Part shown: positions 1 through 64,000 of the stretch, piece by piece
How positions within the stretch are numbered: position 1 is the first letter of the stretch
Layout of the letters: every line of letters starts with the position of its first letter
NCBI RefSeq assembly: GCF_022601675.1
Contig: NZ_JAKVIL010000007.1
Coordinates: 1-64,000 of the forward strand
Origin: Ancylobacter gelatini
GTDB lineage: Bacteria > Pseudomonadota > Alphaproteobacteria > Rhizobiales > Xanthobacteraceae
DNA: 64,000 nucleotides
Direction of reading: 5' to 3'
The notes under the pieces: model-generated
What the model saw: only the letters and a program-made list of their open reading frames with translations
Told to the model about the DNA's origin: nothing
Databases searched by the model: none
Position numbers and translations under genes: made by a program

Positions 1-90
1 AACGAGCTGTTCTTCCGCGACAACACCATGATGCTCTTCGCCGACGCAAAGAAAATGGTCGAGGATATCGTCAAGAACCTCGCGCACTGA
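1..90 (+). CDS. pntB: NAD(P) transhydrogenase subunit beta, C-terminal end (partial)
   Basis: Only the last 29 codons are inside the window, ending in TGA at 88-90. The residues NELFFRDNTMMLFADAKK followed by a short amphipathic tail match the end of the PntB domain III, where E. coli has NPLFFKENTHMLFGDAK. That domain binds NADP(H) in the membrane proton-translocating transhydrogenase, which makes NADPH from NADH using the proton gradient. A hairpin terminator follows 35 bases downstream, so pntB ends its transcription unit here. The call rests on a short but characteristic stretch. Confidence 0.8.
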   Translation, partial: NELFFRDNTMMLFADAKKMVEDIVKNLAH

Positions 91-124
91 GCGACGTCGC
101 TCCGCCGCTTCCGACAGCGACACC

Positions 125-153
125 AAGGCCGGGCTCACGCCCGGCCTTTTGCG
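125..153 (+). terminator. Rho-independent terminator after pntB
   Basis: The 10-base arm AAGGCCGGGC (125-134) pairs perfectly with GCCCGGCCTT (139-148) across a TCAC loop and runs into a TTTTGCGTTT tract. This is a textbook intrinsic terminator for pntB. Confidence 0.85.
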
Positions 154-427
154 TTTGCAAGGTCCGCGCCTCGTCTGGCTGCATCGGCCTTACTGCACGC
201 GCCATGCTGCACCGCCGCGACACTTCTTGTTGACGGCAGGTGTATTGCATACCAGACTTCGACAAAAGAATAAGATCGACGTGTCGGCCACGAGCATCCT
301 CGTCGTTCCGCCGATGTGGGCGGACCGGGAACCGGGTGCTCAGCTCAGTGAATCCAGAGCCCTTCGGAACGATCAGCCGGCTTCATCCGATCGCCAGGGG
401 CTCCGGACATCAACCGGAGGGAATGCC
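154..427. other. Intergenic region upstream of the CBS-domain gene
   Basis: No convincing gene lies here. One reading frame stays open on the plus strand and joins the CBS gene, but its residues look random and a good start with a ribosome site exists at 428. A TTGACG at about 230 and a small GTAT-TGC-ATAC palindrome near 240-250 could belong to a promoter; this is weak. Confidence 0.4.
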
Positions 428-886
428 ATGCTGGTCGCTGATCTGATGAAGCTGAAAAGCGCGCGGGTGCCGAGCATCCGCATGAACGAAACCATCGAAA
501 TGGCCGCGACGCTGCTCAACCGCGAGCGGATCGGCGCCGTGGTGGTGAAGGATGCCTGCGGTTCGGAGGGCGATACCGTGGTCGGCATCTTCTCCGAGCG
601 CGATGTGGTGCGTGCCATCGCCGAAAAGGGCGGCGCGTCGCTCAAGCTGCCGGTGTCGACGCTGATGTCGCGCAACATGATCTCCTGCGCCATGGAAGAC
701 ACGGTGGACCATGTGCGGGCGCTGATGGACAGCCATCATGTCCGCCACCTGCCGGTGCTGGAAAATCATCAACTCGTCGGGGTGTTGAGCATTCGCGACG
801 TGCTCGCCCATGACGTGCGTTGCGCCGAGGAGGTTGCGGCGGCCGCCCGGCCGCTGGCGAGCGCGGGAATGACGCTGCCGGCCTGA
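428..886 (+). CDS. Tandem CBS-domain protein
   Basis: A 152-residue protein made almost only of two CBS motifs (about residues 8-65 and 78-135). The motif repeats are visible as IGAVVVKD...VVGIFSERDVVRAI and RHLPVLENHQLVGVLSIRDVL. CBS pairs usually bind adenine nucleotides and act as energy or redox sensors; stand-alone ones of this size are common in alphaproteobacteria and have no fixed partner. The start at ATG 428 is chosen because CGGAGGG sits just upstream. It stands alone between the pntB terminator and the convergent rpoH, so its partner cannot be read from context. Confidence 0.85.
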   Translation: MLVADLMKLKSARVPSIRMNETIEMAATLLNRERIGAVVVKDACGSEGDTVVGIFSERDVVRAIAEKGGASLKLPVSTLMSRNMISCAMEDTVDHVRALMDSHHVRHLPVLENHQLVGVLSIRDVLAHDVRCAEEVAAAARPLASAGMTLPA

Positions 887-1046
887 AGCCTCAACACATC
901 GAGGCGGACCATCGATCTGCGTTCGGCCGGCGCCTCGCACGGCCGGAATGACCCCGGCAGGCGGGCAGGGGCTGGCCCTCCTGTCGGGTGTCGCCGTTGA
1001 TCGCGCCTCCCGAGACGAAAACGCGCAAGGCAGAAAACGCGCACGA

Positions 1047-1081
1047 CGAAAACGCCGGCGCATCGTGCGACGCGCCGGCGT
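1047..1081 (-). terminator. Intrinsic terminator of rpoH
   Basis: On the minus strand ACGCCGGCGC (1081-1072) pairs perfectly with GCGCCGGCGT (1061-1052) around a 10-base loop, followed by TTT. It sits 28 bases beyond the rpoH stop codon and fits a Rho-independent terminator with a short T-tract. Confidence 0.7.
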
Positions 1082-1108
1082 GAACTCGTTAATGCGCAGG
1101 CGCGCCGC

Positions 1109-2020
1109 TCAGTGCGCGGGGGAAGCTTCCTGCCGCATCGGCGCGGCTTCCATCTGGTGCACGCGGTCGATGACCGCCTTCTGCACCTTCTCGAAGGCCC
1201 GCACCTCGATCTGCCGCACGCGCTCGCGCGACACGCCAAACTCGGCGGCCAGTTCTTCCAGTGTCACCGGATCATCCGCGAGACGGCGCGCCTCGAAGAT
1301 GCGGCGCTCGCGCTCGTTCAACACCGAGAGCGCACCGGACAGCGCATTGCGGCGATTGTCCATTTCCTCATGCTCGACGAGGATGGTCTCCTGGCTGTCG
1401 GAATCGTCGGCCAGCCAGTCCTGCCATTCGCCGCCAGCCTCAGCCTCGCCGCGGATTGGGGCGTTGAGCGAGGAATCGCCGCCGAGGCGACGGTTCATCT
1501 CCACCACCTCCTGCTCGGTGACGCCGAGCTTGGTGGCGATCTGCTGCACCTGGTCGGGGCGTAGATCGCCTTCCTCCAGCGCGGAAATCTGGCTTTTGGC
1601 CTTGCGCAGGTTGAAGAACAACTTCTTCTGCGCCGCCGTGGTGCCCATCTTCACGAGGCTCCACGACCGCAGGATATATTCCTGGATCGAGGCCTTGATC
1701 CACCACATGGCATAGGTGGCGAGGCGGAAGCCCTTGTCCGGCTCGAAGCGCTTCACCGCCTGCATCAGGCCGACATTGCCCTCCGAGATCACTTCGGAGA
1801 TCGGCAGGCCATAGCCGCGATAGCCCATCGCGATCTTGGCGACGAGGCGCAGATGACTGGTGACGAGCTTGTGCGCGGCTTCCGGGTCGTCATGCTCGCG
1901 CCAGCGCTTGGCGAGCATGTACTCCTCCTGCGGTTCCAGCATGGGGAAGCGCCGGATCTCGGACAGATAGCGGGACAGGCCGCCTTCTGCCGACGGGATG
2001 GACAAAGCGGAACGGGCCAT
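1109..2020 (-). CDS. rpoH: RNA polymerase sigma factor RpoH (sigma-32)
   Basis: A 303-residue sigma-70 family protein. Region 2 is clear (HLRLVAKIAMGYRGYG through FATYAMWWIKASIQEYILRSW-like residues around 56-120). It is followed at about 131-141 by the RpoH box QKKLFFNLRKAK, which distinguishes heat-shock sigma factors. Region 4 has the helix-turn-helix VTLEELAAEFGVSRERVRQIE near residues 252-272. It directs transcription of chaperone and protease genes after heat or protein-damage stress. The start has a strong ribosome site, AAGGAAGGAGG, in the mRNA. It lies downstream of rluD on the same strand with 167 bases between them, and many alphaproteobacteria carry this rluD-rpoH pair. Some relatives carry two rpoH copies; which paralogue this is cannot be told. 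Confidence 0.97.
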   Translation of the reverse strand: MARSALSIPSAEGGLSRYLSEIRRFPMLEPQEEYMLAKRWREHDDPEAAHKLVTSHLRLVAKIAMGYRGYGLPISEVISEGNVGLMQAVKRFEPDKGFRLATYAMWWIKASIQEYILRSWSLVKMGTTAAQKKLFFNLRKAKSQISALEEGDLRPDQVQQIATKLGVTEQEVVEMNRRLGGDSSLNAPIRGEAEAGGEWQDWLADDSDSQETILVEHEEMDNRRNALSGALSVLNERERRIFEARRLADDPVTLEELAAEFGVSRERVRQIEVRAFEKVQKAVIDRVHQMEAAPMRQEASPAH

Positions 2021-2187
2021 GGAGCGCCCTCCTTCCTTTCATTCGGCCCCCATTCTGGGCGACCGTGAACGCGACCGCAATCAGCCGGCCGCTGCAACAT
2101 ACTAATAGGAACGGCCTAAAATTTCCAAAGCGCAAGATGGCGTATCGGTTCGCGGCGGTCACGAACGGTTGATCGCGCGCGATATAT

Positions 2188-3252
2188 CTACAGCGCGTCG
2201 GCCAGCGTCGCCTCCAGCGCCAAGAGGTCGGGCGGCAGCGGGCTGTCGAAGACGAGGAAGTCGCCGGTCACCGGGTGCTCGAAGCCGAGCCGCCCGGCAT
2301 GGAGCGCCTGCCGGCCCAGCGCGTCGAGCGCCGCGCGGGCCTGCGGGCCGAGCCGCCCGGCCTTGGTGCGCTGGCCGACGCCATAGAGCTGATCGCCGAG
2401 CAGCGGATGGCCGATATGGTCCATATGGACGCGGATCTGGTGGGTGCGCCCGGTTTCCAGCCGGCACTCCAGCCGGCAGGCGAGGGGGCGGCCCTGGGGG
2501 TCGTCATAGGCCTCCTGCCGCTGCCAGTGGGTGATGGCGAAGCGTCCGCCGGCGCGCACCGCGATCTTCTCGCGCGACACCGGATGGCGGCTCAGAGGCG
2601 CATCCACCGTGCCGCTCGGCAGGTCCGGCACGCCCCAGGCGAAGGCGACATAGGCGCGCTCCAGCGGGCCGGTCCGGCCATGATCGGCGAATTGCGCGGC
2701 GAGCGCCTTGTGGGCGCGGTCGTTCTTGGCGACCACCAGCAGGCCGGAGGTATCCTTGTCCAGCCGGTGCACGATTCCCGGCCGGCGCACGCCGCCGACG
2801 CCCGAGAGGCTGCCGGCGCAATGATACAGCAGCGCATTGACCAGCGTGCCGTCGGGATTGCCCGGCGCGGGATGCACCACCATGCCGGCCGGCTTGTCGA
2901 TGACGATGAGGTCGTCATCCTCATAGACGATGGCGAGGGGGATATCCTGCGCCACCGGCTCGGCCGCCTCGGGCGGCGGCAGGATCAGGCTGAAGCTCTC
3001 GCCGGCGCTCACTTTTGCCGAGCTGCCGCCGACCGCCCGGCCGTCGCGGGTGAGCTGGCCCTGCGCGATCAGTGCCTGCAGCCGGGTGCGACTGATCTGC
3101 GGGGCGAGCGTCGCGAGATGGCGCGCGAGCACGCGGTCGAGCCGCAGGCCTTCATCCTGCGGCCCGGTGATGATATCGACGCGCTGGGCGGCCGCTTCCT
3201 CGGCCGCGCCCTCGTCCCAATCGTCCATTTGTTCGCCCGGCGGTGCCCGCAT
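2188..3252 (-). CDS. rluD: 23S rRNA pseudouridine synthase, RluD/RluA family
   Basis: A 354-residue protein with an N-terminal S4-like RNA-binding segment (GLRLDRVLARHLATL, then LIAQGQLTRDGRAV) and the RluA-family catalytic motif HRLDKDTSGLLVVAKN, whose Asp is the catalytic residue. RluD modifies uridines 1911, 1915 and 1917 in helix 69 of 23S rRNA. The start at 3252 is supported by AGGAGA five bases upstream; an in-frame ATG at 3228 is an alternative with a poorer ribosome site. The chosen start codon overlaps, on the opposite strand, the start codon of the gene at 3251. The family could also be called RluC/RluA-like, but the order rluD-rpoH supports RluD. Confidence 0.9.
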   Translation of the reverse strand: MRAPPGEQMDDWDEGAAEEAAAQRVDIITGPQDEGLRLDRVLARHLATLAPQISRTRLQALIAQGQLTRDGRAVGGSSAKVSAGESFSLILPPPEAAEPVAQDIPLAIVYEDDDLIVIDKPAGMVVHPAPGNPDGTLVNALLYHCAGSLSGVGGVRRPGIVHRLDKDTSGLLVVAKNDRAHKALAAQFADHGRTGPLERAYVAFAWGVPDLPSGTVDAPLSRHPVSREKIAVRAGGRFAITHWQRQEAYDDPQGRPLACRLECRLETGRTHQIRVHMDHIGHPLLGDQLYGVGQRTKAGRLGPQARAALDALGRQALHAGRLGFEHPVTGDFLVFDSPLPPDLLALEATLADAL

Positions 3253-3589
3253 GACTTCTCCTGACGCAGACGACAAGCTCGACCCGCAGCAGGAGCGGAT
3301 CCTGCGTAAGCTGCGCGGCTTCGCCGTCGGCTCCGGCGTGCTGATGGGCTTCGGTTTTCTCGCCCTGTTCGGTGCTATCGGATACAGGGTCGTGGTCGGA
3401 TGGCAAAGCGTTCCGGAGACGATCTCTGGCACCATCCAGCTTCCTCAAGGGTCGCAGGTGCTGTCGGCCATGGTTTCGGCCGATCTGATCGCGGTGACGA
3501 TCGAGCGGCAGGGCCTGGTGGAAACCCGTTTCTTCGACGCGAAGACCCGCGCGCCGCGCGGCACACTCGGCTTTGCGGGCGAGCCCTGA
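3251..3589 (+). CDS. Small single-pass membrane protein (DUF6476-like)
   Basis: A 112-residue protein with a charged N-terminus (residues 1-23), one strongly hydrophobic segment at about 25-50 (GFAVGSGVLMGFGFLALFGAIGY) and a periplasmic-looking tail with a QLPQGSQVLSAMVSADLIAV motif. Similar short proteins next to rluD in alphaproteobacteria are annotated DUF6476; I infer that match from memory. Function is unknown. Its ATG at 3251 shares two bases with the oppositely oriented rluD start, so the two genes must have promoters inside each other's coding region. The ribosome site is weak. Confidence 0.7.
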   Translation: MTSPDADDKLDPQQERILRKLRGFAVGSGVLMGFGFLALFGAIGYRVVVGWQSVPETISGTIQLPQGSQVLSAMVSADLIAVTIERQGLVETRFFDAKTRAPRGTLGFAGEP

Positions 3590-3665
3590 GGCGAGACTGT
3601 TGATTAGTCGTGCCGAGGGCCTTGATCCCGTGCGCGTTTAGCCCTAAGAGACCGGCCTGCCGCAC

Positions 3666-3740
3666 GCGCCCATCGTCTAGCGGTCAGGACGTCGCCCTCT
3701 CACGGCGAAAACCGGGGTTCGATTCCCCGTGGGCGCGCCA
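3666..3740 (+). tRNA. tRNA-Glu (anticodon CTC)
   Basis: The acceptor arm GCGCCCA (3666-3672) pairs with TGGGCGC (3730-3736), followed by discriminator G and an encoded CCA (3738-3740). The anticodon stem TCGCC/GGCGA encloses the loop CTCTCAC, giving anticodon CTC at 3699-3701, which reads the GAG codon. The T arm has GGTTCGATTCC. The 3' half doubles as the integration site of the recombinase remnant that overlaps it on the other strand. Confidence 0.96.
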
Positions 3741-4221
3741 CTTCCGTACAAAACCGCGAACACCCGGCTGGGTGGCGTGGTCGGCGAGTACGGCTCTCTC
3801 CAGCACCGTCCTTGATCCGTGGATGCGCACGACGTGCTGGTCGACTTCGACGGCGTCGATCAGCGAGAGCAGACAGGCTTTGCCGAACGGTACCTCGCCC
3901 TCGGTGATGTTTGACCACATGAGCTGCCCGAAGCGGGCGAGCTTGTCTGGATCAAGCCGGCTTGCGGCGGCACCCTGATTCTCGATCCGCTCCAGCGCCG
4001 AATGTGCACGGTCCCGATCTGCCTTCAGCTTGGCAATCTGCTCCTTGAGCAACTCGTCGGGCTCAGTGATGCCCTCGGCGACAATCTGTTAGAGCCGCCG
4101 CAGCTTGTCTTCCGCTGTCGTCTTTTCGCGCGAGAGTTCGTCAATCCGCGCCTGTACCTCGGCATCGGCTTTCACCCACCGATCGACGACGGACTGTAGC
4201 AGCGCATCCACCGCTGGTGCA
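3684..4221 (-). pseudogene. Decayed large serine recombinase (integrase) ending inside tRNA-Glu
   Basis: Read on the minus strand, this is the C-terminal third of a large serine recombinase: a coiled-coil stretch (VDRWVKADAEVQARIDELSREK, then LKEQIAKLKADRDRAHSALERI) followed by LARFGQLMWSNITEGEVPFGKACLLSLIDAVEVD and the ending FVRKWR. An in-frame TAA at 4091-4089 interrupts it between LRRL and QIVAEG. The catalytic N-terminal resolvase domain is missing. The last 18 or so codons are the antisense of tRNA-Glu, the usual sign of an integrase gene rebuilt at an attachment site in a tRNA. This marks an old integrated island that has been lost or eroded. The left boundary is approximate. Confidence 0.8.
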
Positions 4222-4373
4222 TCAGGACGCCTTCGGCCATATGGCGTGTAACCAGATGTACAAGGCATCGGGCAACATCCGCGCGATCCAGATAATCGCC
4301 GCAGACAAATATGTCGGTTCCAGGCTGCCTGAAGTCGCACGAGATTGCGGAGAGTCGGTTGCCCTGAAAAATG

Positions 4374-5189
4374 TCACATCAGCCCTTGTCGCGCGGCTTG
4401 ATGGACGCTTCGCACGACTGGCTGGAAGCCCAGGCTGCGCGCGAGGGAGGCATCCACATGCAGATGCCATGGATGGGCGAGCGGAGCGGACGATGGCTCC
4501 ATCGTTTCGCCAACCAGCGTTGCCAATTCATAAATCGACGTTGGCGCCTCGTCCGCGATATTGACGATCTGGCCGTCCATCGCGCCGGCCAGGGCAAGGT
4601 TCACCGCCGTGGCGATGTCCCGGTGATGAACCAGGCTCATGCGCTGGGCGGGATGCATGTTGAAACGGGCAGCGAGCCGGGGCAACTCGTCCAGGTGGCC
4701 ATCCCCATCGCCGTAAACGAAGCCGAAGCGCAGAATCGCCCAGTTCAGCCCGCTGTTCCGGAGCAGGTTCTCGGCGGCAAGCTTGCTGGCGGGATAGGCC
4801 TGCTGAGGGTTCACGGCATCGTCCTCGCGGCCGGGGCGCGGGCTGTCCAGGCCGTAAATATTGGACGTGCTCGCGAGGATGAAACGCGCCTGCGGGGCAC
4901 CCGCCTTCGCCGCTGAAATGAGGTTGCGGGTGCCTTCGAGGTTGCTCTTCCAGATCAGGTCGGTATCCGGCGTGCGAAAGACCGCCGCAAGATGAATGAT
5001 CGCGGATACGCCCTTCACCGCGCGCAGGAGGGAGGCGGGATCGAGAAGGTCCGCCTCCACGGATGCAACGCCGGCCGGCACGTCTTTGCCCCCACGCAAC
5101 AGGACGCGACAGTCCAGCCCGGCATCGACAAGGTGCGGAAGAAGACGGGCTCCGACGAGCCCGGTGGCGCCGGTGAGCAGAATTGTCAT
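4374..5189 (-). CDS. NAD-dependent epimerase/dehydratase (extended SDR)
   Basis: A 271-residue extended short-chain dehydrogenase. The Rossmann motif TGATGLVGARL sits at residues 6-16, and the catalytic tyrosine-lysine pair is visible as YPASK near residue 130, with STSNIYG supplying the serine region. Such proteins modify nucleotide sugars or reduce small carbonyls; the substrate cannot be inferred. It is the second gene of a two-gene operon with a MarR regulator, and the two overlap by four bases (ATGA), implying translational coupling. That arrangement suggests the regulator controls its own operon in response to a small ligand. Confidence 0.85.
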   Translation of the reverse strand: MTILLTGATGLVGARLLPHLVDAGLDCRVLLRGGKDVPAGVASVEADLLDPASLLRAVKGVSAIIHLAAVFRTPDTDLIWKSNLEGTRNLISAAKAGAPQARFILASTSNIYGLDSPRPGREDDAVNPQQAYPASKLAAENLLRNSGLNWAILRFGFVYGDGDGHLDELPRLAARFNMHPAQRMSLVHHRDIATAVNLALAGAMDGQIVNIADEAPTSIYELATLVGETMEPSSAPLAHPWHLHVDASLARSLGFQPVVRSVHQAARQGLM

Positions 5190-5653
5190 GGGTGGTTTCC
5201 TTTCTGCAGGAGCTTTTCGAGCCGCTCCGTCGCGGTCTGAAGCACGCGCACCGCGACCGCGATGTCCGCCTCGTCGATCCCGCCAAATGCGGCTGCACGA
5301 ATGAAGGTGAGATCCGGCAACTCGGCCCACAGCCTTGCGCCGGCATCCGTGAGGCGCAGGCATCTCTGGCGCTGATCGACGCTGTCAGGCGCTTGCTCGA
5401 TGAGGCCCTTGCGTACGAGCGTCGCGACAATGCCGGTCATCGTCGCGCGTTCGACGGCGAGTAACCGCACGAGATCGCGCTGCATGGTCGGGCCGGAAGT
5501 GGCGAGATGGTAGAGCACGTACCACTGCACAGAGCCGAGATCGTGCGGGCGCAGGACTGAATCCATGACGGCCCGGCCGGCGAAATAGCAGCGCTTTGTC
5601 CATGTGGCGACGAGGCCCTGATCCTGGCGTTCCCGTTCATCCACCAACCGCAT
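5186..5653 (-). CDS. MarR-family transcriptional regulator
   Basis: A 155-residue winged-helix regulator. The pattern VQWYVLYHLATSGPTMQRDLVRLLAVERATMTGIVATLVRKGLIEQAP... covers the recognition helix and start of the wing, and DQRQRCLRLTDAGARL is the typical MarR wing. MarR proteins are dimers that repress adjacent genes and release DNA on binding phenolic or other small ligands. It is first in the operon with the epimerase, and a near-palindromic site lies 12-43 bases ahead of its start. Confidence 0.9.
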   Translation of the reverse strand: MRLVDERERQDQGLVATWTKRCYFAGRAVMDSVLRPHDLGSVQWYVLYHLATSGPTMQRDLVRLLAVERATMTGIVATLVRKGLIEQAPDSVDQRQRCLRLTDAGARLWAELPDLTFIRAAAFGGIDEADIAVAVRVLQTATERLEKLLQKGNHP

Positions 5654-5664
5654 CCCTCTATTTC

Positions 5665-5696
5665 GCTAACTACCTAACGATTAAATGTAAGGTAGC
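5665..5696. promoter_or_regulatory. Probable MarR operator/promoter
   Basis: CTACCT (5670-5675) and AGGTAG (5690-5695) form an inverted repeat within an AT-rich stretch that stands out from the surrounding GC-rich DNA. It lies immediately upstream of the MarR gene. Autoregulation through this site is inferred from position and symmetry. Confidence 0.5.
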
Positions 5697-5795
5697 AAAC
5701 AATGTCAAGGAGCACATATATGGGAGCGTCTGCCTGCCCGGAGTTGGGGGAGGTGCCCATGCTGTCCATCGGGGCTGCGGCACAGCCATCGACCG

Positions 5796-6728
5796 TCAGC
5801 CGTCCGTCACGCACCGCTCCCAACTTGGCGGGCTCCCGATAGAAGCCCGCAATGCCTCGGTGAAGGCGCGCACCTTCGCGCTCGGCTGCGGCAGGGCGCG
5901 AAGGAGATAGATGCCCGACGGCCCATCGTTCCAGGGCTCGCCGCCCAGCCCCAGCCGCACCAGCGTTCCCGCCCGGACATCGGGTCCGACGACCCAACTC
6001 GACAGGAACGCGATGCCAAGCCCCGCCTTGGCCGCCGCGCGCAGGGCCTCGAAATCGTCCGAGCGGAAGGTCACCGTGCCGTTCCCGGCATGGCCGGCCG
6101 GGCAGCCGAGCACGTCGCGCCAGCCGAGAAGATCGGCGCCATGCAGCTTGTCGAGCAGACGATGCGAGGTCAGATCCGCCGCGCTGCCGGGCGTGCCCGC
6201 GCGCGCCAGATAGGCCGGGCTCGCCACCAATAGCCGCGTGAGGGGCGCGAGCTTTGTCGCGATCAGCGTGCTGTCGGTCAGCGCGCCCATGCGGATGACG
6301 GCGTCGAGACGTTCGATGACCGGATCGGCCAGCCGTTCCGTCAGGTCGAGTTCGACAAGGAGGGCGGGGTGTTCGGCCTGCAGCGCCGCGACGACCGGCA
6401 GGACATAGCGCTTGCCGAAGGTCGGGAAGCAGGCGATGCGCAGCGTGCCCGAAACGGAGCCGTCAAAGGCCGCCACCTCGGCATGGGTGTCGGCCAGTTC
6501 GTCGAGATGGCGCAGCGCCCGCTCATGCAGCCGCCGGCCGGCATCGGTGAGCGTGAGCGCCCGCGTCGAGCGGATGAACAGGGCAACGCCGAGATCCTCC
6601 TCCAGCGCATCGATCTGGCGGACGATCGCCGAGGGCGTAACCGCCCGCCGGCGGGCGGCGCCGGAAAAGCTCCCCGCCCGGACGACATCGACGAAGGTGG
6701 CGAGATATTCGGCGAAATGGGGTCTCAT
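5796..6728 (-). CDS. LysR-family transcriptional regulator
   Basis: A 310-residue LysR protein with the N-terminal helix-turn-helix (FVDVVRAGSFSGAARRRAVT then IVRQIDALEEDLGVALFIRS, residues 11-51) and an effector-binding domain from about residue 90. The start at 6728 gives the usual LysR N-terminus; its ribosome site is weak. It is divergent from the gene at 7029 with 300 bases between, so it most likely controls that gene and the broken oxidoreductase after it. The relatives I recognise with this N-terminal style (CrgA/AaeR-like subgroup) often regulate oxidoreductases. Confidence 0.9.
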   Translation of the reverse strand: MRPHFAEYLATFVDVVRAGSFSGAARRRAVTPSAIVRQIDALEEDLGVALFIRSTRALTLTDAGRRLHERALRHLDELADTHAEVAAFDGSVSGTLRIACFPTFGKRYVLPVVAALQAEHPALLVELDLTERLADPVIERLDAVIRMGALTDSTLIATKLAPLTRLLVASPAYLARAGTPGSAADLTSHRLLDKLHGADLLGWRDVLGCPAGHAGNGTVTFRSDDFEALRAAAKAGLGIAFLSSWVVGPDVRAGTLVRLGLGGEPWNDGPSGIYLLRALPQPSAKVRAFTEALRASIGSPPSWERCVTDG

Positions 6729-7028
6729 CTTTGCGATCCGGGCAAAGCCGTTTGCAGCAGGCTCCGGCTTATCGCCGGTCCGGGACCGTCGCATATTCGC
6801 GGCGTTCACACAGCGGCCGCACCGCGTCGCCGCACCATAATCGCGCGGCGGAGCAGGCCGGCGTTTCATCTCGCAAGCGCTGGCGGCGGCCGTGGAATTC
6901 TCGAAATACACCTCGCCCGAGCGTCGCGCATAACCCTGTGCAGGGCGGTTCTTCGTCGGCCGGCATCCCGGCCACCGAGAAGACGACCGCTTTTGTTCCA
7001 GTACAGTTTTCATCGAGAAGGCAATTCC
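6729..7028. other. Divergent promoter region between LysR gene and 7029 gene
   Basis: About 300 bases with no credible gene. GAGAAGG before 7029 is a ribosome site. No clear T-N11-A palindrome was picked out by eye, though LysR binding is expected here. Confidence 0.4.
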
Positions 7029-7577
7029 ATGAAAATCCTGACCGGCAAGATCCTCTCGCAGTCTGCCTATACCGCGGAGATCGACATGCCGCTGGAGAAA
7101 ATCGACATCGCCGAGTGGCTGTTCAACCTGCCGGAGGCGGAATATCTGCGCTGTTGCCCGCCCGACCATATTGGCTCCGGCGTCACGACGACCGATGATG
7201 GACGCCGCATGGTGATCAATGTCGAGATGATCGGCACCGGGCTGGTGATCCAACACTATGTCGCGGAGGAAGCCACGGCGAGCTATTGCCGGATGAACTC
7301 GATCTCCGACGTGTTCACGCCCGTGGGCCGCACGCAGGTCAACGTGATCTGGGAACTGATCGCCGAGTCGATCGAGGGCGGGCGCACCCGCTACACCAAC
7401 CGCGTCACCTCGCACCCGACCGACGTGTTCATGGACTTCGTGGCCGCGCACGGCCAGACCTTCGAGCAGGCGGCCGTGGCCCGGCAGGAAGCCGGCGGCG
7501 ACCACAATCGCCGCGAGACGCCGCTCTTCGCCGCCAGCATCGCCCGCCGGGCGCTGGCCAAGGCCGCGGCGAAATGA
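7029..7577 (+). CDS. Uncharacterised protein, possibly SRPBCC/START-like
   Basis: A 182-residue soluble protein with no signal peptide or membrane segment. I do not recognise the family. The alternating beta pattern (MVINVEMIGTGLVIQHYV, then TQVNVIWELIAESIEGGRTRYTNRV with strands) and a long C-terminal helix (TDVFMDFVAAHGQTFEQAAV) resemble a hotdog-sized alpha/beta cavity protein of the SRPBCC type; that is inference only. Its start has GAGAAGG upstream. It overlaps the following quinone-oxidoreductase remnant by four bases (ATGA) and is divergent from a LysR gene, so the ancestral operon was probably this protein plus an oxidoreductase. Confidence 0.75.
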   Translation: MKILTGKILSQSAYTAEIDMPLEKIDIAEWLFNLPEAEYLRCCPPDHIGSGVTTTDDGRRMVINVEMIGTGLVIQHYVAEEATASYCRMNSISDVFTPVGRTQVNVIWELIAESIEGGRTRYTNRVTSHPTDVFMDFVAAHGQTFEQAAVARQEAGGDHNRRETPLFAASIARRALAKAAAK

Positions 7578-7851
7578 AAGCGATCACGTTCGACGCGTTC
7601 GGTGCGGCGGATGTCCTCCGCCTCACCGAGGCGCCCATCCCGGAGCCGCGCCCCGGCGATCTTCTCGTCAAGGTGCACGCGGCCGGCGTCAACCGCGCCG
7701 ATCTGCTGCAACGGCAGGGCTATTACGGCCGCCAGAGCTATGGCGAGAGCGATCTGCTCGGCCTGGAAGTGGCGGGCCAGGCGGTGGCCGCAGCGGCGGG
7801 GGCGGCGTGGACGTGATCGTCGATTTCGTCGGCGGTAATTATCTCGCGCGC
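7574..7851 (+). pseudogene. NADPH:quinone oxidoreductase, internally deleted remnant
   Basis: The N-terminus is intact: MKAITFDAFGAADVLRLTEA and then VKVHAAGVNRADLLQRQGYY are signature stretches of the quinone oxidoreductase (zeta-crystallin) branch of the medium-chain dehydrogenases. After about 75 codons the reading jumps, in another frame, to GGVDVIVDFVGGNYLAR (7801-7851), which in intact members lies far downstream, past the nucleotide-binding GxxGxG loop. The loop and the rest of the C-terminus are missing. So roughly 120 or more codons have been deleted with a frame change, leaving an inactive gene that would stop at 7816. Confidence 0.8.
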
Positions 7852-7936
7852 CCTCACGAAACCCGCACGGCGGGCGAAAAGGTGGGTCATGCCCACCATG
7901 AGCGGAAGCCGTAATACCTAGGTTTATTGCCCGCAT

Positions 7937-7949
7937 ATGATGAGATCAT
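7937..7949. promoter_or_regulatory. Inverted repeat upstream of the molybdoenzyme operon
   Basis: ATGAT-GAG-ATCAT is a perfect 5+5 palindrome with a 3-base centre, 125 bases ahead of the start at 8074. It resembles an FNR-type half-site pair, but the spacing is one base short of the FNR rule and outer TT/AA are missing. A regulator site is possible but unproven. Confidence 0.3.
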
Positions 7950-8073
7950 TTATCCGCCCCCGCCTTCGTCTTTAGATGACGATGGGTTGGCTGGGCGAAC
8001 TTCTATAGCGCAGCGATTTCTTTGGCGGCGACACGCCGACCGATCTCTCAAGCCATGCGGATAGGAGACTTCT

Positions 8074-10374
8074 ATGGGCGTTGTGAAGACTATTCGTCCT
8101 TATCATGAGCCGGCCGGTGGCTGGGGGGCGCTGAAGGCGATGGGCACCGCCCTCGTCGAACAGGATATCGCCCTCTCCGGCATGGCCACATTGTCGCGCA
8201 TGAACCAGCATGGCGGTTTTGACTGCCCAGGTTGCGGCTGGGCCGATCCGAAAAATCCCTCGCCGTTTGAGTATTGCGAGAATGGCGGCAAGGCCGTGGC
8301 GTGGGAAGCCACCACGAAACGGTGCACGCCGGAGTTCTTCGCCTCCTTCACGGTGAGCGAACTTGAGGCCTTCACGGACTTCGAGCTGGAGATGCAGGGA
8401 CGGCTGACGCACCCGATGCGTTACGATTCCTACACCGACCGCTATGTCCCGGTGAACTGGGACGAGGCCTTCGCCATCGTCGCGCGGCATCTCAACGCCC
8501 TTCCCGATCCCAATATGGCGGACTTCTACACGTCCGGCCGCGCCTCCAATGAGGCCGCTTTCCTCTACCAGCTGTTCGCCCGCGAATACGGCACCAACAA
8601 CTTCCCCGACTGCTCCAACATGTGCCACGAGGCCACCAGCGTCGGCCTGCCGCAGTCGCTGGGCGTTGGCAAGGGAACCGTGCTGCTGGAGGATTTCGAG
8701 AAGGCCGACGGCATCTTCATCTTCGGCCAGAACCCCGGCACCAATTCCCCACGTATGATGACGGATCTGCGCACCGCATCAAAGCGCGGCGCCACCATCA
8801 TGTCGTTCAACCCGTTCCGCGAGCGGGCGCTGGAGCGCTTCCAGGCGCCACAGAACCCCGTGGAGATGGCGACCCTCACCTCGACGCCAATCTCCCAGCG
8901 CCTGTTTCAGGTCCGGGTCGGCGGCGATGTCGCGCTCATCAAGGGCATGATGAAGCTGATGGTCGAAGCGGACGAAGCTGCCCGCGCCGAAGGGCGTGGG
9001 CCGGTGCTGGACTGGGATTTCATCCACGGCCACACCGTCGGCATCGACGCGCTGATCGCCGATCTGAAGGCGACGCAATGGGCCGATATCGAACGTAAAT
9101 CCGGCATCGCGCGGGCCGATATAGCGGTCGCCGCCGAGGCGTACATGAAGGCCGAGCGGGCAATCCTCGTCTTCGGCATGGGCATCACCCAGCACCGCCA
9201 CGGTACGCGGAACGTTCAGCAACTCGCCAATCTAGCGCTGCTGCGCGGCAATATTGGCCGCGAGGGTGCCGGCATCTGCCCGGTGCGCGGCCATTCCAAC
9301 GTGCAGGGCGACCGCACCGTCGGCATCACCGAAGTGCCGAGCGATACGTTGCTCGACGCCATCGAGGCCCGCTTCGGCTTCGTGCCGCCGCGCGCGCCCG
9401 GCCACAACGTCGTCACCGCGCTGGAGGCCATGGTGCGCGGGGAGGCGCGGGTCTTCATCGGGCTGGGCGGCAATTTCGCCGCCGCGATTCCCGACTGGGA
9501 GCAGACCCAGGCCGCCATGCGCCGGCTCGACCTCACCGTCCACATCGCCACCAAGCTGAACCGCAGCCACATCGTTCATGGCCGCGAGGCGCTGATCCTG
9601 CCCTGCCTCGGCCGCACCGAACTTGACGAGCAGGCCGGCGGTCCGCAGGCGGTCACGGTCGAGGATTCCATGTCGATGGTGCATGCCTCGCGCGGCCATA
9701 ACCGCCCGGCCTCCGAGCACCTGAAGAGCGAGCCCGCCATCATTGCCGGCATGGCGCGGGCGACGCTGGGCGCGCGCTCCAGGATCGCCTGGGAGGAGCT
9801 GACGGCGGACTATGCGCGGATCCGGGACGACATCGAGGCAGTGTTCCCGATTTTCCAGGGCTATAATGAGCGGATCAAGGAGCCCGGCGGCCTCCATCTC
9901 ACCTCGCTCGCCCGCGAACGGATCTGGGCGACGCCATCCGGCAAGGCCAACCTGCTGGTCTGCGAAGGCCTGTGCGAGGACCCCGCCGTGGATGATCCCG
10001 ACGCGCTGTGGCTGACCACGGTACGCAGCCACGACCAGTACAACACCACGCTTTACTCGCTTTCGGACCGCTATCGCGGCGTGTACGGCCAGCGCGACGT
10101 GCTGTTCCTCAACGAGACGGAGATGAACCGGCGCGGCCTGAAGGCGGATGACAGGGTCGACATCCTCACCCTGTCGCAGGACGGCATCGAGCGCGCGGTG
10201 CGTGGCTTCAAGGTTGTGCCCTACAGCTTTCCGGAAGGCAGCTGCGCCGCCTATTACCCCGAGACCAACCCGCTGGTGCCGCTCTACGCCCACGATCCGC
10301 AAAGCTTCACCCCGTCGTCGAAGGGGGTGCCGGTCCGCCTCGTGAAGACCAACACCCAGCAGGGAGCGCAGTGA
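8074..10374 (+). CDS. FdhF/YdeP-family molybdopterin oxidoreductase
   Basis: A 766-residue enzyme of the DMSO-reductase superfamily, YdeP branch. Near the N-terminus C51, C54 and C68 (FDCPGCGW...YCENG) can hold an iron-sulfur cluster. DCSNMCHEATS around residue 185 is the region of the molybdenum-ligand cysteine, followed by molybdopterin-binding blocks such as GQNPGTNSPRMM and RGNIGREGAGICPVRGHSNVQGDR. There is no Tat signal, so it should be cytoplasmic. E. coli YdeP is linked to acid resistance; its substrate is not established. AGGAG precedes the start. It is one base from the cydA-like gene downstream, which argues for a shared function. Confidence 0.9.
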   Translation: MGVVKTIRPYHEPAGGWGALKAMGTALVEQDIALSGMATLSRMNQHGGFDCPGCGWADPKNPSPFEYCENGGKAVAWEATTKRCTPEFFASFTVSELEAFTDFELEMQGRLTHPMRYDSYTDRYVPVNWDEAFAIVARHLNALPDPNMADFYTSGRASNEAAFLYQLFAREYGTNNFPDCSNMCHEATSVGLPQSLGVGKGTVLLEDFEKADGIFIFGQNPGTNSPRMMTDLRTASKRGATIMSFNPFRERALERFQAPQNPVEMATLTSTPISQRLFQVRVGGDVALIKGMMKLMVEADEAARAEGRGPVLDWDFIHGHTVGIDALIADLKATQWADIERKSGIARADIAVAAEAYMKAERAILVFGMGITQHRHGTRNVQQLANLALLRGNIGREGAGICPVRGHSNVQGDRTVGITEVPSDTLLDAIEARFGFVPPRAPGHNVVTALEAMVRGEARVFIGLGGNFAAAIPDWEQTQAAMRRLDLTVHIATKLNRSHIVHGREALILPCLGRTELDEQAGGPQAVTVEDSMSMVHASRGHNRPASEHLKSEPAIIAGMARATLGARSRIAWEELTADYARIRDDIEAVFPIFQGYNERIKEPGGLHLTSLARERIWATPSGKANLLVCEGLCEDPAVDDPDALWLTTVRSHDQYNTTLYSLSDRYRGVYGQRDVLFLNETEMNRRGLKADDRVDILTLSQDGIERAVRGFKVVPYSFPEGSCAAYYPETNPLVPLYAHDPQSFTPSSKGVPVRLVKTNTQQGAQ

Positions 10375-10375
10375 G

Positions 10376-11791
10376 ATGGACGCGGTCGCCCTTTCCCGTC
10401 TGCAATTCGCCTTCACCATCGGCTTCCACATCCTGTGGCCGACGCTGACCATCGGCACCGCGTGGTTCGTCACCGTGCTCAGCGCCCTGTGGTGGCGTAC
10501 CGGCAACACGGTGTATCGCGACCTGATGCGCTTCTGGATGCGGCTGTTCGCGCTCGGCTTCGGCATGGGCGTCGTGACCGGCATCGTGCTGAGCTACGAG
10601 ATCGGCACAAATTGGGCCGGCTTCTCGCGCTCGGTCGCCAATGTGCTCGGGCCGCTTTTCGCCTATGAGACGATGACCGCCTTCTTTCTGGAGGCCGGCT
10701 TCATCGGCATCATGCTGTTCGGCGAGGGCCGGGTGTCCCGGGGAGCGCACTTCTTCGCCTGCCTGATGGTGGCGGTTGGCGCGCTGATTTCCTCCACCTG
10801 GATCATTGCCGCCAATAGCTGGATGCAGACCCCGGCGGGCGCGATCGCCGATGCCGACGGCATTTATCATGTGGTGAGCTGGTGGGACGTTATCTTCACC
10901 GCCTCCTTCCCCTATCGCCTCGCCCATATGGTGTGCGCGAGCTTCCTGACCTGTTCCTTCGTGATCGCCGGCGTCTCGGCACTCCATCTCTGGCGCGGCC
11001 AGCATGTGGCGGCCTCGCGGACGGCCTTTTCCATGGCGCTGTGGCTCGCGCTGGTGCTGGCGCCGCTGCAGATCGTCATCGGCGACATGCATGGCCGCAA
11101 CACCATGGTGGAGCAGCCAACCAAGCTGGCCGCGATGGAGGGCCTGTGGGAGACCACCAAGGGGCCGGCTATGACGGTGATCGCCTGGCCGGACATGGCG
11201 GCGCAGAAGAATCTCTACGCCATCGACATTCCCCACCTCGCCAGCCTCTACCTCACCCATAGCTGGGACGGCGAGGTCCAGGGCCTGAAGGCGGTGCCAG
11301 AGGCCGACCAGCCCTATGTGCCGGTCGTGTTTTTCGCCTTCCGGATCATGGCCGGCATTGGCGTGGTGCTGCTGGCCACCGCCATCACCGGCTTTGTGCT
11401 GCGCCTGCGGGGAAGGCTGTTCACCGCCCGCTGGTTCCAGATCGTCACCATGGCGACGACGCCGCTCGGCTTCCTCGCGGTGCTGGCCGGCTGGACGGTG
11501 ACGGAGTCGGGGCGGCAGCCCTGGATCATCTATGGCGCGCTGCGCACCGCGGATGCGGCGGCGCCCGTGGCGGCCGGGGCGGTGACGACCAGCCTGCTCA
11601 TCTTCTTCGCCGTCTACAATGTGCTGCTGCTGGCCTTCGTCTGGTTCGCCGGCCGGGTCGCCCTGAAGGGGCCGATCGATAGCTCGCCCGCCGCGCGCGA
11701 GCATCCCGGCATGGAGCGCAGCACGCTCGGCGCCTTCACCACGTCTCCCGTCCCGTCGCCCGTGCGCGGCACCGACCCAGCGAGGGCCTGA
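10376..11791 (+). CDS. cydA: Cytochrome bd-type / cyanide-insensitive ubiquinol oxidase subunit I
   Basis: A 471-residue membrane protein with about nine hydrophobic segments. The heme-ligand His18 (FTIGFHILWPTL), the acidic pair Glu98 and Glu106 (AYETMTAFFLEAGF) and His184 (YRLAHM) are in the family positions. The quinol-binding Q-loop is short compared with E. coli CydA (522 residues), which fits the cyanide-insensitive (CioA) branch. It oxidises ubiquinol and reduces oxygen to water at the cytoplasmic membrane. One base separates it from the molybdoenzyme and two from cydB. The last 50 residues are unusually rich in Ser, Pro and Thr. Confidence 0.95.
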   Translation: MDAVALSRLQFAFTIGFHILWPTLTIGTAWFVTVLSALWWRTGNTVYRDLMRFWMRLFALGFGMGVVTGIVLSYEIGTNWAGFSRSVANVLGPLFAYETMTAFFLEAGFIGIMLFGEGRVSRGAHFFACLMVAVGALISSTWIIAANSWMQTPAGAIADADGIYHVVSWWDVIFTASFPYRLAHMVCASFLTCSFVIAGVSALHLWRGQHVAASRTAFSMALWLALVLAPLQIVIGDMHGRNTMVEQPTKLAAMEGLWETTKGPAMTVIAWPDMAAQKNLYAIDIPHLASLYLTHSWDGEVQGLKAVPEADQPYVPVVFFAFRIMAGIGVVLLATAITGFVLRLRGRLFTARWFQIVTMATTPLGFLAVLAGWTVTESGRQPWIIYGALRTADAAAPVAAGAVTTSLLIFFAVYNVLLLAFVWFAGRVALKGPIDSSPAAREHPGMERSTLGAFTTSPVPSPVRGTDPARA

Positions 11792-11793
11792 CC

Positions 11794-12831
11794 ATGACCG
11801 AACTTCTGCAGGCGGATTATGTCCCGCTGTTCTTCGCCGCCGTCGCCGTGTTCTGCGTCACGGTCTATGTGCTCGCCGACGGGCTCGACCTCGGCGTCGG
11901 CATCCTGTTCCTCTTTGCGCCGCGCGACGCCGATCGCGACCTCATGATGGCCTCGATCGAGCCGGTGTGGGACGGCAACGAGACCTGGCTGGTGATGGGC
12001 GGCACGCTGCTCTTCGCCGCTTTTCCGGCCGGATACTACATCCTGCTGCCCGCGTTCTATCTGCCGATCATGTTCATGCTGTTTGCGCTGATCTTCCGCG
12101 GCGTGGCGTTTGGCTTCCGGCTGCAGGCGACCCGCTTCCGTCTGGTCTGGGACATCGCCTTCTTCGCGGGCTCCGTGCTGGCCACTTTCTGCCAGGGGCT
12201 GATCCTGGGCGGGCTGATTGCCGGCGTGCCGGTGGAGAACGGCATGTTCGCCGGCGGGCCGTTCAGCTTCCTCAACCTGCTCGGCGTCCTGTGCGGGGTC
12301 GGCCTTGTCGGCGGCTATGCGCTGATCGGCGCCGGCTGGCTGATCTGGAAGACCGACGGCGCGACGCAGGTCTTCGCCCGCGAGATCGCCCATGCCGCGC
12401 TCATCCTCACGGGCGCGATGATGGCGCTGGTGAGCGCCTGGAGCGCGTGGAGCGTGCCGGAGGTGGCGGCGCGCTGGTTCGCCCTTCCCAATCTGCTGCT
12501 GCTCGCGCCGGTGCCGCTGGTGACGCTCGCCGTCATCGTCGCGCTCTGGCGCGGCATCTGGGAAGGCGCGCAGGCCCGCACCTTCCTGCTCGCGCTGGCC
12601 CTGTTCGCCCTCGGGCTGGTCGGGCTCATCGTCAGCCTCTGGCCCTATCTCGTGCCCCGCCACGTCACGGTGTGGGACGGCATGTCCGACACGCAATCGG
12701 TGGCCTTCCTCGCCGTTGGGGTCGCGATCATCATCCCGATCGTCCTCGCCTATCAGGCGCATGCCTATTGGGTGTTTCGCGGCAAGACCGTTCACGAGCA
12801 CGGCGCCTATGGCGGCCATGCCGGCTCCTGA
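11794..12831 (+). CDS. cydB: Cytochrome bd-type ubiquinol oxidase subunit II
   Basis: A 345-residue polytopic membrane protein. The motifs DGLDLGVGILFLF and PVWDGNETWLVMGGTLLFAAFP are diagnostic for CydB/CioB. It is the partner that stabilises the hemes of subunit I. It starts two bases after cydA and ends the operon; no cydX-like small gene is evident immediately after it. No cydC/cydD exporter genes lie nearby, in line with cio-type loci. Confidence 0.95.
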   Translation: MTELLQADYVPLFFAAVAVFCVTVYVLADGLDLGVGILFLFAPRDADRDLMMASIEPVWDGNETWLVMGGTLLFAAFPAGYYILLPAFYLPIMFMLFALIFRGVAFGFRLQATRFRLVWDIAFFAGSVLATFCQGLILGGLIAGVPVENGMFAGGPFSFLNLLGVLCGVGLVGGYALIGAGWLIWKTDGATQVFAREIAHAALILTGAMMALVSAWSAWSVPEVAARWFALPNLLLLAPVPLVTLAVIVALWRGIWEGAQARTFLLALALFALGLVGLIVSLWPYLVPRHVTVWDGMSDTQSVAFLAVGVAIIIPIVLAYQAHAYWVFRGKTVHEHGAYGGHAGS

Positions 12832-13260
12832 ACGGGCTGTCTCCTGTCGATGCGGGTCGACAGGCGGCGAGTGAGACACAATGGCAAACAAGCGCGTTTT
12901 CCGGCGACGGTAGCCAGCCCACCTCACCGTCCGGAACAGTGCGGGGCGGCTGCCCGCGGCCGTTGATGAGTACGCGGCCGCGTTCCATGACGAGACGGAG
13001 GGGGCGCGCGAGGACGACGCTACCCTTCGCGCCTGCGACGCGGCCACGCTCGAAGGGTCCGCGGATCCGCGATGTCCACGTGGGGTGTTCCTCGCTCCGC
13101 GACACGGCGTGCCGGATTGTGGCGCTACCCTATCGCCTGACGAGACGGCACATTACGGCAACCAAGCGTCGCCCGCTGGCGCATGTCTCGATGCGGTTTG
13201 ATCCGTCGGTCCGCCTCACCACGACGCGGACCCGTCGAGCAGACTTGAAAGATAAGCCAA
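12832..13260. other. 429-base gap between cydB and the RidA gene
   Basis: No convincing gene. A minus-strand frame (about 13105-12831) reads smoothly for some 60 codons (VVLARPLRLVMERGRVLING then TVPDGEVGWLP), which looks more like protein than noise, but I cannot assign it and it has no plausible start or ribosome site. It may be a gene scar. TGTCGATGCGGGTCGACA (12844-12861) is an inverted repeat (TGTCGA/TCGACA) just after cydB and could end its transcript. Confidence 0.35.
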
Positions 13261-13662
13261 ATGGAAAAGCCGGAATTCTTCGTCACCCCGGGCTATGGTC
13301 AGCAGCTGCGCGACCTGCTGCACTATTCACAGGCAGTAAGGATAGGAACCCGCGTCGAGACATCGGGCCAGGGTGGCTGGGATGACGATCTGCGGATTCC
13401 CGACGCGTTGGAAGATGAGATCACCCAGGCCTTCCGCAATGTGGAGCGCACATTGGCGACCGCAGGGGCAGGCTGGGAGCACGTGGTGCACATCAATTCC
13501 TACCATGTCGGCGGCTTCCCCGCGGAGGTCAACGAGACGATGGCGCGGCTGTATCGCCAGTATATGCCCCATCATGCGCCGATCTGGACGCAGACCGGCG
13601 TCGAGGCGCTGGGGCTGCCGACGATGCGCATCGAGATCCGCGTGACGGCCATCATCGCCTGA
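13261..13662 (+). CDS. RidA/YjgF/YER057c-family protein
   Basis: A 133-residue protein of the RidA fold. It shows the family core: SQAVRIGTRVETSGQGGWD, then DEITQAFRNVERTLATAGAGWEHVVHINSY and LGLPTMRIEIRVTAI, where the Arg before the terminal strand is the usual substrate carboxylate ligand. RidA proteins hydrolyse reactive enamine/imine intermediates made by PLP and flavin enzymes; subgroups vary. It lies just ahead of a cupin and a homoserine dehydrogenase-like gene on the same strand, with gaps of 91 and 87 bases. Confidence 0.9.
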   Translation: MEKPEFFVTPGYGQQLRDLLHYSQAVRIGTRVETSGQGGWDDDLRIPDALEDEITQAFRNVERTLATAGAGWEHVVHINSYHVGGFPAEVNETMARLYRQYMPHHAPIWTQTGVEALGLPTMRIEIRVTAIIA

Positions 13663-13753
13663 ACCGTGCGGTGGTCGCAGGGCCATGTTCGCCGTTCTCC
13701 AGCCGCCGCGGTCGGGAGGGCGGCCCGAAACGATCTGTGTGAGGAGAAAAGTG

Positions 13754-14104
13754 ATGAAGCTTCGCAAGTTCACCCTCGCCGATGCGTCGCTGGAACGCTC
13801 GCCTGGACAGGAGGCGGATGTGTTCGTCGGCAATCTGATCGACGAGCGGCACGGCGGGGCGATCACCATCGGCTATGGACGCTACGCACCCGGCCAGAGC
13901 CTCGCCGAGACCATGGCGGTCGACGATGTCATGATTGTTCTGGAGGGACGGCTGACGGTTTCCACCGATCTCGATACGGTCATCGCCGGCCCCGGCGACA
14001 TCGTCCACATGCCCAAGGGTGAAACCGTCACCATTCGCACGCAGGAGGAGGGCGCATTGACCGCCTACGTCACCCATCCGCATTGGCGCCCCGCGCACGC
14101 CTAG
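13754..14104 (+). CDS. Small cupin protein (EutQ-like)
   Basis: A 116-residue single cupin domain. The barrel strands are visible as GAITIGYGRYAPGQSLAETM, VDDVMIVLEGRLTVST and VIAGPGDIVHMPKGETVTI. The classic two-His-one-Glu metal set is not obvious in the first motif, so metal binding is doubtful. EutQ-like cupins occur near amine catabolism genes; enzymatic function is unclear. GAGGAG lies 8 bases before ATG 13754; a GTG one codon earlier is a second option. Confidence 0.75.
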   Translation: MKLRKFTLADASLERSPGQEADVFVGNLIDERHGGAITIGYGRYAPGQSLAETMAVDDVMIVLEGRLTVSTDLDTVIAGPGDIVHMPKGETVTIRTQEEGALTAYVTHPHWRPAHA

Positions 14105-14191
14105 CATGCGCCGCCCGTCATCGGTAACGTTCTCGATGCCGCGGCGGGAGGATCAGCTCATTTGCCGACCGATCGGAGAAGAGGTTAGCCG

Positions 14192-15211
14192 ATGCGCGTG
14201 ATGAAGATCGCCATAGCCGGCTTCGGCGGCGTCGGTCGCGCAACGGCCAGGCTGTTGTTGTCCCGACGCGAACGCTACCGTCGCCTCTATCGCAGAGATG
14301 TTCGTCTGGTCGCGGTCTGCGGTTCCCGTTCCGGTCTCTTCGATGCCAACGGACTTGAAGCCGACCGGCTGGACGTGCTGGAGGCCGGCTTGACGGGACC
14401 GGACTTTGTGGCGGCAACGGGCGCCGAGGTCCTGATCGAGGCCGGCCCCAGCGACTTTCGCACCGGTGGCCCCGGGCTCGCCTATATCCGCTCGGCCCTT
14501 TCCGGCGGACAGGATGCGATCGTCATCTCGAAAGGCGCGTTGGTCCATAGCGGAGCGGAGTTGCGGCAACTGGCCAAGCGCTCGAATGCCCTCCTGAAAA
14601 TCAGCGGCGCGGCCGCCGCCGCTCTGCCGACCATCGACCTTCTCGACCATAGCCTTCTCGGCTCCACCGTGATCGGCGTGGAAGGAATCCTCAACGCCAC
14701 CACAAACTACCTCCTTGACGCCATGACCTCGCGCGGGATCGGCTTTGAGGGCGCGCTGCGCGAGGCTCAGGCCGCAGGGTTCGCGGAGGCGGATCCGCGC
14801 AACGATACCGAAGGGTGGGACACGGCGGCAAAGCTCCTGATCCTGGCCAATTTCGGCCTCGGGCTGGAGCTTGCGATGGAGGATCTCACCGTAACGGGGA
14901 TCCAGTCCGTGACACACCGGGAGATCGAGGCGTGGAGAGCCGATGGCCTCGTGCCCAAGCTTGTCGGCAGCCTCCTTTATGCGAATGGCGGCGTGCGAGC
15001 CGATGTGGGGATCCGAGCCTATCCGCTCGCGGATCCGTTCGCCCATGTCAGCGGGAAGACCAAGGCGATCCGCATCACGACCGATGCCATGGGCGAGACG
15101 GTCGCCATGAGCCATGGAACCGAACCGCTCGCGACCGCCGCGGCGGCGCTCAAAGACCTTGAGCACATCCTGAAGGCGAGATCCGCCGAAGGGCCGCCAC
15201 GGGAAGCGTAG
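14192..15211 (+). CDS. Homoserine dehydrogenase-like protein without ACT domain
   Basis: A 339-residue protein. The N-terminal Rossmann motif is GFGGVGRATARLL (residues 10-22). The catalytic half carries EGILNATTNYLLDAM and GFAEADPRNDTEGWDTAAKLL, matching the homoserine dehydrogenase signatures for substrate binding and the catalytic lysine region. The enzyme would reduce aspartate semialdehyde to homoserine with NAD(P)H. It lacks the C-terminal ACT regulatory domain of the usual 430-residue bacterial form, so it is probably a specialised paralogue rather than the housekeeping hom. RidA and cupin genes precede it; an AGAAGAGG box precedes the start. Confidence 0.8.
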   Translation: MRVMKIAIAGFGGVGRATARLLLSRRERYRRLYRRDVRLVAVCGSRSGLFDANGLEADRLDVLEAGLTGPDFVAATGAEVLIEAGPSDFRTGGPGLAYIRSALSGGQDAIVISKGALVHSGAELRQLAKRSNALLKISGAAAAALPTIDLLDHSLLGSTVIGVEGILNATTNYLLDAMTSRGIGFEGALREAQAAGFAEADPRNDTEGWDTAAKLLILANFGLGLELAMEDLTVTGIQSVTHREIEAWRADGLVPKLVGSLLYANGGVRADVGIRAYPLADPFAHVSGKTKAIRITTDAMGETVAMSHGTEPLATAAAALKDLEHILKARSAEGPPREA

Positions 15212-15270
15212 TCATCACCCGGCCGCATGGCCCCGCTCGAACCGGTCCGAACATGGCAGAGGCTTCAGCT

Positions 15271-16404
15271 TCATGAAGGACTGATGCTTCCCATCGGAAT
15301 TTCCAGCGTGAGCGAGAGGCCGTCCTCCGTCCAGGCGCGGGAGACCATGCCGTTCATCCCGCGCAGCACGGCCCTTTCGAGCACCGACCCGAAGCCCTCG
15401 CGCGAGGGCGAGGTGCCGCGCTCAAGCACCGCCTGCTCGTCCCACGTCATCTTGAAGAGATCGTCCACCGACGTGACCTGAATGGTCAGCCGTCCATCGG
15501 CCTGCGAGAGGGCGCCATATTTGGCGGCGTTGGTCGTGAACTCGTGAAACAGCAGCGCGATCGATGTCAGGGCGTTGCCGGACAGCGCGATATCCGCGCC
15601 GCTGACCGTGATGCGGTGGCTGTTCGGGCCATTCTGCGGGCAGTGATAGGGAGCCAGAATGGCATTGAGCAGGGCGACGACCGTGGTCTCGGATTTGGCC
15701 TCGGCCTCGCGGCTCAGGTCAGGCAATGTGAGATCATGCGCGCGCGCCAGCGCCTGAAGCCGTGAGCGCAGGTCGCCCGCGAGTTGCTCCGCGCTACCGG
15801 CCGCCCGCGCGCTGAACTCGATCAGGCCGACGGTGACGGCGAACAGGTTCTTGATGCGGTGGTTGATCTCCCGCAGCAGCATGTCCTGCTGCTCGCGGGC
15901 ATGCTGATGGCGGTGGACGTCATGTGTCAGCGTGATCAGGAACTCGTCCTTGCGCCGTCCCGCCTCCCTGAGCGCCTCGGCCTGCACTTCCAGTTCGTCG
16001 CGCTGGGCGGCGATCATCTGCCGCTGCCGGTAGAGTTCGAAGAACACATCGGCCTTGCTGCGCAAGATGTCCGGCTCGATGGGCTTCTGAATGAAATCCA
16101 CGGCCCCGGCCTCATAGCCGCGGAACCGGCGTTGGCTGTCGGCACTGCCGGCGGTGACGAAGATGATGGGAATGCCACGGGTCCGCTCGCTGCCGCGCAT
16201 GAGCTCGGCAAGTTCGAATCCGTTCAGGCCCGGCATCTGGACGTCGACCAGCGCCAGCGCCACGTCATGCTGCAGCAGCAGCTCCAGCGCCTCGTCGCCG
16301 GAGCGTGCCTTCAGCAGCAGGAGGTCGTCCCTGCGCAGCAGCGCTTCGAGCGAGACGAGATTATCCTCGAGATCGTCAACCAGCAGGAATGGAACGGGGC
16401 TCAT
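15271..16404 (-). CDS. Response regulator fused to HWE-family histidine kinase
   Basis: A 377-residue protein. Residues 1-120 form a receiver domain with phosphoacceptor Asp54 (ALVDVQMPG) and Lys107 (IQKPIEP). A coiled linker (about 125-160) leads to an HWE/HisKA_2 kinase with His182 in NHRIKNLFAV and the ATP-binding box HEFTTNAAKYGALS. It is the last gene of a four-gene signalling operon, 8 bases after cheB, and its ribosome site GAGAGG lies inside the cheB end. It can accept phosphate from the upstream hybrid kinase and then phosphorylate another regulator, possibly the lone receiver at 21385. Confidence 0.92.
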   Translation of the reverse strand: MSPVPFLLVDDLEDNLVSLEALLRRDDLLLLKARSGDEALELLLQHDVALALVDVQMPGLNGFELAELMRGSERTRGIPIIFVTAGSADSQRRFRGYEAGAVDFIQKPIEPDILRSKADVFFELYRQRQMIAAQRDELEVQAEALREAGRRKDEFLITLTHDVHRHQHAREQQDMLLREINHRIKNLFAVTVGLIEFSARAAGSAEQLAGDLRSRLQALARAHDLTLPDLSREAEAKSETTVVALLNAILAPYHCPQNGPNSHRITVSGADIALSGNALTSIALLFHEFTTNAAKYGALSQADGRLTIQVTSVDDLFKMTWDEQAVLERGTSPSREGFGSVLERAVLRGMNGMVSRAWTEDGLSLTLEIPMGSISPS

Positions 16405-16412
16405 GGTCACGT

Positions 16413-16976
16413 TCAAACCTCTCGCAGATAGGCTGCAATGGCGTGGAGAGACATAATCCGCGCGTCCGGGCAGAGATTGATCGCGGCCTCGGGCATCGCC
16501 GATGCGAATGCCTCGTCCGGATCCTGCACCAGCGCGATGCCGCCGAGAGCGGCGACGGCGCACAGCCCCTGCGCGCCGTCCTGGTTGGCGCCGGTCAGCA
16601 CGATGGCGATCAGTGCCGCGCCATAAGCGTCGGCCGCGCTCTCAAAGAGCACGTCGATGGAGGGGCGCGAGAACAGCACGGGTTCGTCGCTGGACAGCGA
16701 GAGTGTCCGGTCCATTTCCACCAGGAGGTGATAGTCGGGCGGCGCGAAATAGACGGTGCCACCAACGACCGGCTCCTTGTCATCGGCCTCGCGCACCTCG
16801 ATCTGGCATTTGTTCTGGAACAGCTCCGCAAGCACGCTGCGCTTGTCGGCGGGAACGTGCACGACCACCATGACCGGTAGTCTGAACCCCGCGGGCAGCG
16901 AGGGGAGAATGGCCGACAGTGCCTCCAGCGCCCCCGCTGACGCGCCGATCACGACCGCTTCCGAGCGCGCCGTCAT
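16413..16976 (-). CDS. CheB-type methylesterase domain protein
   Basis: A 187-residue protein consisting only of a CheB methylesterase domain, without a receiver domain. The catalytic triad is visible: Ser in GASAGALEAL (about residue 13), His in VVHVPADKRS and Asp in LTGANQDGAQG. CheB removes glutamyl methyl groups from chemoreceptors. Here it overlaps the CheR gene by four bases (ATGA) and sits in a kinase operon with no methyl-accepting receptor, so its target may be a signalling protein of another kind. Confidence 0.92.
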   Translation of the reverse strand: MTARSEAVVIGASAGALEALSAILPSLPAGFRLPVMVVVHVPADKRSVLAELFQNKCQIEVREADDKEPVVGGTVYFAPPDYHLLVEMDRTLSLSSDEPVLFSRPSIDVLFESAADAYGAALIAIVLTGANQDGAQGLCAVAALGGIALVQDPDEAFASAMPEAAINLCPDARIMSLHAIAAYLREV

Positions 16977-17812
16977 TGGGCGCTCCTCTGGTAGATCTTT
17001 TCTTCGCGCACGAAGTCCACGAAGGAGTCCGCGTGGCCGGAAAACCGCAGGCTCTCCTTCGCGCCCAGCCCAAGAAAGCCTTTGCGCACGAGCGAGTCCT
17101 TGAACAGGCCCAGCGCGCGATCCTGCGCGGAGCGGTTGAAATAGATGAGGACGTTCCGGCAGGAGATGAGATGCATCTCGCCGAAGACCGCGTCCGTCAC
17201 CAAGCTGTGGTCGGAGAACACGACCTTCCGTCGCAGGCTCTTGTCGAAGGACGCCCGGCCATAGGCGGCGTGATAATAATCCGACAGCGAGTTCCGCCCG
17301 CCGGATTTGCGGTGGTTCTCGGTGAAGAGCGGAATGCGGTCGAGGTTGAAAATGCCGGTTTCCGCGGCCCGGAGCGCGTCCTGATTGATGTCGGTCGCGT
17401 AGAACAAAGTCCGCTCCTCCAGGCCCTCCTCGCGGAACAGGATGACCATGGAGTACAGCTCCTCGCCGGCGCTGCAGCCCGCGATCCAGACCTTCAGCGA
17501 CGGATAGGTGCGCAGGTGCGGCACCACCTTTTCCCGCAGCGCGCGGAAATAGGACGGGTCGCGGAACATCTCGCTGACCTGCACCGTCAGATAGCCGAGA
17601 AGACGCGGCAGCATGTCGGGATCGCGCATCAGCGCGTCCTGCATGGCCGAGAAGCTGGCAAAGCCCAGCTGCTGGCGCCCCTGCCGCAGCCGCCGCTTGA
17701 TCGAGGCCATGGCATAGTCGCGGAAATCATAGTGATAGCGGTAATAGAGAGCATCCAGCAGCAGCCGGATCTCGATGTCCTCGGTCCGCTCGTTGGCAAG
17801 GTCCTCCGTCAC
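16973..17812 (-). CDS. CheR-type protein-glutamate O-methyltransferase
   Basis: A 279-residue protein with the CheR N-terminal helical domain and a SAM-binding domain: [35 protein letters not shown] (the SAM-binding loop), [10 protein letters not shown] and [11 protein letters not shown]. It transfers methyl groups to glutamates of receptors. The start is taken as GTG 17812 because it overlaps the TGA of the upstream kinase (GTGA), as in the other junctions of this operon; a GTG at 17824 is an alternative. No ATG offers a better start. Confidence 0.92.
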
Positions 17813-20800
17813 CGCGGCATCCACACGCGCACGAGGGACAGGAGCTTCTCGACGTCGAGAGGCTTGGCCATATAGTCGTTGGCGCCGGCGTCGACGCATC
17901 GCTGCTGGTCGTCGGGCATCGCCTTCGCGGTCAGCGCGATGATCGGCAGCTTCTTCCACGCCGCATTCCGGCGGATTTCGCGCATCGCGGTGAGGCCGTC
18001 CATGACCGGCATCATCACGTCCATCAGCACCAGGTCGATCGCACCCGCCGCTGTATCCGCCGATTTCGCGAGGGCGTCGAGCGCCTCCTGCCCGTTGCGG
18101 GCGATCTCGACGATCACGCCTCTCGGCTCGAGGATGTTGGTCAGCGCGTAGACGTTGCGGATGTCGTCCTCGACGATGAGGATCCGCCGGCCCTCCAGCA
18201 GCGCGTCACGGTTCCGCGCCTTGCGGATCATCTTCTGTTGCTCGTCCGGCAGCTCGGATACCACCTGGTGCAGGAAGAGGCTGACCTCGTCGAGCAGGCG
18301 CTCGGGCGATTTGGCACCCTTGATGATGATCGACTTCGAGTAGCGGCGGAGCTTTTCCTCGTCGTCGACGGAGAGTTCGCGGCCAGTATAGACGATGACC
18401 GGCGGAAAGGCGTAGGCGCTCTCCTGGCTGAGGGTCTCCAGCAGCGAGTAGCCGGAAGCGTCCGGCAGGGTCAGGTCGAGCACCATGCAGTCGAAGGTCT
18501 GTTCCCTGAGCAGCGTGAGGCACTCGGCCGCCGTGCCGGCGGTGACGGTCTGCACGTCGTGCGACGACAGCAGCCGCGCGACGGCGTCCCGCTGCACCGG
18601 ATCGTCCTCGACGATGAGCACCCTGTGGAGCCGCTGCGACAGCTTGGCTTCCAGCTTCTGCACCACCTCCACCAGTTGCTCGCGCTGCACCGGCTTCAGC
18701 GCATAGCCGACGGCGCCGAGCGAAAGTGCGGTCTCCATGTTGTCGGAGGCGGAGACGACGTGAATGGGAATGTGACGGGTGCGGACGTCGTGCTTGAGCC
18801 GGTCCAGCACGGACAGGCCGGACTGATCGGGCAGGCCGACATCGAGCACGATGGCGTTGGGCATGAACTGCCGCGCCATGGCGAGCGCCTCCTCCGCGGT
18901 TCCCGCGACCAGCGCGCGGAAGCCCATTTCGCGCGAGAGGTCGCGCAGGATTTCCGCGAACGAATCATCGTCCTCGACCACCAGCAGAACGCGCTTCTCG
19001 TCGGAAGGCGCGTTGCGGTCGTCCTCGACCTTCCGCTGGAGCCGCGCCGGGGTCGCGCGGGTTGGTTCCGCATCGGCCGGCGCCGGCATGGCCGGGCTCG
19101 GCGCCGCCGGGTCGCGAGGCGCGACCTTGGCGGGGTCGTACTCGGCTGGAATGGTCAGGGTGAAGGTGCTTCCCGCGCCCTCGCGGCTTTGCAGTTCGAT
19201 CGAGCCGCCCAGAAGCCGCGCCAGCTGGCGCGAGATGGAGAGGCCGAGACCGGTGCCGCCATATTTGCGGCTGATCGTGCCGTCGGCCTGATGGAAGGCT
19301 TCGAAGATCGAGCGCTGCTGCTCCGGCGCGATGCCGATGCCGGTGTCGGTGACGGCGAAGGCGATCTTGCCGTCGCCCACCGGCCCGATCGACAGAGTGA
19401 CCTTGCCGTTCTCCGTGAATTTGAAGGCGTTCGACAGGAGGTTCTTGAGCACCTGTTCGAGGCGCAGGCCATCGGTGTCGATCGTGCTCGGGCAATCGGG
19501 CGAGATGTCGACGATGAAATCCAGCCGCTTCTGCGCCGCCACGGGCTGGAACAGCGGCTGAAGACTGGTGGCGATGCGCTGGAGAGGCAGCGTCTCCGGC
19601 CGGATTTCCACATGCCCGGCCTCGATCTTGGACAGGTCGAGAATGTCGTTGATGAGGTTCAGCAGGTCATTGCCCGACGACTGGATGGTGCGGGCGAATT
19701 TGACCTGCTCGTCGCTCAGGTTGTCGTCGGGATTGTCGGCAAGCAGCTTGGCGAGGATCAGCGACGAGTTCAGCGGTGTGCGCAGCTCGTGCGACATGTT
19801 GGCGAGGAAGTCGGACTTGTAGCGGCTGGCTTGCTCCAGTTCGCGGGCCTTCAGCTGGACGGCGGCATTGGCGCGCTCCAGATCGTCGCGCTGCCTCTCC
19901 AACTGCTGGGTCTGCTCTTCCAGCTGCGAGTTGGTCTGCTCCAGTTCCACCTGCTGCTGTTCGAGCCGGGCCTGAGATTCCTTCAGGGCGCGGCTCTGTT
20001 CCTCCAATTCCTCGTTCGAGACCCGCAACTCCTCGCTCTGGGTCTGCAGCTCTTCCGACTGACGCTGCGTCTCGTCGAGCAGGGTCTGCAACTCGCTGCG
20101 ATAATTCGCCGAGCGCACGGCGATGGCGATGGCGTTGGATGCCTCCGCGAGAAGCTCGACCGTCGCGGTGTCCACCGGCTGCAGAAAGCCGAGCTCCATC
20201 ACCGAATTGACACTGCCGTCGACGCTGCCGGGCGAGATGGCGATGCTCCTGGGCTTGTCCTGTCCCATGGCCGAACCGAAGACGAGGTACCCGTCGGGCA
20301 CATCGCTGATGAGGAGCGGCCGGTTTTCCGCAGCGGCCTGTCCGAGCAGCCCTTCGCCCCGACGCACCTCAAGGGGAAGCTCGGCATCGTCCGGCACGCC
20401 ATAGGTGGCGGCGCGCCGGTAGCGCGCACCATCCGCGACGTAGACGGCACCCGCGACGGCGCCCAGATAGGTCGAGAGGAACGCCAATATGCTCCGCGTC
20501 AGCTGTTCGATGCCCGGGTCGCCCATCATCGCGGTGGCAAGCCCCATCTGCCCGCTCTGGAGCCATTCCTCGCGGCGGCGTGCCACGGTCGCCCGGCGAA
20601 TGAGGAGGGCGATGGCCCCGGTGAGCAGGATGCCGAGGAAGCTGGACAGCAGCGTACTGGCGAGCGCGACCTTCTGCGACCAGTCCATTTCGATGAGCCG
20701 CTCGCGGCGCAGCCGGACCTCCTCCTGGGACAGGGCCGCGAGCTGCGTGCGGATCGCGTCCATCTCGACCTTGCCCCGGTCGGTCGTGACGATGGCCAGC

Positions 20801-21243
20801 GCGGCTTCCAGCCCCTGGGTCCGGCGCGTCTCGATGGTCTCGCCGAGTTCGGCCAGCTTGGCCGCCACATGCAATCGCAGCAGCGCCAGCCTCGGCTTCT
20901 GGGAGGGATTGTCGCTCGTCAGCTCGGCGACTTCGTCGATCTTCGCGGGAATAGCGGCTAGTGCGAGCTGGTAGGGTTCGAGATATTTGTCGTCTTCGGT
21001 CAGCAGGAAGCCGCGCTGGCCGGTCTCGGCATCCTGGACGCTCGAACGGATGGCCGCGAGCGCGATGATGACCTCGTGCGAATGGAAGATCCGCTCGCTA
21101 TTGTCCTTCAGCGTCCTGAGATTGAAATAGGCAACGGTGCCGCTCAGCAGGAAGAACACGATGGCGCTGAAAAGGCCGACCGCGACCGAGGGGTCGAGCC
21201 CCAGCCAGCGTCCCCATCCGCCCGTCGCCGTACCTTGAGTCAT
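17809..21243 (-). CDS. Hybrid sensor histidine kinase, CHASE3-GAF-HisKA-HATPase with three receivers
   Basis: A 1144-residue membrane kinase. There are transmembrane segments at about 20-42 and 193-216 enclosing a CHASE3 sensor ([22 protein letters not shown]). A GAF domain spans about 240-375 and a long Gln/Glu-rich coiled coil spans about 380-475. The HisKA has phosphoacceptor His485 ([12 protein letters not shown]), followed by an HATPase with NLLSNAFKF and GTGLGL motifs. Three receivers carry Asp801, Asp923 and Asp1075. The third receiver ends in KPLDVEKLL. It heads the operon kinase-cheR-cheB-RR/HWE kinase. The extracytoplasmic signal is unknown. A Pro/Ala-rich linker near 703-745 joins kinase and receivers. 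Confidence 0.95.
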
Positions 21244-21384
21244 GATGCTGCCGTCAGTGATGAGGAACGTTCAGGGGCGGGCAGGCGCGGAGTGAAATTC
21301 GCGCGCGTCGGGGCTGTGTGTGGTCGATGGCGGGGAGCGGACGGAGGCCTCGGGGGAAGCGTCGACGGCACGGTCATCTTCCAC

Positions 21385-21762
21385 TCACCCGATGAATTGG
21401 CGCAGGGCCTGCGACAGTAGCGCGCCCGACAGTGGCTTGTTGAAGAAAATCCCGTTCTCGGGAACATCGTCGCCGCCGGCGGTCTGCCGGCCGGAAACGA
21501 TGATGATGTGCAGGCTGGGCCAGCGTTCGCGGACATGTCTTGCCAATTGCAGCCCGTCCATCGATCCGGGCATCTCGATATCGGTGATGACGACGCGAAT
21601 ATCCGGGCGGGATGCGAGCAGCGTCAGCGCATGATCGGCATTCGCCGCCTCGATCGCGTCGAACCCGGCGTCCTCCACCATTAAAACGGTATCGATCCGA
21701 AGGAAAATCTCGTCCTCGACGACAAGGACGGTCGACTTTTCCGGATCCCGGCAGTCGGGCAT
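21385..21762 (-). CDS. Single-domain response regulator
   Basis: A 125-residue receiver with no output domain. The acidic patch is VLVVEDEIFLR, the phosphoacceptor lies in VVITDIEMPGS, and the conserved lysine is in FFNKPLS. The start at 21762 gives a clean receiver N-terminus; AGG lies 8 bases before it. Stand-alone receivers of this FixJ/CheY-like type shuttle phosphate between kinases. It lies 141 bases upstream of the hybrid kinase on the same strand, so it probably belongs to the same pathway. Confidence 0.88.
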   Translation of the reverse strand: MPDCRDPEKSTVLVVEDEIFLRIDTVLMVEDAGFDAIEAANADHALTLLASRPDIRVVITDIEMPGSMDGLQLARHVRERWPSLHIIIVSGRQTAGGDDVPENGIFFNKPLSGALLSQALRQFIG

Positions 21763-22092
21763 GTCGATACCTGGGGGTTGCGCTGCGTAGCGGAGGGATG
21801 GCGGCGGGGTGAGGACGAGGCTATGAGCCGCTATAACCCCAAGGGTTTCATTCGGTTCCCTGCTCACGTGAATATTTGTCCGCTCATCGACAGCGCATTC
21901 GTCGGGAGCCGACATATTGCCGGCTAAGGACCTGATTGGGCTGTCTTCGTGCGCGGGCCACGGACACCGGGCGTGAATCACGCTTGGCGTGGCTGATGCG
22001 GTGATCTTTGTGAGAGTCCGGGAATGTTTCCAGGCGTGGAGCGCGAAGACGCCGGGCGCGGTGTACCGGAACCGGAGTTCGGCCAGGGGTGC
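21763..22092. other. Intergenic region with a 13-base palindrome
   Basis: No gene is evident between the receiver gene and the aminotransferase. The region contains the perfect palindrome GCGTGA-A-TCACGC at 21971-21983, a candidate operator for an unidentified dimeric regulator. Promoters for both divergent genes must lie in this region. Confidence 0.4.
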
Positions 22093-22122
22093 CCTGTCGC
22101 ATTGCGCATGAAACCTGTCGCA
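22093..22122 (+). promoter_or_regulatory. Direct-repeat operator candidate (site A) for a GlxA/AraC regulator
   Basis: CCTGTCGCA occurs twice, at 22093-22101 and 22114-22122, exactly 21 bases (two helical turns) apart, 106 bases ahead of the aminotransferase start. The first copy extends to TGTCGCATTGCGCA. AraC-type proteins bind direct repeats with this spacing. Similar sites stand before the genes at 24449 and 28070. Confidence 0.55.
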
Positions 22123-22227
22123 CGGAGAACTTCAGCGGCGTGAACTTCGCCGCACAATCCGTCATGGCCGGAGGTCGTTCTCCGCGGCTTTTTCCATCCG
22201 GCTTCACCGGTTCTCAAAGGGGTCGAC

Positions 22228-23286
22228 ATGCGGGCCGTCAGGCATGTGGAGCAATTGGCCGCCTATGCGCTGGCCGATCTCGGCGGTCAGCGGCGCACGC
22301 TGGCGCAGAATGAAAGCGCGTACCCGCCCAGCCCGCTTGCCATCGCCGCCGGCCACGCCGCGCTGGAAAACGCCGCGCTCTATCCCGATCCCGACTGGAC
22401 GGAGCTGCGCGCCGCGATCGCGGCCCAGCACGGGCTCGACCCCGCGACCATCCTGTGCGGCACCGGGTCGATGGACCTGATCAGTTGCACCATTCGCGCC
22501 TTCGCCGGTCCCGGCCGCGAGGTGCTCGCGCCCCGCTATGGCTATCTGTTCGCCGCCACCGCCACGGCGCAGGCCGACGCTACCTATGTGACCGTGGATG
22601 AAGCCCGCGGCATGGTCGATGTCGACGGGCTGCTGCGGGCCGTCACCCCGGCGACCGCCATGGTCTTCCTCTGCAATCCGGGAAATCCCACCGGCACCCG
22701 CATCCCGAGCCGCGAGATCCTTCGCCTGAGGGACGGGTTGCCGGCCTCGGTGCTTCTGGTCGTCGATCAGGCCTATGGCGAATTCGACGATCAGGACCAC
22801 CGCGCGGTGTTCGGTCTGGTTGCGCGTGGCGACACCGTGGTGCTGCGGACCTTCTCCAAGGCCTACGGGCTGGCAGGCGTGCGGATCGGCTGGGGCGTCT
22901 TCCCGCCCGAGGTCGGCCGGGAGGTGCGCAAGCTGCAGAACTCCAACGACGTGACCGTCATCGCCCTCGCCATGGCGGCGGCGGCGATGCGTGACCAGCT
23001 GCATATGCGCGATGTCGTCGCCCGCACCGCCGCCACCCGCGCGATCTTCGCCGAGGGCCTCACCGCCGCGGGCTATGCCGTGCTGCCGAGCCACACCAAT
23101 TTCGTCATGGTCCGCCTTGCGGATCGAGGCGAAGCCGACCGCGCCCATGCCGCCCTGCTCGGCGCCGGGCTGATCGCGCGGCAGCTCGGCGGCTACGGGC
23201 TGGCGGACAGCCTGCGCATCACCATCGGCCTGCCGGAGGAGATGCAGGCGGCGCTTGCGGTTCTCACCGGCCTCGCGCCGCGCTGA
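22228..23286 (+). CDS. PLP-dependent aminotransferase, HisC-like (class I/II)
   Basis: A 352-residue fold-type I aminotransferase. Motifs: CGTGSMDLISCTIRAFAGPG near residue 80, VFLCNPGNPTGT (residues about 148-159), VDQAYGEFD (the Asp/Tyr that hold PLP) and TFSKAYGLAGVRIGWG with the Schiff-base lysine. It looks like histidinol-phosphate aminotransferase, but it sits among nitrogen-compound catabolic genes rather than his genes, so it probably transaminates another amino acid. AAAGGGG precedes the ATG. The gene at 23324, a GlxA regulator, follows 37 bases later. Confidence 0.88.
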   Translation: MRAVRHVEQLAAYALADLGGQRRTLAQNESAYPPSPLAIAAGHAALENAALYPDPDWTELRAAIAAQHGLDPATILCGTGSMDLISCTIRAFAGPGREVLAPRYGYLFAATATAQADATYVTVDEARGMVDVDGLLRAVTPATAMVFLCNPGNPTGTRIPSREILRLRDGLPASVLLVVDQAYGEFDDQDHRAVFGLVARGDTVVLRTFSKAYGLAGVRIGWGVFPPEVGREVRKLQNSNDVTVIALAMAAAAMRDQLHMRDVVARTAATRAIFAEGLTAAGYAVLPSHTNFVMVRLADRGEADRAHAALLGAGLIARQLGGYGLADSLRITIGLPEEMQAALAVLTGLAPR

Positions 23287-23323
23287 GCCCCCCGGAACGG
23301 CAGCGTGGCAGGACCTCCAACCG

Positions 23324-24346
23324 ATGCTAGACGCCCCCATGTCCCTGTCGCACACCTTCGGGCATCTCGGCCAATCCGAGCGTCCGGTACGCATCGGCTT
23401 CTTCCTGGCGCCGGACTATCCGCTGATGACCTTCTCGGCGGCGCTGGACGCCCTGCGGCAGGCCAACCGCATCGCGGACCGCAAGGCCTTCGAATGGGTT
23501 CTGATCACGGCGGATGGAGGAGAGGCGCGCTCCAGTTCCGGCCTCGGCTTTCCGGCCAACGCCTCGCTCCGTAACGCGCCCCGTTGCGATGTCGTCATCG
23601 CCTGCGCCGGCGTCAACTTCGCCGCGGCCTACAGTCCGGCGCTGTTCAGCTGGCTTCAGCGGCTCTACGCGGAAGGCTGCGTGCTTGGCGCCATCAGCAC
23701 GGCGGTGTTCTATCTCGCCAGGGCCGGGCTGCTGGAGGGCCGGCGCTGCGCCATTCATTGGGAATCGCTGGAAGCGTTCCGCCATGAATTTCCCGGCTGC
23801 CTCGCAACCGACGATATCTTCGCCATAGACGGGCGCATCCTCACCTCGTCGGGCGGCACCGTTACGCTCGACATGATGCTGTACCTGATCACGCAGATCG
23901 AGGGGCGCGATCTCGCCTTCAGGATTTCCGACCAGTTCAATCATTCCCGCATCCGCCGGCAGCACGACAGCCAGCGCGTGCAGGCGGAGGATCGCTTCGA
24001 CGTCCGCCATGCCAAGCTCGCGCAGGTGATCAAGCGGATGGAAGGCAGCCTGTTCGAGCCGGTCGGCATCGCCGCGCTGGCGGACGCGGTGGGTCTGTCC
24101 TCGCGCCAGCTGGAGCGGCTGTTCCGCACGCATCTCGGCACCAGCCCGTCGAAATTCTACATCGGGCTGCGGATGGAGCGCTCGCGTGACCTGCTGCTGC
24201 ATACCGAATTGTCGGTTGCCGAGATCGCCGGCGTCTGCGGCTATGAAACGGCCTCGCATTTCAGCCGTTTCTATCGCCAGCACTTCAAGGAAGGCCCGCG
24301 GGCGACCCGTAAAGCCGACCGGGCGAGCCGGATGACGGCGCGCTGA
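23324..24346 (+). CDS. GlxA-family transcriptional regulator (DJ-1/PfpI plus AraC)
   Basis: A 340-residue regulator. The N-terminal half is a DJ-1/PfpI-like amidotransferase fold (IGFFLAPDYPLMTFSAALDALRQAN, CDVVIACAG, then GAISTAVFYLARAGLLEGR, where the usual nucleophile position is not a cysteine). The C-terminal half has the AraC helix-turn-helix pair: ALADAVGLSSRQLERLFRTHLG and SVAEIAGVCGYETASHFSRFYR. GlxA proteins (for example GbdR, CdhR, ArgR of Pseudomonas) activate catabolism of quaternary amines and amino acids. ATG 23324 has AGGAC upstream; ATG 23339 is an alternative. It probably acts on the direct-repeat sites found in this neighbourhood. Confidence 0.92.
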   Translation: MLDAPMSLSHTFGHLGQSERPVRIGFFLAPDYPLMTFSAALDALRQANRIADRKAFEWVLITADGGEARSSSGLGFPANASLRNAPRCDVVIACAGVNFAAAYSPALFSWLQRLYAEGCVLGAISTAVFYLARAGLLEGRRCAIHWESLEAFRHEFPGCLATDDIFAIDGRILTSSGGTVTLDMMLYLITQIEGRDLAFRISDQFNHSRIRRQHDSQRVQAEDRFDVRHAKLAQVIKRMEGSLFEPVGIAALADAVGLSSRQLERLFRTHLGTSPSKFYIGLRMERSRDLLLHTELSVAEIAGVCGYETASHFSRFYRQHFKEGPRATRKADRASRMTAR

Positions 24347-24349
24347 GCA

Positions 24350-24377
24350 TGTCGCATCGTGCAGGCTCGATGTCGGC
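24350..24377 (+). promoter_or_regulatory. Direct-repeat operator candidate (site B)
   Basis: TGTCGCATCGTGCA begins at 24350 and TGTCGGC at 24371, again 21 bases apart. An inverted copy (CGACAT) follows at about 24381-24386. It ends 72 bases before the ThDP-enzyme start and matches site A in sequence and spacing. Confidence 0.55.
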
Positions 24378-24448
24378 TCGCGACATTCTGCATCGGCGTC
24401 AGGGCTCTTAGTGCTGATCTGGCCGATAACGCGACCCGCACGGAACAG

Positions 24449-26101
24449 ATGGACGATCGAAAGACCACCACCGGCGCCGGCTATATCGCCTCCGTGCTCA
24501 AGGGCGCTGGCGTGCGCCATCTCATCGGCTATCCGACGAGCGAACTGTTCGACGCCGCCGCCGAGCTGGACATTCCCCCGATCATGGCGCGCTCGCAGCG
24601 CGTGGCGGTGAACATCGCCGAGGGCTGCGCCCGCACCGCGCAAGGCGCCGAGCCGGTGGTGGTGACGGTGCAATATGGGCCGGGCGTCGAAAGCGCGTTC
24701 GGCGGCATCGCGCAGGCCTTCAATGATCGCGCGCCCCTGCTTTTCCTGCCGACCGGCTATCCGCGCGACTCCCAGGGCGTGGCGCCGAATTTCGAGGCGC
24801 AGCGCAGCTTCCAGCACATCACCAAATGGAGCGAGCGCGTCTCCCGGACGCAGGACCTGCCGCGTCTGCTGCACGCGGCGCTGTCGCGCCTGCGGCAGGG
24901 CAGCCCCGGCCCGGTGATGCTGGAACTGCCCGCCGACCTGCTCGCCGAGCCGTTCGAACCGCCGGCCGCTGACTGGCCGCTGCTCCCGCGCAGCGCCCCG
25001 CAGGCCGATCCGGCGGAGATCGCTAGCGTAATGCGCAGGCTGCTGAACGCGGACAACCCGCTGATCCTCGCAGGTCAGGGTGTGCTGGCGGCGGGTGCGA
25101 GCGAGGAACTCGTCGCCTTCGCCGAGCGGTTCTCGATCCCGGTGGCAACCACGCCGAACGGCAAGAGCGCCTTCCCGGAGACGCATCCGCTCGCGCTCGG
25201 CGCCATCGGGCGCGCGCGGCCGGCAACCGTCGATCATTTCCTGGGCAAGGCCGATATCGTGCTGGCGCTCGGCAGCAGCCTGACGCGCTCCTACTACATC
25301 CTGCCGATTCCGCCGGACAAGACGATCCTCCAGGTCACGCTCGACGCGGCCGACATCGGCAAGGACTACCCCGTCGCCCAGGCGGTGATCGGCGATGCGC
25401 GCGCCGTGCTCCGGCAGATGCTCGATGCCGGCCATCCGGCGCGGGAGGGCAGGGGCCTGCGCGAGGAGATCGCGGCCGTGCGCCGCCGCTTCCTGGAGCG
25501 ATGGGCGCCGCTGCTCGCCGCCGACAGCCACCCCATCTCGCCGTATCGCGTGGTCGGGGAAATGATCGCCGCGCTCGATCCGGCCCGCACCATTCTCACC
25601 CACGATGCCGGCAATCCGCGCGACCAGCTCATGCCGTTCTACGCGGCGACGATGCCGGGCGGCTATGTCGGCTGGGGCAAGACCACCCAGCTCGGCAGCA
25701 GCCTCGGCTTTGCCATGGGCGCGCGGCTCGCCCGGCCGGACCGGCTGTGCGTCGCGCTGATGGGGGAGGCCGCCTTCGGCATGACCGGCATGGATTTCGA
25801 GACCGCGATCCGTTGCGACCTGCCCATCCTCGTCGTGCTGCTGCGCAATGGCGTGATGGGCGGCTCCGCCGCCGGCATGCCCAAGGCGACGGCCAAATAC
25901 GGCGCCAATCGCGTCACCGGCCGCTACGCTCCGATCGCGCAGGCGCTCGGCGGTTATGGCGAAAGCGTCGCTGATCCGGCCGACCTGCGCGCGGCCCTGC
26001 TGCGCGGCATCGCGCGGGTCGATGGCGGACAGGCGGCGCTGATCGAGGTGGACACCCACGAGGAGCCCCGGCTTCCGGGACTCTGGCAGAAAGAGCTCTA
26101 G
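24449..26101 (+). CDS. Thiamine-diphosphate-dependent enzyme, acetolactate-synthase-like
   Basis: A 550-residue protein with the three domains of the acetolactate synthase/benzoylformate decarboxylase family. The cofactor-activating glutamate is Glu58 (NIAEGCAR). The middle domain has LILAGQGVLAAGA. The ThDP/Mg motif reads MGEAAFGMTGMDFETAIR...LRNGVMGG instead of the usual GDG...NN, so the metal-binding Asp is replaced by Glu. The substrate is unknown. It is fused operonically to an amidohydrolase-like gene: its TAG is immediately followed by that gene's ATG. The ribosome site is weak (CGGAACAG). Confidence 0.88.
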   Translation: MDDRKTTTGAGYIASVLKGAGVRHLIGYPTSELFDAAAELDIPPIMARSQRVAVNIAEGCARTAQGAEPVVVTVQYGPGVESAFGGIAQAFNDRAPLLFLPTGYPRDSQGVAPNFEAQRSFQHITKWSERVSRTQDLPRLLHAALSRLRQGSPGPVMLELPADLLAEPFEPPAADWPLLPRSAPQADPAEIASVMRRLLNADNPLILAGQGVLAAGASEELVAFAERFSIPVATTPNGKSAFPETHPLALGAIGRARPATVDHFLGKADIVLALGSSLTRSYYILPIPPDKTILQVTLDAADIGKDYPVAQAVIGDARAVLRQMLDAGHPAREGRGLREEIAAVRRRFLERWAPLLAADSHPISPYRVVGEMIAALDPARTILTHDAGNPRDQLMPFYAATMPGGYVGWGKTTQLGSSLGFAMGARLARPDRLCVALMGEAAFGMTGMDFETAIRCDLPILVVLLRNGVMGGSAAGMPKATAKYGANRVTGRYAPIAQALGGYGESVADPADLRAALLRGIARVDGGQAALIEVDTHEEPRLPGLWQKEL

Positions 26102-27436
26102 ATGTTCGACACGCTCATCACCGGCGGCACCGTCGTCAATGCCGAGGGCGCCGCACCGGCCGGGCTCGCGCTGAGCGGCGGGCGCGTGGCGGCGCTGCTC
26201 GCCCCCTCCGAGAGCGCGCCCGCGCGGCGGACCATCGACGCTTCCGGCCTCTACCTCCTGCCGGGCCTCGTCGACGCGCATGTGCATCTGCGCGAGCCCG
26301 GCCTCACGCATAAGGAGGACGTCACGTCCGGCACGCAGGCGGCGGCGCTCGGCGGCGTGACGACGCTGCTCGACATGCCGACCGACGAGCCCTGGACGGT
26401 CAGCCCGGAAGACCTTGCCGACAAGGCGGCCGTCACGCAGGGCCGGCTGCATGTCGATGTCGGATTCCAGGTCGCGGTGCGGCACGGCGGGCCCGACCGG
26501 ACCCGCTTCACCGGCCTCTCGCCGGTCTCCTTCGAGGTCTTCACGGCCGACGTCCCCGAGCTCTTCCTGTTCGACACGATCGATCGCCTGACGCAGGCGC
26601 TGGCCGCCTTTGCCGGCAGCCGGCAACTCGTCGGCGTCTCGCCGGGCGACCAGTCGATTCTTGACGGACAGGCCGCGCGCGACAGCGCGGGCGACGCGGC
26701 CGCGTTCGGCCGCAGCCGGCCGCCGCTCGCCGAGGCCAACGGCGTCGCGCGCGCCGTGCTCGCGGCGGCGACGACCGGCGCGCGCATCCATGTCCGGCAG
26801 ATCAACGCCGCGCTCGGCGTCGCCACCTGGCGCCGGATGCGCGATCTCGCCGACGCCTCCGTCGAGACGACGGTGCAGAACCTGTTCTTCACCGCCGCCG
26901 ATTATGAGACGCAGGGCGCGCGCCTGAAGGCCTCGCCCCCTTTTCGCGATCTCGCGGATGTCGAAGCCCTGCGCGCCGCCCTCGCCGAGGGGCTGATCGA
27001 CATCGTCGCGACCGACCACGCCCCGCACGCCCCGGCGGAGAAGGCGGCGCCGTACTCCGCCTTTGCCGACATTCCCGGCGGCATGCCGGGCGTGCAGACC
27101 CTGCTGCCGGCCATGCTGCGGCTGGTGGAGGAGAAGGTGATCGACCTGCCCGCCCTGGTGCGCCTGTGCGCGTGCAATCCCGCCGCCCGCTTCGGCCTCG
27201 CCACGCGCAAGGGGCGGATCGCGCCGGGCTTCGATGCCGACATCCTCTTTCTCGATCCGCGTGGCGAAACCCAGATCCGCGACGAGGCGCAGCTGTCGCG
27301 CGGCGGCTACACCCCGTTCCACGGCTGGACCGTGCCGGGCGCGCTGAGGGCGGTGCTGCTGCGCGGGACCGAGGTCATGCGCGACGGCCGGCTGGTCGGG
27401 CCTCCCCACGGCCAGGTGGTCGGCGGCACGTTCTGA
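26102..27436 (+). CDS. Dihydroorotase/hydantoinase-family amidohydrolase with an altered metal site
   Basis: A 444-residue cyclic amidohydrolase. Asp58-x-His60-x-His62 (DAHVHLREPG), His230 (RIHVRQIN) and Asp305 (ATDHAPHA) are conserved. Two positions differ from the family: the bridging carboxylated lysine (normally in an FKxF motif) reads FEVF, giving Glu145, and the histidine normally found in HAE reads VSPGD, giving Ser180. So the two-metal centre is probably changed, perhaps to one metal. It begins directly after the ThDP enzyme stop, with no spacer. Substrate: presumably a ring amide such as a hydantoin, but this is inference. It is not a housekeeping PyrC. Confidence 0.85.
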   Translation: MFDTLITGGTVVNAEGAAPAGLALSGGRVAALLAPSESAPARRTIDASGLYLLPGLVDAHVHLREPGLTHKEDVTSGTQAAALGGVTTLLDMPTDEPWTVSPEDLADKAAVTQGRLHVDVGFQVAVRHGGPDRTRFTGLSPVSFEVFTADVPELFLFDTIDRLTQALAAFAGSRQLVGVSPGDQSILDGQAARDSAGDAAAFGRSRPPLAEANGVARAVLAAATTGARIHVRQINAALGVATWRRMRDLADASVETTVQNLFFTAADYETQGARLKASPPFRDLADVEALRAALAEGLIDIVATDHAPHAPAEKAAPYSAFADIPGGMPGVQTLLPAMLRLVEEKVIDLPALVRLCACNPAARFGLATRKGRIAPGFDADILFLDPRGETQIRDEAQLSRGGYTPFHGWTVPGALRAVLLRGTEVMRDGRLVGPPHGQVVGGTF

Positions 27437-27526
27437 ACGACCCGGAGGGCGGGCTCGGCCATGACGCGGGAAGGCGCCATCAAGGGGAGGTGTTCATGGA
27501 TCGGGAACGGGGTGGCAGGACCGCGC

Positions 27527-27870
27527 CGGCGTTCGGTGCCAGTGGCGGGCTCGGCGGGGCGATCGCGCGCGCTCTGCCGCGAAAGGCACGAGCGTGGTGG
27601 TTGCCGACATCAACGGCGCGGCCGCGCAGGTGACGGCCGACGACATCGCGCAGGCGGCGCCGGGCGTGTCGCCTTCCTCGACCGGCAGAAGGCGCAGCGC
27701 GGGCCGTTGAGGACGTGGCGGCACAAAGCACTGCCGCCATTCCGGTCCGCCGCTAGGGCGGTCCGCGCGAACAGGGCGATACCGTCGCCTGCCTCGCGAG
27801 TACGCGCGCCTCTTAACAATACCGGCAGCGCGGTGCGCGTCGATGGCGGGCTGATCGCCAGCGTCCGAGG
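27527..27870 (+). pseudogene. Short-chain dehydrogenase (SDR) remnant
   Basis: Two recognisable ends of a classical SDR remain, in shifting frames. The beginning reads GASGGLGGAIARAL, and after a frameshift AAKGTSVVVADINGAAAQVT, which is the cofactor-binding Rossmann start. The end, at about 27817-27870, reads TGSAVRVDGGLIASV, which is the C-terminal signature. The Tyr-x3-Lys catalytic centre between them is gone and only about 115 codons separate the ends. So an SDR gene once followed the amidohydrolase in the same operon and was lost by deletion and frameshift. Confidence 0.75.
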
Positions 27871-27918
27871 GCGGCATGGGCGGCGGGATCGAGTATCGCC
27901 GCCGTCCCCCGCCCCGCA

Positions 27919-27947
27919 TGTCGCATGCTGCATATTTTGCTGCCATT
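27919..27947 (+). promoter_or_regulatory. Operator candidate (site C), single strong half-site
   Basis: TGTCGCATGCTGCA at 27919-27932 matches sites A and B over the word TGTCGCAT-NN-YGCA. The second half is weaker: TGCCAT begins 22 bases after the first. It lies 123 bases ahead of the MFS start. Confidence 0.4.
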
Positions 27948-28069
27948 CCCGCCATTCACGCGCACGGCGCCACCGACATAGTGGAGGCGATCGGCCATTC
28001 GTCGATCGGCCACGCGTCCCCCGCTCGGGTCGCATGGCCGCGCACCCCCAAGCTCACGATCACCTTCCC

Positions 28070-29317
28070 ATGTCGCTGATGTCCCGCGCCGGCCTCGCCC
28101 CGGCGTCCCGCCTTCGCCAGCTCGGCCCGATGATGTTCAGCCTCCTGGTGGTCATCAGCGGGAACGCGGTTCTCACCTCGGCGCTCTCGCTCCGGCTCGC
28201 GCAGCCGCATTGGGCGGAATGGGAGGTGCAGTGGCTGCTCACGGGCTTCCCCGCCGGCTTTCTCGCCGGGTGCGTGCTGGGGCGGGTGCCGGTGGCGCGG
28301 CTCGGCCACCAGCGAGCGTTCCTGGTGCTGGGCGGCGTGGTGGTGCTGGCGGCCCTCGGTCTCGGCCTCACCGATCGGATCGAGGTGTGGCTGCCGCTGC
28401 GCTTTCTCAACGGTTTCGCCGTCGCCGCGATCTTCGTGGCGATGGAGAGCTACATCAACCTCTACGCCGAGCCGCGCCGGCGCGGGGTCTATTTTTCGCT
28501 CTACATGGTGGCGACCTCGCTGGCCGTGGTGATGGGCCAGATCGTGATCACGGCGGTCGGCACCGAATCGCCCTATCTGTTCGAGGTCGGCATGCTGGTG
28601 TGCCTGGCCGGCCTGCTGCACTGCCGCTATGTCGGCCGCGCCTGGCCGTCCTTGTCGGTGCCGCTCGTGTCGGCGACGCTCGTGCCGGCGCCGCCGGAGC
28701 GTCCCGTCCCGACGCGATGCGGCAACTTTGCCAGCCTGTTCCGCAGCGCGCCCGCGACGATCATCTGCGTGTTCCAGGCCGGCATGACCAATATGAACGT
28801 CGTCGCGCTCACGCCGATCTACGGCGCGCAGATCGGCCTGCCTTCCATGCTGTCGATCGCCATGGTCACGGCGTTCATGACCGGTGGCCTGCTGGCGCAG
28901 GCGCCTGTCGGCTGGCTGTCGGATCGCACGCCGCGGCTGCTGCTCCTGCTGGTGCAGAGCCTGCTCGCCTGCGCACTCTGCCTCGTGATCGTCCTCATCG
29001 GATCGGCTGCGCCGCTGTTGCTCTGGTTGGTGTTCTTCGCATATGGCGCGGCGGCGCTGACCATGTATCCCGTCGCCAGCGCGCATGCCAATGCCCAGAT
29101 CGACAGCCGGCAGATGGTCGCCGCCTCCGGCCTGCTGCTGTCGCTTTATTCGCTCGGCAACATTGCCACGCCGGGCACCGCGGCCGGCCTGATGAGCCGC
29201 TTCACGCCGGGCGCCCTGTTCGTGATGCTTGGGGCCGGCGCCGTGCTGGTCGGCGCTACCGCCCTGTTCAGTCTGGTGCGCGAGCGCCGTGGCGCGGCGC
29301 GCCCGGCGGCCCGGTGA
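28070..29317 (+). CDS. MFS transporter
   Basis: A 415-residue protein with about 12 hydrophobic segments. The motif between helices 2 and 3 reads GRVPVARLGHQRAFLVLG, and a second copy between helices 8 and 9 reads VGWLSDRTPRLLLLL. The family resembles YcaD/YfcJ-type drug or metabolite exporters. It lies in the nitrogen-catabolism block between the amidohydrolase and a GlxA regulator on the same strand, so it could take up or export the pathway compound. A second ATG at 28079 is possible; neither has a strong ribosome site. Confidence 0.88.
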   Translation: MSLMSRAGLAPASRLRQLGPMMFSLLVVISGNAVLTSALSLRLAQPHWAEWEVQWLLTGFPAGFLAGCVLGRVPVARLGHQRAFLVLGGVVVLAALGLGLTDRIEVWLPLRFLNGFAVAAIFVAMESYINLYAEPRRRGVYFSLYMVATSLAVVMGQIVITAVGTESPYLFEVGMLVCLAGLLHCRYVGRAWPSLSVPLVSATLVPAPPERPVPTRCGNFASLFRSAPATIICVFQAGMTNMNVVALTPIYGAQIGLPSMLSIAMVTAFMTGGLLAQAPVGWLSDRTPRLLLLLVQSLLACALCLVIVLIGSAAPLLLWLVFFAYGAAALTMYPVASAHANAQIDSRQMVAASGLLLSLYSLGNIATPGTAAGLMSRFTPGALFVMLGAGAVLVGATALFSLVRERRGAARPAAR

Positions 29318-29456
29318 CGCTCACATGCGCGCCGGTCTCAATTTCATCGGCTTTCCCGAACAGAAAATAGGCGTCATGCTTTCGGGATGGACGGTGGTTC
29401 GATCGAACGCGCGGTGAAAGGGTTCCCTCGCGATTCGGGTGAGATGAGGCTGCGAT

Positions 29457-30575
29457 TTGGAAGAGCTGACCCGAGCCGCCGAAAGACCCTGCGCACCATC
29501 GCCGCGAACCGGCAGTGCGTCCGCTGCCCCGCCCATCCGCGTCGCTTTCGTGCTAACGCCAGGCTTCTCCTTCATCTCCTTCGCCTGCGCGATCGACGTG
29601 CTGCGCGTCGCCAACATGCTGAGCGGGCAGACGCTGTACAGCTATCGGGTGCTGTCGACGGTGGAAGGGCAGGTGCATGCCAGCAATGGCACGCCGGCTG
29701 TGCCGGAAGCCCATTTCGAGAAGGGCGGGGACTGCCAGCTCATCGTGGTTTTCGCCAGCTATGGCGCCGAGCAGACCGAGGACGAGGCCCTGTTCGCGTG
29801 GCTGCGTCGTGCCTCCCGGCGCGGCACCTGCATCGCGGCCGCCGGCACGGCGCCTTACATCCTGGCGCGAGCCGGCCTGCTCGAAGGGCGCCTCGCGGCG
29901 CTGCACTGGGAAAGCATCAATTCCTTCATGGAGGAGTTTCCCGGCCTTGGCGTGTGCGACCGGGTGTTCGTCGAGGACAAGAACGTCTGGACCTGCTGCG
30001 GCGGCACCTCCGCCTTTGACATGATGGTCGCGCTGGTGGCGCGCGATCATGGGGCGGAGCTGTCACGCGCGGTCGCCGATCAGCTGGTCTATCCGTCGGT
30101 GCGCAAATCCGGCGACACCCAGCAGCGCAGCGCCGAGCGGCTGCGGCTGGTGGACCCGGAACTCGCCGCTCTCATCAAGCTGATGGAGGGCACGCTCGAA
30201 GACCCTCTCACCCTCGAACAGCTGGCGCGGCGCGCGCACCTGTCGCCGCGCAAGATGCAGCGGCTGTTCGCGACGCGCATCGGCCGCACGCCCAAGCAGT
30301 TCTATGTGGAGCTGCGCCTGGCCCGCGCGCGCAGCCTGCTGTCGCAGACCCGCATGCCGGTGGCGGAAATCGCCGTGTCCTGCGGCTTCAGCTCGGCGTC
30401 GCACTTCAGCAATCTCTATAAGCGCGTCTACCAGATCAGCCCGCTCGCCGAGCGGGCGCGCGCGCAGGCGAGTGCCGGCGGCAGCTATAATCTCGCCTCC
30501 TCGATGCCTCCGAAACAGGCCTATCGCTTCACGCCCGCGGCCGACGGTCCGACCGGCGATCACGCCGGCTCGTAG
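29457..30575 (+). CDS. GlxA-family transcriptional regulator (second copy)
   Basis: A 372-residue protein, again a DJ-1/PfpI-like N-terminal domain (RVAFVLTPGFSFISFACAIDVLRVAN, LIVVFASYGA, IAAAGTAPYILARAGLLEGR) and two AraC helix-turn-helix units (QLARRAHLSPRKMQRLFATRIG and PVAEIAVSCGFSSASHFSNLYK). The Cys nucleophile of true DJ-1 enzymes is not in place. The best start is TTG 29457, which has GAGG upstream; no in-frame ATG occurs before the domain core. It is the second GlxA regulator within 6 kb, which suggests one per sub-pathway. Its 3' end overlaps the convergent hydrolase by 16 bases. Confidence 0.9.
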   Translation: MEELTRAAERPCAPSPRTGSASAAPPIRVAFVLTPGFSFISFACAIDVLRVANMLSGQTLYSYRVLSTVEGQVHASNGTPAVPEAHFEKGGDCQLIVVFASYGAEQTEDEALFAWLRRASRRGTCIAAAGTAPYILARAGLLEGRLAALHWESINSFMEEFPGLGVCDRVFVEDKNVWTCCGGTSAFDMMVALVARDHGAELSRAVADQLVYPSVRKSGDTQQRSAERLRLVDPELAALIKLMEGTLEDPLTLEQLARRAHLSPRKMQRLFATRIGRTPKQFYVELRLARARSLLSQTRMPVAEIAVSCGFSSASHFSNLYKRVYQISPLAERARAQASAGGSYNLASSMPPKQAYRFTPAADGPTGDHAGS

Positions 30576-31822
30576 CCGTTCACAAAGCCGAGCAGCAGCT
30601 GGATGCCGCGATCGAGGTCCGCCATGTCCAGATGCTCATCCGGGTTGTGGCTGCCATGGGCGTTGCGCACGAAGATCATCCCGGTGGGAATGCCGGCGGA
30701 GGCGAACACCGCCGCGTCGTGGCCGGCGCCGCTGGAAAGAACGGGTGCCGCCAGACCCAGATGCGCCGCCGTCCGCGACAGGCGTTCGACGATATCCGCG
30801 TCCATGCGGCCCGGCGCCCATGAGTAGGCCTCGCCGAGATCGATGCGGGTGTGCCGCCGGTGCCCGGCCGCGTCGGCGAGACGCTCGATCTCGCGGCGCA
30901 CGGCGTCGAGGTCGTCCTGATGCTCGGAGCGCACATCCAGCGTGAAGCCGAGCTCGCCCAGAACACGGCTGCCGCCATGCTGGGCGGGATCGCTCTCCAC
31001 CCGCCCGAAGGTGAGGGTGAACTCCTTGCCCGCCTCGGCAAGCCGGTCCCACAGCGCTTCCAGCGCGTTGACGAATTCGGTGAAGCCGAGAACGCTGTCG
31101 GCGCGGCTCCGGCGCGGCTCGGCGCCGGAATGGGCGTAGGTTCCGAGACAGCGCGCCCGCTGGTAGCGGAAGCCGCCATTGATGGCGGTGACGATGCCGA
31201 GCGCGCAGCCGCGATCCACCAGGCGCGGGCCCTGTTCGATGTGCAGCTCGACGAAGGCCGCGATGCGGTCCGGCTTGATCTGCCGCTCGCCGCGCGCCAC
31301 CGCCCGCGGATCGAAGCCGGCCTCCCGCATGTGCTCGGCAAGGCTGCGTCCGGTGTCGGCGCGAGGGGCATCGAGGGCGTCGTCGGGCAGCAGTCCGAGC
31401 GCCGCCCGCGAGCCGGGATAGGACACGGGGAACCACGCGGCCTCTTCCGAGCGGATCGCCATCACCGTCACGTCGCGGCTCGGCCGGCCGCGCTCGCGCA
31501 GGGCCGAGAGCGCCGCGACGCCGGCCACCACACCGGCGGCGCCGTCATAGTTCCCGCCATGGGGAACGCTGTCGAGATGCGAGCCGATGACCAGCGCCGG
31601 GAGCGTGCGATCCGCTCCCGGCAAGGTCAGATAAAGGTTGCCGGCGGCATCGACGCGGGCCTGCGCGCCAAGGCGCTCCGCCTCGCGCCGCACGATGTCG
31701 TGGGCGCGCTGCTCGCCCGCGCCATAGGCCGCGCGGGTGACGCCGGGCGCATCGCCTGTCGCCGCCGCGATCTCCTCCAGCAGCCGGGAGGCCAGCGCGC
31801 CCGCGGGCGAAAGTGCCGTCAC
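30560..31822 (-). CDS. Zn-dependent hydrolase, N-carbamoyl-L-amino-acid hydrolase/allantoate amidohydrolase type (M20)
   Basis: A 420-residue M20-family enzyme. Metal ligands are visible: GSHLDSVPHGGNYDG gives His82 and Asp93, SEEAAWFP holds the catalytic and metal-binding glutamates, and ELHIEQGP supplies the next His. The C-terminal HGSHNPDEH supplies another. The family cleaves N-carbamoyl-amino acids or allantoate, releasing CO2 and ammonia. GTG 31822 is taken as the start because it follows the previous stop by one base. Upstream partner: a PuuE-like deacetylase, supporting a ureide or hydantoin substrate. Confidence 0.9.
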   Translation of the reverse strand: MTALSPAGALASRLLEEIAAATGDAPGVTRAAYGAGEQRAHDIVRREAERLGAQARVDAAGNLYLTLPGADRTLPALVIGSHLDSVPHGGNYDGAAGVVAGVAALSALRERGRPSRDVTVMAIRSEEAAWFPVSYPGSRAALGLLPDDALDAPRADTGRSLAEHMREAGFDPRAVARGERQIKPDRIAAFVELHIEQGPRLVDRGCALGIVTAINGGFRYQRARCLGTYAHSGAEPRRSRADSVLGFTEFVNALEALWDRLAEAGKEFTLTFGRVESDPAQHGGSRVLGELGFTLDVRSEHQDDLDAVRREIERLADAAGHRRHTRIDLGEAYSWAPGRMDADIVERLSRTAAHLGLAAPVLSSGAGHDAAVFASAGIPTGMIFVRNAHGSHNPDEHLDMADLDRGIQLLLGFVNGYEPA

Positions 31823-31823
31823 C

Positions 31824-32741
31824 TCACGCCGCCTGCGCCGTGAACGGGTGCTGCGCGATCCAGTGACGGGCGATCTGCGCCCGCCCGGCGAACCAGACGG
31901 CTTCATGGGCCATCATGTGATCGAGCAGCCGCTCAAGCGCGCCGATCCGGCCCGGACGTCCGATCAGTCGGTTGTGCAGTCCGACCGACATCATGCGCGG
32001 CATCACCGCGCCGCGGCGGTGCAGCCAGTCGAAGGAATCGCGCACATAGGTGTAGAAGTGCTCGCCGAGGTCGAAGCCCTGGGCCCGGGTCATCCGGCTG
32101 TCGTTATTGTCGAGGCTGTAGGGCACGATGAGGTGCGGCCGGCCGTGTTCGGTCGTCCAGTACGGCACGTCGTCGCTGTAGGAATCGCAGTCGTAGAGGA
32201 AGCCGCCCTCCTCGACGAGCAGGCGCCGCGTATTGATGCTGGGCCGGCCCGTGTACCAGCCCACCGGCCGCGTGCCGGTCATCTCCTCGATGACCCTGAT
32301 GCACCGCTTGATGTCGGCGCGCTCGTCCTCTTCCGAGACGGTGTGGTAGTCGATCCAGCGATAGCCATGGCCCGCGACCTCGTACCCCGCCTCGCGAATG
32401 GCGGCGGCGACCTGCGGGTTGCGTTCCAGCGCCATGCCCACGGCATAGATCGTCAGCGGCAGGTTGCGCTCGCGGAACAGCCGCAGGATCTCCCAGAAGC
32501 CGACGCGGCTACCATACTCGAAATTGGATTCGACGTTCAGGTGGCGCTCGCCGAACATCGCCGGCGGCGAGTCCAGATCGGTCAGCACCGTCTCGGAATG
32601 CGGATCGCCGTGAAGGATGGAGTACTCGCCGCCTTCCTCGTAGTTGAGGACGAAGGAGACCGCGACGCGCGCGTCGCCGGGCCAGTGCGGGTTGACCGGG
32701 TTCGGGCCATAGCCGATCAGGTCGCGGGGATAGCTCTGCAT
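31824..32741 (-). CDS. PuuE-like polysaccharide-deacetylase-family protein (allantoinase type)
   Basis: A 305-residue protein of the NodB/PuuE fold. The stretch VSFVLNYEEGGEYSILHGD is typical of PuuE, where it replaces the acidic motif of true deacetylases, and VAGHGYRWIDYHTVSEE and WYTGRPSINTRRLL are further family blocks. PuuE allantoinases open allantoin to allantoate without the classical metal-dependent amidohydrolase fold. The next gene in the operon is an allantoate/carbamoyl amidohydrolase-type enzyme, giving a consistent two-step route. The exact substrate could be a different ureide. Confidence 0.85.
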   Translation of the reverse strand: MQSYPRDLIGYGPNPVNPHWPGDARVAVSFVLNYEEGGEYSILHGDPHSETVLTDLDSPPAMFGERHLNVESNFEYGSRVGFWEILRLFRERNLPLTIYAVGMALERNPQVAAAIREAGYEVAGHGYRWIDYHTVSEEDERADIKRCIRVIEEMTGTRPVGWYTGRPSINTRRLLVEEGGFLYDCDSYSDDVPYWTTEHGRPHLIVPYSLDNNDSRMTRAQGFDLGEHFYTYVRDSFDWLHRRGAVMPRMMSVGLHNRLIGRPGRIGALERLLDHMMAHEAVWFAGRAQIARHWIAQHPFTAQAA

Positions 32742-32803
32742 GAAAGATCCTTCATTGGTCCCCGGAGCGCCCCGGCGGGCGGGGCACTCCGGTCACTTTG
32801 CGG

Positions 32804-33697
32804 TCAGATGAGGCCCTTGGAGGCCAGGAAGCCCTGGGCGGTGGCCTCGACGCTCTTCTTGTCGACGTCCACCTCGGCATTGAGGCGCGCCATGACATCG
32901 GCATCCAGCAGGGCGGAGACCTTGTTGAGCAGCGTGCCGATCTGCGGATTCTTGTCGAGCACCTCCTGCCGGACCACCGGGGCCAGGATGTAGGAGGCGA
33001 AGACCTGCTTGTCGTCCTTGAGCGCGACGAGATCGAAGGCGGGGATGCGCCCGTCGGTGGCGAAGCCGAGCGAGACGTCGACCTGCCCGTTCTTCACCGC
33101 GTCATAGACGAGGCCCGAGCTCATGACCTTGGTGTTGGGACGGCCGAAGCTGTAATCATAGGTCTTCTCGACCAGCTTCAGCCCGTCGACACGCTGGGTG
33201 AATTCGGGATCGCAGGCGAAGGTGACCGTGGTCCCGTCCGTGATGAGCTTGGCCATGTCCGACATGCTGGTCAGCTTGTGCTTGGCCGCATTCTCCTTCG
33301 TCATCATGAAGACGAAGGTGTTGTCGGCCTTGGACGGTTCGAGCCAGACGATGCCCTTCTTGGCGTCCAGCTCCTTGACCTTCTTGTAGGTCTCGTCCGG
33401 CGGCAGCGTTTCCTTCACCTTGTTGTAGCTGAGGAGCGAGGTGCCGGTATATTCCCAGTAGACGTCGATCTGGCCGTTCTCCATCGCCTGCCGCACGACG
33501 CTGCTGCCCATGTCGACCTTGCTGTCGACGGTGAAGCCGTTCTTCGCCAGAAGCTGCGAGGTGATGGAGGCCAGGATCAGTTGCTCGGTGAAGTCCTTGC
33601 CGCCGACCACCACGGACGGGCCGGCGGCGAAGCCGGGGGTGGCCGAGGCGAGCAGGCCGACAATGCCGGCCGCGATGATGAATTGACGCCGTTTCAT
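32804..33697 (-). CDS. Glycine betaine/choline-type ABC transporter substrate-binding protein
   Basis: A 297-residue secreted protein of the OpuAC/OsmF family. It starts with a signal peptide (MKRRQFIIAAGIVGLLASATPGFAA), and the mature part shows VVVGGKDFTEQLILASITSQLL, MENGQIDVYWEYTG and VTFACDPEFTQR, typical of the YehZ/OsmF type. It is part of the ABC operon with two permeases and a CBS-fused ATPase. The ligand may be a betaine, but the operon context (ureide hydrolases downstream) makes another quaternary or nitrogenous solute possible. AGAGGG precedes the start. Confidence 0.93.
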   Translation of the reverse strand: MKRRQFIIAAGIVGLLASATPGFAAGPSVVVGGKDFTEQLILASITSQLLAKNGFTVDSKVDMGSSVVRQAMENGQIDVYWEYTGTSLLSYNKVKETLPPDETYKKVKELDAKKGIVWLEPSKADNTFVFMMTKENAAKHKLTSMSDMAKLITDGTTVTFACDPEFTQRVDGLKLVEKTYDYSFGRPNTKVMSSGLVYDAVKNGQVDVSLGFATDGRIPAFDLVALKDDKQVFASYILAPVVRQEVLDKNPQIGTLLNKVSALLDADVMARLNAEVDVDKKSVEATAQGFLASKGLI

Positions 33698-33727
33698 GCT
33701 GTAGACCCTCTGGTTTGTAGTGAGGCA

Positions 33728-34468
33728 CTAGGTGCCCGTGTGTGGATGGGTGAGCAGCTGGGCGAGCAGGCCGATCAGCAGATCGGCGAGCAGGGCCAGA
33801 AGGATGACCGGGATGGCGCCGGACAGGATCGTGCCGAACTCATAGACGGCGATGCCGCTGAAGATGAGCTGGCCGAGCCCGCCGCCGCCGATCAGGAAGG
33901 CGAGCGGCGCCGTGCCGACGGCGAGCGAGATCCCGGTGCGCAGGCCCGCCATGATCGCCGGGAAGGCCCAGGGCAGTTCCACCTGCACGAGGACCTGCCG
34001 CGGCAGCATTCCCATGCCGGCGCCGGCTTCGAGGAAGTCGGGCGGGACGGTGGTCAGCCCGACATAGGTGTTGCGCACGATCGGCAGCAGCGCGACGAGG
34101 CAGAGCGCGAGCACAACCGGCGGCGTGCCGAGGCCGAGCACGGTCATCGACAGGGCGATCACCGCCAGGCTGGGAATGGTGTTGCCGATATTGAGCAGCT
34201 GGATGACCGGCTCGGCCACCCGGCGCAGGCGGGGGCGGCTCAGCAGCACGCCGAGGGCGAGCCCGGCCACAGCCGCCGGCAGGAAACCCTGCAGCGTGAT
34301 CACGACGTGCTCGCGCGCAAGATAGGTGATGTCCTCCCAATGGTCGGCGAAGGCCTCCTCGTTTCCGGTCGCCACCACGATGAACCAGCACACCAGCGCG
34401 GTGAGGAGCAGCGGCAGCGACTCCTGCAGGAGCTTCACGAGACCGGAGCGGAGCGCCGACGACGACAT
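33728..34468 (-). CDS. ABC transporter permease, OpuB/YehY type
   Basis: A 246-residue polytopic membrane protein. It has the permease signature EAGAGMGMLPRQVLVQVELPWAFPAIMAGLR, the EAA loop that docks with the ATPase, and five to six hydrophobic segments. It is one of two permeases flanking the ATPase in this operon. Six bases separate it from the ATPase gene. Confidence 0.92.
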   Translation of the reverse strand: MSSSALRSGLVKLLQESLPLLLTALVCWFIVVATGNEEAFADHWEDITYLAREHVVITLQGFLPAAVAGLALGVLLSRPRLRRVAEPVIQLLNIGNTIPSLAVIALSMTVLGLGTPPVVLALCLVALLPIVRNTYVGLTTVPPDFLEAGAGMGMLPRQVLVQVELPWAFPAIMAGLRTGISLAVGTAPLAFLIGGGGLGQLIFSGIAVYEFGTILSGAIPVILLALLADLLIGLLAQLLTHPHTGT

Positions 34469-34474
34469 GGCCGC

Positions 34475-35599
34475 CTACCTCCGCTCACGATAGGTCTGGC
34501 CGAGCCTGTGGGTGATCGCCGCCTGGCTGATTTCCCCGTCGAAGCGGCCTTCCCCATCCGTGCAGGGCAGCCAGCCGATATCGCCGCGAAACATGTTCGA
34601 CACGGCGGTGCGCAGATTGTCGTCGAGGGAGACGCTCGTCGCCGGCGTCATGGCGCTTTCGAGCGTGGCGGCCGGCACGCCGGCGGACAGGCGCGCCTGC
34701 GTGACGTAGCCGACCGGCCGTCCCGCGCCATCGAGCACGGTGAGGTGCTCCCGGCCCTGCGCGTTCATGAGGGCGAGCGCCTCCTCCACCGTCCGGTCCT
34801 GGGACAGCGCGGGAGCGTCCGCCACGCGCGCCGAGCCGACCCGGATCAGCGCGAGCCGCTTCAGCTCGCGGTCCTTGCCGACGAAATCGGCGACGAAATC
34901 GCTGGCGGGGTGCGCGAGCAGTTCGTCCGGCGCGGCGAACTGTTCGAGCCGGCCGGCCCGGAACAGCGCGATCTTGTCCGCCATCTTGACCGCTTCGTCG
35001 ATGTCGTGGCTGACGAACACGATGGTCTTGCGCAGCCGCTGCTGCATCGCCAGGAACTCGTCCTGGATGGATTCCCGGTTGATCGGGTCCACCGCGCCGA
35101 ACGGCTCGTCCATGATCAGCACCGGCGGGTCGGCGGCGATGGCGCGGGCGACGCCGACGCGCTGCTGCTGGCCGCCGGACAGTTCGGCGGGATAACGATG
35201 CAGGAAGTGGCCGGGCTCGAGGCCCACCGTCGCCAGCACCTCGGCGGCGCGGCGACGGGTGCGCGCCTTGTCCCATTTCAGCAGCCGGGGAACGATCGAG
35301 ACGTTCTGCTCGATCGTCATGTGCGGGAACAGGCAGATCTGCTGCACCACATAGCCGATCGAGCGCCGCAGCTCGGCGATGTCGAAATCGTCGAGATCGC
35401 GGCCATTGATGCGGATGGTGCCGGAGGTGCGCGGGATCAGCCCGTTGAGCATCTTCAATATGGTGGTCTTGCCGCAGCCCGAGGGGCCGAGCAGCACGCA
35501 CGTCTCTCCCGCCGCGATCCTCATGCTGACGCGGTCGGCCGCGAAGGTGTCGCGGTTGTTCGACGAGAACACCTTCGAGAGATTTTCGATATCGATCAT
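34475..35599 (-). CDS. ABC transporter ATP-binding protein with C-terminal CBS domains (ProV/OpuA type)
   Basis: A 374-residue ATPase. Walker A is GPSGCGKTT (residues 38-46), the signature LSGGQQQR and Walker B VLIMDEPFG follow, and SHDIDEAVKMADKIALF is the switch region. The C-terminal third (about 245-370) forms a CBS pair with EALALMNAQGREHLTVLDGAGRPVGYVT. In OpuA the CBS pair senses ionic strength or a nucleotide and gates transport. It overlaps the first permease gene by four bases. Confidence 0.95.
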   Translation of the reverse strand: MIDIENLSKVFSSNNRDTFAADRVSMRIAAGETCVLLGPSGCGKTTILKMLNGLIPRTSGTIRINGRDLDDFDIAELRRSIGYVVQQICLFPHMTIEQNVSIVPRLLKWDKARTRRRAAEVLATVGLEPGHFLHRYPAELSGGQQQRVGVARAIAADPPVLIMDEPFGAVDPINRESIQDEFLAMQQRLRKTIVFVSHDIDEAVKMADKIALFRAGRLEQFAAPDELLAHPASDFVADFVGKDRELKRLALIRVGSARVADAPALSQDRTVEEALALMNAQGREHLTVLDGAGRPVGYVTQARLSAGVPAATLESAMTPATSVSLDDNLRTAVSNMFRGDIGWLPCTDGEGRFDGEISQAAITHRLGQTYRERR

Positions 35600-36264
35600 G
35601 AGGCGCCTCCCGCGCGGCGGCGCAGGCCGGGAGAGGTGAGAAGCCGCTGCACCTGCAGCAGCACCAGGTCGATGAGCACGGCGAGCAGCGCGATGGCGAC
35701 GGCGCCGGTGATGAGCTGGCGCGGATCACTCTGGGCGATGCCGCGGCTGATGAGGCGCCCGAGGCCGCCCGCGCCGACATAGGCCGCGACCGCCGCCACG
35801 CCGATATTGGAGACGACGGCGATACGCACCCCGGCCATGATCATCGGTACCGCCATCGGCAGCTCGATCCAGAACAGGCGCTGCCAGGGCCGCAGGCCGA
35901 TGCCGCGCGCGGCCTCCATCAGGGCGCTGTCGAGGCCGGAGATCGCGACATAGGTGTTCCGCACGATCGGCAGCAGCGAATAGAGCACCACGGCGACCAC
36001 GGCCGGGACGGTGCCGATGCCGTGGCCGATCGGCGAGAGGATCGGAATCAGCACGCCGAACAGGGCAATCGAAGGTATCGTTAGAAGAACGGTCGCAGCC
36101 CCGAGCACAATTCTTGAAGCGATGCGGCTTGAGCAGATGATGATGCCGAGCGGAACGCCGGTAAGGATCGCAATGAATACAGAAGAAAATACGATGACGA
36201 TGTGCTGGATCGTTAGATCGAGCAGGGTCGAAAAATTTTCTACTATGTATGTCAATATGTCCAT
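35596..36264 (-). CDS. ABC transporter permease, OpuB/YehW type
   Basis: A 222-residue inner-membrane permease, first gene of the operon on this strand. It shows EAARGIGLRPWQRLFWIELPMAVPMIMAGVR, the permease docking loop. Its start-proximal 150 bases use noticeably more A and T (for example TTTTCTACTATGTATG on the other strand) than the rest, unlike its neighbours. The operon order on the minus strand is permease, ATPase, permease, binding protein, PuuE-like, M20 hydrolase, all closely spaced. Confidence 0.92.
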   Translation of the reverse strand: MDILTYIVENFSTLLDLTIQHIVIVFSSVFIAILTGVPLGIIICSSRIASRIVLGAATVLLTIPSIALFGVLIPILSPIGHGIGTVPAVVAVVLYSLLPIVRNTYVAISGLDSALMEAARGIGLRPWQRLFWIELPMAVPMIMAGVRIAVVSNIGVAAVAAYVGAGGLGRLISRGIAQSDPRQLITGAVAIALLAVLIDLVLLQVQRLLTSPGLRRRAGGAS

Positions 36265-36499
36265 TGGCGGATCAGGTCTGCATCGCGTCTTTTCATGGTT
36301 ATGATGTTAGCGTGCCATGAAAGAGGCGCCTCGCGCATTTACGACGGGATTTATCGCGAATCCGCACGACTTGATCGCTTTGACGGCGCAATTCCACCTT
36401 GACCATAAAATGGGCAAGCGGGCTTTTGTCGGCGATGAAACGCGGGGCGCGGCGGGTTGTCGGCTATGATCCTCGCGATCGCGAATCGGTATTCCCAGC
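36265..36499. promoter_or_regulatory. Divergent promoter region between ABC operon and LysR gene
   Basis: 235 bases, richer in A and T than the flanks near 36265-36310. A LysR gene points away on the plus strand, and the transport operon starts on the minus strand, so the LysR protein probably binds here. No single site was clear by eye. Confidence 0.4.
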
Positions 36500-37375
36500 A
36501 TGAACATCGAAGCCTTGCGGAGCTTTCTGCACGTAACCGAAAGCGGCAGCTTCAGTCTCGCCGCGCTGAAGATCGGGGTGATGCAGTCGACCGTCTCGGC
36601 CCGGATTCACTCTCTGGAAGAAGAGCTGGGCGCTTCTCTGTTCAGCCGCTCGAAAAGCGGCGTCGTGCCGACGGCGGCGGGCCGCGAATTCAAGGCCTAC
36701 GCCGAAAAGATCGTGCAGAACTGGGACCAGGCGCGCCAGCAGGTGGGCCTGCCCAAGGGGTATTCCGGCATCTTCCGTCTCGGCGGGCCGGTCACGCTGC
36801 AGGACGATCTCAGCATCGCCTGGGTGGCGTGGATGAAGCGCCACGCCCCGCATGTCGCGCTGCAGATCGAGGCGGCGCGCTCGGAGGTGCTGACCGAGGC
36901 CATCCTCTCCGGCACGCTCGACGCCGGCATCATGTACCTGCCCATGCATCGCCCCGGGCTGGTCGTCGACGTGCTGCTGCACGAGAACCTGACCCTCATC
37001 GCCCATGCCGAGGCCGCGGCCGACTGGCGCAGCCATTACGTCAGGGTGGAATGGGGCGACGATTTCCGCGGCGGCTTTTCGGAAGCCTTTCCGGATCTTC
37101 CCGCTCCGGTGCTCTCGGTCGGGCTCGGGGCGCTGGGGCTTAAATATGTGCTGGCGCTCAAGGGCGCGGCCTATCTGCCGCAGAGCCTCGTCGCCGGCCG
37201 CCTCGCCGCCGGCGAACTGGTCGCCGTTGCCGGGGCGCCGGTGTTCCGCCGGCCGATCTACATCGTCTACCCGGCCAAGCCGCGCGAGCCGGAAACCCAG
37301 CACCTCGCGCTGGAGGGGCTCCGCAGCCTCGCCGCCATGCCGGGCGACGCCCCCCGCGACCAGGACGACGCCTGA
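36500..37375 (+). CDS. LysR-family transcriptional regulator
   Basis: A 291-residue LysR protein with the helix-turn-helix FLHVTESGSFSLAALKIGVMQSTVSARIHSLEEELGASLF at about residues 9-48 and an effector domain from about 90. It is divergent from the betaine-type ABC operon, whose activator or repressor it probably is. Its tail runs convergently toward the hydantoin operon, with 34 bases between. Confidence 0.92.
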   Translation: MNIEALRSFLHVTESGSFSLAALKIGVMQSTVSARIHSLEEELGASLFSRSKSGVVPTAAGREFKAYAEKIVQNWDQARQQVGLPKGYSGIFRLGGPVTLQDDLSIAWVAWMKRHAPHVALQIEAARSEVLTEAILSGTLDAGIMYLPMHRPGLVVDVLLHENLTLIAHAEAAADWRSHYVRVEWGDDFRGGFSEAFPDLPAPVLSVGLGALGLKYVLALKGAAYLPQSLVAGRLAAGELVAVAGAPVFRRPIYIVYPAKPREPETQHLALEGLRSLAAMPGDAPRDQDDA

Positions 37376-37409
37376 GCCGGTGGACCGGCCGCCCGGCCCG
37401 GGCGTCGCG

Positions 37410-38333
37410 TCAGACCAGCGGCCCCGCCTGCTCGGCGATGAGGCTGTATTCGCGCGGCCGGCGGTAGCGGGAGAAGTCGAAATTCACCTTCCGGCAGATG
37501 TCGATCATGTCGAGATCGGCCCGGTGGATGATCACCTCGTCCTCCTGCGAGGTCGCGAGCGCGGCGATCTCCCCGCTCGGCGCGATGATGCAGGAGCCGC
37601 CGAGCAGATGCTGGCCGTCCTCGAAACCCGCCTTGGCCGCCGCCGCGACCCACACCGTGTTCTGATAGGCGCCGGCCTGCATCGGCAGGTGGTTGTGGAA
37701 CATGCGCAGATGCGCCAGCGAGGGCGCCTCTTCCAGCTGCACCGGCGTATTGTAGCCGATGAGCACCACCTGCGCCCCGTTGAGGCACAGCATGCGATAG
37801 GTCTCCGGCCAGCGCCGGTCGTTGCACAGCGCAAGGCCGATGCGCGCGCCGCGGAAGCCGTAGACCGGAAAGCCGAGATTGCCCGGCTCGAAATAGCGCC
37901 GCTCGAGATGCACCGTGGTTCCGGGTTCCGGCATTTCCGAACCCGGTACGTGGATCTTGCGGTAGCGCCCGATGATCTCGCCCCCGTCATCGACCAGCGC
38001 CATGGCGTTGAACCGGCGCTGGCGGTTGCCGTCCCGCACCAACTCCGAATAGCCGAGCGCGAAGCCGATGCCGAGCTTGCGCGCGGCGTCGAACAGCGGG
38101 CGCGTCTGCGGGCCGGGCATCTGCGTCTCGTAGAACACGTCGATGTCGCTTGCGGGCAGGTCCCAGCGCGGAAAGAAGGTGGTGAGCGCCATTTCCGGGA
38201 ACACGGCAAGGTCGGCCCCCGCCAGCGCGGCGCGCTCAAGCAGGGCGACGAGCCGCTCCACCACCTCGCGGCGCGAGGTGCTGCGCTGGACCGGGCCGGT
38301 CTGGCAGGATGCGAGCGTCAGGAAGCGCGCCAT
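37410..38333 (-). CDS. N-carbamoyl-D-amino-acid hydrolase (nitrilase superfamily)
   Basis: A 307-residue carbon-nitrogen hydrolase with the catalytic triad Glu47 (FPEMALTTFFPRW), Lys126 (RYRKIHVPG) and Cys170 (LALCNDRRWPE). The FPRW and CNDRRWPE surroundings match D-carbamoylases of hydantoin pathways. It cleaves N-carbamoyl-D-amino acids to the D-amino acid, CO2 and ammonia. The start overlaps the upstream hydantoinase gene by 16 bases, as in a coupled operon. It is last in the operon of oxidase, RidA, hydantoinase and carbamoylase. Confidence 0.93.
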   Translation of the reverse strand: MARFLTLASCQTGPVQRSTSRREVVERLVALLERAALAGADLAVFPEMALTTFFPRWDLPASDIDVFYETQMPGPQTRPLFDAARKLGIGFALGYSELVRDGNRQRRFNAMALVDDGGEIIGRYRKIHVPGSEMPEPGTTVHLERRYFEPGNLGFPVYGFRGARIGLALCNDRRWPETYRMLCLNGAQVVLIGYNTPVQLEEAPSLAHLRMFHNHLPMQAGAYQNTVWVAAAAKAGFEDGQHLLGGSCIIAPSGEIAALATSQEDEVIIHRADLDMIDICRKVNFDFSRYRRPREYSLIAEQAGPLV

Positions 38334-39745
38334 GGCTGGGTCTCCTCGAGCGGTCTCATAAGGGTTGCCGGGTCCGCCGCCCGGCGGGGTACGAAGCGGC
38401 CGGCGGGCGGCAGGGAACTGAGCGTGCCGCGGTCGAGCACGAGGGTCCCGCGCACCAGCGCCGTTTCCGGCTTGCCGGTGATCGCGTGCCCTTCGAAGGG
38501 GGTGAAGCCGACATGGGACTGCAGCGCCTCGGCGCGGATCTCCCAGCGGTGCCCGGGGTTCCACAGCACGAGATCGGCGTCGAGGCCGATGGCGATCGCG
38601 CCCTTGAGGTGATCGAGCCCATAGGTCTGTGCCGCCGCGCCGCCGGCAAGGTCCAGATAGCGCGCCAGCGAGAGCCGCCCGGTGACCAGCCCTTCGGAGA
38701 ACAGCAGCGGCAGCCGCGTCTCCAGCCCCGGCACGCCGCTTACCGCGCGGTCGAAGCGCGCGGTCTCGCCCTCTTTCAGCTTGTCGCTCAGCCGATAGGG
38801 CGAATGGTCGGATGACCAGAGCCGGATCGCGCCATCCTCCATCGCCTGCCACAGCGCGGCGTTGTCGGCGCTCGTGCGGGCGGGCGGGGCGAAGATGTAG
38901 CGCGCGGCTTCCGCGTCCGGCGCGTCGAGCCGCGCCCCGGTCAGGAACAGATATTGCGGGCAGGTCTCGCCGATGATCGCGACGCCGCGCCCGGCCGCGC
39001 GCACCACCTCGTCGAGCGAGGCGCCCGACGAGACATGCACGATGACGAGGCGCGCCCCGGTCACCTCCGCGAAGGCGGCGACGCGGTGGGTCGCTTCCCG
39101 CTCGGCGACGGCGGCATGGGCGAGCGTGTGATAGCGCAGCGCGACATCCCCGCGCGCCAGCAGCCGGTCGCGCATCCGCTCGATGATCGCGTCGCTTTCG
39201 GCATGAAGCATGACGGTGACGCCGTGCGCCCGGGCTTCGTCCATCATGGCGAGCAGGCGGCGGTCGCTGACGGCGAAACCCTCATAGGTGAGGAACGCCT
39301 TCACCGAGGGTACGCCCTGCCGGACCAGATCGGGCATCTGCGCGTCGATGGCGCCGCTTTGCTCGGTCACGACCGCGTGCAGTCCGTAATCCACCACCGA
39401 CCTGCCCCGTGCCAAGGCCTGCGACCGGGCGACGGCGTCGAGCGTGCTCATCTGCGGGCCGGGCATGGCGAAGGGCACGATGCAGGTGGTGCCCCCGAAC
39501 AGGGCGGATGCCGAGCCCGAGGCGAAGCCGTCCGCCGTCGTCGCGCCGCCCCAGGACGGCTGGTCGAGATGGCAATGCGCGTCGATGCCGCCCGGCAGCA
39601 CCCAGCGCTCGCGGGCATCGATGATCGTCGCGCCGGAAAGGTCGGTGCCTAGCGCCGCGATCTTGCCGCCCTCTATGGCGATGTCGATCGTCCGCCAGCC
39701 ATCCGGCAGGCCGACCCGGCCACCCTTCACCACGATTTCATGCAT
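38318..39745 (-). CDS. hydA: D-hydantoinase / dihydropyrimidinase
   Basis: A 475-residue cyclic amidohydrolase with all metal ligands: His57 and His59 (GGIDAHCHLD), the carboxylated Lys149 (SVKAFLTYEG), His181 (VMLHAESD), His237 (VIVHVSSG) and Asp313 (SSDHSPY). It opens 5-substituted hydantoins or dihydropyrimidines to N-carbamoyl amino acids, which the next gene product can hydrolyse. Contrast the protein at 26102, which has lost two of these ligands. The RidA gene ends 73 bases before its start. Confidence 0.94.
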   Translation of the reverse strand: MHEIVVKGGRVGLPDGWRTIDIAIEGGKIAALGTDLSGATIIDARERWVLPGGIDAHCHLDQPSWGGATTADGFASGSASALFGGTTCIVPFAMPGPQMSTLDAVARSQALARGRSVVDYGLHAVVTEQSGAIDAQMPDLVRQGVPSVKAFLTYEGFAVSDRRLLAMMDEARAHGVTVMLHAESDAIIERMRDRLLARGDVALRYHTLAHAAVAEREATHRVAAFAEVTGARLVIVHVSSGASLDEVVRAAGRGVAIIGETCPQYLFLTGARLDAPDAEAARYIFAPPARTSADNAALWQAMEDGAIRLWSSDHSPYRLSDKLKEGETARFDRAVSGVPGLETRLPLLFSEGLVTGRLSLARYLDLAGGAAAQTYGLDHLKGAIAIGLDADLVLWNPGHRWEIRAEALQSHVGFTPFEGHAITGKPETALVRGTLVLDRGTLSSLPPAGRFVPRRAADPATLMRPLEETQPWRAS

Positions 39746-39818
39746 GAGCGTCCTGTCCTTCCGTCGGCGGTTCCGGCGTCATCAGCGGCGCGCCGTCGTT
39801 CGCGCGGCCGGCGGTCGC

Positions 39819-40175
39819 TCAGAGTGCGGCCGTCACCATGATCTCGACGCGGTATTTCTCGCCGGCCATGCGCGCTTCCACCGTCGCGCGCACCGGCATC
39901 GCCGCCGGATCGATCCACGCGTCCCAGACCCCGTTCATCAGGTCGAAATCGGAGATGTCGCGCAGCCAGATCACCGCGCTGAGCACGCGGCTCTTGCTGG
40001 TGCCGGCGAGGGCGAGATAGTGGTCGATCTTGGCCAGCGTGTTGCGGGTCTGCTGCACCACGTCGACCTCGATGTCGTCCGAGGTCATGCCGGCGAGATA
40101 GACGGTGCCGTTGTGGGTGAGCACGCGGCAGAAGCGCGCGCCGTTGTCGATCCGGTTTATGTCCATCGGCACCAT
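39819..40175 (-). CDS. RidA-family protein in the hydantoin operon
   Basis: A 118-residue RidA-like protein. It shows VYLAGMTSDDIEVDVVQQTRNTLAKIDHYLALAG, then SRVLSAVIWLRDISDFDLMNGVWDAW and PVRATVEARMAGEKYRVEIMVTA, with the Arg in VRATVEA typical of the family. RidA proteins hydrolyse imines and enamines. It follows the FAD-oxidase gene by three bases, which suits deamination of the imino acid that such an oxidase releases. ATG 40175 or the in-frame ATG 40166 could start it. Confidence 0.92.
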   Translation of the reverse strand: MVPMDINRIDNGARFCRVLTHNGTVYLAGMTSDDIEVDVVQQTRNTLAKIDHYLALAGTSKSRVLSAVIWLRDISDFDLMNGVWDAWIDPAAMPVRATVEARMAGEKYRVEIMVTAAL

Positions 40176-40178
40176 CCG

Positions 40179-41345
40179 TCAGTGGGTTGCAGGCGCGTCG
40201 AAGCGTGTCGGCGCGAGATCGTTCTCGGTGAGGCCGAGCCGGGCGAGGTCGTCGGGCACTCCCTCGCTCCGCAGCAGGGAGGCGGCGAGGCGGGACAAGG
40301 CGGGCGAGGTCTTCACCCCGTAGCCGCCCTGTCCGGCGAGCCAGAAGAAGCCCTCCGCCGCTGGATCGAAGCCCGCCACGGGAGAACCGTCCGGCGCGAA
40401 GGTCCTGAGCCCCGCCCAGGAATGCGACACCCGCCGCACCCGGAGGGTGGTGGCGCGCTCCAGCCGTTCCACGCCTATCGCGACATCCATGTCGTCGGCA
40501 TAAGCATCCATCGGCGCGGACGGCGTGGCGTCCGAGGGCGAGACGAAAAGCTGGCCGGCATCGTTCTTGAAATAGAATTCGTCGCCGACATCGTTCACCA
40601 GCGGCCAGGCGCGTATGTCAATTCCCTCGGGCGCGGGGATGTTGAAGGCGGTGCGGCGAAGCGGAGCGAGGCCGAGCGGGCGCACGCCGGCCATCCCGGC
40701 GATCTCGTCGGCCCAGGCGCCGGCCGCGTTCACCACCACGGGCGCGACATAGGCGCCGGCCGCCGTCTCCACCCGCCACGCGCCGCCGATGCGCTCCAGC
40801 GCGGTGACGGCGGCATTGACCTCGATCCGGGCCCCGCGCCGCCGCGCCCCGCGCAGGAAGCCCTGGTGCAGGCCGTGGACGTCGACCTCCATCGAGTTCG
40901 GCTCGATGAAGGCGCCGGCGAGATAGTCCTCCCGCAAAACCGGCACGCGCCGCCGCGCCTCCTCCGTGCTGATCCGGCTCATGCTGGGAACGAGGGCCCG
41001 CCCACGTTCCAGCTCTGCCGCCAGCCGGTCCATCTGGTCGGCGCGGGCAATGGTGATCATGCCGCGCGGCAGCAGGATGTCGTGGTCGCAGAAGCCGGCC
41101 GGCGGCGCCGACAGGAAGTCGCGGCTGCCGAGTGCCAGTCGGCGGACGATGGCGCTGCCGTAATTCTCGGTAAAGCTCGCGGCCGAGCGCCCGGTCGCGT
41201 GAAAGCCGCAGGACGCCTCGCGTTCCAGCAGCACGACGGTCCGGCTCCCGGCCATCTCGAACGCGGCACCGGCACCGGCGATGCCCCCGCCGAGGACGAT
41301 GATGTCAGCCGAGGCGATAAGCCCGCAGGGGGTGCTGGCGGCCAT
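40179..41345 (-). CDS. FAD-dependent oxidoreductase, D-amino-acid oxidase/dehydrogenase type
   Basis: A 388-residue DAO-family flavoprotein. The FAD-binding motif IIVLGGGIAGAGAAFEM starts at residue 15, and FHATGRSAASFTENYG and VVVNAAGAWADEIAGMAG are the family blocks; the C-terminal GYGVKTSPAL closes the FAD site. It oxidises the alpha-amine of an amino acid to the imine. As first gene of the operon with hydantoinase and D-carbamoylase it most likely handles the D-amino acid they produce. There is no signal peptide or membrane anchor. Confidence 0.92.
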   Translation of the reverse strand: MAASTPCGLIASADIIVLGGGIAGAGAAFEMAGSRTVVLLEREASCGFHATGRSAASFTENYGSAIVRRLALGSRDFLSAPPAGFCDHDILLPRGMITIARADQMDRLAAELERGRALVPSMSRISTEEARRRVPVLREDYLAGAFIEPNSMEVDVHGLHQGFLRGARRRGARIEVNAAVTALERIGGAWRVETAAGAYVAPVVVNAAGAWADEIAGMAGVRPLGLAPLRRTAFNIPAPEGIDIRAWPLVNDVGDEFYFKNDAGQLFVSPSDATPSAPMDAYADDMDVAIGVERLERATTLRVRRVSHSWAGLRTFAPDGSPVAGFDPAAEGFFWLAGQGGYGVKTSPALSRLAASLLRSEGVPDDLARLGLTENDLAPTRFDAPATH

Positions 41346-41566
41346 GAAACGTCAACGTCGCTGGTGGTGAACGGTGGTGCATGTGCATCAATCGTCGCTC
41401 AGCTAACATCGAAATATTGAATTTTGCAATCGTATGATATCGAAAAAATAATTGACAACATTATCATGTTCAATACGCGCATGTTCGCGGATCAGGCGCG
41501 GACGGCGCGCGCCTGACGGTCCCGCCGGCCTTCCCGCAGGCGACGACACGGAGACCCGAAGCCGCG
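41346..41566 (-). promoter_or_regulatory. AT-rich promoter region of the hydantoin operon
   Basis: The stretch 41395-41475 is strikingly AT-rich against the GC-rich surroundings. It contains the palindrome AACAT-TATC-ATGTT (41457-41470) and, on the minus strand, TTGTCA about 17 bases before ATACGA, a plausible -35/-10 pair. The oxidase-led operon starts just downstream, and the LysR gene at 41567 ends just upstream. Confidence 0.5.
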
Positions 41567-42466
41567 TCAGGCGTTGAAGTGGCCGCGGTGGGCGTGGAAC
41601 AGCCGGCTGATGAAATCCATGACGATGCGCACGCGGGCAATGTCGCGCTGCGATTCATGAACCACCAGCCACCAGGAGCGCGTGAGCCGCACGGTGTCGG
41701 GCAGCACGGGCGTCAGATCGGGGAATTGGGCGCCCAGGAAATGCGGCAGTACCGCCAGTCCCGCACCGGAACGCGCGGCATTCATCTGCGCGATGATGCT
41801 GGAACTCTGGAAGGTCGCCCGCGCGCCGCGCGCGGCCTCGTCGAGATAGTCGAGTTCGGCGGTGAAGATCAGGTCGTCGATATAGTCGATGAAGCGGTGG
41901 CGCTTCAGGTCGTTGGCATCCCGGATCGCGGGCGCGTCCGCGAGATAGTCGGCGCTGCCATAGAGGCCCAGCGAATAGTCCGTGAGCTTGCGGGTCGCCA
42001 GCCGGCCCTGTGTGGGAATGGCCAGCACGATGGCGAGGTCGGCCTCGTGCTTGGTGAGGTTGAACAGGCGCGGCATGGCGACCAGTTGCACCGTGAGATT
42101 GGGATAGGAATCCAGCAGCGGGCGCAGGTGGCGGGCCAGGAAGAAGGCGCCCACGCCGTCGGGAGCGCCGATGCGCACCGTCCCGCCCGCCGACAGGTCG
42201 CGCCCGCCGATCTCTTCCTGTGCCAGCAGGATCTGGTTCTCGACGATCTCGGCCGCTTCCATCAGCCGTTCGCCGGCGGCGGTCAGCGTGACGCCGGACG
42301 GGCTGCGTTCCACGATCTTCGTGCGCGCGGCCTCCTCCAGCGCCGTGAGGTGGCGGCCGATGGTCGAATGCTTGACCCCGAGCGCGGCGGCCGCGCCCGA
42401 CAGCGTGCCGACCCGTGCCACGGCGAGCAGGGCGCGCAGGTGTTCCCAGTTCGGCGTCGTGCTCAT
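41567..42466 (-). CDS. LysR-family transcriptional regulator
   Basis: A 299-residue LysR protein. Helix-turn-helix: LLAVARVGTLSGAAAALGVKHSTIGRHLTALEEAARTKIVERS at about residues 13-55. It is divergent from the dehydrogenase at 42618 and upstream of, but same strand as, the oxidase operon. Either target is possible; the 151-base divergent gap favours the 42618-48934 group, and the AT-rich region beyond its stop favours the oxidase operon. Confidence 0.9.
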   Translation of the reverse strand: MSTTPNWEHLRALLAVARVGTLSGAAAALGVKHSTIGRHLTALEEAARTKIVERSPSGVTLTAAGERLMEAAEIVENQILLAQEEIGGRDLSAGGTVRIGAPDGVGAFFLARHLRPLLDSYPNLTVQLVAMPRLFNLTKHEADLAIVLAIPTQGRLATRKLTDYSLGLYGSADYLADAPAIRDANDLKRHRFIDYIDDLIFTAELDYLDEAARGARATFQSSSIIAQMNAARSGAGLAVLPHFLGAQFPDLTPVLPDTVRLTRSWWLVVHESQRDIARVRIVMDFISRLFHAHRGHFNA

Positions 42467-42617
42467 GCTGCTTCGCTCGTCATCTGTCGCACACTCGGCG
42501 TCAGGCTAACCTGTTTGTCGAAAGATGCACAACGGGTGGTCAAAATTTGGGGATATCTGTCCATCATTCGAGAGGGTATCCCTAGGGCAACAGAACAGAA
42601 GTCGAAGGGGAATCGCT

Positions 42618-43523
42618 GTGGCAGTCGTCGCCTTTATCGGATTGGGCAATATGGGGGCCCCCATGGCCGCCAACGCCCTGAAGGCCGGGCATGCGGTTCG
42701 CGGCTACGACATCTCCGCCGAGCGTCGCGCGGTCGCCGCGCGGCTGGGGATCGAGGTTTCGCAGGAACTCGCTGAGGCGGCACAGGGCGCCGACATCGTG
42801 CTCACCATGCTCAATGCCGGGCCGGCGGTCATCGAGGTCTGGGCGCGCGCGCTCCCCGCCATGAAGCCCGGTGGCCTCATCATCGACTGCTCGACCATCG
42901 ACGTGGACAGCTCGCGCCGCGCCCATGCCCAGGCGCGCGAGGCCGGACGGCTGTCGCTCGATGCGCCGGTCTCCGGTGGCGTCGAGGGCGCCACGGCGGG
43001 CACGCTCACCTTCATGGTCGGTGGCGACGAGGCGGCCTTCGCCGAGGGCCGGGCCTTCCTCGAAGCGCTCGGCCGCCGGATCGTCCATTGCGGCGAGGCC
43101 GGCACCGGCGAGGCGGCCAAGATCTGCAACAACATGATCCTCGGCATCAGCATGATCGCCGTCAGCGAGGCCTTCCTGCTGGCGGACGGGCTCGGCCTCT
43201 CGCGACAGGCGCTGTTCGACGTGGCGTCCAGCGCCTCCGGCCAGTGCTACGCGCTCACCACCCATTGCCCGGTGCCCGGCCCGGTGCCGACCTCCGCGGC
43301 CAATCGCGGCTACAAGCCGGGCTTCGCCGCCGAACTCATGGCCAAGGATCTGCGGCTTTCGCAGGAATGCGCGCGCTTCGCCGGGGCGGCAACACCGCTC
43401 GGACACGCCGCGTCCGCGCTCTATGAGCGTTTCATCGGCGAGGGCGGGCGGGGCATCGATTATGCCGGCATCATACGCTTCCTGCCCGATGCCGACGCGC
43501 CGCTGGCACAAGCTGGAGAGTAG
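42618..43523 (+). CDS. 3-Hydroxyisobutyrate dehydrogenase-like NAD(P)-binding protein
   Basis: A 301-residue beta-hydroxyacid dehydrogenase. The nucleotide-binding motif is VAFIGLGNMGAPMA (residues 4-17), the substrate block DAPVSGGVEGATAGTLTFMVGG, and the catalytic lysine lies in GEAAKICNNMILG. Likely reactions: oxidation of 3-hydroxyisobutyrate, tartronate semialdehyde or a related hydroxyacid. The start GTG 42618 has GAAGGGG eight bases upstream. A Liv-type binding protein follows 86 bases later, so it likely acts on a compound brought in by that transporter. Confidence 0.92.
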   Translation: MAVVAFIGLGNMGAPMAANALKAGHAVRGYDISAERRAVAARLGIEVSQELAEAAQGADIVLTMLNAGPAVIEVWARALPAMKPGGLIIDCSTIDVDSSRRAHAQAREAGRLSLDAPVSGGVEGATAGTLTFMVGGDEAAFAEGRAFLEALGRRIVHCGEAGTGEAAKICNNMILGISMIAVSEAFLLADGLGLSRQALFDVASSASGQCYALTTHCPVPGPVPTSAANRGYKPGFAAELMAKDLRLSQECARFAGAATPLGHAASALYERFIGEGGRGIDYAGIIRFLPDADAPLAQAGE

Positions 43524-43609
43524 GAAACGGCCTGCCGTAACGGCCTGCGCAACGACGCGGGCCGCGACAAAAAAGAAGCATAACGAGGAAACGCCAAGGG
43601 AGGATGACT

Positions 43610-44821
43610 ATGAGGATCGTAACCGCGTGCGCGGCTGCCGCGCTCGTGCTGTGCGCCGCCGTTCCCGGCTCCGCGCAGGAGAAGACGCTGAAGATCGGCG
43701 TGCTCAACGACCAGTCGGGCCTTTACGCCGACATGGGCGGTCTCGGCTCCGTGGCCGCCGCCCGGCTGGCGGTCGAGGATTCCGGCCTGCTGGAGAAGGG
43801 CTGGAAGATCGAGGTGGTGGGCGCCGACCACCAGAACAAGCCGGACGTCGCCTCCAACATCGCGCGCCGCTGGTTCGACGTCGACGGTGTCGACGTCATC
43901 ACCGACGTCACCAATTCGGCGGTGGCGCTGGCGCTCAGCCAGCTCGCCCGCGAGAAGAACAAGGTGGAGCTCGCCTCCGGCGCCGCCACCTCCGAGCTGA
44001 CCGGCAAGGCCTGCTCGCCCAACACCATCCATTGGACCCACGACACCTGGGCGCTGGCCAACGGCACCGGCAAGGCGATCGTCGAGACCGGCGGCGACAC
44101 CTGGTTCTTCATGACCGCCGACTATGCCTTCGGCCATGCGCTGGAGCGCGACACCGAAGCGGTGGTGCTCAAGAGCGGCGGCAAGGTGCTGGGCAAGGTG
44201 CTGACCCCGCTGAACACCGCGGACTTCTCCTCCTTCCTGCTGCAGGCGCAGGGGTCGGGCGCCAAGATCGTCGGTCTCGCCAATTCCGGCGTCGACACCA
44301 GCAACTCGATCAAGCAGGCGGCCGAGTTCGGCATCGTCGACGGCGGGCAGAAGCTGGCCGGCCTGCTGGTCTACATCACCGACGTGCATGCCGCGGGCCT
44401 GCCGATCGCGCAGGGCCTGATCCTGGAGTCCGCCTTCTACTGGGACCTCAATGAAGGCTCCCGCGCCTTCTCCGAGCGCTTCGCCAAGGCCATGAACGGA
44501 CGCAAGCCCAGCATGGTGCAGGCCGGCGTCTACAGCTCGATCATCCACTACCTCAAGGCCGTGGAGGCGCTTGGCGGCGATTCCAAGGACGGCGCGGCGG
44601 TGGTCGCCAAGATGAAGTCCATGCCCACCGAGGACATCGCCATGGGCAAGGGCGAAATCCGCGTCGACGGCCGCAAGATCCACGACATGTACCTCTTCGA
44701 GGTCAAGAAGCCGTCCGAATCCAAGGGTCCGTGGGACTATTACACCCTGCGCAGCACCATTCCGGCGGCTGAAGCCTTCCGCCCGCTCGATCAGGGCGGC
44801 TGCCCCCTCGTCGTCAACTGA
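43610..44821 (+). CDS. Branched-chain-amino-acid-type ABC substrate-binding protein
   Basis: About 403 residues with a signal peptide (RIVTACAAAALVLCAAVPGSAQ) and the type I periplasmic-binding fold (LKIGVLNDQSGLYADMGG, VDVITDVTNSAVALALSQLA). The start at ATG 43610 is preferred over 43604 because AAGGGAGG ends six bases before it; at 43604 there would be no spacing. It binds the solute for livHMGF downstream. Amino acids are the common ligands, but this subgroup also binds amides, urea and aromatics. It is transcriptionally set apart by the terminator at 44844. Confidence 0.93.
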   Translation: MRIVTACAAAALVLCAAVPGSAQEKTLKIGVLNDQSGLYADMGGLGSVAAARLAVEDSGLLEKGWKIEVVGADHQNKPDVASNIARRWFDVDGVDVITDVTNSAVALALSQLAREKNKVELASGAATSELTGKACSPNTIHWTHDTWALANGTGKAIVETGGDTWFFMTADYAFGHALERDTEAVVLKSGGKVLGKVLTPLNTADFSSFLLQAQGSGAKIVGLANSGVDTSNSIKQAAEFGIVDGGQKLAGLLVYITDVHAAGLPIAQGLILESAFYWDLNEGSRAFSERFAKAMNGRKPSMVQAGVYSSIIHYLKAVEALGGDSKDGAAVVAKMKSMPTEDIAMGKGEIRVDGRKIHDMYLFEVKKPSESKGPWDYYTLRSTIPAAEAFRPLDQGGCPLVVN

Positions 44822-44843
44822 ACCGGCCCTCCGCGGTCACCTT

Positions 44844-44876
44844 GCGCCGGCATCCCATGCTGCCGGCGCCCTTTTC
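44844..44876 (+). terminator. Terminator/attenuator after the substrate-binding gene
   Basis: GCGCCGGCA (44844-44852) pairs with TGCCGGCGC (44861-44869) around an 8-base loop and is followed by CC and TTTT. Because the liv genes continue beyond it on the same strand, partial termination here would leave more binding protein than permease, a common ABC layout. Confidence 0.75.
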
Positions 44877-44896
44877 ATCGCCCAAACGGAGCAATC

Positions 44897-45448
44897 ATGT
44901 CTGCCATGCAGTTGCGCAAAATCGTCGTGCAGGTCGAGGAAACCCATAGCGACGTCGGGCAGGCGGTGTCGCCGCCCTCGCGGAAGGTGACCATCGCCGC
45001 CGTCATCGCCAACCCCTATGCGGGGCGCCATGTCGAGGAACTCGCCCCGCTTTACGACCTTGGGGCGGAGGTGTCGGCCCTGCTCGCCCAGCGCGGACTT
45101 GAAGCGCTCGGCGTCGATGCGGACGCGATCCAGAACTACGGCAAGGCCGCCATCATCGGCACCGATGGCGAGATCGAGCACGCCGCGGCGCTGTTGCACC
45201 CCAAATTCGGCGCGCCGGTACGCACCGCCGTCGCCGGCAAGGACATCATTCCCTCGACCAAGAAGATCGGCGCGCCCGGCGCGGCGATCACGTTCCCGTT
45301 GACCGGCAAGACCTCGATCTGGGATTTCGACCAGATGGATGCCGCCGAAATCACCATTCCCGATGCGCCCCGCGCCGACGAAGCGGTGGTTATCCTCGCG
45401 CTGGGGGTTGGCGGGCGCCCCCTGCATCGGATCAAGTTGCCCGGTTGA
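44897..45448 (+). CDS. AA_synth (DUF1185) family protein
   Basis: A 183-residue soluble protein. VIANPYAGRHVEELAPLYDLGAE, GKAAIIGTDGEIEHAAALLHP and DIIPSTKKIGAPGAAITFPLT are blocks I associate with the AA_synth/DUF1185 family, which is annotated 'amino acid synthesis' without a proven reaction. It lies between the binding-protein gene and livG. Such genes often sit beside Liv-type transporters for nitrogen heterocycles, so a role in processing the transported compound is likely but not shown. Confidence 0.82.
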   Translation: MSAMQLRKIVVQVEETHSDVGQAVSPPSRKVTIAAVIANPYAGRHVEELAPLYDLGAEVSALLAQRGLEALGVDADAIQNYGKAAIIGTDGEIEHAAALLHPKFGAPVRTAVAGKDIIPSTKKIGAPGAAITFPLTGKTSIWDFDQMDAAEITIPDAPRADEAVVILALGVGGRPLHRIKLPG

Positions 45449-45586
45449 GAGGGCGGAGCCCGCCATCCGGCCACCGCATAGAGCGGTGCCGGACGGCCGG
45501 CGACGCCCCGCTTATCGGACGGACCGCGCGACAGCTTCGCCAAAAAAAGAGGCGCGCGCGGCACCGAACCTAGGAGGAAAACGCCA

Positions 45587-46342
45587 ATGCCCGAGGACTA
45601 TATCCTCGCGACGGAAGGGCTTTCGAAAAGCTTCGGCGGCTTCAACGCCGTCACCGATGTCGACCTGAAAGTGCGGCGGGGCGCGATCCACGCCCTGATC
45701 GGCCCGAACGGCGCCGGAAAGACCACCTGCTTCAACCTGCTCACCAAGTTCCTGGTGCCGACCGCGGGCCGCATCCAATACAATGGCCGCGACATCACCC
45801 GCGTCTCCTCGGCGGGCATCGCCCAGTTCGGGCTGGTCCGCTCCTTCCAGATCTCGGCCGTGTTTCCGCATCTGACGGTGCTGGAGAATGTGCGCGTCGC
45901 CCTGCAGCGCCAGCGCGGCTTTTCCTTCGATTTCTGGCGCTCCGAGAAGGTGCTGCGCGGCTACGACGCGCGTGCGCTGGAGCTGCTCGACGAGGTCGGC
46001 CTCGCCGGCGACGCCGACCGCAACGCCAGCGAACTGTCCTATGGCCGCAAGCGCGCGCTGGAGCTGGCGACCACGCTGGCGCTCGAACCCGACATGATGC
46101 TGCTCGACGAGCCGATGGCCGGGATGGGCCACGAGGATATCGACCGCATCAGCACGCTGATCCGCAAGGCGGCGGCGGGGCGCACCGTGCTCATGGTGGA
46201 GCACAATCTCTCCGTGGTCGCCAATCTGTGCGACCGCATCACCGTTCTGGCGCGCGGGCGCATTCTGGCCGAGGGCGATTATGCCACCGTCTCCGGCGAT
46301 CCCCGCGTGATCGAGGCCTATATCGGAGCCGGTCATGCTTGA
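45587..46342 (+). CDS. livG: Branched-chain-type ABC transporter ATP-binding protein LivG
   Basis: A 251-residue ATPase. Walker A is GPNGAGKTT (residues 40-48), the signature reads LSYGRKRALELA, which is the LivG variant of LSGGQ, and Walker B is MMLLDEPMAGM. The LTKFLVPTAGRIQYNGRDIT region is typical of LivG. It overlaps livF by eight bases and forms the transporter with livF, livH and livM. AGGAGG lies 9 bases upstream of the start. Confidence 0.95.
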   Translation: MPEDYILATEGLSKSFGGFNAVTDVDLKVRRGAIHALIGPNGAGKTTCFNLLTKFLVPTAGRIQYNGRDITRVSSAGIAQFGLVRSFQISAVFPHLTVLENVRVALQRQRGFSFDFWRSEKVLRGYDARALELLDEVGLAGDADRNASELSYGRKRALELATTLALEPDMMLLDEPMAGMGHEDIDRISTLIRKAAAGRTVLMVEHNLSVVANLCDRITVLARGRILAEGDYATVSGDPRVIEAYIGAGHA

Positions 46343-47054
46343 GCGCTCTCCCACCAGGCCGCTGATGGCGGTTCATCGGCTCGAAGCGTGGTACGGCGAG
46401 TCCCACATCCTGCACGGCATCGATCTCGACATCGCCGAGGGCGAGGTCATCACCCTGCTGGGGCGCAACGGCGCGGGCAAGACCACGACGCTGCGCTCGA
46501 TCATGGGCATGGTCGGCCGCCGCGCCGGCTCGGTGCGGATCGCCGAGGTCGAGACCATCGGCCATGCCTCGCGCCAGGTCGCCCGGCTCGGCGTCGGCTA
46601 TGTGCCGGAGGAGCGCGGCATCTATGCCAGCCTCACCGTGAAGGAGAACCTTCATCTACCGCCGCGCGTGCGCCCCGGCGGGTTGAGCGACGAGCAGATC
46701 TTCGAGCTGTTCCCGAACCTTCGCGAGCGGCTGACCAGTTATGGCTCGAAGCTGTCCGGCGGCGAGCAGCAGATGCTGGCGCTGGCGCGGATCCTGCGCA
46801 CCGGCGCGCGCCTCCTGCTGTGCGACGAGCTGACCGAGGGCCTGGCCCCGGTGATCGTGCAGCAGATCGGCGCCACCCTGCGCACGCTGCGCGAGCGCGG
46901 CTTCACCATCCTGCTGGCGGAAAGCAATTTCCGTTTCGCGCAGACCATCGCCGACCGCCACTACATCGTGGAGCAGGGCCGCATCGTCGACCGCATCGAG
47001 AATGACGAGATGGAGGCCAGCCTGCCCAAGCTCAACCGCTATCTGGGAGTGTGA
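46335..47054 (+). CDS. livF: Branched-chain-type ABC transporter ATP-binding protein LivF
   Basis: A 239-residue ATPase. Walker A is GRNGAGKTT and the signature LSGGEQQMLALAR; Walker B is LLLCDELTEGLAP, in which the usual DEP reads DEL. Phe/Tyr-rich LivF motifs such as GVGYVPEERGIYASLTVKEN are present. It overlaps livG and is three bases from livH. Confidence 0.95.
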   Translation: MLERSPTRPLMAVHRLEAWYGESHILHGIDLDIAEGEVITLLGRNGAGKTTTLRSIMGMVGRRAGSVRIAEVETIGHASRQVARLGVGYVPEERGIYASLTVKENLHLPPRVRPGGLSDEQIFELFPNLRERLTSYGSKLSGGEQQMLALARILRTGARLLLCDELTEGLAPVIVQQIGATLRTLRERGFTILLAESNFRFAQTIADRHYIVEQGRIVDRIENDEMEASLPKLNRYLGV

Positions 47055-47057
47055 GGC

Positions 47058-47945
47058 GTGATTCCTTTCCTGGACATTCCCATGCAGGCGCTGTTCGGCC
47101 AGCTGCTGCTGGGCCTGATCAACGGGTCGTTCTACGCGCTGCTGAGCCTCGGGCTCGCGGTGATCTTCGGGCTGCTGAACATCATCAACTTTACCCATGG
47201 CGCGCAGTACATGCTCGGCGCCTTCGTGGCGTGGATGCTGCTCAACTATCTCGGCATCGGCTATTGGTGGGCGCTGCTGCTGGCGCCCCTCATCGTCGGG
47301 GCGAGCGGCGTGGTGATCGAGCGCCTGCTCATTAGCCGGCTCTACAAGCTCGATCACATCTACGGCCTGCTGCTGACCTTCGGCATCGCGCTGATCATGC
47401 AGGGGCTGCTGCGCAACCAGTACGGCGCCTCCGGCATGCCCTACGCCATTCCGCCGGAACTGGCGGGCGGGCAGCGGCTGAGCTTCATGTTCCTGCCGAA
47501 CTACCGCGCCTGGGTGATCGTCGCGTCGGTCATCGTCTGCCTCGGCACCTGGCTGCTGATCGAGCGCACGCGGCTCGGCGCCTATCTGCGCGCGGCGACA
47601 GAGAATCCGGGCCTCACCCAGGCTTTCGGCATCAACGTGCCGCTGCTGGTGACGCTGACCTATGGCTTCGGCGTCGGCCTCGCCGCGCTCGCCGGGGTAC
47701 TGGCGGCGCCGATCTACTCGGTCAATCCCAATATGGGCGCCGACATCATCATCGTGGTGTTCGCCGTGGTGGTGATCGGCGGCATGGGCTCGATCCTCGG
47801 CGCCATCGCCTCGGGCTTCGCGCTCGGCCTCGTCGAGGGGCTGACCAAGGTGTTCTATCCGGAGGCGTCGACCACCGTGATCTTCGTGATCATGGCCATC
47901 GTGCTTCTCGTGAAGCCGGCCGGACTGTTCGGGAGGACCGCATGA
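47058..47945 (+). CDS. livH: Branched-chain-type ABC transporter permease LivH
   Basis: A 295-residue membrane protein with about eight hydrophobic segments. FYALLSLGLAVIFGLLNIINFTHG is the LivH signature near residue 30, and RTRLGAYLRAATENPGLTQAFGIN near 170-193 is the docking region. It starts with GTG 47058, three bases after livF, and overlaps livM by four bases (ATGA). Confidence 0.94.
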   Translation: MIPFLDIPMQALFGQLLLGLINGSFYALLSLGLAVIFGLLNIINFTHGAQYMLGAFVAWMLLNYLGIGYWWALLLAPLIVGASGVVIERLLISRLYKLDHIYGLLLTFGIALIMQGLLRNQYGASGMPYAIPPELAGGQRLSFMFLPNYRAWVIVASVIVCLGTWLLIERTRLGAYLRAATENPGLTQAFGINVPLLVTLTYGFGVGLAALAGVLAAPIYSVNPNMGADIIIVVFAVVVIGGMGSILGAIASGFALGLVEGLTKVFYPEASTTVIFVIMAIVLLVKPAGLFGRTA

Positions 47946-48934
47946 CCATGGTACAGCACATTTCCCCGGCGCAGCTGGCGAAGCCGACCAACCCGCCGCG
48001 CGCCGGCCTTCCCGCCTCGCTGTATGGGCGGCTGTTCATCGCCCTGACGGCGGTGCTGCTGGTGGCGCCGCTGGCGCTTTACCCGATGTTCCTGATGACG
48101 CTGCTGTGCTTCGCGCTGTTCGCCTGCGCCTTCAACCTGCTGCTCGGCTATGGCGGCCTGCTGTCCTTCGGCCACGCCGTCTATTTCGGCATGGCCGCCT
48201 ATGTCACCGGCCACGCGGCCAAGGTCTGGGGCCTCGGCCCCGAGCTGTCGGTGCTGCTCGGCGCCTTGACCGGAGCAGGCCTCGGCCTCGCCTTCGGCGC
48301 ACTGGCGATTCGGCGGCAGGGCATCTATTTCTCGATGATTACCCTCGCCCTGGCGCAGATGGCGTTCTTCTTCTGCCTGCAGGCAACGTTCACCCATGGC
48401 GAGGACGGCATCCAGGCCATTCCGCGTGGCCATTTGTTCGGGCTGATCGACCTGTCCGACGACCGCGTGCTCTATTACGTGGTGCTGGCGGTCTTTCTCG
48501 CCGGGTTGCTGGGCATCTTCCGCATCATCCACTCGCCCTTCGGGCAGGTGCTGAAGGCGATCCGCGAGAACGAGCCGCGCGCCATCTCGCTCGGCTACAA
48601 CGCCCAGCGCTACAAGCTCGCCGTGTTCGTCCTCTCCAGCACAATTGCGGGCGTCGCCGGCGGCATGAAGGCGCTGGTGTTCCAGCTCGCCACCCTGACC
48701 GACGTGCACTGGACCATGTCGGGCGAGGTGGTGCTGATGACGCTGGTCGGCGGCATGGGCACGGTGTTCGGCCCGATCGTCGGCGCGGCGGTCATCGTCA
48801 CCATGCAGAACTATCTGGCGCATCTGGGCGCCTGGGTGACGGTGGTGCAGGGCGCGATCTTCGTCGCCTGCGTGCTGCTGTTCCGCGAGGGCATCGTCGG
48901 TGTCATCGCCCGCCACCTGCGCTGGCGGCTCTAG
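47942..48934 (+). CDS. livM: Branched-chain-type ABC transporter permease LivM
   Basis: A 330-residue membrane protein with about eight to ten hydrophobic segments. FNLLLGYGGLLSFGHAVYFGMAAYV is the LivM signature, and KAIRENEPRAISLGYNAQRYKLAVFV is the docking loop. It is the last gene of the liv operon and converges on the metallo-beta-lactamase gene; a long inverted repeat separates them. Confidence 0.94.
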   Translation: MTMVQHISPAQLAKPTNPPRAGLPASLYGRLFIALTAVLLVAPLALYPMFLMTLLCFALFACAFNLLLGYGGLLSFGHAVYFGMAAYVTGHAAKVWGLGPELSVLLGALTGAGLGLAFGALAIRRQGIYFSMITLALAQMAFFFCLQATFTHGEDGIQAIPRGHLFGLIDLSDDRVLYYVVLAVFLAGLLGIFRIIHSPFGQVLKAIRENEPRAISLGYNAQRYKLAVFVLSSTIAGVAGGMKALVFQLATLTDVHWTMSGEVVLMTLVGGMGTVFGPIVGAAVIVTMQNYLAHLGAWVTVVQGAIFVACVLLFREGIVGVIARHLRWRL

Positions 48935-49003
48935 GGCGATGGATCGGGAGGGCGCGCGCCCGGCGTCGCCTTGAAGCGCGCATCGCCCGCTGGCTGTCGA
49001 CAC

Positions 49004-49051
49004 GGCCGGGACGGCACGAGCGGGGCATCTCCGCGTCGTGCCGTCCCGGCC
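49004..49051. terminator. Bidirectional hairpin between livM and the convergent metallohydrolase gene
   Basis: GGCCGGGACGGCACGA (49004-49019) and TCGTGCCGTCCCGGCC (49036-49051) are perfect 16-base complements around a 16-base loop that itself has a GCGG/CCGC pair. No T-tract follows in either direction. Its place between two converging genes suggests a shared terminator. Confidence 0.6.
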
Positions 49052-49061
49052 ATGGCGCGTC

Positions 49062-50054
49062 TCAGTCCTGCAAGGCCCAGTCCGCGACCTGCCAGCGCAT
49101 CTCCCCGCGATCCTTGACGATGCGGCCGAGCCCGGGGAAGGGCATGTGGGTGGCGGCGATCAGCGCGCCTTCCGCGGCGGCGAGGGGAAAGAAGCGGTCG
49201 CGCATCGCCTTTGCGGCCGCCTGGTCCTGCTCGAACACGAAGAAGACGTCGGTCGCCCCGGGATGCACCACCGGAAACACCATGTCGGAGACCATGATGA
49301 GGCTCTGGCCGCCATCCTCGATCCGCACGCCGATATGGCCGGGGGTGTGGCCGGTGAGGTCGACGATGGAGACGCCGCGCACGATGTCCCGCTCGCCGTC
49401 GATCGCCTGGAGTTTCGGGTAGAGCCGCACGACGTCATCGGCCATGCGGAAGCTGGTCTGCAGATAGTCGGGCGCCCCGTTGCGCTTGGCCGGATCGGTC
49501 CAGTGGGTGACATCGCGCCGGTCGATATAGAGTTCCGCCTTCGGGTAGTTGTTCTTCCCGCCCGCGATCAGCCCGCCCATATGGTCCTGGTGCATGTGGG
49601 TGACGATCACGGCGTCGATCTGGTCGCGCTTCACGCCGAGCACGTCCAGCGCTTCCGGCAGCGCGCCGGTCTTGCCGATCGAGCCGGCCGGACCGGCATC
49701 GATGAGGATGCGGTGCTCGCCATCCTCGACCAGATACTGGTTGAACAGGAACCGCACGCCGCTCGGCCGGGCGGTGAACTGCGCGGTCGCCGCCTGCTCG
49801 ACCTCGGCCGGGCTGCGCCCGGGAAAATAGGTGTAGGGCATGTCGGCATAGCCGTCCGTCAGGGCGGTCACCGTGAAGCGGCCGATGCGGATCTGCGCGA
49901 GCGGCGTCACGCTCACCGGCGACCCGGCCGTTGCCGGGGTCGCGCCGAGAGCCGGCGCGGCCGAGCCGGCCATGAGGCTGCCTCCGAACAGGCTCCCCCC
50001 GAGAAGCCCAAGGGGGATGCCACCGGCAAAGGCACGACGGGACAGTTGAGGCAT
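49062..50054 (-). CDS. Secreted metallo-beta-lactamase-fold hydrolase
   Basis: A 330-residue protein. A Tat-type signal (SRRAFAGG followed by hydrophobic residues, about 5-37) leads to the metal-binding motif THMHQDHMGG and later GHTPGHIGV and AATHMPFPG, which complete the two-zinc site of the metallo-beta-lactamase fold. It may act on a lactone, thioester or similar substrate; the specific reaction is unclear. AAGGAGGG precedes the ATG. It is divergent from a LysR gene at 50189. Confidence 0.9.
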   Translation of the reverse strand: MPQLSRRAFAGGIPLGLLGGSLFGGSLMAGSAAPALGATPATAGSPVSVTPLAQIRIGRFTVTALTDGYADMPYTYFPGRSPAEVEQAATAQFTARPSGVRFLFNQYLVEDGEHRILIDAGPAGSIGKTGALPEALDVLGVKRDQIDAVIVTHMHQDHMGGLIAGGKNNYPKAELYIDRRDVTHWTDPAKRNGAPDYLQTSFRMADDVVRLYPKLQAIDGERDIVRGVSIVDLTGHTPGHIGVRIEDGGQSLIMVSDMVFPVVHPGATDVFFVFEQDQAAAKAMRDRFFPLAAAEGALIAATHMPFPGLGRIVKDRGEMRWQVADWALQD

Positions 50055-50126
50055 GGTGCCCTCCTTCGGTCATCGGATATGGCGGGACGCGGCTGGCCGT
50101 CCCCTACCGGGATGAGGCTATGGCGT

Positions 50127-50160
50127 CTTGAATCAAGCGGGTATCCTGCCGATTTGGGAT
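50127..50160. promoter_or_regulatory. Palindromes in the metallohydrolase/LysR divergent region
   Basis: CTTGA-A-TCAAG (50127-50137) is a perfect palindrome, and TATCC/GGATA (from 50142) forms a second, wider inverted repeat. Both lie in the 134-base region between divergent genes where a LysR protein would bind. Confidence 0.4.
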
Positions 50161-50188
50161 ATGGCCTCCCGAATTCCGGAAGAATGTC

Positions 50189-51085
50189 ATGGATCGTTTC
50201 GAGGCGATGTCGGTATTGCTGGCGGTTGTCGAAGCCGGGAGCCTCTCGGCGGGCGCACGGCGGCTGCGCGCGCCGCTGGCCACCGTCAGCCGCAAGGTCG
50301 GCGATCTGGAAAAGCATCTGGGCGTGCGCCTGATCCTGCGCACCAGCCGTGGCATCGTCCTCACGGAGGAGGGGCGCAGCTTCGTTGCCGCGTCACGCCG
50401 CATCCTGGAGCAACTGGACGCCGCGGACCGGCAGGCCGGCGGTGATTATGGCGACGTGCGCGGGGGCCTGCATGTGACCGCGCCGATCGCCTTTGGCGAG
50501 CGCCACCTGCTGCCCATCGCGCTGGACTTCATCAAGGAGCACCCCGAGATCAATCTGCGCCTCACGCTCGCCGATCGGCAGATCCGTCTGGATGACGAGC
50601 ACATCGACGTGGCGCTGCGGATCGGACATCTGGCGGACAGCGCGCTCATCGCGACCCGCATCGGCACGGTGCGCAGGGTGATCTGCGCGAGCCCGGCCTA
50701 TCTCGCCCGTCACGGCGTGCCGCGCCAGCCGGACGACCTTGCCACGCATGACGGCATCAGTTTCCAGGGCTTCGCGATGGCGCCGGAGTGGCGCTACCGC
50801 CGGGACAGCGCCGCCTTCACCGTGGAGCCCCGGCCGAAACTCGCGGTCAACACCACGGAAGCGGCGATACAGGCGGCGCTGGCGGGCATCGGCATCGCCC
50901 GCCTGCTGTCCTATCAGGTGGCCGAGCAACTGCGCTCCGGCGCGTTGCAGGAAGTGCTGACGGAGCTGGCCCCCGAACCGCTGCCGGTGAACCTCATCCA
51001 TGCGCCGGCCCAGCCTCTGGCCCGGAAAGTGCGCAGCTTCATCGACTGGACCGCCCCCCGCCTTCGCGAACGGATGGCGCGCTAG
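50189..51085 (+). CDS. LysR-family transcriptional regulator
   Basis: A 298-residue LysR protein of the CrgA-like subgroup: LLAVVEAGSLSAGARRLRAPLATVSRKVGDLEKHLGVRLILRTSRG (about residues 10-55) and an effector domain. It is divergent from the exported metallohydrolase and probably controls it. Confidence 0.92.
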   Translation: MDRFEAMSVLLAVVEAGSLSAGARRLRAPLATVSRKVGDLEKHLGVRLILRTSRGIVLTEEGRSFVAASRRILEQLDAADRQAGGDYGDVRGGLHVTAPIAFGERHLLPIALDFIKEHPEINLRLTLADRQIRLDDEHIDVALRIGHLADSALIATRIGTVRRVICASPAYLARHGVPRQPDDLATHDGISFQGFAMAPEWRYRRDSAAFTVEPRPKLAVNTTEAAIQAALAGIGIARLLSYQVAEQLRSGALQEVLTELAPEPLPVNLIHAPAQPLARKVRSFIDWTAPRLRERMAR

Positions 51086-51237
51086 GGGCGATCGACATTC
51101 GGATCCCGAATGCCGATGCACGAGATGTCGATTTTTTTGCTGCGGCGCTGATCCGAGGGAAAGAAACCCACGTAATCGCCATGCAACGGTCAGCTTACAT
51201 CCGTTGATCGTTATGTCTCATGTGGAGGATTACGCAA

Positions 51238-51723
51238 ATGTTCCGCAAGGTATTGATTGCCGGCGCAATAGCTATTGCTGTCACGTCGACCGCCTTTGCT
51301 GACAAGAAGTCGGACATTGTGTCGGTCGCCGTCAGTACTCCTGAGCTTTCAACGCTGGTTGCTGCCGTGAAGGCGGCGGGTCTGGTCGACACGCTGTCCG
51401 GCGCGGGTCCCTTCACGGTGTTCGCCCCGACCAATGCCGCCTTCGCCGCGCTCCCCGCGGGCACGGTCGAAGAACTCCTCAAGCCCGAGAACAAGGCCAA
51501 GCTCACCGAAATCCTGACCTTCCATGTCGTGCCCGGAAAGGTCATGGCGGCCGACCTCAAGGAGGGCATGAAGGCCAAGACGGTGGAGGGTGAAGAGGTC
51601 ACCATCACGCTGACCGGCGGCCCCAAGGTCAATGGCGCCAATGTGACCATGGCCGACGTGAGCGCGTCCAACGGCGTGGTGCACGTCATCGACAAGGTGA
51701 TCCTGCCGAAGGCCGCGCCGTAG
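51238..51723 (+). CDS. Secreted fasciclin (FAS1)-domain protein
   Basis: A 161-residue protein with an N-terminal signal peptide ([21 protein letters not shown]) and one FAS1 domain. Conserved blocks are [48 protein letters not shown] and [15 protein letters not shown]1 proteins mediate adhesion or are secreted by rhizobia (Nex18-like). The start at 51238 has GGAGG nine bases upstream, while an upstream ATG at 51220 has none. It stands alone. Confidence 0.93.
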
Positions 51724-51812
51724 CACGTCAGCGCCGCCGGGATGTCTCCCGCAATGACAAGGCGGCGCGCTCGCGTGCCGCCTTCGGGGCGCCCCCGCTC
51801 CACCCCGTGGCT

Positions 51813-52415
51813 CTACGCCGGGTCGTCCCATCGGATCGCGGAGCGTCCGCTGGTCAGGTCCGCAAGCAGCCGGTCCACGCCACCGGCATCCGACGTCGGC
51901 GCCGACACCGACAGGATCGCGCCGCTGTCCGTGAAGCTCTGGACCTCCATCTGCACGCCGGGGAGCGCGCCCAGCCGGGCCTGAACCAGCGCCAGATCGC
52001 TGAACCCGCATGTCAGTGTCCCCGACACGGTCTCGATGAGCGCCACCTTCGCGGCGTCCCGCAGGCACAGCGCCGCGGTTCCGCCATAGGCGCGGATCAG
52101 GCCGCCGCTGCCCAGAAGCACGCCGCCGAACCAGCGCGACACGACAACGGCGACGCGATCGAGGCCTTGCCCGTCGATCGCGGCAAGAATCGGCTTGCCG
52201 GCGGTGCCGCCGGGTTCGCCGTCATCGTTGAAACGGTAGTTCTGCCCCAGCCGCCATGCCCAGCAATTGTGACCGGCCGACGGGTCCGACTGGGCCGCGA
52301 TGAAGTCCTTCGCCGCCGCCTCGTCCGCCACCGGACCGGCGACCGCGATGAAGCGGCTCTTCCGGATCTCCTGCCGGCCTGTGGCGCGTTCAACGAGGGT
52401 AAGACGTGGGGGCAT
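51813..52415 (-). CDS. YigZ/IMPACT-family protein
   Basis: About 200 residues. The IMPACT fold blocks KSRFIAVAGPV, GHNCWAWRL, NDDGEPGGTAGKPIL and VSRWFGGVLLGSGGLIRAYGG are clear, with the last showing the RxFGGxxLG motif. YigZ is linked to translation under stress, in analogy with eukaryotic IMPACT; its exact role is not settled. ATG 52415 is taken as start, while ATG 52430 is also possible. Confidence 0.9.
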   Translation of the reverse strand: MPPRLTLVERATGRQEIRKSRFIAVAGPVADEAAAKDFIAAQSDPSAGHNCWAWRLGQNYRFNDDGEPGGTAGKPILAAIDGQGLDRVAVVVSRWFGGVLLGSGGLIRAYGGTAALCLRDAAKVALIETVSGTLTCGFSDLALVQARLGALPGVQMEVQSFTDSGAILSVSAPTSDAGGVDRLLADLTSGRSAIRWDDPA

Positions 52416-52700
52416 GGGCCCGTCTAGCATGACCCCGGCCGCCAATCTCCCCCGTCCGACGCCGGCCCGACGTCCATCCTCCGCGAGGCGGGCGATCACG
52501 GAACGCCGTCATGAAGGCCCGGCAGGCGCGGCCATGATCGGCCTCCGGCCACGCCATCATCTTGAACTGGCGTCGAAACATCTATAGGACCCGAGCCTCC
52601 GGGAAGCTCGCGGCGCCGTCCTCCTGCCCGCCCCCAAATCTTCCGCCTCAAACTCGCATGGGGCGCGTGTGGTGAACCGCGACACAGGGTTGACCGCTCC

Positions 52701-53819
52701 GTGCCCGCCCGGGCGCTTTCGCTGAGCCGGTTCGCTCCGGCCCGTCTTCCTGCCCGCCAACAGGCGCTGCTCATGGTCACCTTGTTCCACACCGCCGCCG
52801 CGCTGCTGATCGGAGCGGTGGGGGGCTACGTGTTCGTGCTGCTGCACGCGCCCCTGCCGTGGACCCTCGGGGCGCTGACCGCGACGGCGCTGGTGTCGCT
52901 GGCGGGCCGGCGGTGGTTCCTGCCGCCCTTCGCGTGGAATCTGGCGCGGCCCTGCATCGGCGTGCTCGCCGGCAGCTCCTTCACTTTGCCGATCCTGCTG
53001 TCGCTGGCGGGGTGGTGGGACGTCATCCTGATTCTCGTCGTGTACTCGCTGGCGATGACGCTGCTCGGCTCCGCGTTCTTCCGGCGCGTTGCCGGCTATG
53101 ATCCGGCCACCTCGTTCTTCGCCTCGGCGCCGGCCGGGCTGGGCGAGCTCAGCCTGCTGGGCTCCTCGCTCGGGGGCAATCTGCGCACGCTGGTGCTGGT
53201 GCACTCGGTGCGCATCGTGCTGGTGGTGTTCACCGTGCCCTTCGCCATACGCTGGATGATGGCGGGCGGCGCCGCCCCGCCGCCGGCCCCGGCCCATGTC
53301 GAGGGCGCGGGCGGCCTGATCGACTGGGCGCTGCTGATCGGCTGCGGTGTGATCGGCTTCTTTCTGGGCCGCCCCTACCGCACCTTTGGCGGCGTCATGC
53401 TGGTGCCGATGGTGCTGAGCGCGATCGTGCACATCGCCGGGTTCACCACCCTGTCGCCGCCCGCCTGGCTGGTGACGCTGGTGCAGATCACCATCGGCTC
53501 GATCGCCGGCTCGCGCTTTGCCGGGCTGAAGCTGGCGGAATTCCGCTCCACCATCATGTACGCGCTGGTCTGGGCGGTGACGCTGGTGGTCACGGCCTTT
53601 CTCGCGGCCATGGCCTGCCTGGGCCTCACCGAGCACACGCTGGCGGAACTCGCGCTTGGCTTCGCGCCTGGCGGCATCGTGGAAATGACCATCGTCGCCT
53701 ATGCGATGAGCGTCGAGGTGGCGTTCGTGGTCACCTGCCAGCTCAGCCGCATCACGCTGGTGCTGATGCTCGCCCCGGTGCTGTTCCGGCTTACCGGGCA
53801 CAAGCCCCCGGCGGACTGA
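52701..53819 (+). CDS. AbrB-family (PF05145) membrane transporter
   Basis: A 372-residue protein with about ten hydrophobic segments in two repeated halves; each half carries a GxxxG-rich helix (SFFASAPAGLGELSLLG, and LALGFAPGGIVEMTIVAY). The family is often mislabelled 'AbrB transcriptional regulator' or 'ammonia monooxygenase'; the sequence is a membrane protein. The substrate is unknown. GTG 52701 is the longest start; ATG 52773 is an alternative. It is not in an obvious operon. Confidence 0.85.
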   Translation: MPARALSLSRFAPARLPARQQALLMVTLFHTAAALLIGAVGGYVFVLLHAPLPWTLGALTATALVSLAGRRWFLPPFAWNLARPCIGVLAGSSFTLPILLSLAGWWDVILILVVYSLAMTLLGSAFFRRVAGYDPATSFFASAPAGLGELSLLGSSLGGNLRTLVLVHSVRIVLVVFTVPFAIRWMMAGGAAPPPAPAHVEGAGGLIDWALLIGCGVIGFFLGRPYRTFGGVMLVPMVLSAIVHIAGFTTLSPPAWLVTLVQITIGSIAGSRFAGLKLAEFRSTIMYALVWAVTLVVTAFLAAMACLGLTEHTLAELALGFAPGGIVEMTIVAYAMSVEVAFVVTCQLSRITLVLMLAPVLFRLTGHKPPAD

Positions 53820-53987
53820 CGACGCGGACGGATGATCCCGGCCCGGCCGGCATTTTCCCGCGTGTGCCCTGCACCATGAAACCGGCGGCCGCCCAAGGGA
53901 TTGCCCGCTTTGCGCAATCGGCGAGGCCCGCGTCTGGCATCCCAGGCGCGTGCCCCCGTTTAGCCGCGAATGTGCTGCAATGCACCT

Positions 53988-54072
53988 AAACGAACCTTCG
54001 TATCTTTCGTTTAATGGCTATTGATGGCCATACGTGTTTCAGATAGCGTCATTACGAACATAAAAACGAAAG
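53988..54072. promoter_or_regulatory. Probable GlpR (DeoR-type) operator array of the glycerol locus
   Basis: Repeats of the TTTCGTTT word lie before glpD: AAACGAAC at 53988-53995, CTTTCGTTTA at 54004-54013 and AAACGAAAG at 54064-54072, with TACGAAC in between. TTTCGTTT-like direct and inverted boxes are the usual sites of DeoR-family GlpR in rhizobia. No glpR gene is in the window. The call rests on repetition and position. Confidence 0.6.
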
Positions 54073-54110
54073 CGCCCGCACATGAAGCGGCGCGACCCGG
54101 GAGGCGTCAG

Positions 54111-55664
54111 GTGGCCGTCGGCACGCTGGACGAAATCTATGACCTCGCCATCATCGGCGGCGGTGTGAATGGCTGCGGCATCGCGCGCGACGCGGCGGGG
54201 CGGGGCGTTTCCGTCGTGCTGTTCGAGCAGGGCGATTTTGCCGGTGCTACCTCCTCGGCCTCGACCAAGCTGATCCATGGCGGGCTGCGCTATCTCGAAC
54301 ATTACGAGTTCCGGCTGGTGCGCGAGGCGCTGATGGAGCGTGAAGTGCTATGGGCCATCGCCCCGCACATCATCCGCCCGCTGCGCTTCGTGCTGCCCCA
54401 TCACAAGGGCCTGCGCCCGGCCTGGCTGCTGCGGCTCGGCCTGTTCCTCTACGACCATCTGGGCGGTCGCAAGCTGCTGCCGGCGACGCGCACGCTGGAT
54501 CTACGCCGCGACGAGACCGGCCGGCCGCTGCGCGAGGGCTATGCCCGCGCCTTCGAATATTCCGACTGCTGGGTCGAGGATTCGCGCCTCGTGGTACTGA
54601 ACGCGCTGGACGCCGCCGAGCGCGGCGCCGACATCCGCCCGCGCAGCCGCGTGGTCAGCGCCACCCGTGCGGCGGATTGCTGGGAGATCGAGGTCGAGCA
54701 GGACGGTGCCCGCGCCCTCGTGCGTGCCCGCGTGCTGGTCAATGCCGCCGGCCCGTGGGTGCATGAGGTGCTGGCGAAGGTGGTGCGGGTCAACACGCCG
54801 GCCAATGTCCGCCTCGTGCAGGGCAGCCACATCGTGGTGCCCAAGCTCTACGATCACGACCGCGCCTATATCTTCCAGAACGCCGACGGGCGCATCATCT
54901 TCGCCATTCCCTATGAGCACGACTTCACGCTCATCGGCACCACCGACCGCGATTTCGGCTCGACCCCGTCCAGGCCGGTCGCCAGCCCGGAGGAGATTTC
55001 GTATCTCTGCGCGGCGGCGAGCGAATATTTCGCCCGTCCGGTGCTGCCGGACGAGGTGGTGTGGACCTATTCCGGCGTGCGCCCGCTCTATGATGACGGC
55101 GCCTCCAAGGCGCAGGAAGCCACCCGCGACTATGTGCTGGAGATGGAAGAGGAAGAGGGGCGCGCCCCTCTGCTCTCGGTGTTCGGTGGCAAGATCACCA
55201 CCTATCGCCGCCTCGCCGAGCACGCGCTGGAAAAGCTCAGTGCGTTCCTGCCCAAGGCCGGCAAGGCGAGCTGGACCGGCACCGAGCCGCTGCCGGGCGG
55301 CGACTTCGCGGTGCATGACCAGCCGCGCATCGTCGGCCAGCTCAAGCGCGCCCATCCCTGGCTCGACGAGGCGCTGGCCCGCCGTCTGGTGCGCGCCTAC
55401 GGCACCCGCGCGCTGCGCCTGCTGGACGGCGCGCGCGGCCCGGCCGATCTCGGCCACCTGTTCGGCGCCGATCTTCATGAAATCGAGGTCCGCTATCTGA
55501 TGCGCGAGGAATGGGCGCGCAGCGCCGAGGACGTGCTGTGGCGCCGCTCCAAGCTTGGCCTGCGCTTCACCCGCGAGCAGATCGACGCGCTCGACACCTA
55601 TATGCGCATCCATGCGCCGCACGCCGCGTCCGCCGGCACCGAACCCCGGGGGGCCGCGCAGTGA
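54111..55664 (+). CDS. glpD: Glycerol-3-phosphate dehydrogenase (aerobic, FAD)
   Basis: A 517-residue flavoprotein. YDLAIIGGGVNGCGIARDAAGRG (residues about 9-31) is the FAD-binding site and GATSSASTKLIHGGLRYLEHYEF the family signature. It oxidises glycerol-3-phosphate to dihydroxyacetone phosphate and passes electrons to quinone at the membrane. GTG 54111 is the start because GGGAGG lies seven bases before it; a longer frame from ATG 54024 adds 29 residues that run over the operator boxes and look random. Its stop overlaps glpS by four bases. Confidence 0.96.
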   Translation: MAVGTLDEIYDLAIIGGGVNGCGIARDAAGRGVSVVLFEQGDFAGATSSASTKLIHGGLRYLEHYEFRLVREALMEREVLWAIAPHIIRPLRFVLPHHKGLRPAWLLRLGLFLYDHLGGRKLLPATRTLDLRRDETGRPLREGYARAFEYSDCWVEDSRLVVLNALDAAERGADIRPRSRVVSATRAADCWEIEVEQDGARALVRARVLVNAAGPWVHEVLAKVVRVNTPANVRLVQGSHIVVPKLYDHDRAYIFQNADGRIIFAIPYEHDFTLIGTTDRDFGSTPSRPVASPEEISYLCAAASEYFARPVLPDEVVWTYSGVRPLYDDGASKAQEATRDYVLEMEEEEGRAPLLSVFGGKITTYRRLAEHALEKLSAFLPKAGKASWTGTEPLPGGDFAVHDQPRIVGQLKRAHPWLDEALARRLVRAYGTRALRLLDGARGPADLGHLFGADLHEIEVRYLMREEWARSAEDVLWRRSKLGLRFTREQIDALDTYMRIHAPHAASAGTEPRGAAQ

Positions 55665-56794
55665 CGCTCGAACTCGTCAATGTCTCCCGCACGGTGAACG
55701 CGGCCAGCCATCTGCGCGATATCTCGCTGCGGCTGGAGAATGGCAGCCTCAACGTGCTGCTCGGCGCTACGCTCGCCGGCAAGACCAGCCTGATGCGGCT
55801 CATGGCCGGCCTCGACGCGCCGACCACCGGCCGCGTGCTGGTGGACGGGCGCGACGTTACCGGGCTCTCGGTCAAGAAGCGCTCGGTGGCGATGGTCTAC
55901 CAGCAGTTCATCAACTACCCCGCGCTGACGGTCTACGAGAACATCGCCTCGCCATTGCGTCTCCAGCGCCTGCCCCGCGCCGAGATCGAGGCGCGCGTCA
56001 ACGAGGCGGCGCGCCTGCTCAAGCTCACGCCTTATCTGGAGCGCACCCCGCTGGCGCTGTCGGGCGGCCAGCAGCAGCGCACCGCGATCGCCCGCGCGCT
56101 GGTGAAGCGCGCCGACCTCGTGCTGCTCGACGAGCCGCTGGCCAATCTCGACTACAAGCTGCGCGAGGAATTGCGCGAGGAACTGCCGCGCATCTTCGCC
56201 TCCACCGGCGCCGTGTTCGTCTACGCCACCACCGAGCCGACCGAGGCGCTGCTGCTGGGCGGCAACACGGCATCGCTGATGGAGGGCCGGCTCACCCAGT
56301 TCGGCCCGACCGCGCAGGTCTATCGCCACCCGGCGGACCTCGCGACCGCGCAGGTGTTCTCCGATCCCCCGCTCAACGCGCTGCGCGTGGTGAAGTCGGG
56401 CGGCACCGTGCTGCTGGAGAGCGGCGCGGTGGTGCCGGCGACCGGCGCGCTGGCTACCGTGCCGGACGGCACCTACACCGTCGGCGTGCGCGCGCATCAT
56501 CTTGAGGTGGAGACGGTCGCCCGGGCCGAGCGCGACCACCGCCCGGGCATCATCCGGCTCGGCGCGCGCGTCGCGGTCACCGAGGTGACGGGCTCGGAGA
56601 GCTTCCTGCACATGGACATGGGCACCGCCGACACCGGAAGCGCCGATGCCGGCCACCGGCTCACCGCCCTGTTGCCGGGTGTGCACCGGCTGGAGCCGGG
56701 GGCGCCGGTCGAGGTGCTGATCGACCCGCGGCACATCCTTCTGTTCGACGCCGCCGGCAACAATACCGGCACCGCGCTCGGCGCGGCGGCCTGA
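55661..56794 (+). CDS. glpS: Glycerol ABC transporter ATP-binding protein GlpS
   Basis: A 377-residue ATPase of the MalK type. Walker A reads GATLAGKTS (residues 35-43), the signature LSGGQQQR, and Walker B LVLLDEPLANLDYKLREELREE. A TOBE-like C-terminal region follows (VRAHHLEVE). It starts with GTG in the overlap with glpD (GTGA). In Rhizobium leguminosarum the orthologous glpSTPQV genes form the glycerol importer. Confidence 0.93.
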   Translation: MTLELVNVSRTVNAASHLRDISLRLENGSLNVLLGATLAGKTSLMRLMAGLDAPTTGRVLVDGRDVTGLSVKKRSVAMVYQQFINYPALTVYENIASPLRLQRLPRAEIEARVNEAARLLKLTPYLERTPLALSGGQQQRTAIARALVKRADLVLLDEPLANLDYKLREELREELPRIFASTGAVFVYATTEPTEALLLGGNTASLMEGRLTQFGPTAQVYRHPADLATAQVFSDPPLNALRVVKSGGTVLLESGAVVPATGALATVPDGTYTVGVRAHHLEVETVARAERDHRPGIIRLGARVAVTEVTGSESFLHMDMGTADTGSADAGHRLTALLPGVHRLEPGAPVEVLIDPRHILLFDAAGNNTGTALGAAA

Positions 56795-56805
56795 GGGAGG
56801 GCGCG

Positions 56806-57908
56806 ATGGCATCCATCACACTCGACGGTCTCGCCCATGCCTACCGGCCCGATCCGCGCGGCCCGCAGGATTATGCGCTGAAGGAGATCAACCATGTCTG
56901 GCGGCAGGGCGGCGCCTATGCGCTGCTCGGGCCTTCCGGCTGCGGCAAGACCACGCTGCTGAACATCATTTCGGGCCTCGTGGTGCCGACGCGCGGAAAA
57001 ATCCTGTTCGACGACCGCGACGTCACCCACCTGCCGACCGAGGCGCGCAACATCGCGCAGGTGTTCCAGTTCCCCGTGGTCTACGACACCATGACGGTGC
57101 GCGAGAACCTCGCCTTCCCGCTGAAGAACCGGCGCATGCCGCGCGAGGAGATCGCCCGCCGCGTCGAGGAGATCGCCAGCCGGCTCGACATGAGCGCGGT
57201 GCTCGACCGCAAGGCCGCCAACCTCACCGCCGACGCCAAGCAGAAGATTTCGCTCGGGCGCGGGCTGGTGCGCGAGGATGTGGCGGCGATCCTGTTCGAC
57301 GAGCCGCTCACCGTCATCGACCCGCATCTGAAATGGCAGCTGCGCTCGACGCTGAAGGAACTGCACCGCACGCTCGACCTGACCATGATCTACGTCACCC
57401 ACGACCAGACCGAGGCGCTGACCTTCGCCGATACGGTGGTGGTGATGCATGACGGCGGCGTGGTGCAGACCGGCACGCCCGAAGAGCTGTTCGAGCGGCC
57501 GGCCCACACTTTCGTCGGCCATTTCATCGGCTCGCCGGGCATGAATGTGCTGCCGGCGCGGGTGGAGGGGCGGCGCGCCCTGATCGGCGACGTGGCGATC
57601 GAACTGGCACGGGCCTATCCCGCGCTGCCGGCGGGCGAGACCATCGAACTCGGCGTGCGGCCGGAATTCGCCACGCTCGCCCCGGCGGGCACGGGCGTGC
57701 CGGTCGCGGTCAAGCGCATCGACGATATCGGCCGCGCCCGCATCGCCCGCGTGGAGATCGCCGGGCAGCCGGCGGCGGCGATGGTGCCGGAAGGGCTGGC
57801 GCTCAACGGCGACGAGGCCGGGCTGCGGCTGGATCCGCGCCAGATCCACATTTACGCCGGCGGCGTGCTGGTGCCCGGTGAAGCCACGAACCGCGAGGGG
57901 GCCTCGTG

Positions 57909-57909
<1 letters not shown>
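56806..57909 (+). CDS. glpT: Glycerol ABC transporter ATP-binding protein GlpT
   Basis: A 367-residue ATPase. Walker A is GPSGCGKTT and Walker B ILFDEPLTVIDPHLKW. The signature motif is not LSGGQ: it reads LTADAKQKISLGRGL, characteristic of this half of the GlpST pair, which implies that one composite ATP site is degenerate. It should not be confused with the unrelated GlpT antiporter of E. coli. Overlaps glpP by one base. Confidence 0.92.
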
Positions 57910-58807
<898 letters not shown>

Positions 58808-58811
<4 letters not shown>

Positions 58812-59617
58812 ACCAGAGCTCGCGCACCGGCACCTTGGTGATGGTCGTTTATCTGATCTTCCTCATGCTGCCGATCTACTGGCTCGTGAACATGAGCCTG
58901 AAGACCAATTTCGAGATCAATTCGGGCGTCACCTTGTGGCCGAATGACATCACCTTCGAGCACTACATCAAGATTTTCACGGATTCGAGCTGGTATTCGG
59001 GCTACATCAACTCGCTGACCTATGTGGTGCTCAACACCATCATTTCGATCAGCCTCGCCTTGCCGGCCGCCTATGCCTTCTCGCGCTACAGCTTCATCGG
59101 CGAGAAGCACCTGTTCTTCTGGTTGCTGTCGAACCGCATGGCGCCGCCAGCGGTGTTCGCGCTCCCCTTCTTCAATCTCTATTCCGCCATCGGCCTGTTC
59201 GACACGCCCTGGGCGGTGGCGCTGGCGCACTGCCTGTTCAACGTGCCGCTCGCGGTGTGGATTCTCGAAGGCTTCATGTCCGGCGTGCCGCGCGAGATCG
59301 ACGAGACCGCGGCGATCGACGGCTATTCCTTCCCGCGCTTCTTCGTGAAGATCTTCATGCCGCTGATCGCTTCCGGCATCGGCGTCGCGGCGTTCTTCTG
59401 CTTCATGTTCTCGTGGGTCGAACTGCTGCTCGCCCGCACGCTGACCGCCACCAATGCCAAGCCGATCGCCGTCACCATGACCCGCACCGTCTCGGCGGCG
59501 GGCATGGACTGGGGCCTGCTCGCCGCCGCCGGCGTGCTGACCATCATCCCCGGCGCCTTGGTCATCTGGTTCGTGCGCAACTACATCGCCAAGGGCTTCG
59601 CCCTCGGGCGGGTGTGA
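58808..59617 (+). CDS. glpQ: Glycerol ABC transporter permease GlpQ
   Basis: A 269-residue permease of the MalG type with six hydrophobic segments. The docking loop is EIDETAAIDGYSFPRFFVKIFMPL. It starts in a four-base overlap with glpP (ATGA). The name follows the rhizobial glycerol operon; it is not the periplasmic phosphodiesterase GlpQ of E. coli. Confidence 0.93.
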
Positions 59618-59631
59618 GCGGGGAGGGGACG

Positions 59632-59925
59632 ATGGACTCCATTTCCGAGAACCTCGCCTGGATGGCGTGGACCTGGCAGACCGGCCTGTTCTTCGCGGTC
59701 ATCGCCACGTTGCTCATCCTGTTCACGCTGCTGGGCGTGTGGCGGCCGGAGCGGGCGCGCGTCGGGGTGCTCGGCATCCCCACCACGCGCGGCGACCGGC
59801 TGTTCATCACCTTGTTGGGCAGCGCGTTCATCAATCTCGCCTGGCTTGGCCTGGTGGGTCCCGATCTCGGCTGGGCGCTCGCGCTCTGCCTTGTCTACGC
59901 ACTGGCGGTGTTCCGCCTCGTGTGA
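59632..59925 (+). CDS. glpU: Small membrane protein GlpU (DUF2160)
   Basis: A 97-residue protein with three hydrophobic segments (about 18-37, 54-72 and 78-95). MAWTWQTGLFFAVIA and GVLGIPTTRGDRLFI are conserved in DUF2160 proteins, which sit between the permease and binding-protein genes of rhizobial glycerol operons. Its role in the transporter is unknown. GGGAGGGGA precedes the start. Confidence 0.88.
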   Translation: MDSISENLAWMAWTWQTGLFFAVIATLLILFTLLGVWRPERARVGVLGIPTTRGDRLFITLLGSAFINLAWLGLVGPDLGWALALCLVYALAVFRLV

Positions 59926-59986
59926 ATTCGCCTAAGCGGCGTGAAGCCGCGGGTTCCTGGGAAGAAGCAACCGAGAGGAAACGGAT

Positions 59987-61744
59987 ATGAGACCGTTAAA
60001 TCGCCGCACACGCCTCCTGCTCGCCGCCAGCGCGGCGGTGCTGTTCGCCCATGCCGCGCCGGTGCGCGCGGACGAGGCGGCCGCCAAGAAATGGATCGAC
60101 AGCGAGTTCCAGCCCTCCACGCTCTCCAAGGACGAGCAGATGAAGGAGATGGAATGGTTCATCAAGGCGGCCGAGCCGTTCAAGGGCATGGAGATCAACG
60201 TCGTCTCCGAGACCATCACCACCCATGAATACGAGGCCAAGGTCCTCGCCAAGGCGTTCTCCGAGATCACCGGGATCAAGCTGACCCACGACCTCATCCA
60301 GGAGGGCGATGTCGTCGAGAAGATCCAGACCCAGATGCAGTCGGGCAAGAACATCTACGATGCGTGGGTGAACGATTCCGACCTGATCGGCACCCATTTC
60401 CGCTACAAGCAGGCCGTGCCGCTGACCGACTGGATGGTGGGCGAGGGCAAGGACGTCACCTCGCCGACCCTCGATCTGCCGGACTTCATCGGCATCTCCT
60501 TCACCACCGCGCCGGACGGCAAGGTCTACCAGCTCCCGGACCAGCAGTTCGCCAACCTCTACTGGTTCCGCTACGACTGGTTCACCAACCCGGACATCAA
60601 GGCCAAGTTCAAGGCCAAGTATGGCTACGATCTCGGCGTGCCGTTGAACTGGTCGGCCTATGAGGACATCGCGGAGTTCTTCACCAACGACGTGAAGGAA
60701 GTCGACGGCGTCAAGGTCTATGGCAACATGGACTACGGCAAGAAGGACCCCTCGCTCGGCTGGCGCTTCACCGATGCGTGGCTCTCCATGGCCGGCAACG
60801 GCGATCGCGGCCTGCCCAACGGCAAGCCGGTCGATGAATGGGGCATCCGCATGGAAGGCTGCCGCCCCACCGGCTCGACCGTCGAGCGCGGCGGCGACAC
60901 CAACGGCCCCGCCGCCGTCTACTCGATCACCAAGTATATCGAGTGGCTGAAGAAGTACACGCCGCCGCAGGCGCTCGGCATGACCTTCTCCGAGGCCGGC
61001 CCGGTGCCCGCCCAGGGCAACATCGCCCAGCAGATGTTCTGGTACACCGCCTTCACCGCCGACATGGTGAAGGAAGGCCTGCCGGTCATGAACGCCGACG
61101 GCACGCCGAAGTGGCGCATGGCTCCCTCGCCCAAGGGCGCGTACTGGAAGGACGGCATGAAGCTCGGCTACCAGGACGTCGGCTCGTGGACGCTGCTGAA
61201 GTCGACCCCGGTGGATCGCCGCAAGGCGGCCTGGCTCTATGCCCAGTTCGTCACCTCCAAGACCGTCTCGCTGAAGAAGAGCCATGTCGGCCTCACCTTC
61301 ATCCGCGAGAGCGACATCTGGGACAAGAGCTTCACCGAGCGCGCGCCCAAGCTCGGCGGCCTGATCGAGTTCTACCGCTCGCCGGCCCGCGTGCAGTGGT
61401 CGCCGACCGGCGCCAACGTGCCGGACTACCCCAAGCTCGCCCAGCTGTGGTGGCAGAACATCGGTGACGCCTCCTCCGGCGCGAAGACCCCGCAGGCGGC
61501 CATGGATTCCCTCGCCGAGGCGCAGGAATCGGTGATGGCGCGCCTCGAAAAGGCGGGCGTCCAGGGCGAATGCGGCCCGAAGCTGAACGAGAAGCACCCG
61601 ATGGAATACTGGGTGAATCTCGCCAAGGAGACCGGCACGCTCGCGCCGCAGCCCAAGCTCGCCAATGAGAAGCCCCAGGGCGCGACCATCGACTATGACA
61701 CGCTGATCAACTCGTGGCCGGCGACCCCCCCGAGCCGCAACTGA
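59987..61744 (+). CDS. glpV: Glycerol ABC transporter substrate-binding protein GlpV
   Basis: A 585-residue binding protein, much larger than typical sugar-binding proteins. It starts with a signal peptide (RTRLLLAASAAVLFAHAAPVRA); the mature region has LIQEGDVVEKIQTQMQSGKNIYDAWVNDSD and LGWRFTDAWLSMAGNGDRGLPNG. The family is the glycerol-type binding protein of rhizobial glp loci. AGAGGAAA precedes the ATG. It ends the transporter operon; a hairpin and T-tract follow before glpK. Confidence 0.95.
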   Translation: MRPLNRRTRLLLAASAAVLFAHAAPVRADEAAAKKWIDSEFQPSTLSKDEQMKEMEWFIKAAEPFKGMEINVVSETITTHEYEAKVLAKAFSEITGIKLTHDLIQEGDVVEKIQTQMQSGKNIYDAWVNDSDLIGTHFRYKQAVPLTDWMVGEGKDVTSPTLDLPDFIGISFTTAPDGKVYQLPDQQFANLYWFRYDWFTNPDIKAKFKAKYGYDLGVPLNWSAYEDIAEFFTNDVKEVDGVKVYGNMDYGKKDPSLGWRFTDAWLSMAGNGDRGLPNGKPVDEWGIRMEGCRPTGSTVERGGDTNGPAAVYSITKYIEWLKKYTPPQALGMTFSEAGPVPAQGNIAQQMFWYTAFTADMVKEGLPVMNADGTPKWRMAPSPKGAYWKDGMKLGYQDVGSWTLLKSTPVDRRKAAWLYAQFVTSKTVSLKKSHVGLTFIRESDIWDKSFTERAPKLGGLIEFYRSPARVQWSPTGANVPDYPKLAQLWWQNIGDASSGAKTPQAAMDSLAEAQESVMARLEKAGVQGECGPKLNEKHPMEYWVNLAKETGTLAPQPKLANEKPQGATIDYDTLINSWPATPPSRN

Positions 61745-61806
61745 CCGGTACGGTCCGAGCCTGACGCCGGGGCGGCGGGAGCCTGTGCTCCACTGCCCCG
61801 GCACCC

Positions 61807-61840
61807 CGCCCCGGACGCTGGCCGCCCGGGGCGCGCTTTT
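61807..61840 (+). terminator. Intrinsic terminator between glpV and glpK
   Basis: CGCCCCGG (61807-61814) pairs with CCGGGGCG (61826-61833) around an 11-base loop, followed by CGCTTTT. GlpK therefore may have its own promoter or depend on read-through. Confidence 0.55.
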
Positions 61841-61938
61841 CCCGTCATGCCGTCCCCGGCGGTCTTCCCGCTCGACGTGGACGATCGTCCCGGCAAGGTG
61901 CACAGCTTCCGGGATGACGCCTTTTCGCGGAGCGCAAC

Positions 61939-63498
61939 GTGACGACCTATCTCCTCGCCATCGACCAGGGCACCACCTCCTCCCGCGCCATCCTGTTCCG
62001 CCCCGACACCACCATCGCGGCGCAGGCGCAGCAGGAATTCCCGCAGCATTTCCCGACCTCCGGCTGGGTGGAGCACGAGGCCGAGGACCTCTGGCGCACC
62101 ACGCTGGACACCTGCCGCACCGCCATGGCCCAGGTCGGGGCGCAGGCGCGCGATATCGCCAGCATCGGCATCACCAACCAGCGCGAGACCACCGTGGTGT
62201 GGGACCGCTCCACCGGACAGGCGATCTACCGCGCCATCGTCTGGCAGGACCGCCGCACCGCTGAACTCTGCGCGCGGCTCAAGGCCGAGGGTCATGAGCC
62301 GATGGTGACCGCCCGCACCGGGCTGATTCTCGACCCCTATTTTTCCGGCACCAAGATCGGCTGGATCCTCGATCACGTCCCCGGCGCGCGGGCGCGGGCG
62401 GAGCGCGGCGAACTGGCGTTCGGCACGGTGGATTCCTGGCTGCTCTGGAAGCTGACCGACGGGCGGGTGCACGCCACCGACGCCACCAATGCCTCGCGCA
62501 CGCTGCTGTTCAACATCCACACCGGCGAATGGGACGACGATCTGCTGGCGCTGCTGCGCGTGCCGCGCTCGCTGCTGCCGGAGGTGAAGGATTCCTCCGC
62601 CGATTTCGGCGCCACCCAGCCGCGCTTCTTCGGCGGGCCGATTTCCATTGGCGGCATCGCCGGCGACCAGCAGGCGGCGACCGTTGGGCAGGCCTGCTTC
62701 TCGCCGGGCATGATCAAGTCGACCTACGGCACCGGCTGCTTCGCCTTGCTCAACACCGGCGCTACGGCGGTCACCTCCGGCAACCGCCTGCTCACCACCA
62801 TCGCCTATCAGATCGACGGCCGGCGCACCTACGCCATCGAGGGCTCGATCTTCGTCGCCGGCGCGGCCGTGCAGTGGCTGCGCGACGGGCTGAAGATCAT
62901 CGAGAACTCCGCCGACAGCGAGGCGCTGGCGCGCGCCGCCGACCCGGCGCAGGCGGTCTATCTGGTGCCGGCCTTCGTGGGTCTGGGCGCGCCCTATTGG
63001 AACCCGGATGTGCGCGGCGCGCTGTTCGGCCTGACGCGGGCGACCTCGCAGGCGGAAATCGCGCTCGCGACGCTGGAAAGCGTCTGCTACCAGACCGTCG
63101 ACCTGATCAACGCGATGCATGCCGACTGGCAGGGCGCCGCAACCGCCCGAGCCGCACCCGCTGGCGCCGCACCCGCTGGCGCGGCCTCCACCGGAACGAC
63201 CTCGAATGGCGCGCGCACGGTCCTGCGCGTCGATGGCGGCATGGTCGCCTCCGATTTCACTATGCAGCGCGTCGCCGACCTGCTCGCCGCGCCGGTTGAC
63301 CGGCCGGTGGTGCGCGAGACCACGGCGCTGGGCGCGGCCTATCTCGCCGGGCTGAACGCCGGCGTGCTGCCGGACCCCGCCCATTTCGCCGATCGCTGGC
63401 GGCTCGATCACCGCTTCACGCCGGCCATGTCGGCGGCAACCCGCGCCCGCAAGCTCGACGGCTGGCACGACGCGGTGCGCCGCCTCACCGCGCCCTGA
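61939..63498 (+). CDS. glpK: Glycerol kinase
   Basis: A 519-residue FGGY kinase. [14 protein letters not shown] (residues 7-20) is the phosphate loop, [13 protein letters not shown]-like and [11 protein letters not shown] hold the catalytic Asp243, and [13 protein letters not shown] is the C-terminal signature. It phosphorylates glycerol at the 3-position, using what the glpSTPQV transporter brings in. The start is GTG 61939. An Ala/Gly/Thr-rich insertion of about 20 residues (near 399-424) precedes VDGG where E. coli GlpK has a short loop; it is encoded partly by a 15-base tandem repeat. Confidence 0.95.
63151..63180 (+). repeat. Two perfect 15-base tandem repeats inside glpK
   Basis: GCCGCACCCGCTGGC occurs twice in a row (63151-63165 and 63166-63180), encoding AAPAG twice. 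It lies in the loop insertion before the VDGG motif. Slippage could vary its copy number between strains. Confidence 0.9.
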
Positions 63499-63546
63499 GG
63501 CGCGGGGGTCGATCCGCGGCCCTGAGGCGCGGGCGGCCGATCCGCG
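63492..63546. repeat. Near-perfect 27/28-base tandem duplication at the glpK 3' end
   Basis: GCCCTGAGGCGCGGG-N6-GATCCGCG-like units occupy 63492-63518 and 63519-63546. The first copy contains the glpK stop codon; the second is the downstream copy. It fills the space between the convergent glpK and dihydropyrimidinase genes. Confidence 0.85.
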
Positions 63547-63551
63547 CGCTT

Positions 63552-64000
63552 TCAGACCAGCGCGCTGATCTCGCGCGAGAGATAGCTGCCCGAGCCCTTG
63601 GCGCCTTCCAGCGCGCCCTCGCGCACCATCACCTTGCCGCGCACCAGCGTGGTCACCGGCCAGCCGGTGATCTCCAGCCCTTCATAGGGCGTGTAGTCGC
63701 TGCCGTCCTTCAAGAGGTCATGGGTCAGGGTCTGCCGGCGCTCCGGGTCCCAGATCGCGATATCGGCATCGGCGCCGACGGCAATGGTGCCCTTGCGCGG
63801 GTAGAGGCCATAGGCCTTGGCGTGGTTGGTGGCGGTCACCGCGACGAACTGGTTGATGTCGATCCGCCCCTTCATCACCCCTTCCGAGAACAGGATCGGC
63901 AGCCGCGCGCCCACGCCCGGAATGCCGTTCGGCACCCAGCGGAACGAGGTGCGGCCCTTGGGGGTGAGCTTGCCCTGCGGGTCGTCATAGCGGAATGGGC
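63552..64000 (-). CDS. Dihydropyrimidinase/D-hydantoinase, C-terminal part (partial)
   Basis: The gene enters from the right edge and ends at 63552. The visible 148 codons read FRYDD, then GRTSFRWVPNGIPGVG, RLPILFSEGVMKGRIDIN, TATNHAKAYGLYPRKGTIAVGADADIAIWDPERR, which is the C-terminal region of bacterial dihydropyrimidinases. It is distinct from the D-hydantoinase at 38318, whose equivalent region reads SGVPGLETRLPLLFSEG. Probably part of a reductive pyrimidine degradation locus beyond the window. Confidence 0.93.
   Translation of the reverse strand, partial: PFRYDDPQGKLTPKGRTSFRWVPNGIPGVGARLPILFSEGVMKGRIDINQFVAVTATNHAKAYGLYPRKGTIAVGADADIAIWDPERRQTLTHDLLKDGSDYTPYEGLEITGWPVTTLVRGKVMVREGALEGAKGSGSYLSREISALV

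Follow-up and report, generated by a model that had tools for sequence, protein, structure and literature searches.

The block that runs from an aminotransferase gene to a second GlxA-type regulator gene in the window (the whole stretch of 64,000 nucleotides that was analysed) raises the question of whether its genes answer to one regulator through a shared operator and, if so, to which of the two regulators encoded there. An earlier note, made from the sequence letters, had proposed that a 14-base word stands upstream of the aminotransferase, ThDP enzyme and MFS genes, that a second TGTCG follows the first two copies, and that these sites would define a small regulon tied to one inducer, in a block with two GlxA/AraC regulators (23324 and 29457). 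The features concerned are:

22095..22120, + strand: predicted operator 1, TGTCGCATTGCGCA-N7-TGTCG, starting 133 bases upstream of the aminotransferase ATG; the window's best score with the foreign matrix described below
22228..23286, + strand: class I/II aminotransferase, HisC-like (251 bits, under the hisC cut-off of 277)
23324..24346, + strand: glxA1, regulator with DJ-1/PfpI and AraC HTH domains, proposed owner of the operators
24350..24375, + strand: predicted operator 2, TGTCGCATCGTGCA-N7-TGTCG, from the 4th base past the glxA1 stop and 99 bases before ATG 24449
24449..26101, + strand: ThDP-dependent enzyme (NCBIfam PRK06154, 769 bits against a cut-off of 607), start likely
26102..27436, + strand: cyclic amidohydrolase of the dihydroorotase/allantoinase type, 61% to its Rhizobium operon counterpart
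27700..27813, + strand: relic like the last short-chain dehydrogenase of the Rhizobium operon (58% over 38 amino acids, E 6e-7)
27919..27932, + strand: candidate operator 3, a single half-site (TGTCGCATGCTGCA) that starts 151 bases upstream of the probable MFS ATG
28070..29317, + strand: MFS transporter, 50% over 28103–29275 to one in the Rhizobium operon
29457..30575, + strand: glxA2, the second regulator with DJ-1/PfpI and AraC domains, 38% to the one of Rhizobium

The aminotransferase and glxA1 genes are separated by 37 bases, and operator 1 perhaps serves glxA1 too. For the ThDP enzyme, ATG 24449 is the likeliest start, with BLAST similarity from 24461 but a profile match from about 24413; the start of the listed open reading frame, GTG 24359, falls within operator 2. 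The MFS gene probably starts at ATG 28070.

Exact matches to the 14-base word TGTCGCATNNYGCA were found at 22095–22108, 24350–24363 and 27919–27932, all on the + strand upstream of the three genes named, and these are the only copies in the whole assembly (4,308,108 bases in 20 contigs), in which the reversed control pattern has 0 matches. With three matches in 4.31 Mb, all in this block, the concern that the motif might be common genome-wide falls away. By shuffling, 0.01 copies would be expected in the window and three copies arose in 0 of 100 shuffles; this value alone overstates the case because the pattern was fitted post hoc, after the three sites had been seen. That origin speaks for a reading in which a degenerate word was simply fitted to three unrelated promoters, as does the chance-level frequency of the 8-base TGTCGCAT alone (4 found against 2.8 expected). 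The looser TGTCG-N5-YGCA alone has four further places in the window (23013 and 42516, plus two minus-strand positions, 47600 and 22834). Across the own genome and 60 relatives, the 14-mer was present in 31 of 61, with 0–2 copies in most; four other genomes carry more than two (G033 five, G060 four, G049 and G054 three each), spread across contigs or hundreds of kb apart. The 14-mer matches in relatives gave no support for a function there, a GlxA-like gene lying within only 1 of the 29 loci fetched. In that locus (L026) the 14-mer is about 570 bases from the GlxA-like gene and, by eye, falls within a different gene, encoded on the opposite strand.

A second TGTCG begins exactly 21 bases after the first two sites, at 22116 and 24371, giving TGTCGC twice at 22095 and TGTCGC then TGTCGG at 24350, while 27919 has no second TGTCG and shows CTGCC at 27940. 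When TGTCGCATNNNGCA-N7-TGTCG was searched genome-wide with up to three mismatches, 55 places were recovered, two with none (22095 and 24350), 3 with two and 50 with three. The bare TGTCG-N16-TGTCG occurs at 82 places in the genome, against 34 for its reversed control, and because the bare pair is not rare the 21-base spacing alone proves nothing; such common pairs again favour the chance reading. Bare pairs lie within 3 kb of the seven GlxA-type genes in 4 of 82 cases (P 0.012), an association that is not significant once 22095 and 24350 are removed (P 0.21). In the window, [T/G]GTCG pairs at 21 bases number four, at 22095, 24350, 43733 and 7107.

The site architecture is of the type published for GATase-1-like AraC regulators (ArgR, GbdR, CdhR, SouR). 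In the passages of PMC5806209 on CdhR, its half-sites are GGTCGC with a 15-bp spacer, very similar half-sites are given for GbdR, SouR and ArgR, CdhR and GbdR are assigned to the GATase-1-like AraC subfamily, and cdhR adjoins its target operon. Direct half-sites with a 15-bp spacer are likewise present at 22095 and 24350, the second word being missing at 27919, and the regulator gene lies beside its predicted targets, as cdhR does in P. aeruginosa. The differences are that the block here holds a ThDP enzyme, a cyclic amidohydrolase, an aminotransferase and an MFS transporter and no quaternary-amine genes, and that GlxA1 stays under the GbdR equivalog cut-off (299 vs 480 bits). CdhR is described in the same passages as a class I activator (PMC5806209); operator placement here was judged by eye only. 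According to the parts of PMC10963909 that treat the ARG box, this box is TGTCGC-N6-GNAA in tandem copies 5 bp apart, with a 21-base period and a generally weaker second copy in P. aeruginosa, whereas P. alloputida shows clear conservation of the 5-bp spacer at argG only. Our sites resemble it in their tandem TGTCGC words and the P. aeruginosa period, and differ in the inner part (N5-YGCA in place of N6-GNAA), in the targets and from the varying P. alloputida spacing; all three read TGTCGC-AT-NN-YGCA, with no G-N-A-A at positions 13–16. Our literature search found no paper on a plasmid-borne ThDP/cyclic-amidohydrolase pathway, and the words hydantoin, allantoin, dihydropyrimidinase and thiamine pyrophosphate are absent from the main text of the pAMI1 paper (PMC3925955).

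Orthologues of both GlxA1 and the ThDP enzyme are carried by 16 plasmid records from Rhizobium, Neorhizobium and Paracoccus, many of them near-copies that amount to about five lineages and 8 distinct operator sequences. All 16 have TGTCG-N5-YGCA-N7-TGNCG on the glxA1 strand within the 300 bases that follow the gene; its first base is the fifth past the stop codon in 14 records, with later starts at bases 71 and 92 in the remaining two; in simulated gaps of the five lineages the pattern appeared 0, 0, 0, 1 and 4 times in 20,000. GlxA1 is 65–72% identical to these orthologues, and the ThDP enzyme is 67% to that of Rhizobium. Operator 2 is placed as in the orthologous loci, just after glxA1 and before an operon with the ThDP gene further down. 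TGTCGC-N15-TGTCGC also occurs downstream of the regulator gene in both of two remoter GlxA1 relatives (56% and 53%), beginning 36 and 35 bases past the stop codon and with the inner part altered (TGTA in place of YGCA); in the one whose neighbours were typed, a peptide-type ABC operon comes next after the repeat. In a tree of 41 regulators, the eight regulators of the operator set form one clade (support 100/100). Among other GlxA homologues of 41–46% identity, a [T/G]GTCG pair at 21 bases was found in the flanks of 3 of 27, and the spacing histogram around 29 GlxA loci showed no clear peak (5 pairs at 21 and 5 at 34). A GlxA1 search of the order gave at least 3 of 397, a lower bound because at most five candidates were scored per genome. 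No close ThDP orthologue was seen in the own genus; at E 1e-50, 25 of 121 genomes matched, with homologues of 30–44% among them, and the only other match in the genus was G029 at 34%. The expectation that the sites would be conserved at orthologues was borne out for 24350; 22095 is not known to be conserved in position and had no counterpart in the two loci with aminotransferase relatives that were inspected (2 of 11 plasmid records, neither with an annotated GlxA gene or operator nearby).

A 26-base matrix was built from the 8 distinct foreign operators with the window's own sites left out, and a test built only from foreign sites lacks the post hoc flaw of the original pattern. It ranked 22095 first in the window (24.7 bits) and 24350 second (18.2 bits), against a best score of at most 20.3 and a second best of at most 16.1 in 60 simulated windows; since the simulated best reached 20.3, the score of 24350 would be unremarkable by itself. 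When the matrix was cut to its first 14 positions, 22095 scored 15.5 against an average best of 15.4 per simulated window and 24350 ranked fourth, a chance-level result in keeping with the reading that the word was fitted to unrelated promoters. The signal is carried by the pair, not by the half-site. For the two paired sites, pure chance is largely refuted by the foreign matrix, which places two of the three sites first and second, and by the conserved position of the operator after glxA1, and we regard chance as a very improbable account of the pattern.

On the question of ownership, GlxA1 and GlxA2 both match PF01965 and PF12833 above cut-off, a DJ-1/PfpI domain followed by an AraC-type HTH, and both score below the cut-off of the GbdR equivalog NF052371 (298.9 and 269.8 bits against 480). 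This shared architecture and the position of glxA2 next after the MFS gene would suit GlxA2 as owner or part-owner of the sites, and related regulators can share sites, GbdR binding the caiX-cdhR region in overlap with the CdhR site in the passages of PMC5806209 on that region. Yet the operator adjoins glxA1 orthologues in all 16 plasmid records; in the tree GlxA2 sits on a long branch apart from the operator clade; the 4 plasmid records that it matches at E 1e-60 are all from Paracoccus (about 44%) and do not overlap with those 16; and the window's four 21-base pairs all lie away from glxA2. We consider ownership or sharing by GlxA2 improbable: it is probably not the owner, and the role suggested for the regulator at 29457 finds no support. 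Because of the 16/16 conservation, the first two ranks with the foreign matrix and the distant 21-base repeats, 22095 and 24350 are very probably operators of GlxA1, and the original idea of a direct-repeat operator for a GlxA/AraC regulator is upheld on the same 16/16 conservation and foreign-matrix ranks.

The third member of the regulon as first drawn is weaker, 27919 being one half-site with a low matrix score, outside the top 12 with the 26-base foreign matrix and the top 25 with the 14-base one. A small hairpin overlaps it (GCATG-TCG-CATGC, then a T-rich tail, at 27916–27928) and looks terminator-like. These points and the missing second word speak for a reading that confines operator function to the two paired sites and takes 27919 for a half-site arisen by chance or for a portion of a hairpin after the decayed dehydrogenase. 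Against this, 27919 is a full match to a 14-mer otherwise confined to this block, it stands upstream of a gene whose relative belongs to the Rhizobium operon, hairpins number 3 against 2.2 expected by chance, and the second ARG box is generally the less conserved in the sections of PMC10963909 that compare the copies. We rate this two-site reading as a substantial possibility, though not the favoured one.

Our favoured reading, for which we have considerable confidence on the strength of sequence comparison, is that 22095 and 24350 are GlxA1 operators through which both units would be activated, and that 27919 may add the MFS transporter. A GlxA1 dimer would read two direct TGTCG-type half-sites on one helix face, two turns (21 bases) apart, with the inducer held in its DJ-1/PfpI domain; once induced, it would activate the aminotransferase-glxA1 unit, and so its own gene, together with the ThDP-amidohydrolase unit, and the half-site at 27919 may bring the transporter under the same control. 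One shared inducer, presumably a metabolite of the ThDP/amidohydrolase pathway, would then serve the block.

The plasmid operon of Rhizobium, Neorhizobium and Paracoccus (GlxA-ABC-MFS-HydA-PuuE-ThDP-amidohydrolase-SDR) shares with this block a related regulator, ThDP enzyme, amidohydrolase and MFS transporter (50–67%) and the same operator after glxA. It is one long operon with one operator, whereas the block here consists of separate units, has no such ABC transporter, keeps the dehydrogenase only as a relic, and has extra operator-like sites and the aminotransferase. What is new is the predicted targets and the arrangement of separate pieces each with a site. A tentative account, to which we give slightly less than even credence, is that the long operon of a plasmid-mobile pathway was split, that each piece kept or gained an operator copy, that the aminotransferase was captured and the glxA1 cistron came under operator 1, and that the inner YGCA acts as a specificity code against the ArgR, GbdR and CdhR boxes. 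The inner bases are the likely specificity part of the operator, and the block may illustrate how an operon splits while its control sites are retained. With these results, a regulator not characterised before and a catabolic cluster carried on plasmids become a regulon that can be tested, with specified candidate operators, in rhizobia that are easy to handle in the laboratory. They also suggest that the two-turn spacing of TGTCG half-sites, a feature known from Pseudomonas, extends to this alphaproteobacterial branch; a GlxA1-controlled reporter could serve to find the pathway's inducer. A search for sigma-70 consensus promoters found none in 22000–28200; -10-like hexamers, judged by eye only, were seen after the operators.

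The 14-base word TGTCGC-AT-NN-YGCA was present on the + strand at 22095 (operator 1), 24350 (operator 2) and 27919 (the third site), as the earlier note had reported, and no further copy was found in the window or in the 4,308,108-base assembly, in which a reversed control pattern gave 0 matches. Any 14-base match occurred in 31 of 61 genomes (60 relatives and our own), and four other genomes held three to five scattered matches. Scanning the assembly for the two-word form with 21-base spacing returned 22095 and 24350 alone at zero mismatches, three places with two mismatches, and 50 with three. The shared direct repeat is confirmed as an observation. The spaced TGTCG pair without the inner bases was found at 82 places in the genome versus 34 for the control, so the repeated spacing that had been singled out as unusual is informative jointly with the inner YGCA, but not alone. 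The sites lie among the following genes, whose start codons were assigned from a reading of the sequence and the position where similarity sets in.

22228-23286, aminotransferase
23324-24346, regulator glxA1 (DJ-1/PfpI and AraC-type HTH)
24449-26101, ThDP enzyme (start probable)
26102-27436, cyclic amidohydrolase
27700-27813, dehydrogenase relic
28070-29317, MFS gene (start probable)
29457-30575, regulator glxA2 (DJ-1/PfpI and AraC-type HTH)

The automatic start of the ThDP reading frame, GTG 24359, falls within operator 2, and from the sequence ATG 24449 is the likelier start. Genes for an M20 carbamoylase-type amidase, a PuuE allantoinase and an OsmF-like binding protein face the block on the minus strand (30560-33697), a region in which no TGTCG-N5-YGCA word was found.

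Orthologous loci were sought among 72,556 plasmids by tblastn. The ThDP enzyme (E 1e-100) returned 38 records, 16 of them at 60-80% identity; GlxA1 (E 1e-60) returned 57, and its 16 at 60-80% were the same records, from Rhizobium, Neorhizobium and Paracoccus. In all 16, glxA and the ThDP gene shared a strand, with glxA 11.4-11.6 kb upstream. The complete operon was annotated in five (one without a listed ATPase), only its start in six, and the region was unannotated in five; the order in the annotated five was glxA, peptide-type ABC transporter, MFS, dihydropyrimidinase, SDR, NAD(P) oxidoreductase, PuuE, ThDP enzyme, amidohydrolase and two SDRs. In the window, a dihydropyrimidinase 41% identical to HydA of the Rhizobium operon is encoded at 38369-39742 on the minus strand, outside the block. 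The glxA region was examined in every record, and TGTCG-N5-YGCA-N7-TGNCG followed glxA on the coding strand in 16 of 16, so the operator is conserved at orthologous loci; it began at base 5 past the stop in 14, the two exceptions being R. jaguaris (base 71) and P. aminophilus (base 92). Many records are near-copies (9 distinct gap starts, 8 distinct operators, about five lineages), and simulating 20,000 gaps of matching composition for each of the five lineages yielded the pattern 0, 0, 0, 1 and 4 times; the window gap, simulated likewise, yielded it 2 times in 20,000.

The 8 foreign operators, with near-copies down-weighted, gave a 26-base matrix that was scored on both strands of the window, with 60 first-order Markov windows for comparison. 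Position 22095 ranked first (24.7 bits) and 24350 second (18.2); in the simulated windows the top score never passed 20.3 and the second-best never passed 16.1. No simulated window thus scored as high as 22095 does, whereas 24350 stands out only as a runner-up. Restricting the matrix to its first 14 positions brought the signal down to chance (22095 first at 15.5 versus a mean simulated best of 15.4; 24350 fourth). The third site was outside the top 12 with the 26-base matrix and the top 25 with the 14-base one. A hairpin, GCATG-TCG-CATGC with a T-rich tail (27916-27928), overlaps this site.

The proposal that the block's GlxA proteins act through these sites was right in kind, but too wide in giving GlxA2 a role and the third site equal standing. 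A tree of 41 regulators united GlxA1 with five from the 16 plasmid records and two more distant ones in a single clade of eight (support 100/100), leaving GlxA2 outside. The distant two (56% and 53%) come from a search scoring up to five candidates per genome, in which at least 3 of 397 genomes of the order, our own included, had a GlxA1 match at E 1e-95 or better. Both carry TGTCGC-N15-TGTCGC, 36 and 35 bases past the regulator stop, with TGTA replacing the inner YGCA; in G538, the one relative whose neighbours were typed, SBP_bac_5, permease, MFS and dehydrogenase genes lie downstream. Around other homologues (41-46% identity) the 21-base pair occurred in 3 of 27, with no clear enrichment.

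Whereas the relatives have one operator ahead of one operon, the window has aminotransferase-glxA1, ThDP-amidohydrolase and MFS as separate units with one site each. The relic, 58% identical over 38 aa to the last SDR of the Rhizobium operon, separates the second unit from the third site. The aminotransferase was probably recruited to the block, since its 11 plasmid relatives (50-62% identity) are in Leisingera and Ruegeria; the two inspected were both inside hydantoinase/oxoprolinase operons, with neither an annotated GlxA gene nor an operator nearby, and one locus (L120) held one relaxed half-site within another gene.

The putative GlxA1 operators belong to an already known kind of regulator site. 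The available text of PMC5806209 gives CdhR half-sites as GGTCGC with a 15-bp spacer, both required for caiX induction, and describes them as very similar to GbdR, SouR and ArgR sites; that of PMC10963909 describes the ARG box as a tandem whose copies are 5 bp apart, the second generally being the weaker. Because these relatives share the anatomy of the window's sites, GlxA1 would bind as a direct-orientation dimer and activate. In the stacked promoters, a T-rich -10-like hexamer was picked out by eye some 35 bases on from where the second word begins, which would place the second half-site near -35, whereas CdhR is described as an upstream-binding (class I) activator (PMC5806209, available text). 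A scan of 22000-28200 for a sigma-70 consensus found none. Since 37 bases separate glxA1 from the aminotransferase ahead of it, control by operator 1 would make the regulator autoregulated.

Our genome encodes seven GlxA-type regulators at E 1e-20, GlxA1 and GlxA2 included. Four of the 82 spaced pairs lay within 3 kb of a GlxA gene (P 0.012), a proximity that is not significant without operators 1 and 2 (P 0.21). Two further sites look like candidate operators of sister regulators. C16:37155-37180 (1501-1526 of the fetched locus L124), the one two-mismatch place with both TGTCG words intact, lies 2.4 kb from another GlxA gene and 159 bases ahead of a gene for an OpuAC-type binding protein, after which comes MmgE/PrpD. 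The other, an ARG-box-like TGTCGC-CTCTTC-GCAA pair on the minus strand (C2:156079-156104, locus L139), has two GlxA regulators nearby, one 1 kb away, and begins 114 bases before a gene for a GbcA-like Rieske oxygenase, whose score of 462 bits falls short of the 670 cut-off.
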